A stretch of 64,000 nt of DNA, taken from NCBI RefSeq assembly GCF_022410515.1, contig NZ_JACSDI010000003.1:1-64000 (forward strand), read 5' to 3'. The translations under genes were made by a program, and so were the position numbers. Positions within the stretch are counted from its first letter, which is position 1. Each line of letters starts with the position of its first letter. The stretch is from Shewanella cutis. GTDB taxonomy: Bacteria; Pseudomonadota; Gammaproteobacteria; Enterobacterales; Shewanellaceae. Below, in pieces: positions 1 to 64,000 of the stretch. Below the pieces are notes generated by a model. The model searched no databases, was not told the origin of the DNA, and worked only from the letters and a program-made list of their open reading frames with translations.

Positions 1-15
1 CTTTTTCATCATCAT
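1..15 (-). CDS. 5' end of a further gene in the same operon (partial)
   Basis: Read on the minus strand, a purine-rich AAAGG is followed by three in-frame ATG codons (positions 15-7) and two lysine codons. This looks like the start of an exported protein (Met-Met-Met-Lys-Lys) about 35 bp after the stop of the tetraheme cytochrome gene. Only five codons are visible, so the product cannot be named. The likely operon order is flavoprotein, cytochrome, this gene. Confidence 0.4.
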
Positions 16-50
16 TACCTTTCTTAAGTTTTTGTATTATAAAAATTAAA

Positions 51-422
51 TTACATTTCTTTGAACCAAGTACGGTGACACTCAGCGCACACGGGAGCCT
101 TTTTCTCATGCTCGCCGTGGCAGGCTAAGCAGCTGGCGCCTTCGTTGTAGTGCAGCGATTTGTGTGGATGGGCTTCAGGGATGGCAAGTTTGGACTCATC
201 AACCGGAATACTGGTGATTTCGCCATGACATTCAACGCAGGCCGCATCGGTGGCATTTTGTTTACCCGAACCTTGGTGGCATCCTTTACAGCCATCTTGG
301 TAGATAAATTCGTGGTTGGTTCTGCCTTGGGTGCTGCCTTTCATCTTGACGAGGTCTCCGGCATTGGCGGCGCCAGTGAACAGGGTTGCAACAACCAGTG
401 TGAGTAGTAATGTTTTCATCAT
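51..422 (-). CDS. Periplasmic tetraheme cytochrome c (electron-donor subunit of a flavin reductase)
   Basis: This is a small exported cytochrome of 123 residues. A signal peptide probably ends after Ala21 (A-N-A). Four CXXCH heme-binding motifs lie at residues 45-49, 62-66, 98-102 and 112-116, with several further His residues that could be distal ligands. Size and motif spacing resemble the N-terminal tetraheme domain of flavocytochrome c fumarate reductases such as FccA. It starts 3 bp after the stop of the upstream flavoprotein gene, so the two are almost certainly co-translated. The inference is that it passes electrons from the quinol pool (through CymA in Shewanella) to the flavoprotein, with the two halves of a flavocytochrome encoded separately. 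Met1 and Met2 are both possible starts. The substrate of the complex is unknown. Confidence 0.9.
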   Translation of the reverse strand: MMKTLLLTLVVATLFTGAANAGDLVKMKGSTQGRTNHEFIYQDGCKGCHQGSGKQNATDAACVECHGEITSIPVDESKLAIPEAHPHKSLHYNEGASCLACHGEHEKKAPVCAECHRTWFKEM

Positions 423-425
423 GAT

Positions 426-1946
426 TTAAGCCTGCATGTCAGATTTGATGGTTTCAGCAACAATAATTCCCATCGTTAAGCACTCCAGACAAGCTGTTGA
501 ACTTAAACGGGTTCCACCGTGAGTGCCGCCAGTTGCTTCACCAACGGCATAGAGATTTTTCATCGGAGCTAGGGTTTGACTATGCAGCACTCTCGCGCCT
601 AAATCGGTTTTTAAACCGCCCATGCAGTAGTGCACCTTTGGCCAAATCCGCGACACAATAAACGGTGGTTTAAGCTCGACAGCCGTATCCATCATGCGGC
701 CAAACAAGGGGTCAATACGCTGTGGCACTTGCTTGTTGTACTCGGCAACGGTTTGTTTGAGCTGTGCAAGTGGAATATTGAATTGCTTAGCTAATTGCTC
801 AAAACTATCGACTTTCCAAGCGATTTGGTCACGTACCGCGCGGGTGACTTCTTCTGCACCAATATGATCGTCATGGTTAAAAAACACCACAGGATAGGCG
901 GGTGAGCCATCAGGATGACGGTTTTTCATAATGGCGTCGGAGCAGGTTTTTCTATCGGCGCGTTCGTTCATAAAACGCTTACCGTCTAACACATTGACTG
1001 AAATCCCTTTATGGAAACCAATCGAGAGCAGAGCATTTGACCAGCCAAAGCCGCCTTCATCGGGCGAGCCCCAGTGACCTGTTTGAATAAAGCTCATATG
1101 AACCGGGAAAGCACCGTGGGCCATAGCCGTTAGTGTGACTTCGCCCGTTGCGCCTAGGGCATTGGTACAATCTAAGGTTTTATCTAACGCAGGGTCGACC
1201 AGTTCACGTAGTACTAAGTTACGTGAGAAACCACCGTGGGCAAGGATAACGGCCTTATTGGCTTTGATGTAGATCGTTTTACCGGTTTTGAGATCTGGGA
1301 AGCGATAATTTTGACGTACTTTCAAGCCAACAATCTGTTGGCCATCCATGATGAAGTCTTCAACATAATGCTGCAGACGGTATTCAACGCCTTCTTTTTT
1401 ACCCACTTCATACAGTTTAGTGGTGATATCGCCACCAACACCGTGTTGGGTACGGATGGCTCGGGCTTTATTGTGGCCACCTACTTGTTGGTTAAAGCCT
1501 TCGCGGAATTTGACTCCGGCGTCGATACACAATTGATAGGCATCGAGGGCGCGATTAGCCATTTGGCGCAGCATGTCGGTATTTTGCATGCCGCGGCCAG
1601 AAATGATTTGATCTTTCACTAGCTCTTCAGGTGAGTCATCGTTGATGCCTTGAGCTAATTGGATTGGGTTTTTAGGGATAGCTAACCAGCCACCGTTGAT
1701 CGCTGAGTTGCCACCGATCACCTGCATTTTTTCTAATACCAGTATCGAACCTAAACCTTGACGCTTAGCATTAAGCGCAGATGACAAACCGGCAAAACCA
1801 GAACCTACGACGATAATATCGCGTGTTTCATCCCATTTAATGTTTGAGGCGCATTCAGTGGCCGATGCTGCACTTGGCAGTGCTGCTGCGATACCGCCTA
1901 CCGCAGCGCCTGCACCTAGCTTTAAAAAACTTCTTCTATCATGCAT
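426..1946 (-). CDS. Tat-exported FAD-dependent reductase, fumarate reductase/flavocytochrome c flavin subunit family
   Basis: This is a stand-alone flavin subunit of 506 residues. The start at 1946 is preferred over the longer frame to 2018 because GAGGG lies just upstream and the protein then opens with a twin-arginine signal (RRSFLK, residues 4-9). A dinucleotide-binding GSGFAG sits at 48-53. The C-terminal half keeps features of the family: an Arg in NERADRK that matches the catalytic proton donor, VHYCMGG, and the substrate-carboxylate Arg in GTHGGTRLSS. No heme motifs are present; these come from the tetraheme protein encoded 3 bp downstream. The family reduces C=C double bonds of periplasmic acceptors such as fumarate, urocanate, methacrylate and hydroxycinnamates. 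The region around the first substrate His differs from fumarate reductases, so the acceptor is open. Confidence 0.88.
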   Translation of the reverse strand: MHDRRSFLKLGAGAAVGGIAAALPSAASATECASNIKWDETRDIIVVGSGFAGLSSALNAKRQGLGSILVLEKMQVIGGNSAINGGWLAIPKNPIQLAQGINDDSPEELVKDQIISGRGMQNTDMLRQMANRALDAYQLCIDAGVKFREGFNQQVGGHNKARAIRTQHGVGGDITTKLYEVGKKEGVEYRLQHYVEDFIMDGQQIVGLKVRQNYRFPDLKTGKTIYIKANKAVILAHGGFSRNLVLRELVDPALDKTLDCTNALGATGEVTLTAMAHGAFPVHMSFIQTGHWGSPDEGGFGWSNALLSIGFHKGISVNVLDGKRFMNERADRKTCSDAIMKNRHPDGSPAYPVVFFNHDDHIGAEEVTRAVRDQIAWKVDSFEQLAKQFNIPLAQLKQTVAEYNKQVPQRIDPLFGRMMDTAVELKPPFIVSRIWPKVHYCMGGLKTDLGARVLHSQTLAPMKNLYAVGEATGGTHGGTRLSSTACLECLTMGIIVAETIKSDMQA

Positions 1947-2040
1947 TTTTGTTAACCCTCTATGTCTGTTGCAAGCAAGATAGAGGTTATGAACCGCGTC
2001 TAAGGAGAAGTGAGTCACGACTTTTTTTCAGTGACAATTT

Positions 2041-2064
2041 TATTCGTGAGTTATCTCGTGAATA
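2041..2064. promoter_or_regulatory. Imperfect palindrome, candidate operator of the divergent TetR-type regulator
   Basis: Two 10-bp arms around a TTAT centre match at 8 of 10 positions: TATTC and GAG on the left mirror CTC and GAATA on the right, interrupted by GT on both sides. It lies about 95 bp upstream of the reductase start at 1946. Size and symmetry suit a TetR-family dimer, and the divergent TetR-like gene is the obvious candidate to bind it. No second copy was located, so this is inference. Confidence 0.35.
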
Positions 2065-2098
2065 TCTTTTCTTTGATAATTGGGGGCGAGACATGACT

Positions 2099-2374
2099 AG
2101 GGCGTGTTGACGTTTCAGGGGGATTTTTGCAGCAATTTGGCTCTCCGTTTATGCAAGGCAAAGTCCGTGCAGTTATTTTACATAAACGGACGATAACGCA
2201 GCAGATGCGTCAGCCAAATACTGCCCGAAGGGGTCGTTTGGCAAGCCTTTGCGCTTACTTTCTGTCATAAGAGCCGCTCGTTATTTGAGTCGAATAACGA
2301 CACATCATTCCTCGTTTCGCGAGCACGAGCTTGCCAGAACGAACAAATTTAATCTCGAAACGTCAACACGCCCT
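2099..2374. mobile_element. MITE-like element, copy 1 (276 bp, 18-bp terminal inverted repeats)
   Basis: The ends are perfect 18-bp inverted repeats (AGGGCGTGTTGACGTTTC and its complement), flanked by TA on both sides, consistent with a TA target duplication. The inside has no credible transposase ORF. A second copy at 35041-35322 shares the ends and most of the interior, differing by small indels. The pattern fits a non-autonomous miniature element mobilised by a TA-targeting transposase (IS630 or an IS5 subgroup are possible; the parent is not in the window). It fills much of the 609-bp spacer between the reductase (start 1946) and the TetR-type gene (start 2556). The remaining 180 bp up to 2555 is AT-rich with no gene. 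Confidence 0.85.
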
Positions 2375-2555
2375 AAATGAACACAATTTAATTTATGACA
2401 AACTCCTGTTGATAAAATGTGTGTTTGAAGTAACTCACAAAGGTTGAAATTTAAGACTTTTAGGTGTGACCTTTATCCCGATTAACTGTTTATTGGCTAT
2501 GCCTCGTATTTGTGAGCAACCCATAATGTACTTTTCGGTATGCTGGAATGAATAA

Positions 2556-3338
2556 ATGAAATGTCCTTCGGACTCCCTGTCCATTTTACGTTGTAATCAA
2601 ATATTGGATGCGGCTGAAAAGCTCATTGAGTCACAAGGTGTTGTGTCTTTTAAATTTTCTCAGCTTGCACATGAGGTGGGGTGCTCTACGGGTACCTTAT
2701 ATAAATTTTTTGAACGTAAAGAAGATGTGTTGGTTTGTTTATTTTTGAGAAGTGCTACCTCAAATCACTTACCGATATTTATCCATAAAAATCCAGAGTT
2801 AACCGCACAAGAAAAAGTGCTGTTACCCATTTTATTTACCTTTGAAACCATTAAGCGCAGTAGCAGCTTTTTTACGCTGCGTTCGGTTTCTGTCAATACC
2901 ATGGTATGGAAACTGGCCAGTGACGAAAAAGTTGAGCGGTTTAAAAAACGCATTAATGCTTTTTGGAGTTGGTTTACTGATTCACTGCATTTAGCTGTTG
3001 AAAATGGCGAATTAGTGGCAACCCCATTACAAATTAAAGAATTGGTCCAAGGGATAACGTTTTATTTAACAGGGGCTTTGACACAATTTGAAAGTCAACT
3101 CATCGCCCCTGAGTTTTTGTCTGATCGTCGTGAAACCTGTTATCGGCATTTGGCAAACCTGATGGAGCGATACGAGTGGAAAAAGCCTTTAACCCTTGCA
3201 CTGTTTGATTCGTTAGAGGCCAGAACCATCAAGTTTTTTGATCAGCATTATCGTGACCATATGACCTGCTCGGCTTGTTGCGCGCTGTCAAATACCGACA
3301 CTAAGGCATTATCTCCCTGTACTCGTCATTGTGGTTAG
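2556..3338 (+). CDS. TetR-type transcriptional regulator with a cysteine-rich C-terminal tail
   Basis: The 260-residue protein opens with a TetR-type N-terminal helix-turn-helix: residues about 13-58 run ILDAAEKLIESQG, then FSQLAHEVGCSTGTLYKFF, then KEDVL. The rest is helical and would be the ligand-binding and dimer domain. It is divergent from the reductase operon, so local control of that operon is likely. The last 24 residues are unusual: five cysteines and a His cluster as C-S-A-C-C and C-T-R-H-C, with further Cys residues at 3 and 13. This could be a metal or redox sensing tail, which is inference. It is longer than a typical TetR regulator (about 200 residues). Confidence 0.85.
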   Translation: MKCPSDSLSILRCNQILDAAEKLIESQGVVSFKFSQLAHEVGCSTGTLYKFFERKEDVLVCLFLRSATSNHLPIFIHKNPELTAQEKVLLPILFTFETIKRSSSFFTLRSVSVNTMVWKLASDEKVERFKKRINAFWSWFTDSLHLAVENGELVATPLQIKELVQGITFYLTGALTQFESQLIAPEFLSDRRETCYRHLANLMERYEWKKPLTLALFDSLEARTIKFFDQHYRDHMTCSACCALSNTDTKALSPCTRHCG

Positions 3339-3369
3339 GGCGTCCTGCAATTCTGGGTTTATTTCACCC

Positions 3370-3391
3370 GCAGTGAGCGTTGTCTCACTGC
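3370..3391. terminator. Hairpin between convergent genes
   Basis: An 8-bp perfect stem (GCAGTGAG/CTCACTGC) with a 6-nt loop lies between the 3' ends of the TetR-type gene and the convergent response regulator. There is no strong T-run on either side, so it may act only weakly as a bidirectional terminator or protect transcript ends. Confidence 0.45.
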
Positions 3392-3427
3392 AACTAAAAA
3401 TTAGGCATATTAAACATAAACTTAATT

Positions 3428-4027
3428 TCAAAGTTTATGATTGGCTAGCAACCAAGCAAGTTCGGCGGCGTTACTCACTTGCATTTTTTGCATGACTTTT
3501 TGCCTGTGTAACTCAATGGTTCGCTGTGCGATATCCAGTTCAGCCGCGATGACTTTATTCATTTTCCCTGCCAGTATGCCTTCCATGACCTGTGTTTCAC
3601 GCTGGCTAAGGGTGGCGAGTCGATTGGCGATGTCTAATTGCAAATTTTGTTGATGCCATTTTTGCTCAGTATGTTGTTGGGCTTGGGTCAACAGCTGAAA
3701 TAGTTTCTCGCCATCTACCGGTTTTTCAAGAAAATTGAGTGCTCCCTGTTGGATGCAGTCTACGGCCATTGCGATGGTGCCGTGGCCAGTGAGCATGATG
3801 ACGCTGATTGCACTTTGTGCTTGATTTAAATGGTTTAACAGTGCCACGCCATCCATGCCTGGCATTTTGATGTCCAGCAGTAGTACGGCGGGTTGCTTAA
3901 TATCGACACTCTTTAAAAATGCATCCGCAGCGTTAAAGCCTTTACAGTTAAGCCCCATCCCTTCAAGCATCCAACTTAAGGAATCCAGTACATCTTGATC
4001 ATCATCTACAAGGTAAAGCGGTGTCAT
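3428..4027 (-). CDS. Response regulator, FixJ/TtrR type (receiver + LuxR HTH)
   Basis: This 199-residue protein has an N-terminal receiver domain (acidic VDDD at 7-10, phospho-acceptor Asp52 in LLLDIKMPGMDG, Lys in LEKPVD) and a C-terminal LuxR-type helix-turn-helix (about 135-195, LSQRETQVMEGILAGKMNK). This is the FixJ/TtrR/DctR architecture. It starts 9 bp after the upstream sensor kinase stop, so the two form one operon and a cognate pair. Its position among periplasmic reductases suggests that it activates one or more of them when the acceptor is present. The target is not visible from sequence. Confidence 0.92.
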   Translation of the reverse strand: MTPLYLVDDDQDVLDSLSWMLEGMGLNCKGFNAADAFLKSVDIKQPAVLLLDIKMPGMDGVALLNHLNQAQSAISVIMLTGHGTIAMAVDCIQQGALNFLEKPVDGEKLFQLLTQAQQHTEQKWHQQNLQLDIANRLATLSQRETQVMEGILAGKMNKVIAAELDIAQRTIELHRQKVMQKMQVSNAAELAWLLANHKL

Positions 4028-4036
4028 TTTGCTCTC

Positions 4037-5806
4037 CTAAGCTGGCTGCGAATTGAGTGGCAGGGTGACTTTAATGGTTAATCCTGGATTGGCGTGCTGT
4101 GCGTCAATTTTGCCTTTGTGCTCTTCAATAATACGCTTGCAGATCACCATGCCTAACCCAAGCCCTTGAGGTTTGGAGGTTTCAAAGGGGAAGAATAATC
4201 GCTCTAACGCGCTATCGCTAAGGCCGCAACCAGCATCGGTGATGTGAATATAGATGTTTTCGCCCATGGTACCCGTGTCAATAACCAGTGATTTGTGGGG
4301 GACATTTTCCATCGCATCCAGTGCATTACGTAATAAATTCACCAGCACTTGCTGCATCAAACTGGCGTCGGCAAATACGGGTAAGGTTTGTAAGCTGACC
4401 TTAGGGCTGAGTTTGAGCCGCTGAAACTCTGGTTGCATTAAGGTCAAGGTTTCTTCTATCACTGTGCGTAAATCGCAGTGCTGGTAATCACTGGTTTGTT
4501 GGCAAAATGTGCGCAATCGATGGATAGTAGTTTGTGCTCTATCGACCTGGTTTATAACCTTATTGAGCGCAGTGGCAAGCTCGGTTTGGGTGTTATCTAA
4601 ACGATATATACAACCTTGGGTGAGATAACGAATACCAGCTAGGGGTTGCTTAAGCTCATGGGCAATGCCTGAGGCCATTTCGCCCGTCAGTAGCACCCGC
4701 TGGGCTCGATAAAACTGTTGTTGTTGCTCGAGTAAGATTTTTTGGGTGTATTGATGATGGGTTATTTCGGCGGATAAGGCTTGGGTGCGTTTAACCACTA
4801 AGCGCTTAACCCTTAAGTGATGAATATAGCCCAGTAACAAGGCAAAGATGAAGCTTGCGCCCCAAGGCAAGGCATTGTGCAGTAATCGCTGCCAGTTAGT
4901 GACAAAGGGCCATTGTTCTAATTGCTTTAACAGCTCAAATACTGGGCTATCGTCTACTGGGGCTGACCAATATTGATATCTTCCTTGCTGAGCCGCTGGA
5001 TTGTCTGGGGTAATTTGCAGCAGGCTGGCGACCACTTGTGTCGCGAGTTTATGATCCGTATGGCCTAATTTGGTTAAGGCGTAGCCGGGGTATAATTGAG
5101 TCGATACTTCGCAGGCAAAATCTGGATGCGGTTGTTTAAGCACGACTTTTAATTTATTGGCTGGAACCAGCCCTTTATCTACTGCGTTCTCTAAAACGCA
5201 GCTAGGTAATACTGCAATATCAGCTTCACCCGATAACAGCATTTGCAACAGTTTTTGCTGTGGAAAACCAATAAAGCGCAGCTTGGGGATATCGCGGTAG
5301 GCATTGATGCCTTTGGTTGCCATTGTCGCTGCAAAAATTTGAAATCCACCAAAGGCTTGTGGGTCGCTTGATACTAACTTTTCATCTTTAAGTTGGTCCC
5401 ATTGGCTCAGGTTGTTGTCAATCCGTGTGACGATGGCAGAGCCTATGCTCTGTTCTGGCGAACGAACTCGATTATGGACTAGGGTGAGTAAGTGACTGGT
5501 GCCATAGTTTTTTTTAAATGCGACCGTGGTGAGGGCATTGCCAATTAAAAAGTCGATACTTTGCTTAGTTAATGCCTCATCTAATTGAGATGGCGTTAAT
5601 GGCGTGAGGTGTACAGGACGATGCAGCTGCTGACTCAGCCAATCAGCGGTTGGGTGCCAATTAGCCATGACTTCATCGGGCTCATTAAATGCCATGATAC
5701 CAATCCGCACCGGATCACTTGCAGGGGGAGCAGCGGCAATGGCTGGCAGATTGAAGCCAATAAAAAAGGCCAGGATAAACATTAATCGAGTGAAGAATTG
5801 ATACAT
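4037..5806 (-). CDS. TtrS-like sensor histidine kinase with a PhnD-type periplasmic domain
   Basis: This 589-residue membrane kinase has a signal or first TM segment at 1-25. A periplasmic phosphonate-binding-like (PhnD/TtrS) sensor domain spans about 30-290, with cysteines at 203 and 232 that could pair. One TM segment lies at about 312-330. A HisKA domain carries His383 in GIAHELKQPLAG, followed by a GHKL ATPase with NALDAM and GLGLGMVICKRI. It lacks its own receiver. The layout matches the tetrathionate sensor TtrS and relatives that monitor respiratory acceptors or products, but no tetrathionate reductase genes are nearby. The actual ligand is therefore probably linked to the neighbouring flavin reductases. 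It forms an operon with the response regulator 9 bp downstream. Confidence 0.88.
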   Translation of the reverse strand: MYQFFTRLMFILAFFIGFNLPAIAAAPPASDPVRIGIMAFNEPDEVMANWHPTADWLSQQLHRPVHLTPLTPSQLDEALTKQSIDFLIGNALTTVAFKKNYGTSHLLTLVHNRVRSPEQSIGSAIVTRIDNNLSQWDQLKDEKLVSSDPQAFGGFQIFAATMATKGINAYRDIPKLRFIGFPQQKLLQMLLSGEADIAVLPSCVLENAVDKGLVPANKLKVVLKQPHPDFACEVSTQLYPGYALTKLGHTDHKLATQVVASLLQITPDNPAAQQGRYQYWSAPVDDSPVFELLKQLEQWPFVTNWQRLLHNALPWGASFIFALLLGYIHHLRVKRLVVKRTQALSAEITHHQYTQKILLEQQQQFYRAQRVLLTGEMASGIAHELKQPLAGIRYLTQGCIYRLDNTQTELATALNKVINQVDRAQTTIHRLRTFCQQTSDYQHCDLRTVIEETLTLMQPEFQRLKLSPKVSLQTLPVFADASLMQQVLVNLLRNALDAMENVPHKSLVIDTGTMGENIYIHITDAGCGLSDSALERLFFPFETSKPQGLGLGMVICKRIIEEHKGKIDAQHANPGLTIKVTLPLNSQPA

Positions 5807-5895
5807 GGTTTAAACCTGACAGGGCGATTTCATTAAATGGTTAACACACAAGACCTAACAGCTCGGCAGTAAAGAGGCTACGCGATGCTGAGCTG

Positions 5896-5916
5896 ATGGC
5901 CAACAATATTGGCCAT
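5896..5916. promoter_or_regulatory. Perfect 8-bp inverted repeat between the apbE and sensor kinase genes
   Basis: ATGGCCAA and TTGGCCAT flank a 5-nt spacer (CAATA). It sits 90 bp upstream of the kinase start and about 50 bp downstream of the apbE stop, both on the minus strand. It could be an operator of the kinase operon or a hairpin at the end of the apbE transcript. There is no clear T-run on the minus strand. Confidence 0.4.
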
Positions 5917-5966
5917 ATTATGCCTATTAGTGATTGCTGATATATTGAGCCGCTTCACACATTAGC

Positions 5967-7094
5967 CTAAGGATTGAGCTTGGCGCGATATTGATCAAAT
6001 TGTGGGGTGTTGATTTTGTGGCCTTGTTCATCCAGAAACCATACTGCTTCAATATCGCCGATACGCTTTATTAAATCTTGTGCTTCGGGCATCGGCAATA
6101 AAAATAAACTGGTTGAAATCACATCAGCTAGAATGGGTTTATTCTTCATAATAACCGACACTGAAACACCTTCTTTTTTCGGGTAAAGTGTCGTTGGGTC
6201 AATAATATGATGATACTCTTGACCATTCACTGCGTAATAATTGAGATAATTACCACTTGATACAATGGTAATATCTTCACCTTGAATAATTTCATGATAG
6301 ATTTCACCGTTATTAATCTCGCTAAAATCTTTATGCTCTAATTGATATTTGCGAATTAATGGATTTTCGATAGCCGTAATAAATTGGCGACCATCAGGAT
6401 GCGTACCAAAGTGGCGGATATTTCCTCCCGCATTAATCATAAAGGCGGTAATGTTATCGGCTTTCAATTGGTCATACACTTTTTCAACCATCCAACCTTT
6501 GGCTATACCACCTAAATCCAGCTTCATTCCGGCTTTCATCTGAATGGTATTATTTTTTTTGTCGAGTTTTATCTGTTTTATATCAATGTGTTTTGCTGCG
6601 TTGGCTAATTCGATATCGCTAGGTAGTTCGCATGCTCCGCCCTGTTGGCAGCGCTTTCGATAGCTTCGCCAAACCTCTAAAACTGGGGCTAAGGCAATGT
6701 TAAATCGTCCCTGGGTAATGCCATGCCATTCAATGCTGGTTGCTAATAGTTCGGTGAGTTTTACATCGATATGGTGTAATTTTTCAGGGTTGTTATTAAT
6801 GGTCTGAATATTGGTGTAACCGGGGTAAGTACTAAAGTTTGATGCTAAATAATGATATTCCTGCACCACGTTAAGTGCATGGCATAATGCTAAATAAGCT
6901 TTATCTTTGTCCGCCTCATAAATATCAATGGTAATGGATGTGCCAAAATACTTTAGCGTATTCATACTGCCTTTACCTTGCTCGTAATTAAACGTTGCAT
7001 TGGTATTGCAGTCAAACGGTGAAAAAACCGCATTTGCCGTTATTGGCATGAAAAAGATATAAATTAATACAGCAAAAGAAAAAACGTATTTCAT
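5967..7094 (-). CDS. apbE: FAD:protein FMN transferase, ApbE family, exported
   Basis: A 375-residue protein with an N-terminal signal peptide (about 1-22). It has the ApbE core: SMNTLKYFGTSITIDIY near the start, LDLGGIAKGWMVEKV in the middle, INAGGNIRHFG for FAD binding, and VSSGNYLNYY with HHIIDP towards the C-terminus. ApbE uses FAD and Mg2+ to attach FMN through a phosphoester bond to Thr or Ser in target proteins outside the cytoplasm. The obvious substrate is the FMN-binding lipoprotein encoded divergently 186 bp away, which carries an SGAT motif. The flavocytochromes nearby bind FAD non-covalently and do not need it. Confidence 0.93.
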   Translation of the reverse strand: MKYVFSFAVLIYIFFMPITANAVFSPFDCNTNATFNYEQGKGSMNTLKYFGTSITIDIYEADKDKAYLALCHALNVVQEYHYLASNFSTYPGYTNIQTINNNPEKLHHIDVKLTELLATSIEWHGITQGRFNIALAPVLEVWRSYRKRCQQGGACELPSDIELANAAKHIDIKQIKLDKKNNTIQMKAGMKLDLGGIAKGWMVEKVYDQLKADNITAFMINAGGNIRHFGTHPDGRQFITAIENPLIRKYQLEHKDFSEINNGEIYHEIIQGEDITIVSSGNYLNYYAVNGQEYHHIIDPTTLYPKKEGVSVSVIMKNKPILADVISTSLFLLPMPEAQDLIKRIGDIEAVWFLDEQGHKINTPQFDQYRAKLNP

Positions 7095-7167
7095 ACAACC
7101 CCCATCTTGATGACGGTTAAATTAGTAGCATGAATTGCCTTTGATGACAGCAATCAATCGGTAAAGT

Positions 7168-7177
7168 GTTAGCTAAC
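7168..7177. promoter_or_regulatory. 10-bp palindrome in the apbE/FMN-lipoprotein divergent promoter region
   Basis: GTTAGCTAAC is a perfect palindrome, 73 bp before the lipoprotein start at 7094 and 103 bp before the one at 7281. It is a possible binding site for a regulator controlling both directions. There is no direct evidence for which one. Confidence 0.25.
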
Positions 7178-7280
7178 TCAACTATTTTGAATTGAGGTTG
7201 GCATATTGCGGTTATCCGCAATTGTCGAATTATTTCCGAGGTCTATGCTGGCGGCAAGTTCATTAGTTGAAGAGCGTTAT

Positions 7281-8633
7281 ATGATGAAAACTGAATTACA
7301 TTTCAAAAAAAGTTTGCTGGTTAGTGCGGTTGCATTGGCAACGTTTGCCCTAGCGGGTTGCGCTACTACTGCGCCTCAAGGGAAATATGTTGATGGTGTC
7401 CATCATGTCAGCGGTAAGGGCAAAAAGAGTGAAATCACCCTAGAGGTTAAGGTTGAGCAGGGCAATATCACTCAGGTCAAAACCCTGTCACATAAAGAAA
7501 CCGAGTCACTGTACCTTAATGCTGAGCGTTTACTGCCAGAAATTGTGAGCCACAATGGCCATGAGGGTATTGATGCTATTTCAGGCGCGACTTACTCATC
7601 TAATGGTATTTTAAAAGCCATCAATGATTTACCCCGTGTAGATGGCACCAAGCCTGAGTATCAAAGCGTTGGGGCTCGCAGCCAATCAGGGGATGATGAT
7701 TTTAAACTGAAATGGTCTATCCAACCCCGTTTAGGCATGGTGAAAGGTGACTACTACTTTGAAGAAGCACGTTTCCGTCAAGGGCATATGGGTAGCATGT
7801 TAGTGGTGGTGGATTCAAACAACCTTCAGGATGTGATTCTGGCCGAGTTTAATGAGAGTGGTCGTCCGAATTATTACACTCGCCTATACCAAAATGTGCC
7901 TAAGCGTATGTCTGAATACAATTTCTCCATGGGCAAAAAGAAAGGCACTGCGTGGGTACAATCTGCATTAACCATGGAAAAGTTAATGATGGAAAAAGAC
8001 CAACTTACCTTTGAGTTAAATCCCAACTATGATCCAAAATTAGGTAACCAGCTAACTGAGCCTAATCGTCTTAAATATCAAGGTATTGATATTGTTGCTG
8101 GCGCCTCAAATAGTATCCAACAATCGATGATCCCCTTGACCGCTAAGATCCACAACCGCATTCAAGCGGGTGCGAGTGATGCGCTTTTTTATCAGCAAGC
8201 GGAAAAAATACTCGATGAAAAGGGCCGTTGGACAGGTGTAACTGCCATGCTGCGGTTAGTGGTTGATAAAAATAGCCACAAAATTACCCATGCCCATTAC
8301 GATGAGATTTTTGCTGACGAGAAGAAAGATATTCAAGACGCCTCGTTGAAAGCATTTTATCGCCAATCTAAATATGACTCGATTAATTATGTTGAGCCCG
8401 CACGTATTGGATTCAACGTGATGATCGATGCCTTATCTTTGCACCTTAAAGAGGGCGGTTCACTGTTCAATATTAATGATTTACCCGCAGCAGGAGATAC
8501 CGGTAGTTACGCACAAACTGGGTTTACTAAGCGTTCAGATGCATGGGACAACTATCTGCGACTCGCTGATGTGTTGTACAAACAAATGCGCGCCGATGGT
8601 GTGATTAATGAACATGCCTTACCTGCCCAGTAA
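7281..8633 (+). CDS. FMN-binding lipoprotein with tandem FMN_bind-like domains
   Basis: The start at ATG-ATG 7281 (AAGAG upstream) gives 450 residues with a lipoprotein signal (LAGC, Cys27). The first FMN-binding domain (about 35-118) carries the flavinylation motif SGATYS with Thr104. A second repeat (about 160-290) carries IVAGASNS, where Ser276 could be the acceptor. A third repeat (about 330-430) shows the same pattern of strands but has lost the motif. Covalent FMN proteins of this kind relay electrons outside the cytoplasm. apbE is divergent, and a porin gene starts 18 bp downstream, so enzyme, carrier and channel lie together. Whether the lipoprotein faces the periplasm or the outside is not known. 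Confidence 0.85.
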   Translation: MMKTELHFKKSLLVSAVALATFALAGCATTAPQGKYVDGVHHVSGKGKKSEITLEVKVEQGNITQVKTLSHKETESLYLNAERLLPEIVSHNGHEGIDAISGATYSSNGILKAINDLPRVDGTKPEYQSVGARSQSGDDDFKLKWSIQPRLGMVKGDYYFEEARFRQGHMGSMLVVVDSNNLQDVILAEFNESGRPNYYTRLYQNVPKRMSEYNFSMGKKKGTAWVQSALTMEKLMMEKDQLTFELNPNYDPKLGNQLTEPNRLKYQGIDIVAGASNSIQQSMIPLTAKIHNRIQAGASDALFYQQAEKILDEKGRWTGVTAMLRLVVDKNSHKITHAHYDEIFADEKKDIQDASLKAFYRQSKYDSINYVEPARIGFNVMIDALSLHLKEGGSLFNINDLPAAGDTGSYAQTGFTKRSDAWDNYLRLADVLYKQMRADGVINEHALPAQ

Positions 8634-8651
8634 TATTGGATATTTAACATT

Positions 8652-9689
8652 ATGAATAAATCATTTGCTATTTCTATGCTCACCTTGGCGCTGTGTGCTA
8701 CACAGGCCGTGGCGGATGAACATAAATTTTATGGTCGTATCGATTACTCGGTAACCAATTCCGATAGCGGCAGTGCGACCCATAAAAATAAAAGCGGCAC
8801 CGTATTAGAAAATAACTTTACCCGCATCGGCATTAAAGGCTCTAGCCAATTAACGGATAGCACCTCATTATTTTACCAAATTGAGGTTGGCGTAAATGGT
8901 GAGAGTCAAGATAGTGGTGATAAACCATTCTCAGCACGCCCAACATTTATTGGTGTGAAGCATAGCTCTTATGGTGCATTAGCCGTTGGACGCATTGATC
9001 CGGTATTTAAAATGGCTAAGGGGATGTCTGATGCAATGGACAATTACTCCTTAAAACATGACCGTTTATTTGCCGGTGATAAGCGTTGGGGTGACTCCTT
9101 TGAATACAAATCCGCCCATTGGAATAAGTTGCAATTAGGTGTGAGTTATTTGTTGGAAGACAATCATTACAGTAATAATGATAACCGCCGTGATAATGGC
9201 AATTACCAGTTAGCGGTTACCTATGGTGATAAGTTCTTTAAAACCAGTGATGTGTATGCAGCGGTCGCCTACAGTGACGGTGTGGAAGATATTGAAGCTT
9301 ACCGCGGTGTCATTCAATATAAGTGGGATAAGTGGCAGTTTGCGACAATGCTACAACATTCAAAATTGGTCAATACGGATAAAACCGATTGGCAACAGCG
9401 CGAAGGTGACGGTGTTATCGTTAGTGCCAAATATCAATTAGGCCAATTATCATTAAAGGCTCAATATGGATTTGATAACTCCGGTACTGGATTAATCGCT
9501 AACCGTATTTATGCTAGTAAAAATACATTGATTGATGAGGTGCCAGAAATCTCCCAATGGGCGATTGGTGCTGAATATAAATTGAGTAAATCAACACGTC
9601 TACATACTGAAATCGGTCAGTTTGATGTGAAGCAGTATGATGATTTTGACGATACTATTGTCAGCCTTGGTATGCGTTACGACTTCTAA
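8652..9689 (+). CDS. Outer-membrane porin, general Gram-negative type
   Basis: The 345-residue protein has a signal peptide ending near A-V-A-D (residue 22). It is followed by a KFYGRIDYS first strand and many amphipathic, aromatic-rich beta strands, and ends in the outer-membrane signature YDF. Motifs such as GIKGSSQL and LAVGRIDPVF are typical of trimeric 16-strand porins. It lies 18 bp after the FMN-binding lipoprotein and is probably in the same operon. This suggests a channel for the substrate of the respiratory cluster, or support for an electron carrier at the outer membrane (inference). Confidence 0.88.
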   Translation: MNKSFAISMLTLALCATQAVADEHKFYGRIDYSVTNSDSGSATHKNKSGTVLENNFTRIGIKGSSQLTDSTSLFYQIEVGVNGESQDSGDKPFSARPTFIGVKHSSYGALAVGRIDPVFKMAKGMSDAMDNYSLKHDRLFAGDKRWGDSFEYKSAHWNKLQLGVSYLLEDNHYSNNDNRRDNGNYQLAVTYGDKFFKTSDVYAAVAYSDGVEDIEAYRGVIQYKWDKWQFATMLQHSKLVNTDKTDWQQREGDGVIVSAKYQLGQLSLKAQYGFDNSGTGLIANRIYASKNTLIDEVPEISQWAIGAEYKLSKSTRLHTEIGQFDVKQYDDFDDTIVSLGMRYDF

Positions 9690-9703
9690 CATATATCAAT
9701 AAT

Positions 9704-9747
9704 TTGTCACCTTGCTAAGTTATGTATTGTATTTAGCAAGGTGACAA
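9704..9747. terminator. Bidirectional terminator between porin and flavocytochrome c
   Basis: Perfect 15-bp arms (TTGTCACCTTGCTAA and its complement) surround a 14-nt loop, in the spacer between two convergent genes. The position and long stem suggest a shared transcription stop. Confidence 0.75.
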
Positions 9748-9824
9748 TTGTTAATTATCACGATATTAATTCAAACTAAGCTATCCTCCGTAGTTGATAA
9801 GATAGTGTTATTTAATTCAATTAG

Positions 9825-11594
9825 CTACTTGATTGAATTAGCAACTTGTTCTCCAGCTATCCTTCCAAATACGATAGTGTCCGCAATAGCATTGCCTGCC
9901 AATCTATTTGCACCATGCACTCCGCCAGTGACCTCTCCCGCTGCAAATAGACCTTTTATCGGTAAACCGTTCTGGTCAATGACTTCCGTTTTAGTGTTAA
10001 TTTTTAAGCCGCCCATAGTATGGTGAACAGCGGGCTTAATTTTGACCGCATAAATAGGATATTGAAGATCATCGGCCATATTCTTACGACCAAAATCTGC
10101 ATCTTTGCCTTTCACTTTAAAATCGTTATAACGTTTTATCGCTTGGTCAAATTTTTGAGCATTCATATTCGTCGCTTTAGCCATTTCATCAGCTGAATTG
10201 CCTTTGAAGATAATGCCTAAATCTAACATTCCTCGCAGTTGACCCAACCTATCTAAAACAGTTTCATCAAATACTAACCATGCATCTTTACCTTTTTGCG
10301 CCCAGATACATTCAGAGACTTTATCCCTTGGCCCCATCTCATCGCAGAATCGCTCGCCATCATTATTCAGCATAATAGCGCCCGCTCCCCGAGCAGTGCC
10401 TGAGATAACCATCTTACCTGCCGCTGCTGTCGGGAAGGCTTGAATTTCTTTAACATCAACAACATCTGCACCGACTTTGGGAGCGAAAGTGAGCGCATCG
10501 CCTACGTTACCCGGATTATTCGTGGCATCGACACCTTTTAAATCTGGGCGATATTTAGCCACTAATTCATTATTTCGTGCAAAGCCACCAGAAGCGATAA
10601 TGACCGCTTTCGCGCCGAGTATATGTAATTTTGAGTGCTTTCCTTGAACAAGGACACCAGTAATAACTCCTTGTTTATCTTGCACTAGCCGGATGACTTT
10701 ACTGTTGGTGCGGGTTTCAACACCGAGTTTTTTGGCGGTTTCTTTTAGGGTGTTGACGATTTCTGGACCCGATTTCGCTCCACCCGTTGGTCTATGTAAA
10801 CGCTCAGCATTATGTCCGCCCGCACTTGATGCCGACGTTAAATCTGCCCCCATTGCTTGCAGCCAATCAACACCAGCACTGCCGTTTTCTGTCAAGATTT
10901 TAACGAGATCAGGGTTGTTTATGTTATGCCCACCTTTCATTGTATCTTCATACCACAGCGCCTTACTGTCAGGGTAATGCTTAAGGGCTTGTGTAACGGT
11001 TTCTGCGGCAGACATACCGCCAGCAGCTAACATGCTATTGCCACCAATGTAAGGTTGTTTTTCAAGAATGACGACATCTGCAACGCCATGTTGCCTCGCT
11101 GAAATGGCTGCCGCATGTCCTGCTGCTCCCGCACCAATGACAATGACTTGATGTTGTTCAAGTGGATCTTTTGTCAGGGCTGCATCAATCATTTCTTGGG
11201 TAACATCAGGAAACTGATAGTTATCTAGAATAGGTTTATCGCCAGAAAAGGGGATTTTAAACTCGTTTTTAAAAGAATCATGGCAAGTTTGGCAAACAAA
11301 TACCGGTTGTTTATGACCGGAATGACAACTGGTACAGGACACATCAATAAGATGACTATGGTGTGGTGATAGTTTAGATTTTGATTTTGCAGCTAATTCG
11401 CCCATCGTTCCGTGACAACTTTCACAGGATTTATTTTCATGGTTTTCTGCATCATCAACTTTTATAGGTTTTGTGTGACACGTTTGGCAGTTGTTACCGT
11501 TATCAATATGGAATTCTGATAAAGATTGTCCATAACTAAATGTTGATATAAAAAAAGCCGACATGGCTAACGGTAATAATTTGGTATTAAACAT
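9825..11594 (-). CDS. ifcA: Tetraheme flavocytochrome c, IfcA-like reductase with altered substrate pocket
   Basis: A 589-residue periplasmic protein with signal peptide (about 1-22). The N-terminal tetraheme domain has CXXCH at 36-40, 57-61, 87-91 and 101-105. The FAD domain starts with GAGAAG at 154-159. Family catalytic features are kept: Arg423 in MGPRDK, VHHTMGG at 523-529 and Arg564 in GANRLAGN. Against my memory of FccA, the substrate His of IQAHPT is Phe387 (IQAFPT), and the Thr-Glu pair that binds fumarate is Ser398-Gly399. That argues for an acceptor other than fumarate, for example a mono-carboxylic enoate. A divergent LysR gene starts 117 bp away and probably controls it. The name ifcA reflects architecture and position; the substrate is not established. 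Confidence 0.88.
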   Translation of the reverse strand: MFNTKLLPLAMSAFFISTFSYGQSLSEFHIDNGNNCQTCHTKPIKVDDAENHENKSCESCHGTMGELAAKSKSKLSPHHSHLIDVSCTSCHSGHKQPVFVCQTCHDSFKNEFKIPFSGDKPILDNYQFPDVTQEMIDAALTKDPLEQHQVIVIGAGAAGHAAAISARQHGVADVVILEKQPYIGGNSMLAAGGMSAAETVTQALKHYPDSKALWYEDTMKGGHNINNPDLVKILTENGSAGVDWLQAMGADLTSASSAGGHNAERLHRPTGGAKSGPEIVNTLKETAKKLGVETRTNSKVIRLVQDKQGVITGVLVQGKHSKLHILGAKAVIIASGGFARNNELVAKYRPDLKGVDATNNPGNVGDALTFAPKVGADVVDVKEIQAFPTAAAGKMVISGTARGAGAIMLNNDGERFCDEMGPRDKVSECIWAQKGKDAWLVFDETVLDRLGQLRGMLDLGIIFKGNSADEMAKATNMNAQKFDQAIKRYNDFKVKGKDADFGRKNMADDLQYPIYAVKIKPAVHHTMGGLKINTKTEVIDQNGLPIKGLFAAGEVTGGVHGANRLAGNAIADTIVFGRIAGEQVANSIK

Positions 11595-11711
11595 TACTCT
11601 TACCTCACTAGTGTTTTAATTCATGTTCATCATTACTGCACGCTTAAAAATTGACAAAGCAAAAAAATTGATGTGTCAGAAGAGAAAAATTCACTTAACA
11701 GGATGGAAAGC

Positions 11712-12665
11712 ATGAGAGTTATACCGCCGATAAAATCTATTATTTATTTTGAGGCCGCTGCTAGATTGCAAAGTTTTAAACTTGCTGCAATGGAGCTGAA
11801 TGTTACGCCAGGCGCAATTAGCCATCAGATAAGCACATTAGAGGATTTTATTGGGAAAAAGGTTTTTGAAAGAGGTAGTCGAAGGGTGACGCTAACTTAT
11901 TGTGGTTTAAGGTATTACTCCAGAATATCTATTATTTTACAAAACATGGAGGAGGCTACTGTTGATCTCGGTATCGAAGGCAGCAAACCAAAAATTAAAA
12001 TAGCAATTCCACCCTCATTATTAAAAAATTGGTTACTGCCCAGATTGGTTGATAACAAACTAAAAGATCTCAATCGTAGTGTGGAATTTATTGATACATT
12101 AGATTATCTTGAATTTTCTAAGTGTGATTTAGATCTAGCAATACGTTATGGTTATGACTCGTGGGATAATCTTTACTCTGTTTTTCTATTTCATGAGGAA
12201 ATGATTCCAGTATGCCATCCTAATTATTTTGTTTCAGAATTTACGGGTTTTACTCAGGAGATTATCGATAACTACACGCTTATATTTACGAATAATCGCT
12301 TGGTTCAGTGGGATATTGTTATGCAATATTTTGGTCTAGAGCGAAAATCGACCCAGAGTAAGCTCATTTTTCAAAACTCGATTCAAGCAATTGAAGCGGC
12401 TATTCAAGGTGCTGGTATTGCCTATGTAAACCGAATTCTTGTGTCAAAGGAGCTGAGTAATGGCAGGTTAATTCAACCTTTTGACATTTATATGCCAAAA
12501 CATAAATCGCCTGCATATCATCTGGTCAGTACCTATGAGCATATGCAGGACGAATCAACCTTTAAACTTTACCAAACGATATTGGAATTCGCGAAATCAA
12601 CTCCGCATCAACACATTGTAAATGTTCAAGCTAAGCAAAATGCATGGCTTGAGCATGTTGTTTAA
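11712..12665 (+). CDS. LysR-family regulator (GcvA-like), likely regulator of the divergent flavocytochrome c
   Basis: The N-terminal winged helix (about 1-60: IIYFEAAARLQSFKLAAMELNVTPGAISHQI) is typical of GcvA-type LysR proteins. The rest is a two-lobed effector domain. The frame extends up to a GTG at 11673, and an ATG at 11703 is also possible. The ATG at 11712 is chosen because AGGA precedes it and family members begin with MR-x-PP. That gives 317 residues. Divergent placement next to ifcA suggests activation by the substrate of that reductase. Confidence 0.88.
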   Translation: MRVIPPIKSIIYFEAAARLQSFKLAAMELNVTPGAISHQISTLEDFIGKKVFERGSRRVTLTYCGLRYYSRISIILQNMEEATVDLGIEGSKPKIKIAIPPSLLKNWLLPRLVDNKLKDLNRSVEFIDTLDYLEFSKCDLDLAIRYGYDSWDNLYSVFLFHEEMIPVCHPNYFVSEFTGFTQEIIDNYTLIFTNNRLVQWDIVMQYFGLERKSTQSKLIFQNSIQAIEAAIQGAGIAYVNRILVSKELSNGRLIQPFDIYMPKHKSPAYHLVSTYEHMQDESTFKLYQTILEFAKSTPHQHIVNVQAKQNAWLEHVV

Positions 12666-12927
12666 CATTTTTATTACAAAGGTGGCTGCTCAGCCGTATT
12701 TTGCTAAACAGCATAAAAAATGTGGGAAATTTAAATTTAGCGACATTGCTGCGTTCAGTAATTGCATAAAAATAAAGTTGAGTTAGCTCTCTCAATTGTG
12801 TTGTATTCGCGCCTATTAACACATTCAACTTCATCCCCTTATTAAGGTAAAAATAACCTAATAATGTTGTTTATGGCCCATGAATGGGCATAATCAGTGT
12901 CTAATTATTTAGATACAAGGAATAACC

Positions 12928-15165
12928 ATGAAGTATTTGGTTAGCGTAGTGACCTGTTTTCTATTATCGGCCTGCTCTTTTGGGGATGCTGATGTTGAGT
13001 TTAATCCCCAAAAAGGTGAGGAACGCGCGTATCAGCTGTATAGTAACACCAAGATCACCGTTGATAATGGCGGTCGTACCGAAACGGTTAATGCCGCATC
13101 CCATCAATTACTGCGTTATAAGGTTATCGAAACTGGTAAAAACAGCCAGTTTGAAGTGTACGTCGATTATTTGAAAATGCGTGATAGCCAAGGAAGTAGC
13201 GTAAGTAGCGGCGAACGGGCTGAGCTGAATCCCGAAATGCACGCTATTTTCTCACAGGGATTTGAATTTACGTTAAATATTGACGATGGCAGCGTTAAGG
13301 AATTTAGCGCGCTAAACAAACCCCTGTGGCAAGCGCAATTAGCAGAACGCGGCATTGAGCTTGAGCTGGAGCTCAAAAAGCTATTTAGCTCATCGGCCTT
13401 TATTAACACCATACCCGCTAAAGTTGGGGCTATCGTTGCGCTTCCTGCTTATCAAGGCCATGCTAATGCCAAGCTTACCGTGTTGCAGGTGACTGATTCC
13501 CATGTGTTAACCCAAGTTGAAAGTGTTGGTGATCAAACCAAAATTTACGGCCAACTGCTGTTAGAACGTGAACGTGGCTGGTTAGAGCAAATGGCCTTAG
13601 TGGCAGAGGTGCCTTTTGAGCGCTATGGCTATAAAGGGACAATGCGCAGCAATGTGCTTATGGTGCCGCAACAGCGGCGGTTAGGTGATCTGACGCAACG
13701 TGTGGGTTTGGATTATGATTTCCCCGCGCTTGAGTATCAAAAAACGCCAGAAGTAGTGCTGGATGATGTTAATAAACCCTTAACTCAAGATGATGTTTTT
13801 CACTTTGATACGGGTTACTTTGAGCAACAAGATGATCTATTAAATATTAGCTATCAACATGATTTTTCGGGTTATAAGCCAGAAGGTGAGTTTCGGCTAA
13901 CCGATATCACAGCCCACAGTGCCGATGGTAGTGTTTTACCGATAAAACTGAACAAGGTAGGGAGTTACAGTTACGCTGAAAAGGATGGTTTTTATCGCTC
14001 CGTTGAGCAAAACCTGCTTATTGGTTGGAATGCGCCAGCTGAACTTTTAGCCCAGGTTGTTGAGTTTCGTGCCAAGGCCCATTATCAAGGGGCGAAACTG
14101 GTTAAATTGGAGCTAAAACCCGATCCAACCAAAACGGTGACTTTACAGTATAAAGATTTGCAGCTTGAACTTAGTCCAATCCCTGATAAACCATTGAGTT
14201 ATTTGCTCAAATCGCGGGATGCGACCAATAAATTTTGGTTGGCAGGGCGATTTGATGGCGCTGAAGGCGCAATGGTGAAGTACCAATTCGCGTTGGCTAA
14301 CGGACCTGATTGGTTAACATCAGCAGAGCAGAATATGTTGGCGCTAGTCTCATCAGTGAACTATGAATCCACCACGCTGTTTAACTTTCCTGCTGAGCCG
14401 CCGATGCTCACCATTTATGTTAATACTGCCGCGGATAGCAGTGAACTCACTAAAAATGTTCGCTTTATTCCGATAAACGATTATGTGCAAAACGCTGCAT
14501 ATCCTCCTGTATATCAGCAAACACTTTACAGTGATGATATGTATGCGAGCCATGATGACCAAGCACAACCTGCGATACCCGTTGACCCCGCATTACTGGA
14601 ACCACAAATGGTGGCCAAATACGGCGTTAGTCTGTTGTTAACTGCCGAGCAGGCTGCGGTTTGTAGGCTAAGTGTTGTGGATGCACCTAAGGTAAATGGG
14701 CACACACTGCAATGGACTCATATAAGTTCTAACAGCAGTTTGGGTGGTGGGCTGGATAAATTAATGCTGTATCAACTGACGAGTGCTGATGGCATCCGCC
14801 GCAACTTTTACGATATCCAAGTGAGCAGTACCTTGGCTTGCTCGGGCACGCCCCAATGGCAAGCACTTGCCTATCAACCAGAACAAGGTTGGTTGATTGA
14901 TATTACGCAGTTGCCAAATCTCGATACCAATCAAACCGTGGCTGACTTTATGCGGCAGTATCGTTTTTTAAATGCGCAGAATTTACCGTTAGCTCCTGCT
15001 ATGCAAGTTGATAGCAGCGACTTTTATCAGCGTCCGTTGCAGCAAGTATTACGTGAGCAGCGTTGGTTCATGCTGGCGGGACGCGCTGCAGCAATTGAGT
15101 ATCTGACGATAAGTGGCGAACCTGTTAATAAGCAGTGGGTTAACACCTTCTCTGCGTTACCTTAA
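12928..15165 (+). CDS. Large lipoprotein of unknown function
   Basis: The 745-residue protein begins with a lipoprotein signal (LLSAC, Cys16) after a good start (AAGGAATAACC upstream). I do not recognise a domain. The body looks mostly beta and is rich in Gln, Tyr and Asp. There are no further membrane segments and no heme motifs. It precedes an exported MORN-repeat protein by 10 bp, so the two form an operon and may work at the cell envelope as a pair. No close repeat of either gene is seen in the window. Confidence 0.85.
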   Translation: MKYLVSVVTCFLLSACSFGDADVEFNPQKGEERAYQLYSNTKITVDNGGRTETVNAASHQLLRYKVIETGKNSQFEVYVDYLKMRDSQGSSVSSGERAELNPEMHAIFSQGFEFTLNIDDGSVKEFSALNKPLWQAQLAERGIELELELKKLFSSSAFINTIPAKVGAIVALPAYQGHANAKLTVLQVTDSHVLTQVESVGDQTKIYGQLLLERERGWLEQMALVAEVPFERYGYKGTMRSNVLMVPQQRRLGDLTQRVGLDYDFPALEYQKTPEVVLDDVNKPLTQDDVFHFDTGYFEQQDDLLNISYQHDFSGYKPEGEFRLTDITAHSADGSVLPIKLNKVGSYSYAEKDGFYRSVEQNLLIGWNAPAELLAQVVEFRAKAHYQGAKLVKLELKPDPTKTVTLQYKDLQLELSPIPDKPLSYLLKSRDATNKFWLAGRFDGAEGAMVKYQFALANGPDWLTSAEQNMLALVSSVNYESTTLFNFPAEPPMLTIYVNTAADSSELTKNVRFIPINDYVQNAAYPPVYQQTLYSDDMYASHDDQAQPAIPVDPALLEPQMVAKYGVSLLLTAEQAAVCRLSVVDAPKVNGHTLQWTHISSNSSLGGGLDKLMLYQLTSADGIRRNFYDIQVSSTLACSGTPQWQALAYQPEQGWLIDITQLPNLDTNQTVADFMRQYRFLNAQNLPLAPAMQVDSSDFYQRPLQQVLREQRWFMLAGRAAAIEYLTISGEPVNKQWVNTFSALP

Positions 15166-15175
15166 GGAGTAGAAT

Positions 15176-16873
15176 ATGAGAGTCTTATTACTATTATCTG
15201 CGCTACTTCTATCGTTTAACCTGTCAGCTGAGCGGATCTTACTCGACGAACAATGGCGGCTTAGCGATGTGCCGGGCGAGGCTATCTACTACCTGAAACA
15301 AGCGGCAACAGAGCAAAATGGCGTTTGGCCAGTACAGTTATTTTATGTGGAGACGGATAAACCAGTCTTTAAGGGCAGCGTCAATGGACCCAATTTAGCG
15401 GAGAGTTATATCGTTGGTGATTTCGAGTTTTTCTACCCTGACGGCCAACTGTCTCGTAAGGGGCAGAGTGATGCTAACGGGAGCTATCAGGGGACACATT
15501 TGCATTACTGGGAAGATGGAACACTCTCGGGTGAGTACCACTATCTTAATGGCCAGTTGCATGGTGAGCAGAAAAGTTACTATACCAATGGCCAATTGCG
15601 CGATCATCAGCATCACGTGAATGGTACAGAGTCAGGATTAGCGCAAAGTTATTTTGACAATGGCCAGTTGCAAACACGCGTAACCTATGGCGCTAACGGT
15701 ATGGAAGGGCTATATGAAAGCTTCCATAACAATGGTCAGCCGGAGCAAACCGTGAATATGGTGGCGGGAAAAAGAGAAGGTGAGCGACTGTATTGGACAA
15801 AGGAAGGTTGGCTATTCACTAAAGAGTTTTACATTAAGGGGAAATTACACGGTGAAGTGTTGGTTTATCAGGCCGCAGATGTGCTACGAGAAATTAAACA
15901 CTATCAGCATGATAAGCAGGTTGGAAATCAGCAGCATTTTGATCAACTAGGGCGGTTAGCTGAGCAACAACTGTACGATAAAGATGGCCGTGAAATACAA
16001 AATACTACCTATGATAATGCAGGTAACGTTGCGACCAAAACTGACACACAATATCTTGCCAAAGGTCAGGTGACAACGGAAAAACGCTTCGATGCAGCAG
16101 GCGCATTAATCTATCAATATCAGCGTGATACCGTAAAGGACTGGAGCTTAAGTCAGCGTTTTACTGCAAGCGGTGAATTAATTGGACGCGAAGAACAACT
16201 CAAGGGGCAATACCAAGGTTTGTATATCGGTGATGGCTGGAATGGCTATATCAGACGGATAAACTACAGCAAAGGTAAAATGCACGGTGCATATCGCGAA
16301 GATAATGTCGTAGACGGCGGGTTTGTCACTGGGCAATATCACTTCGGTGCAAAAGTTGGCAAGTGGGTGACCAAAAACGCTGATATGACCCGTAATGAGC
16401 AGTTTAACCAACAAGGCCAGCTTAATGGCGAACAGATTGAAATCGCTACCGATGGTACGGTGATGCTGCAAGCGTTTTATAAAAACGATAAGTTACATGG
16501 TGCGTATTTACAGCGTGACTTTGATAAGCAACTGCAGGCCCAAGGCCAGTATATTAATGGTCAACGTGAAGGCAAATGGCTGGTTGATGAAAGTAGCTAC
16601 AATCAGGTGAAGCTATGGCATGGACAGTATCGGGCTGGGCACGAAGTCGGTCAATGGCAAGCTTTTTCCGCGAACGGCCATTTATTAGGCCAAATGCAAT
16701 ATGACAATAAAGGCCAATTGCAAGGTAAAAGCTACAGCTTTAATGAAGATGGCAGTCTGTTGCGAAGCGAGGAGTATGTTGATAACCAATTGCACGGTAA
16801 ATTGGTTTACTACTTCAATGGTGAAGCCTCATCCGAGTACCGTTATCAACATGGTGTCGATGTCGGTCAATAA
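15176..16873 (+). CDS. Exported MORN-repeat (YwqK-type) protein
   Basis: After a signal peptide (about 1-18) the 565-residue protein is largely a run of MORN_2-type repeats. The pattern is Y/F-x-x-G-x-L, then Y-x-x-G-x-x-x-G, recurring every 20-24 residues: YPDGQLSRKG, WEDGTLSGEY, YTNGQLRDH, YFDNGQLQTR and others. There are about seven clear units in the first half and five or six weaker ones in the second. Similar proteins are annotated as YwqK-family antitoxin components, but that name rests on one Bacillus system and no toxin gene is evident here. It starts 10 bp after the lipoprotein gene with AAGGAG upstream. Confidence 0.85.
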   Translation: MRVLLLLSALLLSFNLSAERILLDEQWRLSDVPGEAIYYLKQAATEQNGVWPVQLFYVETDKPVFKGSVNGPNLAESYIVGDFEFFYPDGQLSRKGQSDANGSYQGTHLHYWEDGTLSGEYHYLNGQLHGEQKSYYTNGQLRDHQHHVNGTESGLAQSYFDNGQLQTRVTYGANGMEGLYESFHNNGQPEQTVNMVAGKREGERLYWTKEGWLFTKEFYIKGKLHGEVLVYQAADVLREIKHYQHDKQVGNQQHFDQLGRLAEQQLYDKDGREIQNTTYDNAGNVATKTDTQYLAKGQVTTEKRFDAAGALIYQYQRDTVKDWSLSQRFTASGELIGREEQLKGQYQGLYIGDGWNGYIRRINYSKGKMHGAYREDNVVDGGFVTGQYHFGAKVGKWVTKNADMTRNEQFNQQGQLNGEQIEIATDGTVMLQAFYKNDKLHGAYLQRDFDKQLQAQGQYINGQREGKWLVDESSYNQVKLWHGQYRAGHEVGQWQAFSANGHLLGQMQYDNKGQLQGKSYSFNEDGSLLRSEEYVDNQLHGKLVYYFNGEASSEYRYQHGVDVGQ

Positions 16874-16880
16874 CCTATGA

Positions 16881-16902
16881 AACCTACCTTGGGTGGTTTT
16901 TG
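16881..16902 (+). terminator. Terminator of the lipoprotein-MORN operon
   Basis: A short stem with one bulge (AAACC and ACC pairing with GGT and GGTTT) ends in a run of T just after the MORN gene stop. Confidence 0.5.
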
Positions 16903-16911
16903 ATTGAACAG

Positions 16912-16943
16912 GGTGTATTAGCTCAAGTCTGAGTTAGTACACC
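16912..16943. terminator. Hairpin next to the chemoreceptor stop codon
   Basis: Six perfect base pairs (GGTGTA/TACACC) continue into a near-perfect inner stem (TAGCTCA/TGAGTTA) with a 4-nt loop. It is 3 bp from the stop of the convergent chemoreceptor gene and probably ends transcripts from that side. Confidence 0.6.
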
Positions 16944-16946
16944 TAA

Positions 16947-18578
16947 TTAATAGCGACGTTTGGTTTTAAAAAACGCAAGTAGTTGTTTTTGTTTACCGGC
17001 TTCAGTTAAAACATCGTGACAGGCTTTACTGGCGTTACCCACCCCCATCACATTTTGATCAACCATTTCTACAGTCGATGAGATATTTTTGGAAATATCT
17101 TCGGTGACGCTTGATTGTTCACTAGAAGCAGTGGCAACCACTGTATTGACGTTGGAAATCGCGCTGACGGAGGCTGAAATGCCATGGAAAGCGTTACGCA
17201 CTTTTTCCGAGATAATTTGAGATTCATCCAACAAACTGGCATTAGCTTTCATATAATGGTCAGCTTTTTCCGCTTGAGACTGTAACTTTGAAATGATCCC
17301 CTGAATATCAACAGTCGATTGCTGGGTTTTAGCGGCAAGGGAGCGAACCTCATCAGCGACTACGGCAAAACCTCGACCCGCTTCTCCAGCCCTTGCAGCT
17401 TCAATAGCTGCATTTAATGCTAATAGGTTGGTTTGTTCGGAAATACTTGTAATTACTTCAATGACAGAGCCAATTTCAATCGAAAAGTCTTTCAATTGAT
17501 TTACTATGGTGCCGGAATCTCGAATGGCCGTGCCGATTTTTACCGAAATGTTATTGGATTCACCGAGAGATTTGTTACCCTCAGTGACATTCTCCATCGC
17601 TTCGCTGGCACTGGTTTCCGCTTCTGTTGCATTTCTGCTCACTTCTAGAGCTGTGCTGGACATTTCATTAAGTGCAGTCGCTATTTGTTCTACCTGAACC
17701 AGCATTTTTTTGGAATTATTCTCAACCTGATTCATGGTGGAGGCGAGTACTTCCGCCGAGGTGGCGGTATTGTTGGCAACAGTAATCAACTGTTCCGTCA
17801 TTTCAGATATTTTATCTGCAGTATGATTACAATCCTGGGCCAATAAGCCCAATTCATTATTACCGATATCATTAATTCGATCGGTGAGGTCACCATTAGC
17901 CAGCTTGGCAATAAAATGTTGGACTGTTCTGATGGAAGTAATAATGAATTTTGAGATAACAATAGATGTAGTTAAAACTAACAGCGAAACAATAACTAAG
18001 ATGGCTATCATCATCTTGATGGATTCATCGTAAATCTCATCACCATAGTTGCTCGCAGCTTGGGCTCCTTTAGTATTTATATCAGATAATTGCAGTAATA
18101 AATCCGAGTATTCGTTGTAAGTTTTTAGTGATTTGGTCAGTAGTAGTTGTTTGGCATCCTCATTTTTATTTTCCCTTGATAAGATGAGGATCTTCTGTTG
18201 AATATTCAGGTATTCTTTGTATAATTTATTGAAACTATTAAATATTAACTGTTCATCATTGCTGCTAACCAGTTGTTGGTAAGAGCGGACAGAATCATCA
18301 ATTTTCGATTTTATTTTTTCCAGCTCACGCTCAGTGTCTTGCATTTGATCATTATCTAGTGAAAGAATATGTCGAGATTCTAACACCCGTAAATCTGCTG
18401 TTTGGCCATTCAGTCGCTCGATTACACGGACCGAAGGCAACCAGTTGCTTGATATGACTGTTGACTGCTCATTGATGACTTGCATTTTACTTATCGCCAA
18501 CATGGCTAACCCTATAATCGCAATTATGGGAATCGCAAAAGCTCCAAGTAAAAGATGAATTATCTTTAGATTACGCAT
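16947..18578 (-). CDS. Methyl-accepting chemotaxis protein with 4HB periplasmic sensor
   Basis: The 543-residue receptor has TM1 at about 8-30, a helical four-helix-bundle periplasmic domain at about 32-185 and TM2 at about 188-210. A HAMP domain follows ([25 protein letters not shown]), then a long cytoplasmic coiled coil. The signalling tip carries the conserved hairpin [19 protein letters not shown] and [12 protein letters not shown]. It would pass ligand occupancy to CheA/CheW; the ligand is unknown. It is monocistronic, and the three genes either side are unrelated in function. Confidence 0.94.
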
Positions 18579-19170
18579 TTAAACCCCGAAATGGTGATTA
18601 TGCTTCAATTCACTTAGGTGCAGCCCAATGTAGGCTTGTTACATTCAATAGATATATTAGCCTGACTCTAAACTTTTGCTATGACCACACAGTTAATATT
18701 TTTAATCCTCGAACCTAACAAATAAGGATTGGCCGCCCGTAGTCGCGACCTTATCCCAAGTGTTGAACAAGCCAGTGCTAGTTATCACCAGATCGCATTT
18801 CGTTGATAAAGATAGGTAAACAAAAGGGAAGCCATGTAGCACACTCCTGTAGCACAGTTGTGTCAGACTCAAAAATAAAAATGACCAAAAAATAATTAAA
18901 TCATAGCTTTAAAAAACAGTGGGCGCGTCATGTGAATCTGTATTGTGAAAGGCCATTGCTTTAATTTACAGATACAAAAACAGCAAAGCCAAGAGCTCAG
19001 CCAACGAGCTGGACTTTTTGTTTCTGCAGTACAGACAAACCCATCTATGCTCACCGAATTACATAAATAAATCCATCGAGTAAAGACGGGCGTGACTATG
19101 TCATTTGGTCATAATGATGTTTGCGACTATGTTGGCCATGCCTTAAATCAACTCCGGTTCAACTCCTAGG

Positions 19171-19202
19171 CGAGGAACTGAACCCGCGTCCATAAAAAAC
19201 CA
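19171..19202 (-). repeat. Decayed copy of the tmRNA 3' end (candidate att remnant)
   Basis: This segment aligns with tmRNA positions about 19727-19757: GAACCCGCGTCCA is identical, followed by A-rich sequence and ACC. The 3' part of ssrA is a common target for integrases, which leave a direct repeat of the gene end. Two copies about 540 bp apart in the same orientation suggest a former attL/attR pair whose island is gone. No integrase gene remains. Confidence 0.5.
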
Positions 19203-19679
19203 TGCAGAAAACATCAACCATCAAATTCAGCCACGGAAACCAGCGCAGCAGAGAAACTAAGCCACGAAATCCGCACTCTTCCTCACCCTCCTGCGCGGTT
19301 TGCATCTTAATTTTTTTTCAGTTTTGGTTTATTGCAGTTCATAGGCACAACCAGCGCCATTCCTAGGGCTTTTAGAAGATCAAAGATCTGAAATGATCGC
19401 GGTTTATTTCACTGTTTTACAGTTCTATACAGCGCGTTTAAACGTGCGCGGGAAAGCTTAACTATTGATTTAATTAGTTATTGCGTGGATTTCGTGAGGT
19501 TTTTGAATTGGCTGTGAAAAATAATAAAAAGATCTAGTTAAGTAAAATCAACACCTTAGCTAGATCAAAAACTGAAATGAATTTTAGCAGGCTTAAGTGT
19601 TAAAGCGGCAGCAGGGAACGACAAAAAACCAAATCAGAAATATCTCGCTGTCGCCATTTTGCCGCCACTCAAAAGAAAA

Positions 19680-19707
19680 AAGGACTTAGCATTTCTGCTA
19701 AGTCCTT
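19680..19707 (-). terminator. ssrA terminator
   Basis: Perfect 12-bp stem (AAGGACTTAGCA and its complement) with a GAAA loop on the minus strand, followed by TTTTT, 8 bp after the tmRNA CCA end. Confidence 0.9.
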
Positions 19708-19715
19708 GTTTTATT

Positions 19716-20070
19716 TGGTGGAGGCGGCGGGACTTGAACCCGCGTCCAGAAAACCTACATCCAAGGCACTACATGCTTAGTCTTTCTATTGTTTAACCGT
19801 TTGAACTCCGAAAGACAGGATCCCACACGGTGAGTCCGGTACTGTTTCGCGGTTCACCCCCGGACAGGGTTCCCTCGCTAGCACGATGTGAGATGACCAT
19901 CAAATCCACTGCCCATGTGCAAAGCGTGTGGTAGATGGCTAGCGGCATTAAGCGGCTAGAGCGTAGTTATCGTCGTTTGCAACTATAACTTTGCGGCTTT
20001 TTACGAGGCCAACCGCCCCTCGGCATGCTCCCAGGGTTTCGTGAATCCTGTCGAATCCAGAATCGCCCCC
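19716..20070 (-). ncRNA. ssrA: tmRNA
   Basis: The 5' end GGGGGCGATTCTGG and 3' end CGCCTCC-A-CCA pair as a 7-bp acceptor stem, with a T-arm read as GGTTCAAGTCC. The tag reading frame lies at 19980-19948 and encodes ANDDNYALAA followed by TAA. tmRNA rescues stalled ribosomes together with SmpB, adding the tag that targets the product to ClpXP and related proteases. Length is about 355 nt, usual for proteobacteria. smpB lies directly upstream on the same strand, and a strong terminator follows. Confidence 0.97.
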
Positions 20071-20142
20071 AAGAAAGTTGATTGTAACCCGTAGCTTGAA
20101 GATAACCTAGTATCATTTGCTGCAAGTTCAATCGTTTGTTCA

Positions 20143-20634
20143 TTATCCGCGCGTTTTTTCCTTTTTCATCACACGGGCTTTTTCGACTTCCCATTCGCGT
20201 GCTTTGGTATCTTCACGCTTGTCGTGATCTTTTTTACCTTTACCTAGGCCGATTTCCACTTTGACCCATGCACCTTTGCGCCAGTACATGGAGATAGGGA
20301 TAATTGAATAGCCTTGGCGTTCCACTAAACCTGCTAATTTGTCTAACTCTTTACGACTTAACAGTAATTTTTTTAGTCGTATAGGGTCGCAGACCACATG
20401 GGTTGAGGCGGTATTGAGTGGAATAATGGTACAGCCGTGCATAAAGGCTTCGCCATTTTTTAAGAAGACGTAGCAGTCCGACAGGTTGACTTTGCCCATG
20501 CGGATAGACTTCACTTCCCATCCCATGAGAGACAGGCCAGCTTCCATTTTTTCTTCGAAACGGTATTCGAAGGTTGCGCGCTTATTTCGTGCGATTGTCG
20601 CAGGCGCGGCTTTTTTTGAGTTTTTCTTTACCAT
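20143..20634 (-). CDS. smpB: SsrA-binding protein SmpB
   Basis: The start at 20634 ([11 protein letters not shown]) gives 163 residues. The frame is open a little further upstream but the family begins here. SmpB features are clear: [26 protein letters not shown], the OB-fold segment [16 protein letters not shown] and the basic C-terminal tail ([22 protein letters not shown]) that enters the ribosome A site. It binds tmRNA and delivers it to stalled ribosomes. It sits 72 bp upstream of ssrA on the same strand. Confidence 0.97.
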
Positions 20635-20887
20635 AGTGGCGCCATTATACGCACGGTGAATCAATTTGAAATGGATATAAGGGTTTATTTGAGCTATTTC
20701 AAGCCTTCATCAATTCATTGCTGGTTTTTTGTGCAGTTCACTTGGTCATCATAGGGATATGTGAGGGATGCGTTTTTTGTGTATCGTGGTAGAATCCCAA
20801 CCAATATTTGTTAGCTTCCCTAGAGATTAGGGCGCGCGGAGTTTGCTTGAGACAGCGTGTTTCCTTAGATTGAGAGTGCCAAGCTTT

Positions 20888-21325
20888 ATGCCGCAAATTT
20901 CTCGAAGTGTGTTAGTTCGTTTTAGTGCCATGCAGATGTATGACTTAGTTAATGATGTTGAGTCATACAAAGAGTTTTTACCCGGTTGTGTGGGCGGTAA
21001 AGTGCTTGAGTTTGATGGTAAAACCATGGTGGCTTCGGTCGATGTGAGTAAGGCGGGGATCCGTAAGACTTTTACCACCCGCAATCAGGTGGTGCCGGGA
21101 AAGAGCATCGAGTTAAGACTTGAAAATGGGCCTTTTAAACACTTATTCGGCCAGTGGCGTTTTACCGAGTTGACGGAAGATGCCTGTAAGGTGGAGTTCG
21201 ATTTAAATTTCGAGTTTTCCAGCTCATTGGTCGATATGGCTTTTGGTAAAGTGTTTAATGATCTTATGGTGTCTATGGTGACGGCATTTACCAGCCGCGC
21301 TAAGGTAATTTACAGTGACAAATGA
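20888..21325 (+). CDS. ratA: RatA family protein (START/COQ10-like)
   Basis: The start at 20888 gives 145 residues beginning MPQISRSVLVRFSAMQMYDLVNDVESYKEFLPGC, the hallmark of the RatA/PasT family (START-like fold, related to ubiquinone-binding COQ10). In E. coli RatA has been reported to block 70S assembly and also to act in coenzyme Q or envelope stress phenotypes. It overlaps the next gene (rnfH/ratB) by 11 bp, the standard pair in gamma-proteobacteria. The gene is divergent from smpB, also a conserved arrangement. Confidence 0.93.
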   Translation: MPQISRSVLVRFSAMQMYDLVNDVESYKEFLPGCVGGKVLEFDGKTMVASVDVSKAGIRKTFTTRNQVVPGKSIELRLENGPFKHLFGQWRFTELTEDACKVEFDLNFEFSSSLVDMAFGKVFNDLMVSMVTAFTSRAKVIYSDK

Positions 21326-21650
21326 AGCAGATAAGTTTGTAGTTGATGTTATTTATGCGTTGCCGACTCAGCAGAAGGTGATTTCGGTTAACGTATTACC
21401 CGGCACGAGTGCCATTGATGTTGTGCGCCAGAGCAATATGGTGAGTTTTTTCCCTGAGATTGATTTAGAGACGGTAAAACTTGGGGTGTTTAGCAATGTG
21501 GTTAAACATGATCAAGTGATTGTGCCTGGTCAACGGGTTGAGATTTATCGCCCATTAATTGCTGATCCTAAGGATGTGCGCCGTCGCAGAGCTGATAAGG
21601 CCAAGGATGAAGGCCGTGCTAATAAAGTCACTGGTGGGCGGGTGTCTTGA
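21315..21650 (+). CDS. rnfH: RnfH/RatB family protein (ubiquitin-like fold)
   Basis: The GTG start overlaps the end of ratA. The 111-residue protein shows the RnfH (UPF0125) pattern: VVDVIYALPTQQKVISV, GTSAIDVVRQSN, KLGVFSNVVKHDQVIVPGQRVEIYRPLIADPKDVRRRRA. The fold is ubiquitin-like. It is translationally coupled to ratA; proposed roles range from antitoxin to assembly partner and are not settled. A perfect terminator follows. Confidence 0.92.
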   Translation: MTNEADKFVVDVIYALPTQQKVISVNVLPGTSAIDVVRQSNMVSFFPEIDLETVKLGVFSNVVKHDQVIVPGQRVEIYRPLIADPKDVRRRRADKAKDEGRANKVTGGRVS

Positions 21651-21668
21651 GCTGTCTTTCTCGTGAGT

Positions 21669-21701
21669 AAACAAAAAAGCGCCATTGGCGCTTTTTTGTT
21701 T
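21669..21701. terminator. Bidirectional terminator between rnfH and bamE
   Basis: A perfect 15-bp stem (A-rich arm, then GCGCC/GGCGC, with a T-rich arm) and 3-nt loop ends in T-runs on both strands, between two convergent genes. Confidence 0.92.
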
Positions 21702-21725
21702 AAGGCAAATGTTAAAACATAGCAC

Positions 21726-22217
21726 TTACTTGATTGGCTTTTGAACTTGCGCTTCAGTTTGATTTTCTTTCACTAATGGCTTTTCGTCAGGGCGCTGTGC
21801 CGGCACCAGCGGCGCAGTTTCTGCGGTGTTTACCATCGGCAACTTACTTTGCTCAAGCGGCGTATTAAACTCTGGGCTTAATTCATAATCACCCTTTACT
21901 AAGCTTAATTTGTTACCCGTAAAGTGCAGGATCAGTTCTTTGTGGGTAATGCTCGCATCACGGCCACTCTTATAGTGGTAAACATAGTACCAAGTGTCAT
22001 CGGCAAAGCTGTCACGCAGCACTGGGCGGCCAAGAATGTATTCGGCCTGCTCTTTAGTCATGTCGATACGCAACTTTTCAACCTGTTGCGGCTCCATGTA
22101 GTTACCTTGCGGAATATCGGGCTTATAGATCAGCCAATCAAACACGCTACAGGCACTGAGCGAAACTGAGAGCGCAATGGCACTCAGCAGGGTAAGACTT
22201 TGCTTTTTATTGATCAT
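21726..22217 (-). CDS. bamE: Outer-membrane assembly lipoprotein BamE (SmpA/OmlA)
   Basis: The start at 22217 (MINKKQSLTLL) gives 163 residues with lipobox LSAC. The BamE core follows: IPQGNYMEPQQVEKLRIDMTKEQAEYILGRPVLRDSF..DTWYYVYHYKSG. It is a small subunit of the BAM complex that inserts beta-barrel proteins into the outer membrane. The C-terminal tail (about 120-163) is an extra Pro/Gln/Lys-rich extension beyond the usual 110-120 residues, as in some other Shewanella-type BamE proteins. Confidence 0.94.
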   Translation of the reverse strand: MINKKQSLTLLSAIALSVSLSACSVFDWLIYKPDIPQGNYMEPQQVEKLRIDMTKEQAEYILGRPVLRDSFADDTWYYVYHYKSGRDASITHKELILHFTGNKLSLVKGDYELSPEFNTPLEQSKLPMVNTAETAPLVPAQRPDEKPLVKENQTEAQVQKPIK

Positions 22218-22654
22218 TGTATGCGCTACTTCTGAAAATCTGGCGGCCATCATACCCAAGCAGTCCCCCCTATGACAAGGGTAATTGGGCGTTGCGGCGC
22301 TTATCGTTGCAATTGTGTGAGTTTTCGACCTAAGCCGCAGGTTTTAGTTCTCTTTGAGTGAAGATTTTTATCATGGACACTGATTTATGGGGATTGTTAC
22401 CAGCATCGTTTTTTGGATTGTGTTTATTGTGTAGGGCGCCAAAAAGGTCTGGAAACTTAACCAAATACAGTATTATGGTGTGGTATTGTTTCTGAAATGA
22501 GGGTAGTGTTGTGAAGATTTTGTGTTGGTGACGTTGGCGATGATGTCGGCGTGTATGGCGTAGCTTTAAGGATTCATTTTTAGCCCGTGATAAGTATGCT
22601 GTTGCTTGATTATTTGATAAGAAGTTTGCGTTAGCACCATTTAAGGAGAGGCAT
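22218..22654. other. 437-bp spacer between bamE and the borosin methyltransferase gene
   Basis: This holds the divergent promoters of bamE and the borosin locus. No ORF with a convincing ribosome-binding site is visible; a 40-codon frame from 22373 lacks support. No strong operator palindrome was found. The last 12 bp carry the AAGGAG site of the methyltransferase gene. Confidence 0.5.
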
Positions 22655-23446
22655 TTGGGATCACTCGTTTGTGTGGGTACGGGGTTACAGCTCGCGGGGC
22701 AAATTAGCGTGTTAAGTCGTAGCTATATTGAACATGCCGATATTGTGTTTTCACTCTTACCCGACGGTTTCTCGCAGCGTTGGTTGACGAAGCTCAACCC
22801 CAATGTGATCAATTTGCAGCAGTTTTATGCGCAAAATGGGGAAGTTAAAAATCGCCGAGACACCTACGAGCAAATGGTCAATGCCATTCTCGATGCGGTG
22901 AGAGCGGGTAAAAAAACTGTGTGTGCACTCTATGGTCATCCGGGCGTGTTTGCCTGTGTATCCCATATGGCGATAACTCGCGCCAAGGCCGAAGGGTTTT
23001 CGGCCAAGATGGAGCCGGGGATTTCGGCCGAAGCTTGCCTGTGGGCCGATTTAGGGATTGATCCTGGCAACTCAGGGAATCAAAGCTTTGAAGCCAGCCA
23101 GTTTATGTTTTTCAACCATGTGCCCGATCCCACTACCCACTTATTACTCTGGCAAATCGCGATTGCGGGCGAACATACCTTAACCCAATTTCATACCTCG
23201 AGTGATAGGTTGCAGATCCTCGTGGAGCAGTTGAACCAATGGTATCCCCTCGACCATGAGGTGGTCATCTACGAAGCGGCCAATTTGCCAATCCAAGCCC
23301 CGCGTATTGAGCGTTTACCTTTAGCGAATTTACCCCAAGCACACTTAACACCGATTAGTACGTTGTTAATTCCGCCAGCAAAAAAGCTGGAGTACAACTA
23401 TGCTATTTTGGCTAAGTTAGGGATCGGTCCTGAAGATTTGGGCTAA
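22655..23446 (+). CDS. sonM: Split-borosin alpha-N-methyltransferase, SonM-like
   Basis: The TTG start at 22655 has a strong AAGGAG site 6 bp upstream. The 263-residue protein has the TP-methylase fold: VGTGLQLAGQ near the N-terminus for SAM, then ALYGHPGVFA at 91-100 and AKMEPGISAEACLWADLGIDPG. Unlike precorrin or diphthine methylases it is followed 45 bp later by a 70-residue partner. This matches the SonM/SonA system of S. oneidensis, where backbone amides of the precursor are methylated in trans. Tyr58, Arg67, Tyr71 and Tyr93 fall where the borosin catalytic residues (OphMA Tyr66, Arg72, Tyr76, Tyr98) are expected, by pattern. The precursor, not a small molecule, is the substrate. Confidence 0.93.
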   Translation: MGSLVCVGTGLQLAGQISVLSRSYIEHADIVFSLLPDGFSQRWLTKLNPNVINLQQFYAQNGEVKNRRDTYEQMVNAILDAVRAGKKTVCALYGHPGVFACVSHMAITRAKAEGFSAKMEPGISAEACLWADLGIDPGNSGNQSFEASQFMFFNHVPDPTTHLLLWQIAIAGEHTLTQFHTSSDRLQILVEQLNQWYPLDHEVVIYEAANLPIQAPRIERLPLANLPQAHLTPISTLLIPPAKKLEYNYAILAKLGIGPEDLG

Positions 23447-23491
23447 ATTGAAGTGTGATATTGAATCATTATTAACAATTAAGGAGAAAAC

Positions 23492-23704
23492 ATGTCTGCA
23501 TTATCGGATTTTTTTACCCAGTTAGGCCAAGATGCGCAGTTAATGGAAGACTATAAACAGAATCCTGAGGCGGTGATGCGTGCCCATGGGTTAACTGATG
23601 AAGAAATTAACGCTGTAATGACTGGGGATATGGAAAAGCTAAAAGTCTTGAATGGCGACCAAAATTATCAAACCTTTGTTTTAGTTAATCACGGTAATAA
23701 TTAA
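23492..23704 (+). CDS. sonA: Borosin precursor peptide, SonA-like
   Basis: A 70-residue protein with an excellent AAGGAG site. Residues about 1-52 form a helical domain (SDFFTQLGQDAQLMEDY, NPEAVMRAHGLTDEEINAVMTGD) of the LigA-like type that serves as borosin binding domain. The C-terminal tail (QTFVLVNHGNN, 60-70) is the core. In S. oneidensis SonA two backbone N-methylations occur near residues 63 and 65; here those are Val63 and Val65 within TFVLV. Such short proteins are often mis-annotated as LigAB subunits. No follower protease or exporter gene is adjacent, so the mature product is unknown. Confidence 0.92.
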   Translation: MSALSDFFTQLGQDAQLMEDYKQNPEAVMRAHGLTDEEINAVMTGDMEKLKVLNGDQNYQTFVLVNHGNN

Positions 23705-23710
23705 CTTATC

Positions 23711-25498
23711 TTGAAACGGTTGCGTAGTGCCCTATTAGCCATCTTTGCTTTGTGTTCTACAGCGTTGATGGCTAACTCTCTCGATTTTGATCAGGCACTC
23801 AATGAGCTTGATGTATTACTGCAATCTGATCTTAGTACTGCGCAGAAAAAACTGGCCGAATATGAGAAAGAATTCAGCAAATTAACTTCAGTGCAACAAG
23901 GTCGACTGAGGATAGATAGAGCGATAGGTTATTTTTTCACTGGTGAATATGCCAAAGCGTTAGACGATCTGCATCAGGCCGAAACCTTAATCACAAGTTC
24001 TGAATTATTAGCATCGGTTTATAGCTATAAAGCCACGGTATATATAGGGATGCGCGACTATGATAAAGCCTTATCGGCTGTCGCCAAAGCATTAGCGCTA
24101 GTGGTAAATATCGATGATATTACGATTAAACGTCACTCCTATCTAAGAATTGCCAATATTTATTCCGAAATGGATGCTTATAGCGATATGGGCCTCTATG
24201 CCAATAAGGTGTTACAACTCGCTCAGGAAACCGATGTTCGCGATATTTGCCATGCCAAATTGCTGCAGGCGATTTACTTGCTCGGTGTAAAAAATCCCGA
24301 CACCTTCGATGCCTTCGAAGATAGCCGTCAATATTGTGATGCGAAGCAATTTCCCCTTTTAGCAACGATGTCGATGAAAGGCAAAGGGATGGTTTTGCAG
24401 GAGCGAGGTGACTATTTAGGCGCGAGAGCGATTTTGCTATTAGCGTTAAAAGGGTATGAAGCTTTTCAATTTCAATTAGAAATCAGCCATGTGCATGCTC
24501 TACTTGCCGAAAATTACTTTGCAACGGGTGAACTGGTGCAAGCAAAAAGTCACGCTGTTAAGGTGCTCACGTTTCCCGATGATAATAGTTATATCGAACA
24601 TAAGCATATTGCCTACAAAGTGTTTGCCGAGTTGATGGCTGCGGATAAACAATTTGAACAAGCCTATGAATACTCCAGAAAAGAGCAGCATTATAATCAA
24701 CTGATTTTTGATGAGTCGAGGATGAAAACCCTTGCTTATCAGGCGGCTAAGTTTAATGCCGATGAGCAGGCGCGTGAAATCAACTTGCTGAATAAAGAGC
24801 GCGAACTTTACATCGCCCAGCAAATGGTAAAAGAGCGGGAATACACTAATATGTTGATGTTTATCACCATATTAGTGGGTGGACTGTTCTTCCTTGCAAT
24901 TTTGTTAGTGGTGGGCCATTTGCAAAAGCGGCGTTTTATGCGGATGGCCAAAATGGATGCGCTGACGGGGGTGCTTAACCGTGGTGCGGGGCAAGATCTT
25001 GGCGAAAACCTGTTTGTGCAAGTGGCCGCCCGTGGTGAGGATTTCTGCGTTATCTTATTCGATTTAGATCATTTTAAACGGATTAATGACTCCTACGGCC
25101 ATGGCACAGGTGACTGGGCACTTAAAAAAGTCGTTGAGGTGTTAAAACCTCATATTCGTAATGGCGATGTATTTGCTCGGATTGGCGGTGAAGAATTTGC
25201 GTTGTTCTTGCCTTATGCCAATGAGGCTAAGGGGCTGGACGTTGCCGAACAATGCCGTAGCCGAATTGAAGCGATTGATACTCATCTGTCGGGACATAAA
25301 TTTACCATCACCGCCAGTTTTGGGGTCAGTGGTATGACAAAAGATGACTTAAGCTTGGATCCACTTTTGCACCGTGCTGATATGGCGCTCTACACCGCAA
25401 AATCGAATGGTCGTAACTGCGTATCTTGTTACCAGGATGCCTTAAAGTGCGATAAGCGAGCCACCAATCCCACAAGCGAGTTAGCAAGACAGCCCTAA
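23711..25498 (+). CDS. Diguanylate cyclase with periplasmic TPR-like sensor and GGDEF domain
   Basis: The 595-residue protein starts at TTG 23711, only 6 bp after the sonA stop, with a weak ribosome site, suggesting translational coupling. A signal peptide (about 1-22) precedes an alpha-helical TPR-like region (about 25-360), then a TM segment (MLMFITILVGGLFFLAILLVV) and a GGDEF domain with active site GGEEF. The inhibitory I-site Arg-Asn-Gly-Asp lies five residues before it. It should make c-di-GMP in response to a periplasmic signal. Its linkage to a RiPP precursor is unusual and suggests that the borosin locus is tied to lifestyle control (inference). Confidence 0.9.
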   Translation: MKRLRSALLAIFALCSTALMANSLDFDQALNELDVLLQSDLSTAQKKLAEYEKEFSKLTSVQQGRLRIDRAIGYFFTGEYAKALDDLHQAETLITSSELLASVYSYKATVYIGMRDYDKALSAVAKALALVVNIDDITIKRHSYLRIANIYSEMDAYSDMGLYANKVLQLAQETDVRDICHAKLLQAIYLLGVKNPDTFDAFEDSRQYCDAKQFPLLATMSMKGKGMVLQERGDYLGARAILLLALKGYEAFQFQLEISHVHALLAENYFATGELVQAKSHAVKVLTFPDDNSYIEHKHIAYKVFAELMAADKQFEQAYEYSRKEQHYNQLIFDESRMKTLAYQAAKFNADEQAREINLLNKERELYIAQQMVKEREYTNMLMFITILVGGLFFLAILLVVGHLQKRRFMRMAKMDALTGVLNRGAGQDLGENLFVQVAARGEDFCVILFDLDHFKRINDSYGHGTGDWALKKVVEVLKPHIRNGDVFARIGGEEFALFLPYANEAKGLDVAEQCRSRIEAIDTHLSGHKFTITASFGVSGMTKDDLSLDPLLHRADMALYTAKSNGRNCVSCYQDALKCDKRATNPTSELARQP

Positions 25499-25707
25499 GC
25501 GGATTTGTACTCTATCTGTAACTGATTGTTTAGGCTAATGTAAAACAACTCGATACTTTTACACTCTCTAGATTTTCCTGCTTTTTTCTGACGATTTTTA
25601 AGTCAACTTTTCAAACTTTTTACTTAACAAATAGAGTATGATTGCACGCAATTGCCTATTGTATTTTGCTCAATATTTTTGCCTTTCGCTAACGTTGTGG
25701 AGCCCTA

Positions 25708-27477
25708 ATGGAAGAGTCGAGTCTGCTCACTTCTGTACTGTTATTTTTATTGGCCGCGGTGATTTTTGTGCCCTTGGGCAAACGTTTTGGCGCAGGACCG
25801 ATTCTGTCTTATCTCGCTGCAGGGGTAATTTTAGGCCCAGGCGGCATGGCGCTAGTGTCTGATCCCGCCGCTGTGCTGCATTTTGCTGAGCTTGGCGTGG
25901 TACTCATGTTGTTTGTACTTGGGCTTGAGCTTAATCCGAGCAAGTTATGGGAGTTGCGCAGCGCCATCTTTGGTCTCGGCAGTGGTCAATTACTCCTTTC
26001 TTGGGCGGCAATTGGTGGCTTAGCTTGGGGATTTGGCTTATCCGTTGAGGCGGCATTAGTGGTGGGGGCGGCATTATCGCTGTCATCAACCGCCTTTGCA
26101 GTGCAGTTGATGAGTGAACATCGACTGCTAACCACGCCTCTTGGCCGCGATGCTTTCGGGGTGTTATTGATGCAAGATCTCGCGGTGATCCCCATGTTGC
26201 TGTTAACCGCTTACCTTGCGCCCAATTCGGCCCAGATTGAACACCATGCAGTGCCTTGGTATTGGACCTGTGTGGCTTTAATCGGTTTTGTGTTGGTGGG
26301 CAAATATCTGTTACCGCGGGTACTTAAACTTGTTGCCAGCAGTGGCGTTCGTGAGGTGTTAACGGCTTTTGCATTATTGCTGGTGATGGGCAGTGCCCAA
26401 TTGATGGAGTGGCTGGGGTTGTCGGCGGGGATGGGCGCATTTTTAGCTGGGATTATGCTGGCGAACTCCAGTTATCGGCATCAACTTGAAACCGATATTG
26501 AACCCTTCAAAGGCTTACTGCTTGGGCTGTTTTTTATGGCAGTGGGTATGAGTATGGATCTCAAGCTGTTTTTAACCGATCCCTTGCTTATCCTCGCGAT
26601 TTTGCTCGGCATGTTACTGATTAAGACCCTAGTGCTGATGCTGCTTGGGCGCTTGCGGCACCATACATGGCGCCCGAGTATCGCATTAGGGCTTATCTTG
26701 GCCGAGGGCGGTGAGTTTGCCTTTGTGCTGTTATCGCAGGCGCAATTATCCAGCATAGTGGATGATAAGATTGCCCAAATCTTAGTGCTCGCCATTGGTT
26801 TATCGATGGCGGTGACACCGATGATTTTTACCCTGTTTAGAGCCACTAAACCTAATATGGTGGATACGCGCTTGCCCGACACTATCAATGTCACTGAGTC
26901 TGAGGTAGTGATTGCCGGATTTGGTCGGGTAGGGCAGATCACCGGACGGATTTTAGCCTCCTCTGGCATTCCATTTGTGGCGTTAGATAAGGATGCCAGC
27001 CATGTGGATGTGATCCGTCAATATGGTGGTGAGGTCTATTTTGGCGATGCTAGACGTTTAGATATGTTGATGTCGGCGGGGATTGCACGCTCGCGCTTGT
27101 TGCTGCTGGCCGTTGATAATGTTGAGGATTCGATTGAAATTGCCCAGCAGGTAAAAACCCATTTCCCCCATATCAATATTATCGCCCGAGCGCGGGATCG
27201 TAACCATGCTTACCGATTAATGAGCCTTGGGGTGACCGATGTGTTCCGTGAAACCTTTGGTTCGGCTTTATCAGCCAGTGAGAAGATATTACAGGGCTTA
27301 GGTTTATCTCAAGTGCAGGCCAATGAACGGGTGAAGATTTTTGCCGAGCACGATAAAAAGCTTGTGATTGCCAGTGCCGCTCATCAACATGATTTGGCAA
27401 AACTTATTGATTTATCCAATAAGGGGAAAGCTGAACTGGAGTCTTTGATGCGTGGCGACCGGGAAAATGTAAGTTAA
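25708..27477 (+). CDS. kefB: Glutathione-regulated-type K+/H+ antiporter (KefB/KefC family, CPA2)
   Basis: This 589-residue membrane protein has about 12 TM segments (1-380) typical of CPA2 exchangers: LSYLAAGVILGPGG, LMLFVLGLELNPSKLW, LLMQDLAVIPMLLL. A C-terminal TrkA-N/KTN nucleotide-binding domain follows (VVIAGFGRVGQITGRILASSG, DARRLDMLMSAG, RETFGSALSASEKIL). It should export K+ under control of NAD(H) and glutathione adducts to acidify the cytoplasm on electrophile stress. No KefF/KefG ancillary gene is next to it. KefB versus KefC cannot be decided. Confidence 0.9.
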   Translation: MEESSLLTSVLLFLLAAVIFVPLGKRFGAGPILSYLAAGVILGPGGMALVSDPAAVLHFAELGVVLMLFVLGLELNPSKLWELRSAIFGLGSGQLLLSWAAIGGLAWGFGLSVEAALVVGAALSLSSTAFAVQLMSEHRLLTTPLGRDAFGVLLMQDLAVIPMLLLTAYLAPNSAQIEHHAVPWYWTCVALIGFVLVGKYLLPRVLKLVASSGVREVLTAFALLLVMGSAQLMEWLGLSAGMGAFLAGIMLANSSYRHQLETDIEPFKGLLLGLFFMAVGMSMDLKLFLTDPLLILAILLGMLLIKTLVLMLLGRLRHHTWRPSIALGLILAEGGEFAFVLLSQAQLSSIVDDKIAQILVLAIGLSMAVTPMIFTLFRATKPNMVDTRLPDTINVTESEVVIAGFGRVGQITGRILASSGIPFVALDKDASHVDVIRQYGGEVYFGDARRLDMLMSAGIARSRLLLLAVDNVEDSIEIAQQVKTHFPHINIIARARDRNHAYRLMSLGVTDVFRETFGSALSASEKILQGLGLSQVQANERVKIFAEHDKKLVIASAAHQHDLAKLIDLSNKGKAELESLMRGDRENVS

Positions 27478-27496
27478 GTCCGCCAGCTAACACAAA

Positions 27497-27520
27497 CAAG
27501 AGAGCCAATTGGCTCTCTTG
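27497..27520. terminator. Bidirectional terminator between kefB and the TonB receptor gene
   Basis: A perfect 24-bp palindrome (12-bp arms beginning CAAGAGAGCC) lies between convergent genes, with A-rich flank on the left and T-rich on the right. Confidence 0.8.
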
Positions 27521-27545
27521 TGGTTTATGGGTTTAAGGAAAACGC

Positions 27546-30017
27546 TTAGAAACTGTAGCTATATTGTAGTTTCACATTACGCTCTTCGCCTGGCATACCG
27601 CCGAGGAACATGGCTTTGCTGTAATAGTCTTTATTGAATAGGTTGTTGATATTCAATTGTAACTTCCAAGAGTCGGTAGCGTAACTGACTGCTGAATCTA
27701 CCAGAGTATAACTAGGCACATAGCCATCAGGGATGCCAAAATCTTTTGAGTGAGTGCTTCTCTCATCCACATATTTGGCGCCTAAACTCAGCTCAATTGG
27801 GCTCGATAAGGCAAACCAGTCAGCGCCATAGGTTACCCAAGCACTGGCGGTGACATAAGGTACCCCTTTTTGACGGCTGTCGTAGTTGGCTTTGTCATTC
27901 GGGTTTTGTTTATCCCTTGCATCTTGATACATGCCATTGAGGTTAACGCGCCATTGATCATTTAGGTGGGCATTGAGATCCAGCTCAACCCCTTGGGTAT
28001 CTTCACTGCCATCGTAAAAATACACTGGTACATCGGCAGTTGACACGCCGGCGTTATAGTCTGGGTTGTTGTAAGGCACATTAGTCCGTGAGCTTTTAAA
28101 GAACACCAGTGAAGCAAGCATTTGATCATCAAAGGCTTTAAAGCGCATGCCAAGATCATTACTGACGGATTCTGAGTCTTCGCGGTCGGTATTTTTCCCT
28201 GTAATTGAGCCTAAAATGCTATAGGCAGTGCGTCCTTTAGAGTGGTTAACAAAAAACGATAAATCGTCGATGGGCATATAGGTTAAGCCCAAGTTGTAGG
28301 TCACACCATTATCTTTGCTATCGGCTTCAGGGGTTGGGCTCGCTTGACCTGCGCTATAACGCGCATCGAGACCTAAATGCTCATAGCTTTGTTTAATTTC
28401 GTTAAAGGCCACGCCAACACGAGTGGTAAAGCCATAACCTAAATAACCCACATGTTGCACGCCTAAGCCCCAAGCGCTGACTTTTTTATTGTAGTTGGCG
28501 GTTTTGAGTGGATCGTAGTCCTCAAATTTACCCGTTCCCCAATTAGGATTGCGAATATCGTAAATATAGGGCAGCGAACCACGGTAGATGACGTTGTTTT
28601 TCTTGTCTTTAATGACTTGATCCGCATCGTAAATCGAGAATTGTTCGAGTCGAATCGTGCGATCTTCGTAGTTAGCATTTACCAGTAGTTCATTATCGAT
28701 ATTGCCGATTTGGAAGTCATAGCGCAGGTCGGCAAAATACTGCCATGAGGTTTCTTCGGCATCGAGTTTACGGTATTCCTGGCGTCTGGCGGCAAAGGGA
28801 TAAAGCACACCATTTTCAACGAGCGGTGCTCTAGGATCTTCGTTAATCACATCAGTCTGCACGCCGCCAATCTTGATTTTACGCTTCCAGTAGACATAGT
28901 TGTAAGCGCCAGTTTGACGGGCAAAACCTGTGGTGTAGTCACGATATTGCAACTGCTGGTTGAGGAACAAATTATCGGTAAAGTAGATATTGTGGGTCAG
29001 CTTAAAGCGTAATTCTTCACCTTCATTATCTTTTGCCATGGGGGAAATTAATCCAGCATCACCAAAAGCATAGGGGGTTAAGCCATCACCACTGGCCAGT
29101 GACATCGCTAATTGCTGACGCTGCTCGTCGGTCAGTTGTATGCCTCGGCCATTTGGATCGTTAATCAAATCTTGCCAAGTCACTTCGCCTGCGGTTTTAC
29201 CGCCTACAGAATCGGCGTTATAAATACGGATTGGATGGCCAATAGAATCAACGGCAATGGCGTCTTTGATATAAGCGCCCGACAGCATCACATCTTGGCT
29301 ATCAGTTAATACCCACTTGAGTGAGCCGAACACTTCATCTCGGTCTGCACCTAAATCGCGATATCCTTCACTGCGGGCAGTTTTGGCCACTAAACGGTAA
29401 GCGACATCATCGGTTATTCCTCCCGTGCTGTCGACGGCGAGTGAGTAGGTGTCCCATTGACCAACTTCTGTGGTGAATTTATGTTTGGACTCAAATTGCG
29501 GTTTCTTTTCAATTAGGTTGATAACGCCGCCAGCGCTGCCCATACCATATAGGCCTGTTGCGGGACCTTTTAATACTTCAACGGATTCCACATTGGTTAA
29601 AGAACGTGTTGGGTTAAAGGTGTTGCCTAGGCCTGCACCGCCATACATACCATCAAAGGTGTAGTTTGCACCAAGTCCACGGATAACTAAGTTATCACCT
29701 ATGCCGTAATTATTACCCGCTTGAGTCACACCGCTGATATTGCGAATTAAATCTTGGAGATTATCGACCCCTTGAGTACTGATCAGTTCTTGGTCTACTA
29801 CCACCACAGCGGCGGGTGTTTCCATCAAAGACATGTCTGACTTAGTCGCGAGCCCAGAGTTTTTCACCACTGAGTTTTGTTTGCCATAAACCGTTATACG
29901 CTCGACGTTGGTGTCCGGTGCCGTGGATGTATTTTCGGCGTAGACGTTTTGCGCTAAAGCGCTGAAACAGGCGAGTGCAATTAATGATAAGCGAAATATA
30001 GGCTGTGATACTGGCAT
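27546..30017 (-). CDS. TonB-dependent siderophore receptor
   Basis: The start at 30017 (GGGGGAA upstream) gives 823 residues with a signal peptide (about 1-27). It has a TonB box-like ERITVYG (about 39-45) and a plug domain (TPAAVVVVDQELISTQGVDNLQDLIRNISGVTQAG, LVIRGL, VEVLKGPATGLYGMGSAGGVINLI). A 22-strand barrel follows, ending in YSYSF. Family signatures fit the FhuA/FhuE/FpvA type for ferric hydroxamates or mixed siderophores, without the N-terminal signalling domain. A Fur-box-like sequence lies just upstream, so iron repression is expected. The transported siderophore is unknown. Confidence 0.92.
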   Translation of the reverse strand: MPVSQPIFRLSLIALACFSALAQNVYAENTSTAPDTNVERITVYGKQNSVVKNSGLATKSDMSLMETPAAVVVVDQELISTQGVDNLQDLIRNISGVTQAGNNYGIGDNLVIRGLGANYTFDGMYGGAGLGNTFNPTRSLTNVESVEVLKGPATGLYGMGSAGGVINLIEKKPQFESKHKFTTEVGQWDTYSLAVDSTGGITDDVAYRLVAKTARSEGYRDLGADRDEVFGSLKWVLTDSQDVMLSGAYIKDAIAVDSIGHPIRIYNADSVGGKTAGEVTWQDLINDPNGRGIQLTDEQRQQLAMSLASGDGLTPYAFGDAGLISPMAKDNEGEELRFKLTHNIYFTDNLFLNQQLQYRDYTTGFARQTGAYNYVYWKRKIKIGGVQTDVINEDPRAPLVENGVLYPFAARRQEYRKLDAEETSWQYFADLRYDFQIGNIDNELLVNANYEDRTIRLEQFSIYDADQVIKDKKNNVIYRGSLPYIYDIRNPNWGTGKFEDYDPLKTANYNKKVSAWGLGVQHVGYLGYGFTTRVGVAFNEIKQSYEHLGLDARYSAGQASPTPEADSKDNGVTYNLGLTYMPIDDLSFFVNHSKGRTAYSILGSITGKNTDREDSESVSNDLGMRFKAFDDQMLASLVFFKSSRTNVPYNNPDYNAGVSTADVPVYFYDGSEDTQGVELDLNAHLNDQWRVNLNGMYQDARDKQNPNDKANYDSRQKGVPYVTASAWVTYGADWFALSSPIELSLGAKYVDERSTHSKDFGIPDGYVPSYTLVDSAVSYATDSWKLQLNINNLFNKDYYSKAMFLGGMPGEERNVKLQYSYSF

Positions 30018-30043
30018 GTAAAGTTCCCCCAAACAGAATGGTC

Positions 30044-30062
30044 GCGAATGATAATGATTTAC
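30044..30062 (-). promoter_or_regulatory. Candidate Fur box of the TonB receptor gene
   Basis: The core AATGATAATGATT resembles the repeated NATWAT pattern of Fur sites, about 27-45 bp upstream of the receptor start. Position and similarity suit iron-responsive repression by Fur; a scan with a Shewanella Fur model would settle it. Confidence 0.65.
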
Positions 30063-30328
30063 ATCCTCTTTGCAACCTTTGATTGATGAACATTAGGTCC
30101 CAAAGGCTTGCCATCTTTACGTATGAAAAACGGTTAACCGATTTGTCCTGTGGCGAGCTTTGCCATCACTGTGGTGCTCAATTTGAAGTACCCTCGGTCA
30201 GATTTCTAATTTGTTTCATTTTTTTTATAAAAAAGTGATTTTTTTTAGGGTTAACCATTTGGACTAAGCTTTTTGATCGAGAAACATAACCCGTGACGAC
30301 TATCACGGCTTTGTTATTGTTTGGTAAG

Positions 30329-30344
30329 TTTACGTAAACGTAAT
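30329..30344. promoter_or_regulatory. Palindrome resembling a LiuR-type operator
   Basis: TTTACGTAAACGTAAT agrees at 15 of 16 positions with the symmetric motif I remember for the branched-chain amino acid regulator LiuR in Shewanella. It lies 508 bp upstream of aceB, whose glyoxylate shunt would be needed for acetyl-CoA from leucine or fatty acid breakdown. Assignment is from memory. Confidence 0.4.
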
Positions 30345-30502
30345 AATGAAACGTATGTTTGAATTTTGGTTTGGGTGAGTTTTATATATCTATATGATTA
30401 ATAATTATTTTAATGCTTTCCTTTCACGTGAGTTCAAAACGTTTATCGTTTTCGACTTAGGTCGAATAGGTTAAAAGTGGTGTAATTATTTATTTTCACC
30501 TG

Positions 30503-30515
30503 GTAATTTAATTAC
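30503..30515. promoter_or_regulatory. Palindrome resembling a HexR-type operator
   Basis: GTAATTTAATTAC is a perfect 13-bp palindrome close to the TGTAATnnnATTACA pattern of HexR, a sugar catabolism regulator in Shewanella. It lies 337 bp upstream of aceB. Confidence 0.35.
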
Positions 30516-30639
30516 GTATAAAATTACATTGATGTTTAAGTGGTAAAGTTGTCTGACAAATTTCACTAGATGTTAATGCTTGAAAAGTGTTTGTTTGAAA
30601 AAGCTATTAAAATCAAGTGTTAAGATGTTATTTTTTGTG

Positions 30640-30652
30640 TTGGTCAGACCAA
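30640..30652. promoter_or_regulatory. Palindrome resembling a GntR-family (FadR/PdhR) operator
   Basis: TTGGTCAGACCAA is a perfect palindrome with the TGGTnnnACCA core used by PdhR and FadR type regulators, 200 bp upstream of aceB. Control of the glyoxylate shunt by such a factor is plausible. Confidence 0.45.
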
Positions 30653-30821
30653 TTTTTTCGCTTTTTTTGGTCAAATTTAATTGTTGTTATGCCACTTTTG
30701 GATAGTTGCAAATACAAATGTTTGTCTGTAAGTTTTGGTTCTAAACGAACATTTGAATGTTTTGCGGTGAATGTTTGTACTGTTATTAATGTCTTTGCTG
30801 GTAATTGAGTCGTAAGCAAGC

Positions 30822-30829
30822 AAACGTTT
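30822..30829. promoter_or_regulatory. AAACGTTT palindrome before aceB
   Basis: This short palindrome in GCAAACGTTTAGC lies 23 bp before the aceB start. PsrA/FadR-like TetR regulators of fatty acid use in gamma-proteobacteria recognise similar sequences; a related AAAACGTTTA occurs at 30437-30446. Confidence 0.25.
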
Positions 30830-30851
30830 AGCCTCTTGGGAGGGCGAGAAG

Positions 30852-32501
30852 ATGACGGAACACACTTTAAGTGAGCAACAAGTAAATTTGACGCTGAATA
30901 AAGCCACTGCGAATGGCACTCTGGCTCTGGTGGGAAACACCATTCCTGGGCAAGAGGTGATTTTTACCGAAGGTGCAATGGCGTTGCTTGAATCACTTTG
31001 TCGTGAATTTGGGGCTGAAGTGCCAACCTTACTCGCCAAACGTAAAGATAGACAAGCGCGTATCGATAAAGGTGCTTTACCTGACTTTTTACCTGAAACT
31101 CGTGCGATTCGTGATGGCGCTTGGAAGATCCGTGGCATCCCAAACGATCTACTCGACCGTCGTGTTGAGATCACCGGCCCCGTTGAACGTAAGATGGTAA
31201 TCAACGCGCTCAATGCCAATGCCAAAGTGTTTATGGCTGATTTTGAAGACTCTTTAGCACCAAGCTGGCAAAAAGTGGTTGAAGGCCAAATTAACCTACG
31301 TGATGCAGTGCGCGGAGAGATTGAATACACGGCGCCAGAAACGGGTAAGCACTATAAGTTAGGCCCAAACCCTGCGGTATTGGTCTGCCGTGTGCGTGGC
31401 CTGCATTTAAAAGAAAAGCATGTTGAATTTAATGGTTTGCCGATCTCCGGTTCCTTGTTCGATTTTGCGATGTACTTTTACCATAACTATCGTCAATTGC
31501 TGGCGAAGGGCAGTGGTCCTTACTTCTATATTCCAAAACTTGAGAGTCATATCGAGGCGCGCTGGTGGGCAAAAGTGTTTGCTTTTGTTGAGGAAAGATT
31601 CTGTCTTCAAGCGGGTACTATCAAATGTACTTGCTTGATTGAGACGCTGCCTGCGGTGTTTGAGATGGACGAAATTCTCTATGAATTACGCTCCAACATC
31701 GTCGCGCTAAACTGTGGCCGTTGGGATTATATCTTCAGCTATATCAAAACATTAAAACGTCATGGCGATCGTGTGTTACCGGACCGCCAAGCGGTGACTA
31801 TGGATACGCCTTTTTTAAGCGCCTATTCAAGACTTTTGATCAAAACCAGCCACAAGCGTGGCGCGTTAGCGATGGGCGGCATGGCGGCCTTTATTCCAGC
31901 AAAAGATCCTGCGCAGAACGAAGCAGTGTTGCAGCGAGTTCGCAAAGATAAAGAGCTCGAAGCCCGTAATGGCCACGATGGTACTTGGGTTGCGCATCCC
32001 GGTCTTGCGGATACGGCCATGGGGATTTTTAACGAGTATATCGGCCAAGACCATCAAAACCAATTACACATTACCCGCGATGTGGACGCCCCGATTTTAG
32101 CCGCTGAGTTATTAAAAACCTGCGATGGCGAGCGCACTGAGCAAGGCATGCGCCTAAATATTCGCATCGCGCTGCAATATCTTGAGGCATGGATCAGTGG
32201 CAACGGTTGTGTGCCGATTTACGGATTAATGGAAGATGCGGCAACCGCTGAAATTTCCCGCGCCTCGATTTGGCAATGGATCCAACATGGTAAGTCACTC
32301 TCCAATGGCAAACTTGTTACTAAACAATTGTTTAAAGACATGTTGGTAGAGGAGTTGGCTAATGTGAAAAAAGAAGTGGGTAGTGACAGATTTACTCACG
32401 GCAAATTTACCCAAGCGGCGGTATTGCTTGAGGATATTACCACTTCGGATGAGTTGGTCGACTTCTTAACCTTACCCGGTTACGAGATGCTAACTGCTTA
32501 A
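30852..32501 (+). CDS. aceB: Malate synthase A
   Basis: A 549-residue protein with the AceB family features: GPVERKMVINALNANAKVFMADFEDSLAPSW (acetyl-CoA and Mg2+ site), LVCRVRGLHLKEKH, IKCTCLIETLPAVFEMDEILYELR and NCGRWDYIFSYIK. It condenses glyoxylate with acetyl-CoA to malate, the second step of the glyoxylate shunt. It precedes aceA by 134 bp in the same direction, and GGGAGGGCGAGAAG gives a strong ribosome site. Length matches the usual A-type enzyme (about 530-550). Confidence 0.97.
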   Translation: MTEHTLSEQQVNLTLNKATANGTLALVGNTIPGQEVIFTEGAMALLESLCREFGAEVPTLLAKRKDRQARIDKGALPDFLPETRAIRDGAWKIRGIPNDLLDRRVEITGPVERKMVINALNANAKVFMADFEDSLAPSWQKVVEGQINLRDAVRGEIEYTAPETGKHYKLGPNPAVLVCRVRGLHLKEKHVEFNGLPISGSLFDFAMYFYHNYRQLLAKGSGPYFYIPKLESHIEARWWAKVFAFVEERFCLQAGTIKCTCLIETLPAVFEMDEILYELRSNIVALNCGRWDYIFSYIKTLKRHGDRVLPDRQAVTMDTPFLSAYSRLLIKTSHKRGALAMGGMAAFIPAKDPAQNEAVLQRVRKDKELEARNGHDGTWVAHPGLADTAMGIFNEYIGQDHQNQLHITRDVDAPILAAELLKTCDGERTEQGMRLNIRIALQYLEAWISGNGCVPIYGLMEDAATAEISRASIWQWIQHGKSLSNGKLVTKQLFKDMLVEELANVKKEVGSDRFTHGKFTQAAVLLEDITTSDELVDFLTLPGYEMLTA

Positions 32502-32635
32502 TTTTAAATGCGTTAACACTTAATGCGTCCTATGGAATGCGTTATGGCGGTGGAACCGTCAATTAAACCAATGGGCAGAGTGGCGCTGTGGGGCAGCGTC
32601 ACTTGCTACAACACCACACAGAAAGGAGTGACACT

Positions 32636-33958
32636 ATGACTAAGGCAACACAGACTTCACGTCAGGCGCAGATTGACGCGATCAAAAAAGATTGGGCAGA
32701 AAATCCACGTTGGAAAAACGTCCGTCGTCCATACACTGCAGAAGAAGTTGTGGCACTTCGTGGTTCAATTGTTCCTGAAAACACCATTGCCAAGCGTGGT
32801 GCAGCTAAATTGTGGGATCTCGTCAACGGTGGCGCAAAAAAAGGTTATGTGAACTCGTTAGGCGCACTGACTGGCGGCCAAGCGGTACAACAGGCTAAAG
32901 CGGGTATCGAAGCGATTTATCTGTCTGGTTGGCAAGTGGCGGCCGACGCTAACTTAGCGGGCACCATGTACCCAGATCAATCCTTATACCCAGCTAACTC
33001 AGTGCCTGCGGTCGTTTCACGTATTAATAATTCCTTCCGCCGCGCAGACCAAATCCAGTGGAGCAACGGTGTCAATCCTGAAGATGAAAACTTTGTCGAT
33101 TATTTCCTGCCAATTATTGCCGATGCGGAAGCAGGTTTTGGTGGCGTACTGAATGCGTTCGAGTTAATGAAGTCGATGATTGACGCAGGCGCCGCTGGTG
33201 TGCACTTTGAGGACCAATTAGCCTCAGTGAAAAAGTGCGGCCATATGGGCGGTAAAGTATTAGTACCAACCCAAGAAGCAGTACAAAAACTGGTTGCAGC
33301 GCGCCTTGCTGCTGACGTGAGCGGTGTTGAAACCTTAGTGATTGCGCGTACCGATGCGAACGCAGCGGATCTGCTGACCTCTGATTGCGACCCATATGAC
33401 CGTGATTTTGTCACTGGCGAGCGCACTAGTGAAGGTTTCTACCGCGTGAAAGCGGGTCTGGACCAAGCCATTTCTCGCGGTCTGGCTTACGCACCTTATG
33501 CGGATTTAATTTGGTGTGAAACTGCTAAGCCTGACTTAGAAGAAGCACGCCGCTTTGCTGAGGCAATCCATGCTCAGTACCCAGACCAATTGCTGGCCTA
33601 TAACTGCTCACCTTCGTTCAACTGGAAGAAAAACTTGGACGACGCGACGATTGCGCGCTTCCAGCAAGCACTGTCGGACATGGGCTACAAGTACCAGTTC
33701 ATCACCTTAGCGGGTATTCATAACATGTGGTACAACATGTTTGACCTGGCTTACGATTATGCTCGTGGTGAAGGTATGAAGCATTATGTTGAGAAAGTTC
33801 AAGAAGTTGAGTTTGCGGCAGCGAAGAAAGGTTACACCTTCGTGGCGCATCAACAGGAAGTGGGCACAGGTTATTTCGACCAAGTGACTACGGTTATCCA
33901 AGGCGGCCATTCATCAGTGACTGCGCTGACGGGCTCTACCGAAGAAGAGCAGTTTTAA
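32636..33958 (+). CDS. aceA: Isocitrate lyase
   Basis: The start at 32636 (GAAAGGAG upstream) gives 440 residues. Signature [16 protein letters not shown] carries the catalytic Cys, with [12 protein letters not shown] for metal binding and [14 protein letters not shown]. It cleaves isocitrate to glyoxylate and succinate, the first glyoxylate-shunt step, enabling growth on acetate, fatty acids and leucine. It follows aceB in the common aceBA order. No aceK kinase/phosphatase gene follows. Confidence 0.97.
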
Positions 33959-34031
33959 GCCAACCATGTTGTTTTACCCGTAAGATGTTGTACCTGTAAA
34001 CCCTGTGTTTAGCTGCATTGCAGCTGTTGTC

Positions 34032-34068
34032 CCCGTGCAGTTCTCCTACATGTGCTGCACGGGTTTTT
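34032..34068 (+). terminator. aceBA terminator
   Basis: A 9-bp stem (CCCGTGCAG/CTGCACGGG) with a 14-nt loop is followed by TTTTT, 74 bp after the aceA stop. A smaller AGCTGCA-T-TGCAGCT palindrome lies just before it. The rest of the spacer up to 34324 holds the promoter of the next gene and no other feature I can name. Confidence 0.85.
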
Positions 34069-34324
34069 AAGTCAACTCTTGTGACTTAACTTCCTACCCA
34101 GTCAATACTTTGCTTGCCTGTGCTTGGCGACTCTCTGAGTCGCTATTTTTTTATCATTATACCTCTGATGTTTGTGGTGCAACGCTGGCTCGAGTTGGTG
34201 CAAATTTTTAAACGTTTTACAAAGACATAATGCTATCTAATTGTTATTTAATGGTTATTTATCTTGGCCTAAATAATGCTATGAATTGGTTGTAAAACTT
34301 GGCATTCACAGTGAGGTCTCCGTC

Positions 34325-34693
34325 ATGAAATATTACAGTCGTCGTTTAGTTAAACCCGAGCATTTAAATCCTGCAAATACCCTATTTGGCGGCCAGTTAT
34401 TGAGTTGGATTGACGAAGAAGCCGCTATTTTTGCCGCCTGCCAGATGAAGACTACGAGTCATGTGACTAAATTGATTTCGGAAATCAATTTTATGACACC
34501 AGCGCGTCAAGGGGATGTGTTGGAATTTGGCTTGGAGCTTGTCAGCCTAGGGCACAGTTCAATTACGGTCAGCTGCCAAGTGCGTAATAAGATGACGCAA
34601 GCGCCGGTGGTAAGTATCGATAAGATGGTGTTTGTAAACGTGAATGCACAAGGGTTACCAGTCCCCCATGGTATTCGCGCTAATGCGGCATAA
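34325..34693 (+). CDS. Acyl-CoA thioesterase, YciA-like hotdog protein
   Basis: The start at 34325 (GAGG upstream) gives 122 residues. The hotdog fold is visible: MKYYSRRLVKPEHLNPANTLFGGQLLSWIDEEAAIFAACQ (active-site N-x-x-x-T-L-F-G-G-Q-L-L-x-W-x-D), then SEINFMTPARQGDVLEFGLELVSLGHSSITV. Such enzymes hydrolyse acyl-CoAs to free acid and CoA. It is monocistronic, between aceBA and a small lipoprotein gene on the other strand. Confidence 0.9.
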   Translation: MKYYSRRLVKPEHLNPANTLFGGQLLSWIDEEAAIFAACQMKTTSHVTKLISEINFMTPARQGDVLEFGLELVSLGHSSITVSCQVRNKMTQAPVVSIDKMVFVNVNAQGLPVPHGIRANAA

Positions 34694-34743
34694 TGCCTTG
34701 AGCTTGATAAGACCTTTAGCTAATACAGGGTGACGCACTGGCG

Positions 34744-34956
34744 TCACTCTGAGTCCTTCGTCAAATCTTCTTTTACCGATTTAACTGCATCTCGCGAGGC
34801 ATGGCCAATGGCTTTGGTGGTGTCACGGGTCGCGTGGCCAATTTCTTTGGTGACATCCTTAGTGGTTGTGCCGATGGCGCGTCCGGCATCTTTTAAATCA
34901 GCGCAGGCTGTTGTCGCAAGTAGCAGTGACAGTATAAGGAGTGTGGCTTTTTTCAT
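34744..34956 (-). CDS. Small exported or lipid-anchored protein with 11-residue repeats
   Basis: The start at 34956 (AGGA 8 bp upstream) gives 70 residues. A signal segment (MKKATLLILSLLLATTAC) ends at a Cys with a weak lipobox. The rest repeats an 11-residue unit of the type TKxIGHATRDT (residues about 33-56), like LEA or apolipoprotein amphipathic helices, and is highly polar. Size and layout recall entericidin or YgdI-like envelope lipoproteins, but I do not recognise it. The second MITE copy lies 84 bp upstream. Confidence 0.65.
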   Translation of the reverse strand: MKKATLLILSLLLATTACADLKDAGRAIGTTTKDVTKEIGHATRDTTKAIGHASRDAVKSVKEDLTKDSE

Positions 34957-35040
34957 TGTAATCATCCTGAAAACTAACTTGTGCCACGCAAGATACCAAA
35001 TAGTTGCGCACTGCGCCTTAAGAATCTTGCGAATGTTATT

Positions 35041-35322
35041 AGGGCGTGTTGACGTTTCAGGGTTATTTTTGCCGCAATTTGGCTCACCGTTTATGCAAGG
35101 CAAAGTCCGTGCGGTGTAGTTATTCTACATAAACGGACGATAACGCGGCAGAAAAGCCAGCTAAATGCTGCCCGAAGGGTTCGCCTAGCAAGCCCTTGCT
35201 CTTACTTTCTGTCATAAGAGCCGCTCGTCATTTGAGTAGAACAACGACACATCATTTCTCGTTTCGCGAGCACGTGTTTGTCAGAACGAACAAAATCTAA
35301 TCTCGAAACGTCAACACGCCCT
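35041..35322. mobile_element. MITE-like element, copy 2 (282 bp)
   Basis: It has the same 18-bp terminal inverted repeats as the copy at 2099-2374 and the same interior with small differences (6 bp longer near the left third), again flanked by TA. No transposase ORF is present. It sits upstream of the small lipoprotein gene and could supply or block promoter activity. Confidence 0.85.
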
Positions 35323-35382
35323 AATCTGAGCTCAGGATAAGTAGAGCCGCTGAATAGGCCTCTTTTCGGACCTCTCGGCGTT

Positions 35383-35422
35383 GCTCTGTCTAACCATAGC
35401 CCGCTATGGCGTAAGACAGAGC
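35383..35422. repeat. Long imperfect hairpin, REP-like
   Basis: The 9-bp outer stem GCTCTGTCT/AGACAGAGC and the 7-bp inner stem CCATAGC/GCTATGG are separated by a small internal loop, with a 2-nt tip. It does not have a T-run and lies beside the MITE in a spacer with no genes (35323-35657). It resembles dispersed palindromic repeats, though no second copy was found in the window. Confidence 0.5.
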
Positions 35423-35657
35423 GCCTTGATATGCGCAAAAATCTGCACATTCAGTCAGGAAATAGGTTTTCCCTTTTTGAAATAATCATTTATGGCATTG
35501 ATTTAGTTTGTTAAATTTAGATTTTTCGACAATCGTTACCCTGAGTTCAGGTTTATTACTGATATGAATCAAGAATGCGTTTAGCAAATATTAGCGTTTG
35601 GTAGTGCGTTGAGGGTCGATTTTGTGTTGGCACAACTTGTACTGCTTTAACAAATAA

Positions 35658-35689
35658 AAAAATGCCAGAGCTTTTGCACTGGCATTTTT
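35658..35689. terminator. Terminator of the 123-residue conserved protein gene
   Basis: An 11-bp stem (AAAAATGCCAG/CTGGCATTTTT) with a 10-nt loop, ending in T-runs on both strands, lies 45 bp after the gene's stop on the minus strand. Confidence 0.88.
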
Positions 35690-35734
35690 GTTTGATTCGA
35701 TTTGCTCGAGTTAACTGTAATTTACCAATAACAA

Positions 35735-36106
35735 TTAAGCTTGCTCGAGTTTGGCTAAACGTTGCTGATAGTCTTGAATAAGGTGCTGCATAATTTCTTC
35801 TGGCGCAGCGTCGTCGCAGCATGTATCAAGGAAGATTTTAAAGGTGACTAGCGCATGGCCATCATTTTTAAGTCTATCGCTTTGCATCGAAAAATAGGCT
35901 TCTTCATTTTCGGCTTTGCGCACGACAAATTTGCTGGTTTCAAAGGATTTAGTGCCTGAGAGCTCATGCCATTTGGTGATACGGTTTAGTGCAATTTCAC
36001 TCGACTGGTTTAATTCGATATGGTTTAACCAACTTGCGTTATGTTCAGGATCTTTATAATGCGGACATCTAACTGTGTAGTTGTATACATGAGTAATTGC
36101 TGTCAT
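35735..36106 (-). CDS. Conserved protein of unknown function, 123 residues
   Basis: The start at 36106 has AGGTAGGT just upstream. No signal peptide or membrane segment is seen. It begins TAITHVYNYTVRCPHYKDPEHNASWLNHIEL and has two adjacent cysteines (DTCCDDAAPEE). It is a small cytoplasmic alpha/beta protein I do not recognise. A good terminator follows and it stands alone. Confidence 0.75.
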   Translation of the reverse strand: MTAITHVYNYTVRCPHYKDPEHNASWLNHIELNQSSEIALNRITKWHELSGTKSFETSKFVVRKAENEEAYFSMQSDRLKNDGHALVTFKIFLDTCCDDAAPEEIMQHLIQDYQQRLAKLEQA

Positions 36107-36455
36107 AGCGTACCTACCTGTAGAGGATATTGCTGCCATCATAGGCATCGTTTTTGAATTCGGTCAATCATTAATTACGCTGATATCGCCCGAGATAAAT
36201 CACAGTTTTTACAAGTGTTTTTATATAAAAATGAGCCAGTTATTTGATTTCCCATAGGTCTTATTTAGCATGAGTTTTTAACGAATAACTTTGGGCTATC
36301 TCTCAGTTTTGCACTCAAATTCGTTTTTGCTTAACTACTGCGCAATAAAGCACCAATTACGAATGGGGTAAAATATAAAAGATGCTTTACGAGTAAGCCA
36401 TTTAACATTAGCAAAATATGGGGGAAGTGTGTGCTTGGTGAGGGCTGGAATGGAA

Positions 36456-36483
36456 AGAGGCCCATTCCTTAGAATGGGCCTCT
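36456..36483 (-). terminator. Perfect 12-bp hairpin
   Basis: AGAGGCCCATTC and its complement with a 4-nt loop; on the minus strand it is followed by TTTCC. It is terminator-like but its transcript is not obvious, since a terminator for the alcohol dehydrogenase gene already lies upstream at 36689-36716. Confidence 0.5.
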
Positions 36484-36688
36484 CAGCTGGCTTCATCTTT
36501 TGCAGGGAAAAAGCGAACTGAAGCCAGTCTAGCGGATTTGTAACAGCATGTAACCCACCAAGATCACGTTTTTGCGCTGTTTGAAAAAATTTTCGATCTC
36601 TGCGATCCCAATTGCTGAAAATTAAGGCTTGGTGGCGGTTTTATGAACGATACAATGACTGTTTGGCGCTCTTTGCGGATAAAAGAAA

Positions 36689-36716
36689 GGCCCAAACAAG
36701 TTCCCTTGTTTGGGCC
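36689..36716 (-). terminator. Terminator of the iron-type alcohol dehydrogenase gene
   Basis: Perfect 12-bp stem (GGCCCAAACAAG and complement) with a 4-nt loop, followed on the minus strand by TTTCTTTT, 108 bp after the stop codon. Confidence 0.78.
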
Positions 36717-36823
36717 GATCCTTATGTCGTTAGCTGGCGCTAGCCGAACAACATCCTGTCAATTGGTGCGCAAATTAACGGGCGCTAATGCGTATGCTCT
36801 ATAAAGCGTATGGGCTTATAACC

Positions 36824-37972
36824 TTATAACGCGTTAGTAAAGATCTGACAGATCTCTGCATGGGTTGCCTGTTTAGGGTTTGTGAAACCACAGGCATCCT
36901 TCAATGCGTTTTCAGCCAACGTTGGAATATCTTCTGCTTTCACACCGAGTAATGTCAGGTTTTCAGGGATATTCACCGCAACGGATAAGGTTTTAATTGC
37001 GGTGATAGCCGAAGCTGCACCTTGCTCATCGGTCATATTGGCTACATCGACCCCCATCGCTTTGGCGATATCTTTTAGGCGATGTGGCACCACTTTAGCG
37101 TTGTATTCTTGAACATGGGGTAGTAATAGGGCATTACACACACCGTGGGGTAGATCGTAGAAACCGCCTAATTGGTGCGCCATGGCATGCACATAACCTA
37201 AGCTGGCGTTGTTAAAGGCCATACCCGCTAAGAATTGCGCATAAGCCATTTGCTCACGGGCTTCAATATCTTGGCCTTGTTTTACCGCATTCACTAAGTT
37301 GCCTTGAATGAGTTCAATTGCCTTAATTGCACAGGCATCAGTAATGGGGTTCGCGGCAATAGACACATAGGCTTCAACCGCGTGAGTTAGCGCGTCCATA
37401 CCTGTTGCAGCAGTTAGGCTTGCTGGTTTTTTCAGCATCAGCTCTGGGTCATTCACTGACAGTAATGGCGTGGTGTGTTTATCGACAATTGCCATTTTGA
37501 TATGGCGAGCTTCGTCGGTGATGATACAGAAACGCGTCATCTCACTGGCAGTACCGGCGGTCGTGTTGATTGCCACTAACGGCAGTTGTGGCTTAGTGGA
37601 TTTGTCTAAGCCTTCGTAGTCTTTAATGCTACCACCGTTAGTTGCCACAAGGGCTATACCTTTAGCGCAATCGTGTGGTGAGCCGCCACCGAGTGAAATC
37701 ACGAAATCGCATTGATTGGCTTTTAACAGCGCAAGACCTGCTTCAACGTTACCAACGGTTGGGTTAGGTTGTACCCCGTCAAATACGGTTGATGTAATGC
37801 CATTCTGACCGAGTTTTTCGGCCACTTCACCGACCAGACCAATATTGACTAAAGGTTTATCCGTTACGATAAGCGCGCGCTTAAAGCCTAAGGTTTTGAT
37901 ATCACCAATAGCATCATCTACAGCGCCTTTGCCTAGTACGTTGACGGAAGGAATAAAAAATTTAGCAGCCAT
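36824..37972 (-). CDS. adhB: Iron-containing (group III) alcohol dehydrogenase
   Basis: The 382-residue protein is a close match in layout to Zymomonas Adh[18 protein letters not shown] at the start, [24 protein letters not shown] for NAD binding, [19 protein letters not shown], and metal ligands in [12 protein letters not shown] and [26 protein letters not shown]. It interconverts ethanol (or other primary alcohols) and aldehyde with NAD. Standing alone with its own terminator, it probably serves fermentation or alcohol use. Confidence 0.93.
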
Positions 37973-38047
37973 ATGTCCACCTATTTGCTTGTATATTAAA
38001 TTTGTTTCTTTCTGGTGACCAAACTACCAATTAAGGGGTAGCCAAGT

Positions 38048-38063
38048 TGTGATCTAGATCGGT
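38048..38063 (-). promoter_or_regulatory. Possible CRP site upstream of the alcohol dehydrogenase gene
   Basis: TGTGATCTAGATCGGT keeps one full TGTGA half of the CRP consensus and a weak second half, about 75 bp before the gene start. Respiratory control by CRP is common in Shewanella; the match is only moderate. Confidence 0.3.
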
Positions 38064-38330
38064 TTAGGTAGATTCCTGAGGTGAAATTCCCACTAAAGTT
38101 GGAACTAGATAACTAAATAATGAACTTTTATGACAGAGATTAAGGTTTGCATACGCTATGTTTTTGAAGGCTTTTTTCAGCTTTTGCTTGTTTAGCGATG
38201 CGAAGATAGATTGGTGATAATCTGGACATATTGCAGCTAAGATGGACGCAGATGAAATGGATGCGGGGCCCATGCCATTAGTTGGTAACATCCAAGGAGA
38301 TGAATCATCCCTTCATACTATCACAGCACC
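38064..38330. other. Rest of the adhB-cyclophilin spacer, no gene seen
   Basis: The 411-bp spacer 37973-38383 carries the adhB promoter, a possible CRP site and the cyclophilin terminator. The remaining stretch is open on the minus strand but lacks a ribosome site and a family match, so no gene is called. Confidence 0.4.
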
Positions 38331-38358
38331 AAAAAGCACTGAATCTCCAGTGCTTTTT
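38331..38358. terminator. Terminator of the cyclophilin lipoprotein gene
   Basis: An 11-bp stem (AAAAAGCACTG/CAGTGCTTTTT) and 6-nt loop, with A and T runs forming both sides, 26 bp beyond the cyclophilin stop. Confidence 0.88.
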
Positions 38359-38383
38359 AGCTTTTGTTCAGTTTGATTAAGCA

Positions 38384-39016
38384 CTAAGCAGTGGGGCAGG
38401 TGGTTTCCTTCACGCTATTAATCAAAATCTCTTGTACGGGGGTGTCGCTAAAGCCGTTGCTTGATTTAGTCGGCACAATACTGATTTGGTCAGCGACATC
38501 CATACCTTCAACCACTTTACCGAATACGGCATAGCCATAGCTACTCGCTGAAGCATCGAGCTGCGGATTATCTAACACATTGATAAAGAACTGTGATGTT
38601 GCGGAATCCGGCACTGTGGTGCGCGCCATGGCGATAGTGCCACGTTTATTGCTGATACCGACAGAGGCTTCGTTTTTAATCGGGGCATTTGTGGGTTTGC
38701 TTTGTAATCCCGTGGTAAAGCCCCCGCCTTGGATCATAAAGTTATTGATGGTTCTGTGGAATAAGGTGCCGTTATAAAAAGACTTATCGACATATTGTTT
38801 GAAGTTTTTACCGGTAATGGGGGTATTAGTGAGATCGATGGCAAGGGTGATATCTCCCTTCGTCGTGCTCATTAAGTAGCACACATCTGCTGCTAACGTG
38901 GGAGGCGTTGGATCCGGTGTGGGGATAGAAGGGGTTTGCTCATCGCCACTGCCACCGCAGGCACTGAGGGCTAAGCTCAAACTGCTGGCTAATATCAGTC
39001 CCGTCATGCTTTTCAT
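38384..39016 (-). CDS. Peptidyl-prolyl cis-trans isomerase, cyclophilin-type lipoprotein
   Basis: The 210-residue protein has a lipoprotein signal (LSAC, Cys20), a Pro/Thr-rich linker (about 25-42) and one cyclophilin domain: TTKGDITLAIDL, FYNGTLFHRTINNFMIQGGGF with the active-site Arg and Gln, and DSATSQFFINVLDN. It is PpiA-like but anchored to a membrane instead of free in the periplasm. It would help fold envelope proteins. A strong terminator follows and the gene is monocistronic. Confidence 0.92.
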   Translation of the reverse strand: MKSMTGLILASSLSLALSACGGSGDEQTPSIPTPDPTPPTLAADVCYLMSTTKGDITLAIDLTNTPITGKNFKQYVDKSFYNGTLFHRTINNFMIQGGGFTTGLQSKPTNAPIKNEASVGISNKRGTIAMARTTVPDSATSQFFINVLDNPQLDASASSYGYAVFGKVVEGMDVADQISIVPTKSSNGFSDTPVQEILINSVKETTCPTA

Positions 39017-39524
39017 CTGAATTTCCTTATTGATTGCGCACCATCAGCCCTGCGACACACCTTGCTCGAATGTGTTGGGTAAGGTGATGGAATGTTGCTA
39101 TTTGGTGTTGTTTTTGTTTTGTGCGCGGATAGTGACAGAGGTGTGAATAGGAGTTCAAGATGAAAAATGCTATTGATACAAAGTGTTGCAGCTAAACTAT
39201 GATGACTTTCTCGCACGGCTAAGACAGGCCTAAGCCGAAAATTCGGGAGGTCGAGATAAAGCTTGCTCCTATAGTTGCTTGCGCCATTTAAGCGCGCTGC
39301 ACCTTTTTTAACCACGTCCTGCTTCAATATTGTGCATTTGGATTGAGCGATAGATGAGAAAACATTGGCTTTTACTTCGATGCTTTTTATTCAAGATGCT
39401 GATTTATAAATTTTATTTGTTGTCATCTGGCTGACATAAATTTGTCTTCAAGCTGTTATTTTGGACTGGCATGGTTACTGCCTATCTAAGGCTATGGATG
39501 AGCGGTTGCGGGAGCGACAAAAAT
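39017..39524. other. Divergent promoter region, cyclophilin/malQ
   Basis: No gene is supported here. The region carries promoters of the cyclophilin gene (left) and the glycogen operon (right). No clear operator or riboswitch was recognised. Confidence 0.4.
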
Positions 39525-41840
39525 ATGGGGCTGGAGAAGTTGCTGTATTTGCGGGGCGTAGGAGCAGACTTTACCGACTGCTTCGGCCAGTACATTCGCA
39601 TTCCCGAAGCTGACAGGCAAGGGATTTTGACCTGTATGTTACAGGATACTTATGTGCCGAATGACGAGACCGGTGCTGAGCCACCTGTGGCAAATAAGCT
39701 GACTGAGGGCACTATTGCAGCCCAAGTTTATCAATTAGATGCACAGCATTGGACCCAAGTAATACCGGCATTTCATTGGTGTTATGTCGATGAACCATGG
39801 GTGTGCTTATATTTACCTCAATCTTACCGTGGCGATCTGCTGCTTAAGTTTGCTTGTGAGCAAGGTGAAGTGATTGTCTTTAAGGCGCTGTTCTCAGCCT
39901 TAAAGCCTATCGGCGATTATCGTATTGAGAAACCCGAGTTAGCGCGACATGGCGATAGCCCATTTGCCGACGAATGCCAGTTTATTCAATATCGTCTCGA
40001 TCTTTTAGCGCATGAGTTTGATTGCGGCGATGCCTCTGAGCAAGGCAAGCTCAGCGATGTGTCCTGCCTCGGGCTGGGTTATCACAAAGTCAGCGTCAGC
40101 TTGGGTGATACGACTTCAACTTTGGGGGATTGCACTTCAGGGGATCACCACGTTAAGCCAACGGCAAGGAAGGTGAATGAGTTCCATGGCCACTTTATGC
40201 TGGCACCGCGAACCGCCTATCAAGGGGTTATGAGCGCTGTGGCTCAAGGAAGGCGACATAAACCTTGGGGCGTGAGTGTTCAGCTTTACAGTGTGCGCAG
40301 TGATAACCAATGGGGGATCGGGGATTTTGGCGATCTAGAGCAACTCATCACCTTAGTTGCCGAATATGGCGCTGATTTTATTCAACTCAATCCATTACAT
40401 GCCTTAGATATTGCCGTGCCGGAACAGCCTAGTCCCTATAGTCCCTGTGATCGGCGCCGGCTTAATCCTCTGTATATTCACTTGTCGAGCGTGCCTGAGT
40501 TTGAGTTCTTGGCTGAGGAATTTGCCGCCAAGGAATGGCAAGAAGCCATTGCACTACTCAATACTGAAAATTGGCTCGATTATCCCAAGGTGAGTGAGCT
40601 TAAGTACCGTGCCTTTGCCCGTTTATATACAGTGTTTTGTGAAAGCCATTTACAACAACATACGATGAGGGCGCAGCGTTTTGATGATTTTGTCAAACAA
40701 GAGGGTGAGGCGCTACGGGAGTTTGCTCAGGCCGAATATTTACGTAGCCCTAGCGCCATTGCGCAGGATGAATGCTTTTATTTGTACCTGCAGTTTGTGG
40801 CTGAAGAGCAACTGCAACTGTGCCAGCTTAAGGCAAAAGAAGCGGGCATGGGCATCGGGCTTATTCGCGATCTTGCTGTGGGTGCAGCCTTACAAGGTGT
40901 TGAGGTACAAGCCAATTCACAACTGTTTTGTCTAAACGCTAGCATAGGCGCACCGCCGGATCCCTTTGCGCCCCAAGGCCAAAATTGGGGCTTAACCCCC
41001 CTCGATCCGATTAAGTTAAAGCAAGATCGGTATCGCCATTTTATTGCGTTAATCCGCGCCAATATGACGCACTGTGGCGCACTGCGAATTGACCATGTGA
41101 TGGGGCTATTACGGCTCTGGTGGTGGCCTCTGGATAAACGTCTCGGGCAGGGCGCCTATGTCTATTACCCCGTTGAAACCTTGCTGGCGATACTCTGTCT
41201 TGAGAGTCAACGTGCCCGCTGTGTGGTGATTGGTGAAGACTTAGGTCTAGTCCCACCCGATATTATTCATCGCCTGTATCAGGCGGGAGTCTATTCCAAC
41301 GAGCTTTTCTACTTCTGCAAAGACCATCAGGGCTTTAAGCCGCCGAGCCAATATAAGTTTCAAAGTTTGATGATGTTGGCAAACCACGATGTGCCGACCT
41401 TAGTCGCTTGGTGGACGGGCAGCGATTTGCACCTGAGGCGTCAACTCGAGTTGCTCACAACCGACGATCAATTAGGTGAGGCACTGGCGGGGCGTGAGCA
41501 GGAAAAACACCAGCTTGTGCACAGGTTAATCTCACAAGGTTTATTGCCTGAGACAGATATTCAACAGATTGATCTTGATGATTTATTAACCGCATGGATG
41601 GCATTTGGCGCTTCGGGCAACAGCGCGCTTTACAGCGTGCAGTGGTGCGATCTGCTGGCTGATCGCCATGCGGTCAATATCCCCGGCACTTGGCTCGAGT
41701 ACCCCAATTGGCAGCGACGATTGCCGATCACCTTAAGGGATGCCGCGGCCCAAAACACTGTCGCTCTGCGTTTGCAACGCATTGCTGCTGCGAGACATTT
41801 GCCGGAAATCGCTGAACAAACAGATAACACCTTTGACTAA
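39525..41840 (+). CDS. malQ: 4-alpha-glucanotransferase (amylomaltase)
   Basis: GH77 features: [70 protein letters not shown] (nucleophile Asp), [13 protein letters not shown] (acid/base Glu) and [13 protein letters not shown]. It transfers maltosyl and longer glucan chains and helps recycle oligosaccharides from glycogen breakdown. The frame is open to 39471, and an ATG at 39498 with AAGG upstream is an alternative. The 39525 start gives 771 residues with [12 protein letters not shown] and a GGGAG 11 bp upstream. It heads the glycogen operon; glgB starts 13 bp after its stop. Confidence 0.92.
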
Positions 41841-41853
41841 AAATGGAAGCCAA

Positions 41854-44094
41854 ATGATGACTCAAGCCCAGACTTACTTCTATGACGGTAGCGATGTCGC
41901 ACTGCTTAATGGTCAATATACGGATGTGTTTTCCCTGCTTGGCATGCACAGCATCAATGAGGGCAAGGCCTTGGTTGTGCGCTGTTTTTTACGCAATGCC
42001 CAAAAGGTTGATGTGATAAGCCTTAAGGATGGCCGTAAAGTGGCGAGCCTTGAGCGCGTCAATGAGGCGGGACTGTTTGCGGGCACGCTTGGCAGACGGG
42101 TTAAGCCGTTTTTGTATGCGTTACGGGTGACTTATCCTCTCTGTGAGCTCGATATTATCGACCCTTATCAGTTTGGCTCTTTCCTTAATGGTGAGGATTT
42201 ATACCTCTTTGGCGAGGGATGCTCTGAGCAGGCCTATCGTTTTCTCGGTGCCAACTGGCGTCAAGTCGATAGCGTCGAAGGCGTGCATTTTTGCGTTTGG
42301 GCACCCAATGCTAAACGCGTCTCAGTGGTGGGGGATTTTAATCATTGGGATGATACTCGCCATGTGATGCGTCAACATATGGCCAACGGCTTGTGGGAGA
42401 TTTTTCTGCCCAATGTTGTTGAAGGCGCGCACTATAAGTTTGATTTGGTTTATCAAAATGGCGAGCGTCACGTCAAATCAGACCCCATGGCGACTCAAAT
42501 GGAATGCGCGCCGCACAATGCCTCCATCGTGCCGAAAAAACACCAACACTCGTGGGCGGATGCACAATGGATGGAAAAACGTGCGACCACGGCTTGGCAC
42601 CGTGCGCCCATGTCTATCTACGAAGTGCAGCTGGGCTCATGGCGGCGAAAAGGTGAGTTTGGTGAGCAATATTTTGATTATCAAGACTTAATCGAACAGT
42701 TGATCCCCTATGTTAAGGAACAAGGTTTTACCCATATTGAGCTGATGCCGGTGAGCGAATATCCCTTTGATGGTTCTTGGGGTTATCAACCCGTTGGTCT
42801 GTATGCGCCAACCCATCGTTTTGGCGATGCTAATGGCTTAAAAGCCTTTATCGATGCCTGCCATCAAGCTGATATTGGGGTATTACTCGATTGGGTTGCG
42901 GCGCATTTCCCTAAAGATCCCCACGGTTTAGTGCGTTTCGATGGCACTTGTCTTTACGAGCATGAAGATCCGCGTAAGGGGACGCATCCCGACTGGGACA
43001 CGCTTATCTACAACTATGGCCGTGGTGAGGTTCGCAGTTTTCTGCTCAGTAATGCCTGCTACTGGCTGCGGGAGTTTCACCTCGATGGCCTAAGGCTTGA
43101 TGCGGTGTCGTCAATGTTATATCTCGATTACAGCCGTGAGCCGGGGCAATGGCTACCCAATGCCTATGGCGGACGGGAAAATTTAGAGGCGATAGATTTT
43201 CTGCAAATGTTGAATCAGCGTTTGTACCAAGCTTTTCCGGGTATTTGCATGATTGCTGAAGAGTCCACCGCCTTTGCTGGGGTGACTAAGCCGACGGACT
43301 GCTCTGGGCTTGGCTTTGGCTTTAAGTGGAATATGGGCTGGATGAACGACAGCCTAAGCTACTTAGGCCGCGATCCCATCTATCGCCAATATCACCATAA
43401 CCAGCTGACCTTTAGCCTGATGTATGCCTATTCGGAGCAATTTATGCTGTCGATAAGCCATGATGAAGTGGTGCACGGCAAGGGCTCTTTGCTGCATAAA
43501 ATCCCCGGCGATGATTGGCAAAAGTTCGCCACGCTTAGAGCCTATTACGGCTTTATGTGGGGGCATCCAGGTAAAAAATTATTGTTTATGGGCAGCGAGT
43601 TCGCCCAGCGCAACGAATGGAACCATAACCATAGCCTCGATTGGCATTTGCTCGCCTTCGAGCCCCATCAAGGCGTGCAGCGCTGGCTTCGCGATCTGAA
43701 TCAGCTTTATCGACAATTTCCCGCCTTATCCGTGCTCGACTATGAGTCACAGGGTTTTCGCTGGCTCGACTGCGATAATGGCCGCGACAGTATTTTTAGT
43801 TTTGTCCGCTATGGTGAGGGCAGTGATGTGCCCTTGGTGTTTGTGGTGAACATGACACCAACCCTACACCAAGGATTTCGCATCGGCTTACCTCAAGGTG
43901 GGGATTTCTGCGAATACCTCAATAGCGACAGCCATCTCTATGGTGGCAGTAATCAGGGAAATGCGGGTAAGGTCATTGCCGAAGATTTACCTTGGCAGGG
44001 CATGGCATCGAGCGCGTTGATCACTGTACCGCCTCTGGGGTGCTTAATTCTCGGGCCTGCGACGGATGCGCCCGACAGAGATGTTAGCTTATGA
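41854..44094 (+). CDS. glgB: 1,4-alpha-glucan branching enzyme
   Basis: GGAAG lies just before two ATGs (41854, 41857), giving 746 or 745 residues. An N-terminal CBM48 carries [24 protein letters not shown]. The GH13 core follows with [25 protein letters not shown], nucleophile Asp in [18 protein letters not shown], acid Glu in MIAEEST and [15 protein letters not shown]. It makes the alpha-1,6 branches in glycogen. Its stop overlaps the glgX start by 4 bp (ATGA), so translation is coupled. Confidence 0.96.
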
Positions 44095-46343
44095 CGAATC
44101 CTGTGCCTGTAAATGCTGATGGCTCAATCGCCTATAACCTAAGCGCGGGGCAGCCTTTTCCCTTAGGGGCGACGGTCGATGATGGCGGGGTGAATTTCGC
44201 CCTGTTTTCGGCCCATGCCACTGGGGTGGAGTTATGTCTGTTCGATGCCCAAGGCGAGGTGGAAATTCAGCGCATCGCCCTGACGGAGCAGACCCAGCAA
44301 ATCTGGCATTTGTATGTACATGGACTGAGTAGTGGTCAGCTTTATGGCTACCGTGTCTATGGTCCCTACGAGCCGCAATTAGGCCACAGATTTAATCCGC
44401 ATAAATTGTTGTTAGATCCTTACGCGCGCCAGCTCGTGGGGCGTTATCACCATCATATCGCCAACTTTGGCTATGAGATAGATAGTCCTAATGAAGACTT
44501 GTCTTTCAGTACCTTAGATAACGCGGCTTTTATCCCCAAATGCAAGGTCGTCGATATTCGCCCACTGCTTGCTGCGGCAAAATTGCAGGCTATTCGGCCA
44601 CTTTTACCTCATCGAAATCCACTACCGCTTGAGCAGTGCATTATTTATGAGATGCACTTAAAGGGTTTTACCGTGCTGCACCCTGAGATAGATGTGCCGC
44701 TACGTGGCACCTTTGCCGGGTTGGCATCAAAGGCTGCGATAGATTACTTGGTTAACCTCGGCGTGAATTGCGTTGAGCTGTTACCGGTTCAGGCATTTTT
44801 CTCCGAACCCTTTTTGCTTGAAAAACAGCTATCTAACTATTGGGGTTATAACAGCATAGGCTTTTTTGCACCAGAGCCGAGTTATCTGTCGAGTGAGAAT
44901 ATCGCAGAGTTTCGCACTATGGTGGATGCATTACATGGCGCGGGCATTGAAGTGATTCTTGATGTGGTCTACAACCACAGCGCCGAAGGCAGTCGCCTCG
45001 GGCCGACCTTTAGCTTTCGCGGTATCGACAATCTGAGTTATTACCGCCTACATCCAAATGATAAACGCTTTTATATCAATGATACCGGCTGCGGTAATAC
45101 CTTAAACCTCAATCATCCTCGCATGTTGCAGTTGGTGTTAGATTCACTGCGTTACTGGGTCGAAGTGATGGGCGTTGATGGTTTTCGCTTCGACTTAGCC
45201 GCTTGCCTTGGCCGTGAAGCCTATGGATTTGACCCTGGTAGTGGTTTTTTTGATGCACTGCTGCAAGACCCGGTACTTTGCCGGGTGAAACTGATTGCTG
45301 AACCTTGGGATATTGGCCCAGGCGGTTATCAGCTCGGTAATTTTCCGGTGGCCTTTAGCGAGTGGAACGACAGATACCGCGATACCATGCGGCGTTTCTG
45401 GCGTGGTGATCATGGCATGCTGCCGGAGTTTGCGCGGCGATTTCATGGCTCGGGGGATTTCTTTGAGCATAGCGGCCGCCCGCCCGCTGCCAGTATCAAT
45501 TTTTTAACCAGTCACGATGGTTTTACCCTGAAAGATTTAGTGAGTTATTGCGAGCGGCACAATTGGGCCAACGGTGAGGAGAATCGCGATGGACACCATG
45601 CGAACTTCAGCTATCACTACGGAGTGGAAGGGAACACTACAGACGCCACCATTCTGGCACTTCGCGCCCGTCAGCAACGCAATTTGCTGACCAGCTTATT
45701 CTTATCCCAAGGCGTGCCAATGCTGCTCAGCGGTGATGAAACGGGCCGCACTCAAGGCGGAAATAATAACGCCTATTGCCAAGATAACCCGATGAATTGG
45801 TTTGATTGGTCATCTGAGGGAATGGATAAAAATCTGCTGAGTTTTACCCAACAACTTATCGCCCTGCGTAAACGCTTTCCGCTGTTGTGCGCCAAACGTT
45901 TTATCCATGAACAGCTGGTGGCTCATTCTCTCGAATCGCCCTCAGAGTCGCCTTTAGGTGCTGCAAAGTTCTTAACCCAGCCAAGCGCGAGGTTAGATTG
46001 GTTTAGTCGACAAGGTAAGCCAATGACAAAAAGCCTGTGGAGCGAGTCTATGTGCCGCAGTCTCTGCGTGGTGTTATCCGGTGATTTAACCGCCGGCAGC
46101 GATGTGGCTGGTGACAACCACTTTCAAGCCTTGCTGTTAATGGTGAATGCCGATGAGCATCCATTGGCTTTTACCCTGCCTGTTTTTGAGCATTTAGGTC
46201 CGTGGCAATGCTTGCTACATACTCAAACCGAACCGCAATACCTTACTCCCACTGAGCCGCTGGATGCTCAGTCCTCACCAACACGATACTTACTACAAGA
46301 TCGCAGTCTTATGCTGTTTCATGCTGATTTTATAAGGAATTAA
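44091..46343 (+). CDS. glgX: Glycogen debranching enzyme
   Basis: A 750-residue isoamylase-type GH13 protein, starting on an ATGA overlap with glgB. The N-terminal CBM48 has [32 protein letters not shown]. The catalytic core has [36 protein letters not shown] (nucleophile), [16 protein letters not shown] (acid/base) and [17 protein letters not shown]. It removes the short alpha-1,6 branches left by phosphorylase. The next gene (glgP) starts 2 bp after its stop. Confidence 0.95.
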
Positions 46344-46345
46344 TT

Positions 46346-48859
46346 ATGAGCCACGACAGTGAGTTGAGCCCAAGTACCAGCGGCGTTACCCCTAAAAAGC
46401 GTGCAACGATAGCTGTTGAGAGTCTAAAAACGCTTGCCCATGAACCCTGTGACCCCTGCGATGCTTTGCCCGCTTCTTTTACTCGCCATGTGCGTTACGG
46501 ATTAAGTCGTGGCGAAGGCGCTAGAGGAGAGTTATTTCAGGCTTTTGCCCTTAGCGTTAAAGAGCAAATGCTGGACGATTGGCGTGAGACTCGCATCAAA
46601 GATAGTAGCTATGACAACAAACAAGTTGCTTATTTGTCACTTGAGTTTTTAATGGGCAGGACACTAGGTAATGCCTTGTTAAGCTTAGATTTAGAGCAAG
46701 ATAGTCGTGAAGCTTTAAGTCATTACTCGGTTTCTCTTGAGGAGCTTGAAGAGGCCGAACATGATGCGGGGTTAGGCAATGGTGGCTTAGGACGACTCGC
46801 GGCTTGCTTTCTCGACAGTTGCGCAAGCCTAGATTTATCCGTCACTGGCTATGGTATTCGTTATGAATACGGCATGTTTGCCCAGAAAATTGTTGATGGT
46901 TATCAGGTTGAGCGCCCAGACCGCTGGTTACGTGAGGGTAATCCTTGGGAGGTACGTGTTCCCCATCATAATGTGACTGTAAAGTTCTTCGGTCACACCG
47001 AATCCTATGTCGATAAACAAGGGCGCAGACACATGATTTGGGTTGATACCCAAGATGTACTCGCCGTGGCCTACGATATGCCTGTACCCGGTTATCGCAA
47101 TGGCCGTGTCAATACCCTCAGACTTTGGAAGGCTGAAGCTACCGATGACTTTGATTTAGCAGAGTTTAACCAAGGAGACTATACCGAGGCGGTGGCGCGC
47201 AAAAACCTCGCCGAACAGATCACTATGGTGCTGTATCCCAATGATGCCAGTGAGAACGGTAAGGAACTGCGCCTGCGTCAGCAGTATTTTTTGTCCTCCG
47301 CCAGTTTGCAGGCGATTTTGAAACGTTGGGTGCATCACCACGGCCATGACTTCAGCCATTTTGCGGCAAAAAATGTGATGCAGCTGAATGATACTCACCC
47401 AAGCATCGCCGTACCTGAGTTAATGCGTTTACTGGTGGATGAATACGCCCTCGAGTGGGATGCCGCTTGGGCGATAACCAGCCAAACGATGGCTTACACC
47501 AATCATACGCTGTTACCCGAAGCATTAGAGCGTTGGCCTGTGCGCATGATGGCGCTGATGTTGCCGCGGATTTTAGAAATCATCTATGAGATCAACGCCA
47601 GATACCTCGATTTAGTCGCTCACCACTGGCCAGGGGATGCTGACAAGCTTGCCAGTATGTCGATTATTCAAGAAGGCCCCGATCCCCATGTGCGGATGGC
47701 GTACTTAGCGATTGTGGCGAGCTTTTCGGTGAACGGTGTCGCTGGATTACATACCCAATTATTAAAGTCGGGTCTGTTTAAGGATTTTTACAGCCTCTGG
47801 CCGCAGAAGTTTAATAATCGTACCAACGGAGTAACGCCAAGGCGTTGGTTAGCCCATTGCAATACTGCGCTCGCCAAACTGTTAAGTAGCCATTTGGGGC
47901 AGGGTTGGGTAACGGATTTAAGCCAGCTTATGGCGCTCAATGCCTTAACCCAAGATGCCAGTTTTATTCAACAGTGGCGTGAGGTGAAGCAAGCCAACAA
48001 GGTATTGCTGGCAAATATGATCGCCAAGGAATGTGGCGTTGAGTTTGACCCTTCTATGCTGTTTGATGTGCAAGTTAAGCGGATCCACGAGTACAAGCGT
48101 CAGCTACTCAATATTCTGCATGTGATCCATCTTTATCATCAAATTCAACAGGGGCATACAGAGCATCTGGTACCACGCTGTGTGCTGATCGGCGGTAAGG
48201 CCGCGCCCGGTTACTTTATGGCGAAGTTGATTATCAAACTCGCCAGTAATGTCGCCCATATGGTCAATTCCGATCCTGTGGTGGCGCCTTATCTACGTTT
48301 TGCGTTTTTGCCCAATTACAACGTCAGTGCCATGGAAAAAATCTGTCCGGGCACCGATGTCTCCGAACAAATCTCCACCGCGGGAAAGGAAGCCTCAGGT
48401 ACGGGCAATATGAAGTTTATGATGAACGGCGCACTTACCATTGGCACCTTAGATGGCGCCAATATCGAGATGCTTGAAGAGGTGGGCGAGGATAATTTTT
48501 TCCTCTTTGGACTCAATGCTGAGCAAGTTGCTGCTATGCGCTTAAATTATCAACCAAAACGCATTATCGCTGAGTCTCAAGCCTTATCTGAGGTGATGGC
48601 GCTACTAAAAAGTGGCCACTTTAATCTGCTGGAGCCGGGGATTTTTGACCCCATTATCGCCGCGATTGAAAGTGAGGATGATCAATGGATGACGGCGGCG
48701 GATTTTGATAGTTACCGCTTAGCTCAGGAGGCTGTCGCTAACGCTTACAAAGATCAGCAAAAGTGGACCCAAATGAGCATTCGCAACACGGCGGCCAGCG
48801 GCCGTTTCTCCAGCGATGTGACGATTGCAGGCTATCGGGATGAAATTTGGAAGTTATAA
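46346..48859 (+). CDS. glgP: Glycogen phosphorylase
   Basis: The 837-residue GT35 enzyme starts 2 bp after glgX. Key parts are YLSLEFLMGRTLGNALLSL, DAGLGNGGLGRLAACFLDS, MQLNDTHPSIAVPELMRLL, QVKRIHEYKRQLLN and the pyridoxal phosphate site EASGTGNMKFMMNGALTIGTLDGAN. It releases glucose-1-phosphate from glycogen ends. The N-terminal 30 residues are a variable extension beyond the core. A 33-codon ORF, then glgC, follow downstream. Confidence 0.96.
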   Translation: MSHDSELSPSTSGVTPKKRATIAVESLKTLAHEPCDPCDALPASFTRHVRYGLSRGEGARGELFQAFALSVKEQMLDDWRETRIKDSSYDNKQVAYLSLEFLMGRTLGNALLSLDLEQDSREALSHYSVSLEELEEAEHDAGLGNGGLGRLAACFLDSCASLDLSVTGYGIRYEYGMFAQKIVDGYQVERPDRWLREGNPWEVRVPHHNVTVKFFGHTESYVDKQGRRHMIWVDTQDVLAVAYDMPVPGYRNGRVNTLRLWKAEATDDFDLAEFNQGDYTEAVARKNLAEQITMVLYPNDASENGKELRLRQQYFLSSASLQAILKRWVHHHGHDFSHFAAKNVMQLNDTHPSIAVPELMRLLVDEYALEWDAAWAITSQTMAYTNHTLLPEALERWPVRMMALMLPRILEIIYEINARYLDLVAHHWPGDADKLASMSIIQEGPDPHVRMAYLAIVASFSVNGVAGLHTQLLKSGLFKDFYSLWPQKFNNRTNGVTPRRWLAHCNTALAKLLSSHLGQGWVTDLSQLMALNALTQDASFIQQWREVKQANKVLLANMIAKECGVEFDPSMLFDVQVKRIHEYKRQLLNILHVIHLYHQIQQGHTEHLVPRCVLIGGKAAPGYFMAKLIIKLASNVAHMVNSDPVVAPYLRFAFLPNYNVSAMEKICPGTDVSEQISTAGKEASGTGNMKFMMNGALTIGTLDGANIEMLEEVGEDNFFLFGLNAEQVAAMRLNYQPKRIIAESQALSEVMALLKSGHFNLLEPGIFDPIIAAIESEDDQWMTAADFDSYRLAQEAVANAYKDQQKWTQMSIRNTAASGRFSSDVTIAGYRDEIWKL

Positions 48860-48871
48860 GGGAGTCGGAAT

Positions 48872-48973
48872 ATGAGCGAAGGAACACGCAGGAAAACGCC
48901 GCTATGTGGCCTATTCGGTCCTGAAATGAGTGGTGGAAAAGTCATCGGCACTAATGTGCTATTTGGGGAGTAG
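48872..48973 (+). CDS. 33-codon ORF between glgP and glgC
   Basis: An ATG at 48872 with GGGAGTCGGAAT upstream opens a 33-codon frame (starts [12 protein letters not shown], ends GTNVLFGE) that fills the gap from glgP (12 bp before) to glgC (5 bp after). The operon otherwise has only 2-13 bp spacers or overlaps, so a 119-bp gap is hard to explain unless it is translated. The peptide is Gly-rich and basic at the N-terminus; I do not recognise it. Either a small protein or a leader for glgC is possible. Confidence 0.5.
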
Positions 48974-48978
48974 AGCCT

Positions 48979-50241
48979 ATGTCTAATGTACGTTATATCA
49001 GTAATTTAACTCGTGAAACCTATGCATTGATTCTGGCTGGTGGCCGAGGCTCGCGTTTACATGAACTCACTGACTGGCGGGCTAAACCCGCGTTGTATTT
49101 CGGTGGCAAGTTTAGGATCATCGATTTTCCACTGTCGAATTGTATCAACTCGGGGATCCGCCGCGTTGGTGTGGTGACCCAATATAAATCCCACTCGTTA
49201 ATTCGCCATGTGATGCGCGGTTGGGGCCACTTTAAAAAGGAGTTGGGCGAGTCGGTAGAGATTTTGCCTGCCTCACAACGCTACTCTGAGAATTGGTATC
49301 AAGGCACGGCGGATGCGGTATTCCAAAATATCGACATTATCCGCCACGAGTTACCTAAGTATGTGATGGTACTGTCGGGTGACCATGTGTATCGCATGGA
49401 TTATGCAGGCTTACTGGCCGCCCATGCTGAATCTGGCGCCGATATGACCGTCTCCTGCCTCGAAGTGCCAGTGGCTGAAGCGGCGGGCGCATTTGGGGTG
49501 ATGGAAGTCGATGATGATATGCGTATCTTAGGCTTTGAAGAAAAGCCTCAGCTACCAAAACATTGCCCCGGTAATCCCGAGAAATGCCTAGCTTCGATGG
49601 GCAACTATGTGTTTAACACAGAGTTTTTATTCGATCAGCTAAAAAAAGACGCGCAGAACGCCAACTCCGATCGCGATTTTGGCAAAGATATTATTCCCTC
49701 GATCATCGAAAAACATAAAGTGTTTGCCTATCCCTTTAAGAGTGCCTTCCCGAACGAGCAAGCCTATTGGCGCGATGTGGGTACCTTAGACTCCTTTTGG
49801 CTGGCCAATATGGAATTGTTATCGCCTACACCCGCATTAAACCTTTACGATGCGAAATGGCCCATTTGGACCTATCAAGAGCAATTACCGCCCGCCAAGT
49901 TTGTATTCGACGATGATGATAGACGCGGCATGGCGGTGGATTCGATCATTTCCGGTGGCTGTATTATCTCGGGCGCAACCGTACGTCGCAGCGTATTGTT
50001 TAATGAGGTGCGAGTCTGTTCCTACTCGCTGGTTGAAGATTCGGTAGTGCTGCCCGACGTGGTGGTGCTGCGCCACTGCAAGATTAAAAACGCCATTATC
50101 GACCGGGGTTGTATTATCCCCGAAGGTACTGTGATTGGTTATAACCACGACCATGACAGGGCAAAAGGCTTTAGGGTGTCCGAGAAGGGCATCACCTTAG
50201 TCACCCGCGATATGTTAGGGCTGCCGGTGGGCTACGAATAA
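48979..50241 (+). CDS. glgC: Glucose-1-phosphate adenylyltransferase
   Basis: The 420-residue protein has the nucleotidyltransferase signature [36 protein letters not shown], the effector and substrate region [19 protein letters not shown] and [10 protein letters not shown], and a C-terminal left-handed beta-helix. It makes ADP-glucose, the committed step of glycogen synthesis. The start follows GGGGAG and the end of the 33-codon ORF by 5 bp. glgA follows 52 bp later. Confidence 0.96.
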
Positions 50242-50293
50242 TGCTAAGCCGTTAATGAGCTTGAATATTAACCTTGTTGGAGTATTAAGTTAG

Positions 50294-51898
50294 GTGAAAC
50301 GCATATTAATGGTCGCAGCCGAAAATGGGGCACTCAAAGGAGCAAAAGTAGGGGGGATGGCGGATGTGATCCGCGACTTGCCCCAAGCTCTCGCGGGCGT
50401 TGAGATCCAAGCCGATGTCATTATGCCCAGCTACGGTTTTTTAACCGCCCAAGGCGCTAAGCAAATTGGTGAGTTTGAGGTGAGCTTTGCTGGGCGCAAC
50501 GAGCCGATTAAGTTGTATTGGCTGGCGCATCCAAAGGTGAAGGGCGCCAATATTTACTTGCTTGAGCACGGGCTTTGGCAATCGATCCCCGGGCAAATTT
50601 ATAGCCAAGGCACAAAGGATCGCCCCTTTGCCGATGATGCGACTAAGTTTGCCTTCCTCTGCGTAAGCGTTGCCAAAGCCTTAGTGACTGGGCTTGTGCC
50701 TATGCCGCATTTGCTGCATTTGCACGACTGGCATACGGGCTGTTTAGCCATGTTGCGGGCATTCGCGCCTGAATATCAGGCATTGCAAGCCATTGAATGT
50801 GTGTTTTCAATTCATAATCTGGCGTTACAGGGGATTAGGCCGCTCAGCCATGATGCATCCTCTTTCGCGGCTTGGTTTCCTAGCCTGTTTGCCCACTTGG
50901 ATGTCACTCAACTCGCGGACATTATTGATCCGCGTTATCCCCATTGTATTAACCCGATGCGGATGGGTATTCGACTCGCCGATAGAGTGCATTTAGTCTC
51001 ACCCACCTATGCCAAGGAAGTGCTATTACCCTCGCAACCCGAGCGAGGTTTTTTCGGTGGCGAAGGGCTTGAGGCCGATTTGCAACATAAAGCTGACCAA
51101 GGTCGGGTGCTGGGGATTTTAAATGGTTGTGAATATCCCCAAGCGTTGACGAAAAAGTCTTTCAAGCGAATGGGATTAGCTGAGTTTACGGCGCTACTGA
51201 GTGGTATTGAGTCGGCTTTAGTACAGTGGCAGGCAGCTCAAAGTCAGGTTAGTGGCGTCGATATGATTGCCTTTACTCGGCTGCAGGCGCTGTGGCGCCA
51301 AGCCTCTGTGGGGGAATTTCCGACTTTTCTGCTGACGTCAGTTGGCCGACTTACCGATCAAAAAGTACTGATCCTTCGCCATATTTTACCTTCTGGCTTA
51401 TCGGTATTAGAGACGTTACTGCAACAGTTACAGCAGACGCAGCCCAAGGCGTTATTTGTGCTGCTTGGTAGTGGTGACCCAGAGATCGCGCAGTTTTTTC
51501 AAACCCTTGCGGCTAAGTATGCCCATTTTGTGTTTCTTCAGGGCTACCATGAGGAACTCTCCCAATGCCTTTACCAAGTGGGTGACTTGTTCCTGATGCC
51601 AAGCTCCTTCGAACCCTGCGGTATCAGCCAAATGCTCGCCATGCGTAGCGGTCAACCCTGCCTCGTCCATGGGGTGGGCGGATTACGAGATACGATCGAG
51701 GATGGTGTCGATGGCTTTGTGTTTTATGGCGAAGATATCAAAAGTCAGGGCGAGGCTTTACTGGCGAAGCTGGTCGAAGCACTAGAGAGATTTGACAGTA
51801 GTGATTGGACGCAACTAAAACGTAAGGCAAAGGCTCGGCGGTTTGATTGGCATAGCATCGCCCTTGATTACAATAAACAACTTTATAACATTTTGTGA
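50294..51898 (+). CDS. glgA: Glycogen synthase (GT5)
   Basis: The GTG start gives 534 residues, longer than the usual 477 because of extra segments in the middle. The ADP-glucose binding motif K-V-G-G-M appears as AKVGGMADVIRDLP; later motifs are LHLHDWHTG, FSIHNLALQG and MPSSFEPCGISQMLAMRSGQPCLVHGVGGLRDTIEDG. It extends glycogen chains from ADP-glucose. It completes the synthesis side of the operon begun by glgC. Confidence 0.94.
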   Translation: MKRILMVAAENGALKGAKVGGMADVIRDLPQALAGVEIQADVIMPSYGFLTAQGAKQIGEFEVSFAGRNEPIKLYWLAHPKVKGANIYLLEHGLWQSIPGQIYSQGTKDRPFADDATKFAFLCVSVAKALVTGLVPMPHLLHLHDWHTGCLAMLRAFAPEYQALQAIECVFSIHNLALQGIRPLSHDASSFAAWFPSLFAHLDVTQLADIIDPRYPHCINPMRMGIRLADRVHLVSPTYAKEVLLPSQPERGFFGGEGLEADLQHKADQGRVLGILNGCEYPQALTKKSFKRMGLAEFTALLSGIESALVQWQAAQSQVSGVDMIAFTRLQALWRQASVGEFPTFLLTSVGRLTDQKVLILRHILPSGLSVLETLLQQLQQTQPKALFVLLGSGDPEIAQFFQTLAAKYAHFVFLQGYHEELSQCLYQVGDLFLMPSSFEPCGISQMLAMRSGQPCLVHGVGGLRDTIEDGVDGFVFYGEDIKSQGEALLAKLVEALERFDSSDWTQLKRKAKARRFDWHSIALDYNKQLYNIL

Positions 51899-52007
51899 GT
51901 TAGCCCTTGTAATTAGAGCATGATTTGTAAGCAATTCTGCTACACTTGTGGGAAAAAGTTATCGTAAGATAATTCTCTCACTCATTTCTGGAGTTGCTTC
52001 CACATTC

Positions 52008-55000
52008 ATGGATAAAAGCATTTTCTTACCTTTAGTGCAAAATGCGGCTTTATTGCTGGCGCTGGTATTTTTGTATGATGCGATTCCTAAAAAGCATCAG
52101 CGGCAGTATTTTTTACTCTGGCGGCTGGGAATTGGCGTACTCATAGGTGGCATTGGTGTCGCGATTATGAGTACACCATGGATGTATGAACCTGGGATTA
52201 TTTTCGATACCCGTTCAGTGCTTTTATGTGTTTCAGGTTTATTTTTTGGCGGTTTGCCAACGGCAATAGCCGTGGTTATCACCGCGCTTTACCGGCTGAG
52301 TATTGGTGGTGTTGCCATGTGGGTTGGGGTTGGAGTGATTATTACCTCTGGCCTTATTGGTGTGATATGGCGCCATTATCGAAAGGCTCACCTAGCGAGT
52401 ATTTCGGGCACAGAAGTGATTAGTTTTGCTTTCTTAGTGCATTTAGTCATGTTGTCATGGTTTTTTCTATTGCCTGGCCAACATGTAGTACCTGTTCTGT
52501 CTAAAATCACCTTACCGATATTATTGATTTATCCCCTCGCAACATGGTTGTTGAGTCGTTTACTGTCCCGCCGCTTTGAATTGGAGCGAGATGAACAAAT
52601 CCGTTTGCAAGATGATTTCTTGTTCCGTAGCCAATTTAACATCGGCAATATTGGAATTGCGATAACGGGTATTGATCAAAAGTGGATAAAGGTGAATCCA
52701 AGGCTGTGTCAGATGCTGAAGTACTCAGAGGATGAGTTGTTGCATATGACCTGGAAGCAGCTTACTCACCCAGATGATCTTGACGCTGATGTTGCCAAAT
52801 TTGAGCAGATGCTTGCTGGTAATATTGATAATTATGAATTAGATAAACGCTTTATCGCTAAGGATGGTTCACTGGTTTACACCCATATGACGGTGGCCTG
52901 TAAGCGTACGAATCATCAGGTATTACTGGTTATTTCGGGGTATTTGGATGTAACAGCTCAAACCCTTGCCGATAGAGAAGTACTTGCCAGTCGTGAACAG
53001 CTCGAATTGGTATTAAGCAGTAGTGATCTTGGGGTATGGGACTGGGATATTCGCAATGATCATATTGAGCGCAATACTCGCAGCGCCGATATTTTAGGAT
53101 GTGATATCGACATGCTTAATGCCAATAGTCGCCAGTGGATGGACTCGATTGTTGCAGAAGATCGACCTCAAGTGCTGCAATCAATTGAAGCCCACATTCG
53201 CGGAGAAACGCCGCAGCATAGGATGGAATACCGCTTAAAAACCCTCAACCGTGATGTTCGCTGGATATTAGATACGGGCAAGGTGGTGAGTCGCGATGCC
53301 AACAATAATGCCCTAAGAATGTGTGGTACTTATACCGATATCACTGAAGCTAAGTTGATTGAAGAGTCCTTAAAACTCTCGGCATTGGTGTATGACAATA
53401 GCTCAGAAGCCATGAGCGTGCTCGATGAAAACGGTGTGATTATTACCGTAAACGCTGCCTTTACCGAAATCACAGGCTATAGCGAGTCTGAAATCCGTGG
53501 GCAGCATATTCGTATGATGTATTGCGACCTCAATGGCCATGAGTTTTATCAGCAGATGAATGATGATATCCGTGATAAAGGTCAGTGGCAGGGGGAGATG
53601 CGGCAACGGCGCAGAAACAATGAAGAATATGTAATTTGGTTAACCATCAACACCATCAAAGATAAAGACGGTTTACCGTACCGCCGTGTTGCACTCTTTT
53701 CCAATATTACCGATAAAAAACAAAGTGAACATTTAATCTGGAAGCAGGCAAACTACGATACCTTGACTGGCTTACCTAACCGGCGCATGTTGCTCGAATA
53801 TTTAAGTGCTGAAATTAAAAATGCCGACCGTAACCGTACTCACTTTGCCTTGATGTTTCTTGATCTCGATTACTTTAAAGAAGTCAACGATACCTTAGGT
53901 CATGCTATGGGGGATCAATTACTGATAGAAACCGCTATTCGCCTAAAATCCAGCGTGCGAGAGGCGGATGTGGTTGCGCGACTTGGCGGCGATGAATTTA
54001 CCGTTGTGCTCAGTTCAATGGCGGATCATAAGGGGATTGAGCGCGTTGCGGAACATATTTTAAGGCGTATTGCCGAGCCCTATTACTTAGGTGAAGAAAC
54101 CGCCTATATCAGTGCGAGCATTGGGATCACGCTTTATCCGGACGATTCGACCAGCATTGAGGGTTTGCTAAAACATGCAGATCAAGCCATGTATGCTGCA
54201 AAAGATCAGGGGCGTAATCGTTTCAACTACTTTACCCCTTCGATGCAGGAATACGCAAAATATCGCATGCGATTAATCCACGATCTCCGCCAAGCCGTGC
54301 TTAACAAAGAATTTGAGCTGCACTATCAACCTATAGTGACCATGGCGACGGGTGAAGTGCTTAAGGCTGAAGCCTTATTACGCTGGTTCCATCCGGAGCG
54401 GGGCTCGGTGTCGCCGGCGGAGTTTATTCCCGTCGCTGAAGATACTGGGCTAATTGTTGAGATTGGTAATTGGGTATTTGAACAGGCCGCGCGCCAAAGT
54501 GCCCAGTGGCGTAAGACCTTGGGCGTTGAAATTCAGATCAGTGTGAACAAATCGCCCATTCAGTTCCGTGATGAGGGGGCATTGTTACACAATTGGCTCG
54601 AGTTACTGCAACAGCTTGATGTTACGGGCGCGGGCGTTTGCGTCGAAATCACCGAGGGCTTATTGCTCGATGCCAGCATGGGGGTGACCGAAAAACTGTT
54701 AGCCTACAGGGATGCGGGTGTACAAGTCTCTTTAGATGATTTTGGTACTGGCTATTCATCACTGGCGTATTTGAAAAAATTCGATATCGATTATTTAAAA
54801 ATCGATCAATCATTTACTCGTAATATTGATACGGATGAAAACGATCACACCCTGTGTGAAGCCATTATTGTGATGGCCCATAAATTGGGCATGAAAGTCA
54901 TCGCAGAAGGGGTTGAGACCGAGGCACAGCGTCAAGTGTTACTCGACGCAGGCTGCGATTATGGTCAAGGTTACTTATTTTCAAAGCCGGTGAACGCCAG

Positions 55001-55037
55001 TGAGTTTGCGAACAAGTATTTAGTGAAAGATATTTAG
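52008..55037 (+). CDS. 5TM (LytS-type) / PAS / GGDEF / EAL signalling protein
   Basis: The start at 52008 gives 1009 residues; a GTG at 51948 is an alternative. The N-terminal about 200 residues form a multi-pass 5TM-5TMR_LYT sensor. Three PAS or PAC units follow (about 205-330, 335-460 and 465-590), then a GGDEF domain with GGDEF intact and an I-site Arg-Glu-Ala-Asp five residues before it. The EAL domain has AEALLRW, DDFGTGYSSL and IAEGVETEAQ. Both activities look intact, so it could make or break c-di-GMP depending on signals. It lies directly downstream of glgA, 109 bp away on the same strand. Confidence 0.92.
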   Translation: MDKSIFLPLVQNAALLLALVFLYDAIPKKHQRQYFLLWRLGIGVLIGGIGVAIMSTPWMYEPGIIFDTRSVLLCVSGLFFGGLPTAIAVVITALYRLSIGGVAMWVGVGVIITSGLIGVIWRHYRKAHLASISGTEVISFAFLVHLVMLSWFFLLPGQHVVPVLSKITLPILLIYPLATWLLSRLLSRRFELERDEQIRLQDDFLFRSQFNIGNIGIAITGIDQKWIKVNPRLCQMLKYSEDELLHMTWKQLTHPDDLDADVAKFEQMLAGNIDNYELDKRFIAKDGSLVYTHMTVACKRTNHQVLLVISGYLDVTAQTLADREVLASREQLELVLSSSDLGVWDWDIRNDHIERNTRSADILGCDIDMLNANSRQWMDSIVAEDRPQVLQSIEAHIRGETPQHRMEYRLKTLNRDVRWILDTGKVVSRDANNNALRMCGTYTDITEAKLIEESLKLSALVYDNSSEAMSVLDENGVIITVNAAFTEITGYSESEIRGQHIRMMYCDLNGHEFYQQMNDDIRDKGQWQGEMRQRRRNNEEYVIWLTINTIKDKDGLPYRRVALFSNITDKKQSEHLIWKQANYDTLTGLPNRRMLLEYLSAEIKNADRNRTHFALMFLDLDYFKEVNDTLGHAMGDQLLIETAIRLKSSVREADVVARLGGDEFTVVLSSMADHKGIERVAEHILRRIAEPYYLGEETAYISASIGITLYPDDSTSIEGLLKHADQAMYAAKDQGRNRFNYFTPSMQEYAKYRMRLIHDLRQAVLNKEFELHYQPIVTMATGEVLKAEALLRWFHPERGSVSPAEFIPVAEDTGLIVEIGNWVFEQAARQSAQWRKTLGVEIQISVNKSPIQFRDEGALLHNWLELLQQLDVTGAGVCVEITEGLLLDASMGVTEKLLAYRDAGVQVSLDDFGTGYSSLAYLKKFDIDYLKIDQSFTRNIDTDENDHTLCEAIIVMAHKLGMKVIAEGVETEAQRQVLLDAGCDYGQGYLFSKPVNASEFANKYLVKDI

Positions 55038-55283
55038 TTGATAGCAGTGAAACTATTGCCCTGCGCTGATGGTCATTTTTTGCCTATAAATGCGCCGTAA
55101 ACTTTGCTAGACTCCGCGGCCCCGTAAAGGGCTATATGGCAGCTGATTCGAATGGCAGTTCATTCTTGCCGCAGTTGATTAGAGTGGCGGTTGATAATGA
55201 CAGCTAACGACGCCGCACTTTATTCAACCAAGCTGCACTCAGTGGTTTTGCATTAACACTTCGCACTAACAAAAAGAGCTTTT

Positions 55284-56669
55284 ATGAAATTTGACACACT
55301 CGACTTATCTTCCCCTATTTTGAATGCGATAGCTGAGTGTGGCTATCAACAGCTCACGCAAGTGCAGCAGCAGGTGATCCCCCTCGCGCTCGAAGGAAAA
55401 GACATTATGGCCTGCGCCCAAACGGGCACGGGTAAAACCGCATCCTTTGCCTTACCCGTACTTGAGCAACTGTCAAAGCAGCCAAATGATAAGCCTTTGC
55501 TTAGGGCGCTGGTGATGACGCCAACCCGAGAACTGGCGATTCAAGTGTGCGCGAATATTCAGAAATATAGCCAGTTTTTGCCCCTGAAAACCTTAGCCGT
55601 TTATGGCGGCGCGAATATGAATCCCCAGCGTAAAGGGGTGGAGCAGGGCGTGGATATTCTGGTGGCAACGCCAGGGCGACTATTCGACATTATTGGCCAG
55701 TTCCATTTAGATCTCTCGACTGTGACCACCTTAGTGATCGACGAAGCGGACCGTATGCTCGATTTAGGTTTTGTGCGCGATATTGAAAAGGTAAAACGTC
55801 TAATCGCCACTGAGCATCAAACCATGTTGTTTTCAGCCACCTACAGCGATGCGGTCAAGCAGCTTTCCCATAAGATGCTCAATCAACCCGAGTGGGTCAA
55901 TGTGGCTGAAAATACCACGGCATCCACCGTTGAGCAGCTCGTTTATCGAGTCGATAAGCGCCGCAAGGCCGAGTTATTGTCAGAGCTTGTCGGGCGCAAT
56001 AATTGGCGTCAGGTGCTGGTATTTGCTAGCACCAAGGAATGCGCTGAGCATCTATTGCAGGAGCTCACCCTCGATGGGATCAGTGCGGGCGTGTTCCACG
56101 GGGATAAAACCCAAGGTGCGCGTAATCGCGTACTCGATGATTTTAAGGCGGGCAAACTGCGGGTGCTGGTGGCGACCGATGTGGCGGCGCGCGGCTTAGA
56201 TATTCAGGCGCTGCCCTTAGTGATAAACCTAGAGTTGCCTTTTTTGGCGGAAGACTATGTTCACCGTATTGGTCGCACTGGCCGTGCGGGGCTCTCGGGG
56301 CGTGCGATATCATTTGTGTCTCCTGCTGATGATGAGATGCTGGCCGAGATTGAGGCCTTGATTGGCCAAACCTTGCCAGTGACGGTGCAACCGGGTTACG
56401 AGGAAGGCACACCGCTGCCTGCGCGTTACCGTGAGGCGCCTACGACAACCACAAAGCCAGCTAAGTGGAATTACAAGAGTAGTCGCAATACAGGGGCTAA
56501 AGGGGCGGGCGGCAATGGCACTAAAGCTAATGGCACGCGAGGTAAGGGTGGCTTTGGCGGCAACGCCGGATTTGGTCAATCGAGCGAAAGCCAAGCTCGG
56601 GCGCGTAAATCGCCAGCCCGTGAAGGTAAATACGCTAAAAATAAGCCGAATACTCAAAAGGGTAAATAA
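55284..56669 (+). CDS. rhlE: DEAD-box RNA helicase, RhlE-like
   Basis: A 461-residue helicase with all core motifs: ACAQTGTGKTASF, PTRELAIQV, VIDEADRMLDLGFV, MLFSATYS, VATDVAARGLDI and HRIGRTGRAG. A C-terminal tail from about 390 is Gly/Lys/Arg/Asn-rich and probably binds RNA loosely. Such proteins unwind short RNA helices in ribosome assembly or mRNA decay. The 246-bp upstream region could be a long leader but no cold-shock signal was recognised. Confidence 0.9.
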   Translation: MKFDTLDLSSPILNAIAECGYQQLTQVQQQVIPLALEGKDIMACAQTGTGKTASFALPVLEQLSKQPNDKPLLRALVMTPTRELAIQVCANIQKYSQFLPLKTLAVYGGANMNPQRKGVEQGVDILVATPGRLFDIIGQFHLDLSTVTTLVIDEADRMLDLGFVRDIEKVKRLIATEHQTMLFSATYSDAVKQLSHKMLNQPEWVNVAENTTASTVEQLVYRVDKRRKAELLSELVGRNNWRQVLVFASTKECAEHLLQELTLDGISAGVFHGDKTQGARNRVLDDFKAGKLRVLVATDVAARGLDIQALPLVINLELPFLAEDYVHRIGRTGRAGLSGRAISFVSPADDEMLAEIEALIGQTLPVTVQPGYEEGTPLPARYREAPTTTTKPAKWNYKSSRNTGAKGAGGNGTKANGTRGKGGFGGNAGFGQSSESQARARKSPAREGKYAKNKPNTQKGK

Positions 56670-56697
56670 TTTATCAGCATCGGTTTATCCATTTATC

Positions 56698-56720
56698 AGC
56701 GCGCCATTGGCGCGCTTTTT
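56698..56720 (+). terminator. rhlE terminator
   Basis: An 8-bp GC stem (AGCGCGCC/GGCGCGCT) with a 3-nt loop and a T-run, 29 bp after the helicase stop. Confidence 0.9.
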
Positions 56721-56792
56721 GTTGAGCTTTAACGGGATAATCCCTACACTCGAGTGCCCTCAATTCTGTTCGTTGCCATGAGAGTGTCGTCC

Positions 56793-57890
56793 ATGATAGC
56801 CAAAGCTATTCCCACCAATATCATCACAGGTTTTTTAGGCGTCGGTAAAACTAGCCTTATCAAACAGTTCCTTAAGACTAAACCCGAAGGCGAAACCTGG
56901 GCGGTATTAGTCAATGAGTTTGGCGAAGTCGGGATTGATGCAGGGTTGATGGATGCCAGCGGCTGCGGCGTACAAATTCGAGAGGTGGCGGGTGGCTGCA
57001 TGTGCTGCGCCGCAGGCGTGCCGACTCAAGTGGCCATTAATCAACTGATCGCCCGTGCTAAACCCGACAGATTGCTGATAGAGCCGACGGGGCTTGGGCA
57101 TCCCAACGAGATAATCAAAGTGCTAAGTGCGCCCCATTATCACAATGTTATCAGCTTACAGAGCACCCTATGCCTTATCGATGTCCGCAAATTAAGGGAT
57201 GAGCGTTACCATGGGCACGATAATTTTATCCAGCAGTTGCAAGTTGCCGATGTGATAGTCACAACGAAAACCGATTTATACCCCGAGTTTGAAGCGGCAG
57301 AGGGCGGACACTTGAAGCACGACTTAAGTCAATATTTGAATGAGTTACAGCTGAGTGATACTCGTGTGATTGAACACAATGCGTCACAGGGATTATCCAA
57401 AACGTTGCTCGACAGCCTTAAGCTGCCACGGCGTCAAAAAGCATTGAATGGCAAATCCGCCGCTTTTACACCAGTGACAGCATCTTCAAGTTTTTTGCGT
57501 AAACCTACTGACAACTTAGGATTACAGGGTGTTTTTGCCGAGGGCGCGAGCGAGCAACGATTTCAATTCGATGCGCGCGGCCTAGTACGTAAACACAATC
57601 AGGGGGAAGGCTGTTTTAGCTGCGGCTGGGTCGTTGAGCCAATGCAAGAGTTTGATTTTGATAAATTCATGCAGTTTATTTCGGCGCAGACTCAAGGCCA
57701 TTCTGCACTTTTGCGATTAAAGGCTGTGATGATCACCAACGAGGGTATTGCTGGGATAAATTGGAGTGATGGTGATATGGCGGTGACAGAGCTGGACGAT
57801 AGCCTAGATTCCCGACTGGAAATTATTGCCACCGAGGCATTGAATTGGGATGCCATTGAACAAGCGCTGCTTGATTGCTTAGTCGTCTAA
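56793..57890 (+). CDS. COG0523 (CobW/YjiA) G3E-family GTPase
   Basis: The start at 56793 (GAGAG 8 bp upstream) gives 365 residues; ATG at 56778 is an alternative. Walker A is ITGFLGVGKTSLIKQ, the metal site is GGCMCCAAG (CxCC), and the guanine motif is TKTDLYPEF. Members deliver metals such as zinc or cobalt to target enzymes. No target gene or Zur site is nearby, so its metal is not known. Confidence 0.88.
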   Translation: MIAKAIPTNIITGFLGVGKTSLIKQFLKTKPEGETWAVLVNEFGEVGIDAGLMDASGCGVQIREVAGGCMCCAAGVPTQVAINQLIARAKPDRLLIEPTGLGHPNEIIKVLSAPHYHNVISLQSTLCLIDVRKLRDERYHGHDNFIQQLQVADVIVTTKTDLYPEFEAAEGGHLKHDLSQYLNELQLSDTRVIEHNASQGLSKTLLDSLKLPRRQKALNGKSAAFTPVTASSSFLRKPTDNLGLQGVFAEGASEQRFQFDARGLVRKHNQGEGCFSCGWVVEPMQEFDFDKFMQFISAQTQGHSALLRLKAVMITNEGIAGINWSDGDMAVTELDDSLDSRLEIIATEALNWDAIEQALLDCLVV

Positions 57891-57904
57891 GTGTGGTTAA
57901 GAGA

Positions 57905-58681
57905 TTAATCGATAAGCGCTGTGCTAGGGATGGTAACCTCTCTGATTTTTGCAAGCTTTGCAAGTTCTCCTGAGTCATGCATTGCTTGTAAAAATTGATC
58001 AAAATCTTGCTGAAGCGGTTGAAACTTCGGATATTTGGGGAAGGCCATAAAACCATCTTGAATATCAATGACCGGCATAATAGGTGTAATGGCCTGCGGG
58101 ATTTTGATTTGCGAAAGCACGGCTTGAGTATTACGCACATTGGTGGCAAGTAAATCGAGATCGCCGCGGGATAAGCGCTCTATACCACTTTTGAGATCGG
58201 CAAATTCATTAATTGTCAGTGTTTTTGTTCGCTCATTAAACCGATAGCCGTAACTCCAGCCCTGCATTTTACCTATCCGCAAGCCGTGGATACTGTCATA
58301 GCTGCCATCCCAAGTTGTAGGATTATTTGTTTTCGCATAAAAAACAATTTCATCGCGATAAAAGGCGAGGGACGAAAAGGCTAAGACTTTTTGCCGTGCT
58401 TCTGAAATATAGGGGCCAATTAGAATATCCGCTTGTCCTCTTTCGACCATTGCCTGAGCCCGTCGCCAAGGAGCGATTTGATAATGAATAACGACTTTCT
58501 GTTGTTCGGCAAATCGATTGAGAATATCTACACCTAAACCGCTGTATTCACCATTCGATTTTTGTTCAAAAATCTGGCTAAAAGAGGTGCCAACGGCGAG
58601 CAATTCTTGCGCTTTTACGGGAGTGATTAAGCAAGTTAGAATTGTTAATGCCAACTTTATCAATGTGTTAGTAGATACCAT
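57905..58681 (-). CDS. Solute-binding protein family 3, orphan
   Basis: The start at 58681 (AAGGAATGCC upstream) gives 259 residues with a signal peptide (about 1-24). Family 3 pattern: YSGLGVDILNRFAEQQKVVIHYQIAPWRRAQAMVERGQADILIGPYISEARQKVLAFSS. It is a periplasmic binding protein for an amino acid or similar solute. No permease or ATPase genes are adjacent, so it may be a stand-alone sensor-type or modulating protein. Confidence 0.88.
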   Translation of the reverse strand: MVSTNTLIKLALTILTCLITPVKAQELLAVGTSFSQIFEQKSNGEYSGLGVDILNRFAEQQKVVIHYQIAPWRRAQAMVERGQADILIGPYISEARQKVLAFSSLAFYRDEIVFYAKTNNPTTWDGSYDSIHGLRIGKMQGWSYGYRFNERTKTLTINEFADLKSGIERLSRGDLDLLATNVRNTQAVLSQIKIPQAITPIMPVIDIQDGFMAFPKYPKFQPLQQDFDQFLQAMHDSGELAKLAKIREVTIPSTALID

Positions 58682-59025
58682 GGCATTCCTTTTAACGCTG
58701 CTCATCCCAAGAGGAATATAGTGCAAGTATGAGGAGTGTGTTAATTGAATGGTCACTCATTTTGGATATTGGCAAATTGTACATGACTATGTATTCCTAC
58801 CTGCGCGTACCAGTCCTTTACTTAAGAGCAACTTATTTTGATGATTAATTGTTTAACTGATTGAATTTATCCATAATTAACCGATTTGTTAACGCAGACT
58901 TATTGGTTTAAATTTGTATCATTGCCCCTTTTTCTTAATATGTTGAGGCTTTTATTATTCAGGCAAGCTCAAGCAAACTGGGTTATGCTGCGCCGCAAAC
59001 GCGTATTTTGGTAAAAAGTGAGTCC
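58682..59025. other. Divergent spacer, no gene seen
   Basis: An AT-rich 344-bp divergent region between the solute-binding protein and the DUF3087-type gene. Nothing but promoters is expected; no clear motif was recognised. Confidence 0.5.
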
Positions 59026-59547
59026 ATGAAGTTACAGCAAATTGATAAAACCCTTTATCGCAGCAATATGAACCGGTTTATGGTGGCCTTAGTATTAGGT
59101 TTGATTGTCTTATCCCTAAGCTTTGGAGCTGGGTTGATTGCGCTCTTTGGTGTTGAGGCTGTGCCCGGTGAGCCAACAGGGAATTTCCACTGGAATCTAC
59201 TCGGGGTGATATTGGCGCTATTGCTTTGTAGCGCCATAGTGTATCAGCTAAAAACACAGCCTTTTTTGAAAGAAATTTATTATGTATGGCAGTTAAAGCA
59301 ACTGCAAAATCGCATTTACCGTAAGCTGAATAAAATCAAAGCCGCAGCCACGAGCAATGATATAAATTCATTGATTACACTACTGTTTTATTTCACCAGT
59401 TTAAGACAGGTGTATTTGCTGGATGATAATACGCTGACTTTATCAGCCGTTGATAAGGAGCTTTCGCAGGTACAGAAACAGTGTGAAGCTTTAGGGTTAA
59501 CGCTATCGGCTGAGCAATTTGAGGTCGAACTGTTAGCTGGGTTTTAA
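59026..59547 (+). CDS. DUF3087-type small membrane protein
   Basis: The start at 59026 gives 173 residues. Two TM segments lie at about 18-42 and 57-78 (MVALVLGLIVLSLSFGAGLIALFG; LLGVILALLLCSAIVY), followed by a cytoplasmic helical tail. The pattern matches the DUF3087 family, widespread in Shewanella and Vibrio, of unknown function. It is monocistronic with a strong terminator. Confidence 0.8.
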   Translation: MKLQQIDKTLYRSNMNRFMVALVLGLIVLSLSFGAGLIALFGVEAVPGEPTGNFHWNLLGVILALLLCSAIVYQLKTQPFLKEIYYVWQLKQLQNRIYRKLNKIKAAATSNDINSLITLLFYFTSLRQVYLLDDNTLTLSAVDKELSQVQKQCEALGLTLSAEQFEVELLAGF

Positions 59548-59589
59548 GACTAGATTTAATGACTTAGTCGCGAATCAAGGCCGTTAAAT

Positions 59590-59620
59590 AAAAAGTGAGT
59601 GCGTGCACACTCACTTTTTT
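59590..59620. terminator. Bidirectional terminator
   Basis: A 12-bp stem (AAAAAGTGAGTG/CACTCACTTTTT) with a 6-nt loop lies between the convergent DUF3087-type gene and the POT transporter gene. Confidence 0.88.
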
Positions 59621-59660
59621 ATTGGAATCGATTAGCGGCTTAGATAACGCGGTTAATCCA

Positions 59661-61205
59661 TTAGTGTGCTGCTTGCTGCGCCCGTTGCAGCGTCAGTAAC
59701 CACTTACCATAGATATAAATACCGACAGCCGAAATGGTGCCGATCGCGGCGATAATATACCAAGCCATGCCGATATTGTGGCTGTGGTAGAGTAGCTGAG
59801 TCAGATCATGGGCGCTTTCGCCAGTAAAGCTCACTAAGGTGGTAAAGGCTTCCCCCTGTGGGATAGCACTCACATCCGTCGCACTCATGCCGCGCTCAAG
59901 TAATAAGTCGCGTGAGAATAACTCTTTAGAAGCATAAATCTCGTAAAGTTTAGGGCCAAAATAGCCTTCTAAGCCCCAACCAATTCCTTGGGGTAACATC
60001 ACAAAGCCTAGGTACATGGCTTTTTTACCTTCGGGGGCAATGTTACCCATAAACTCGTTTTTCTTCGGGCTAATCATCATCTCGCCAAGGGAGAACATGG
60101 CGATGGCAAGTACGATAAACCAAGCCGCATGGAAGGCGCCGATAAACACAAAGGCTAAGATACTGAGTAAACAGCCAATTAGCATTGCTGTGGTAATACG
60201 GTATTTGGCAGTCAGGGCAGCAACTAAAAAGCAGCTGGTCATAATCAGGCCGGCGTTGAGGTTCAGCATACCTTCAGGCATCACCTTAGTGCCTTCGTTA
60301 TTTAACCCAAGCCAGAATTGTAAAATGCCGTTGCTGGTTCCTTCGCTGCCAAACAGGCTGGTGACAATCACACTGGTATCGACCCATTCAGAAATATGGA
60401 TGGGTAACACATCAAACAGTGAATTAAACAAGAACCAAAAGCCAGAGAACACCAGCATGTAATAAATCACTATAGGCTTTTTAAGCTCATGCCAAGCATC
60501 GCGCCAGAGGGCTTCTTGCTTTACTTCACCGGATTTAATTTGCTGATTACGGGCGATACGCTCGGCTTTACCCGGCTCGGTATAGGTTAATAAAAACAGG
60601 AAGTTTAGTGAGATAATTGCAGCACAAGCATAAAACACATTATCCCAAGAAAGTTGGCGCATATGTACGGCAACCAGTGGCCCTAAAAAGCCACCGATAT
60701 TCACCACTTGGTAAAAAATCCCCCAGGCCATCGAGGTGTTATTACGATTGGTGGAGAGCACTAATGTCCCTTGGATGCCGGGTTTAAATATCCCAGTACC
60801 GATGGCGAGTAGTAATGAACCCGATAAAAATCCCCAAAAGGTGGGGAAAAATGCCATGGTCAAATAGCCCATGATTTTAATAATGGTGGAGCCAAAAATG
60901 GTTTCTTTATAGCCGACCCTATCGGATATCCCACCGGTAAAAACGGGCACAAAGGTCTGCATAATGGCCCAAAGTGAAATAATGATGCCATAGTCACTCA
61001 GACTAATACCCAAACCACCCGCCGATTCAGGCGCTTTTGCGTATAGGCCCGCACTGGCTTTAACGCCGTAATAAGCAATCCGCTCGACCAGCTCCATGCC
61101 GCCCACTAACCAAAAAATATAACTTAGGCTAGTGATGGAGGCCCACATGCCTAACTGTTTGACTTCGCGCAGATCATTCTCTGCATTTGGACTATTGTGA
61201 CTCAT
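59661..61205 (-). CDS. POT/PTR-family proton-coupled transporter (MFS)
   Basis: A 514-residue protein with about 12-14 TM segments. Signature features of proton-dependent oligopeptide transporters are visible: ELVERIAYYG (ExxER motif in TM1), GIFKPGIQGTLV and FYQVVNIGGFLGP (PTR2 type). It probably imports di- or tripeptides with protons. The substrate is not decided from sequence; the middle contains an extra hydrophilic region (about 210-240). Confidence 0.85.
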   Translation of the reverse strand: MSHNSPNAENDLREVKQLGMWASITSLSYIFWLVGGMELVERIAYYGVKASAGLYAKAPESAGGLGISLSDYGIIISLWAIMQTFVPVFTGGISDRVGYKETIFGSTIIKIMGYLTMAFFPTFWGFLSGSLLLAIGTGIFKPGIQGTLVLSTNRNNTSMAWGIFYQVVNIGGFLGPLVAVHMRQLSWDNVFYACAAIISLNFLFLLTYTEPGKAERIARNQQIKSGEVKQEALWRDAWHELKKPIVIYYMLVFSGFWFLFNSLFDVLPIHISEWVDTSVIVTSLFGSEGTSNGILQFWLGLNNEGTKVMPEGMLNLNAGLIMTSCFLVAALTAKYRITTAMLIGCLLSILAFVFIGAFHAAWFIVLAIAMFSLGEMMISPKKNEFMGNIAPEGKKAMYLGFVMLPQGIGWGLEGYFGPKLYEIYASKELFSRDLLLERGMSATDVSAIPQGEAFTTLVSFTGESAHDLTQLLYHSHNIGMAWYIIAAIGTISAVGIYIYGKWLLTLQRAQQAAH

Positions 61206-61625
61206 GTCCTTCCCTTTATTATTGTTATTGAATTTAATTGTACTAATTGATTATTAATTAGAGAGTTAACTCAATTGTATAGGCAAATAACGCCACGATA
61301 ATTAACCGCTATGGGGTCATTTAAGCCTACACTTTACCTAATTAAGGGTTAAATACCAAAAAAGTAGTTAAAAATGATGAGTTTCGCCACATCTGTTATT
61401 TAGTGGTTGCTAAATTGTCGCGGCGGATTGGTAAAAGTGTATTGTCAGTAAGATATTGTGCAGATTCGTTTTTGTGACAATGCAATCGTGCTAATCGGGT
61501 TTGGTATTAAGGTAAAATTTAGGTACAATCCACTGCCGCATTTTTGTTCATTCCTTATTTATTTGTGTAAATACCATCAGAACAAAGCCCGTGCGCCCTG
61601 CCTTTATTTTTTGTGAGACTTGGTT
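61206..61625. other. Divergent promoter spacer between POT and MATE genes
   Basis: A 420-bp AT-rich spacer. No gene, riboswitch or clear operator was recognised. Confidence 0.45.
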
Positions 61626-62972
61626 ATGACTGCAATTTCCCATAGCGCAACGGATCAACGCCTGCTGCAAGAGCCGATCGCTAAGCTTTTCTGGCGCTAT
61701 ACCATACCGACAATCGCCTCCATGCTGGTGACAGGGGTGTATGTCACCATTGATGGTATCTTCGTGGGTCACTATCTGGGTGAAACAGGACTTGCGGGCA
61801 TGATGTTAGCCTATCCCGTCGGTGCGATTTTATATGCCATCGGCGCCATGATTGGCATGGGCAGTGCGGCATTAGTCTCAATCAACCTTGGGCAAGGCAA
61901 CGTTGCCAAGGCGCGTAAATTACTTGGTAATGCCTTTAGCTTATGTTTATTAGCGGGGGCATTTTTTGCTTTAGTGGGTGGGATCTTCTCTCGGGATATT
62001 TTAATTGCTCTTGGCGCTGAGGGAGAGATTCTCGAAAACGCCAACGAATACTTATTCTGGTATTTTGCGCTATGCCATTTCCCGATTATCTCAATGGCAT
62101 TTACCACCTTGCTGCGTAATGACGGTCGCCCATCGATGGTCACCTTCGTGCTGATCTTAGGCGGTGTGCTTAACACCTTTTTAGATTGGCTGTTTATTGT
62201 GGTGTTTCCCTTTGGCTTAGCAGGCGCGGCGATTGCGACCATGCTGTCACAGGCGGTCACCGGACTGCTATGTTTGCAGCATTTTTTTGGCGCGCGTACT
62301 CAGCTCAAAATCAACCTCGAGCAGATGAAGCTTAAGCTTGATAACTGCATCAATATCGCCCGTGTTGGATTACCAAGCTTCTTGATGAACTTGTATCTGT
62401 CGATTGTGTTAACCTTGCACAACACGGCTTTTTTGTGGGTTGGCGCTCCATTGCACGTGGCGGCATACGGGGTGGTTAGCTATACCGAAGCGTTTTTTTA
62501 TTTGATTTTTGAAGGTATTGCCCTCGGCACCCAACCCATTTATAGCTTTAATGCGGGAGCGGGGCGGTTTGATCGGGTAAAGCAAGCTCGCAATATCGCC
62601 TTTGGCATGACCCTACTCACCGCCGCGCTTGGCTTAGTGTTAATTTACTCGCGCCCTGAGTGGTTGGTGTATTTGTTTGCTGGCGATAATCCAAGCCTTA
62701 CGCCGGTTGCGATTGAAGGGATGCGTTGGTATTTTTGGGGCTTGCCGATGGAAGGCTTGATCTTAGTTGGCGCGAGTTTCTTCCAAGCGATTAATTGTTC
62801 AAAACAGGCATCGATTTTAACCGGCGCAAAACTCATACTGATTGCCGCGATTATTTATTGTTTTGCTTGGGCTTTTGGCGTGATTGGCGTGTGGGTGTCG
62901 CTCGCGACCTGTAGCACTATGCTGGTGATTTGGATGTTTATCGCCATGCAGCGGCTTAAGGTTAATGCCTAA
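61626..62972 (+). CDS. MATE-family efflux transporter
   Basis: The start at 61626 gives 448 residues; TTG at 61620 is the upstream alternative. About 12 TM segments are seen with the MATE pattern: FWRYTIPTIASMLVTGVYVTIDGIFVGHYLGETGLAGMML, SAALVSINLGQGN, DWLFIVVFPFGLAGAAIATMLSQ. It exports cationic drugs or metabolites with Na+ or H+. The gene stands alone. Confidence 0.92.
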   Translation: MTAISHSATDQRLLQEPIAKLFWRYTIPTIASMLVTGVYVTIDGIFVGHYLGETGLAGMMLAYPVGAILYAIGAMIGMGSAALVSINLGQGNVAKARKLLGNAFSLCLLAGAFFALVGGIFSRDILIALGAEGEILENANEYLFWYFALCHFPIISMAFTTLLRNDGRPSMVTFVLILGGVLNTFLDWLFIVVFPFGLAGAAIATMLSQAVTGLLCLQHFFGARTQLKINLEQMKLKLDNCINIARVGLPSFLMNLYLSIVLTLHNTAFLWVGAPLHVAAYGVVSYTEAFFYLIFEGIALGTQPIYSFNAGAGRFDRVKQARNIAFGMTLLTAALGLVLIYSRPEWLVYLFAGDNPSLTPVAIEGMRWYFWGLPMEGLILVGASFFQAINCSKQASILTGAKLILIAAIIYCFAWAFGVIGVWVSLATCSTMLVIWMFIAMQRLKVNA

Positions 62973-63191
62973 CGATATCTTTATGAGCGAAACCGAGTTA
63001 ATACTAGCGTGTCGGCATGCGCTCTGATACATTTCGCTGGTTTAATCCCAGCTTAAAATTAGCTCAGTTTTTAGCGTGTGTTATATCGATAAAATACCGC
63101 TAGCGACTGACGGTAAAAGCCGGTGAATAGGGTAAAATTCTGGGCCGTTCTTTGAGCTCTTCGTATGTTATTTATGTTTTATGAGGCTTTT

Positions 63192-64000
63192 ATGCGCACC
63201 GCTGCAGTCATCTCAATGCTGTTGTTTGGCGTGTTAACCAGTGTTAATGCCAGCGCCAAAGATAATGAGTTAGTGTTTGCTAGCGATTTTGAGGGTAACC
63301 GTTTATCCCAACCTTGGTCTTGGATCATGGGTTGCCAATTTGATGGGGCAGAGCCCCACAGTGGCGAGAGCGCGTTGCTATGTGCCGAAGGCAATAGCAG
63401 TATTGTCAGTAAATACCCCGTGTCCGAAGCGGGGCTGTTGGAGTTTTGGGTGAAAACTCAAAATATCCAAACTCAATACCGGATTAATGTACTCACATCG
63501 CCCGTATTAAAACTGGATGCTCAGTGGCAGAACGTGGCGCTTATCGATGTCACTCCTGGCACAAATGAATATTTAGCTCACAGGGTATCGATTGACGATC
63601 CGAGCCGCCAATATATTCGCCTCGATATCGAAGCCATTAATGGCCCTATCAGTTTGGATGACCTAACCCTAGATAAAATTCGGCTCGATATTGCGCTGCA
63701 AAAAAACGAGCAAAAAATCATTGGCGGTATCTTAGATAAGCTTAAAGAAGACAAAAACTACGAGGTTCAGGCCGAATCCTTTAGAACCCTAGGCAAAAAC
63801 TACGCCGCCCAGCTTGAAAGCCAAAGACAGTACCTTGAGTATTCTAATGCGATTTATTCCAGTATCACCTTTGTATTGGCGACCTCTGAGCGCAATAAGA
63901 TGTCTAACCCTTTGGGTTATAACACCTTTAGGTCGGTATTAACCGATGCTAAGCGGATTGCGTCGCCCATTCAGCAGGCGCGTTTAGGCTCTATGGTCAA
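63192..64000 (+). CDS. Exported protein of unknown function, cut by the window end
   Basis: The start at 63192 has GAGG 5 bp upstream and encodes a signal peptide ending near N-A-S-A (residue 22). The frame stays open for 269 codons to the window edge. The visible part has a beta-sandwich-like pattern (FASDFEGNRLSQPWSW, GESALLCAEGNSSIVSKYPVSEAGLLEFWVK) followed by a helical segment. I do not recognise the family. The tail lies outside the window. Confidence 0.78.
   Translation, partial: MRTAAVISMLLFGVLTSVNASAKDNELVFASDFEGNRLSQPWSWIMGCQFDGAEPHSGESALLCAEGNSSIVSKYPVSEAGLLEFWVKTQNIQTQYRINVLTSPVLKLDAQWQNVALIDVTPGTNEYLAHRVSIDDPSRQYIRLDIEAINGPISLDDLTLDKIRLDIALQKNEQKIIGGILDKLKEDKNYEVQAESFRTLGKNYAAQLESQRQYLEYSNAIYSSITFVLATSERNKMSNPLGYNTFRSVLTDAKRIASPIQQARLGSMV

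Follow-up and report, generated by a model that had tools for sequence, protein, structure and literature searches.

In the Rap-Phr and NprR-NprX systems a receptor gene lies next to a small peptide gene, and RRNPP receptors are cytoplasmic and act on re-imported peptide. ComQXP and agr are pherotype loci, in which the peptide modification is isoprenylation or a thiolactone. The closest described relative of the locus analysed here is the split borosin pair SonM/SonA of Shewanella oneidensis MR-1. In the parts of the 2021 description on which we draw, SonM methylates SonA in a leader-guided manner, at Leu63 and Ile65, and Tyr58, Arg67, Tyr71, and Tyr93 have catalytic roles (Miller et al. 2021, PMC8429565). 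None of the split borosins in those parts is tied to a final natural product, and they do not mention the TPR sensor gene; the terms GGDEF, TPR, tetratricopeptide, and cyclase are absent from the main text. Borosin and diguanylate cyclase occur together in none of the open-access papers searched, which include neither Imani et al. 2022 nor Lee et al. 2024. Among open-access papers pairing borosin with biofilm or quorum sensing, none concerns split borosin function as far as titles and the starts of abstracts indicate.

The window (the whole stretch of Shewanella cutis DNA that we analysed, 64,000 nucleotides) carries an orthologous pair followed by a third gene. The SonM/SonA pair is known as a split borosin; what is added here is a TPR sensor as the third gene of the cassette, whose parts are as follows.

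22655 to 23446, + strand: sonM, type IV split borosin backbone alpha-N-methyltransferase (7ltc_A match, TP_methylase)
23492 to 23659, + strand: sonA leader, borosin binding domain, codons 1-56 (nearly identical to MR-1; conserved between allelic types)
23660 to 23701, + strand: sonA core, codons 57-70, of the NYQTFVLVNHGNN type (N-type; SonA alignment, 4 fixed SonA differences here)
23711 to 25498, + strand: TPR sensor diguanylate cyclase, 595 aa, putative SonA-peptide receptor (Pfam, linkage to sonM, model)
23711 to 23779, + strand: N-terminal hydrophobic (signal-like) segment, residues 1-23 (hydropathy, sequence)
23780 to 24640, + strand: predicted TPR superhelix, residues 24-310, which switches with the core (42 of 44 fixed differences; N clade 100/100; model)
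24641 to 24850, + strand: predicted long helix or coiled coil, residues 311-380, common to both types (model; 0 fixed differences)
24851 to 24922, + strand: predicted membrane helix, residues 381-404 (sequence, hydropathy)
24923 to 25435, + strand: GGDEF (GGEEF) diguanylate cyclase domain, residues 405-575 (Pfam; GGEEF at 492-496)

The sonM open reading frame (ORF; 263 aa, TTG start, 22655-23446) and the sonA ORF (70 aa, ATG start, 23492-23704) each have an AAGGAG site upstream, which confirms a sequence-only reading that had described both. That reading had also called the pair a split borosin of the SonM/SonA type, and database matches agree. Specifically, the 263-aa protein aligns with S. 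oneidensis SonM (PDB 7ltc_A) from residue 1 to residue 263 (E 6.8e-178) and differs from it by only two substitutions, at residues 141 and 231; the 70-aa peptide matches PDB 7ltc_B (SonA) over residues 1-69 at E 1.2e-36. Pfam TP_methylase scores 74.5 bits on SonM. Because only residues 141 and 231 differ, the catalytic residues that had been picked out from the letters, Tyr58, Arg67, Tyr71, and Tyr93, lie inside a stretch identical to the MR-1 enzyme. As in split (type IV) borosins, methyltransferase and precursor are on separate ORFs, the precursor comprises a borosin binding domain leader and a C-terminal core, and all four active-site residues are present. By sequence, the pair is an ortholog of the solved split borosin SonM/SonA and already known as such. 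Precorrin and diphthine methylases had been named as competing identities for SonM; a precorrin or similar methylase was rejected, with NCBIfam YabN (37.8 bits, cut-off 525) and cobI (22.3, cut-off 163) far below their cut-offs next to the SonM match. The SonA search also returned TAL-effector entries, which we take to be repeat artefacts, as no stretch passes alone. A PHROGs search gave no family for SonM or SonA, and each has a single match in its own genome (4.86 Mb, 50 contigs).

The SonA leader is nearly identical to residues 1-56 of MR-1 SonA, and the core differs: it reads TFVLVNHGNN here, and the compared stretch is NYQTFVLVNHGN versus SYQSYLVISHGN in the MR-1 structure. The MR-1 core is of the S-type and that of the window of the N-type, as defined below. 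Alignment to 7ltc_B places Val63 and Val65 opposite MR-1 Leu63 and Ile65, in line with the earlier expectation of valines rather than the Leu/Ile of S. oneidensis, and makes them the putative methylation positions of this core. The same reading had set the pair in a housekeeping context without a linked protease or exporter. Directly beside the pair we likewise see no gene for a protease or exporter; the neighbouring ORFs presumably encode SmpB, RatA, RatB, BamE, a KefB-like transporter, and a TonB-dependent receptor. The conserved third gene (TPR-GGDEF) had been overlooked. Orthologs of the neighbouring ORFs were found in other genomes. Promoter and terminator scans gave fewer sites than in shuffles.

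The third gene starts 6 bases past the sonA stop codon and encodes 595 residues, which begin with a hydrophobic segment and continue through TPR repeats, a long helix, and a membrane helix to a GGDEF domain (Pfam: GGDEF 135.8 bits, TPR_12 31 bits). The GGEEF motif at 492-496 is intact in the window sensor and nearly invariant among 79 aligned sensors, and the protein is a predicted diguanylate cyclase with an intact active-site motif. By a home-made hydropathy threshold for a signal-like segment or membrane helix, the N-terminal segment lies above threshold in 84 of 86 sensors and the membrane helix in 85. With a signal-like segment before it and a membrane helix after it, the TPR part is predicted to be periplasmic. 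Structure alignments used 79 of the 86 sensors (L100, L102, L154, L164, L166, L170, and L172 were left out); in these Cys180 is invariant and Cys209 conserved in at least 90% (codons 24248-24250 and 24335-24337), and the two residues would suit a possible periplasmic disulfide. The TPR part has no match besides itself in its own genome down to E 0.001; GGDEF has 52 matches there.

A model of the whole sensor has a pLDDT of 88.4 and makes the long helix visible; the TPR domain alone (residues 24-345) reaches 94.9. In structure alignments of the TPR model, the top 22 places are taken by structures of LGN/Pins/Gpsm2, Rap, and NprR (Z 23.4-25.6, about 300 residues), with the one exception of APPBP2 with a bound degron (Z 23.8). 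Two other Rap entries score lower (Z 19.6-19.9), and Foldseek gives the same families. The model fits a peptide-binding superhelix, which is no proof since the TPR fold is common and LGN scores as high as Rap. A sequence search of solved structures gave four weak matches, with no RRNPP receptor among them.

The sensor accompanies sonM throughout the genus. A TPR-GGDEF gene lies beside sonM, after sonA, at 59 of 59 Shewanella loci, a set from which six named loci repeating G genomes were left out and in which L034, L102, L113, and L136 (split sensor ORF) and L131 (contig end) are counted as having the sensor. The split, at L034:7056-8847 and likewise in the other three, is either a frameshift or an assembly error. 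Among 60 genomes of the same genus, all 53 with SonM have a TPR match (E 3e-11 or better) and the seven without SonM have none better than 4e-4; only KefB relatives could be located in the seven Shewanella genomes lacking SonM. One locus (L098:583-4395) has the order M-A-M'-A-sensor, in which M' is a shortened methyltransferase ORF of 200 aa and the two precursors have different cores.

Beyond these orthologs, a further 39 sonM homologs cover the SonM2 paralogs of Shewanella as well as other families. A TPR sensor lies no more than 1.5 kb away at 38 of these loci, 31 of them detected by single-sequence search and seven by profile (L137, L138, L140, L163, L168, L171, and L173). The sole locus without one, L160, has a repeated precursor core and another neighbour. 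There (3003-5951, minus strand), a SonM homolog accompanies a precursor ORF with about nine DAAIIKGYA-like repeats, and the ORF that follows resembles an HD-GYP protein by eye. Three SonM2 loci have two precursors ahead of one sensor (L148:1521-2218; L151:1588-2301; L156, minus strand). Several loci carry a second TPR-GGDEF gene (L109, L120, L181, L198, and L201). Searches at order, class, and phylum level sampled 394, 369, and 398 genomes; a TPR sensor is nearby in 33 of 40 further loci, which were hand-picked from the search matches to span many genera and are not all matches. Among these, L186 repeats L044, and the sensor of L184 is on the other strand. The seven loci without a TPR sensor (L176-L180, L183, and L193) are 30-42% identical to SonM, as are eight that have one (L187, L188, L190, L206, L207, and L211-L213), so identity to SonM alone cannot separate loci with and without a sensor.

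Both gene order and output domain vary. M-A-sensor is the usual order, and A-sensor-M occurs at L137, L138, L154, L166, L170, L175, L188-L190, and L202. Pfam HisKA and HATPase_c are found next to the TPR repeats at L140, L163, L168, L171, L172, and L173; a kinase profile adds L175, L200, L204, L206, L207, and L209, and the L164 sensor is of the kinase type by eye. TPR proteins in which no output domain is visible are encoded at L194:6189-8369, L211:6011-7117, and L213:6005-7186. L194 has two TPR proteins, neither with a membrane helix near its C-terminus, and those of L211 and L213 have a membrane helix at the end. Profile comparison shows homology between the TPR parts of the kinase sensors and those of the cyclase sensors (probability 99.9). 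What stays with the borosin pair through these changes is therefore the TPR module. At L171 (3675-9294) the borosin-kinase cassette sits, by eye, between ruvC/ruvA-like and ruvB-like genes.

Within the S. oneidensis clade the SonA core and the TPR domain switch together between two allelic types. We compared 16 loci of this clade, with S. salipaludis for comparison. N-type cores (..F[VLI]LVNHGNN) occur in the window, ANA-3, G015, G024, G039, S. oncorhynchi, and S. profunda; S-type cores (..YL[VI]IS..) occur in S. decolorationis, S. xiamenensis, the CG12 MAG, HN-41, G042, S. hafniensis, S. morhuae, S. glacialipiscicola, and G036. TPR identity tracks the core type, at 72-99% within N, 65-96% within S, and 44-52% between them. 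For example, S. oncorhynchi (N) and S. hafniensis (S) are 97% identical in SonM and 99% in GGDEF versus 51% in TPR, and S. decolorationis (S) is 99% identical to the window in SonM and 48% in TPR. In two N/S pairs followed by sliding DNA identity, the value lies mostly at 90-99% across sonM, drops to about 50% from the junction of sonA leader and core through the TPR end, and returns to about 90-99% across coil and GGDEF. Fixed N-S differences in the sensor number 42 in TPR residues 24-310, 2 in the signal segment, and 0 in residues 311-575; SonA has 4, all in the core, and SonM 0 in 271 columns. Within the TPR, N-S differences are distributed evenly among the helices, and a variable groove on one face was not seen.

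SonM and GGDEF vary with the genomes and not with the core type. In the TPR tree the N group is a clade (support 100/100) with one type change. The same group, which was defined from the cores (SonM and TPR identities being known before the AU tests), is rejected in these tests by SonM DNA (p-AU 0.0006) and by coil+GGDEF DNA (p-AU 1.2e-7; 16 of 17 rows, with the frameshifted L034 left out), each requiring four type changes. As a control we took the sensor region (51948-53600) of another GGDEF protein encoded in the window. Its identity across 9 genomes is 78-92% and orders them much like SonM, which the TPR region (48-95%) does not. Generally faster change of diguanylate cyclase sensor domains was rejected as an explanation, since the control region tracks genomes and not core type. 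The sensor-region search for that large protein (51948-55037) gives an in-match stop codon in 5 of 9 relatives.

Tandem sonA genes are present in S. decolorationis (L032:6837-7352) and S. morhuae (L039:6837-7354), where the core of copy 1 is N-like and its tail extended, and copy 2 has an S core adjoining the S-type sensor. S. xiamenensis and S. glacialipiscicola have a single sonA that combines a copy-1-like start with an S core, as if by deletion between copies. Allele replacement may pass via such a tandem stage. At loci with two precursors, the one adjacent to the sensor was used in core comparisons.

Covariation of core and TPR extends across the genus. Over the 59 loci core and TPR distances correlate at r 0.78, and the partial Mantel r is 0.54 with SonM, GGDEF, leader, and coil held constant (maximum 0.17 in 1999 permutations). 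Partial correlations are -0.06 for core-GGDEF and -0.02 for core-SonM; 0.33 remains for leader-TPR and 0.14 for core-coil. At SonM2 paralog loci the partial core-TPR r is 0.33 (p 0.01; 17 of 22 loci, as the remaining five lack the core motif). Seven loci (L096, L097, L100, L105, L109, L120, and L124) carry a K-[HYN]-[IV] core motif and have the lowest TPR scores against the window, with SonM still 67-77% identical. As in pherotype loci, putative ligand and sensor domain vary jointly, and enzyme and output do not.

Overall, this analysis shows a conserved triad, a variable output, and matched core and TPR alleles, and genome context and covariation indicate a role in signalling and offer a candidate receptor. 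We consider it quite probable that the adjacent, predicted periplasmic TPR protein is a receptor whose ligand is the methylated SonA core, and that sonM, sonA, and the sensor gene form a pherotype-like signalling cassette. Counting for this ligand-receptor reading are the near-constant presence of a TPR sensor beside sonM, the joint switch of core and TPR in the S. oneidensis clade, the genus-wide partial correlation of the two with its recurrence at SonM2 loci, a TPR link that outlasts changes of gene order and output domain and a TPR model that matches the peptide-binding superhelices of LGN, Rap, and NprR best. Counting against it are the remaining leader-TPR and core-coil partial correlations, the even spread of N-S differences over the TPR helices with no single face favoured, the lack of a linked exporter or protease and of a SonA signal sequence, the equal model scores of LGN and Rap for a common fold, and the sensor-less loci (7 of 40 in the wider set, plus L160).

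Two of the alternatives address the covariation itself. In one, which we regard as improbable, the methylated peptide would inhibit rivals and the TPR protein would be an immunity or self-recognition partner. In toxin-immunity pairs, too, the alleles of a small secreted product typically match those of the membrane protein encoded next to it. Core and TPR would coevolve in this way, and antagonism fits the linkage and covariation results equally well; the proteins of L194, L211, and L213, in which no output is seen, would fit immunity. Most loci, however, have a partner with an intact diguanylate cyclase or histidine kinase, a signalling output that sets it apart from plain immunity proteins. 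It is also quite unlikely that the TPR-GGDEF protein senses something else and is exchanged or diversified for its own reasons, with the SonA core following passively in the same recombination block. Core and TPR are physically adjacent, and the conserved leader and coil are natural crossover sites, so block exchange could give covariation without binding; physical linkage alone could yield part of the core-TPR signal, and the leader-TPR partial correlation agrees with such a passive exchange. Chance linkage nevertheless fails to explain why the TPR module is kept across gene orders, paralogous loci, and swapped outputs, and the control sensor region tracks genomes. That SonM and SonA make a secondary metabolite of other use, with the downstream gene a regulator or mere neighbour, is highly improbable: the 2021 description, in the parts drawn on, does end at SonM-SonA with the final natural product unnamed (PMC8429565), but such a pair does not predict an outer sensor domain that tracks the core while the cyclase domain does not.

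Under the ligand-receptor reading, SonM would bind the SonA leader and methylate two core backbone amides, as we infer from MR-1, and the leader would be cut off. The short methylated peptide would get to the periplasm or medium by an unlinked route. This route is the main gap in the model, as SonA has neither a signal sequence nor a linked exporter; passive escape is possible because N-methylation affects membrane permeability (abstract of PMC8429565). The peptide would bind the TPR superhelix of the neighbouring membrane sensor, and the long helix would relay the signal to the cytoplasmic diguanylate cyclase, changing c-di-GMP. Core and TPR would be matched ligand and receptor alleles exchanged jointly, with enzyme, leader, coil, and output staying common. 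Other lineages would have kept enzyme, precursor, and TPR sensor, with a histidine kinase output or none seen. More broadly, it is probable that SonA-type split borosins are proteobacterial peptide pheromones, backbone-N-methylated RiPPs with a dedicated periplasmic TPR receptor and interchangeable outputs (diguanylate cyclase, histidine kinase, or none), and that in Shewanella core and TPR alleles (pherotypes) are swapped as a block flanked by a shared methyltransferase and a shared cyclase.

A third gene with a peptide-matched outer part suggests a role as bacterial signal for this orphan peptide and indicates which protein may receive it. Should that protein prove to be the receptor, the role of SonA could be tested directly in the standard laboratory strain MR-1, including by a specificity swap. 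The cassette would then be a Gram-negative counterpart of pherotype signalling, in which a RiPP ligand feeds c-di-GMP, and more than 100 predicted ligand-receptor pairs would be available for specificity work.

Compared with SonM/SonA of MR-1 (PMC8429565), the window has an orthologous enzyme and precursor, with the same leader, catalytic residues, and aligned methylation positions, and differs in its N-type core, the core of MR-1 being S-type. Like Rap-Phr and NprR-NprX, it places a receptor gene, here a candidate one, beside a small peptide gene, and the modelled TPR superhelix is similar to those of Rap and NprR (best entries Z 23.5-25.1, about 300 residues), although sequence identity to the sensor TPR is only 12-16%. 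Unlike the cytoplasmic RRNPP receptors, the sensor has a GGDEF or kinase output; a signal-like segment and a membrane helix are predicted in it, which would place its TPR part in the periplasm, and its candidate peptide is a RiPP with a modifying enzyme. The locus resembles ComQXP and agr in that a single cassette groups a modifying enzyme with a precursor and a membrane sensor, and in that core and sensor domain are jointly polymorphic beside a conserved output domain. It differs from them in its Gram-negative host, putative backbone N-methylation, TPR sensor, and predicted diguanylate cyclase output.
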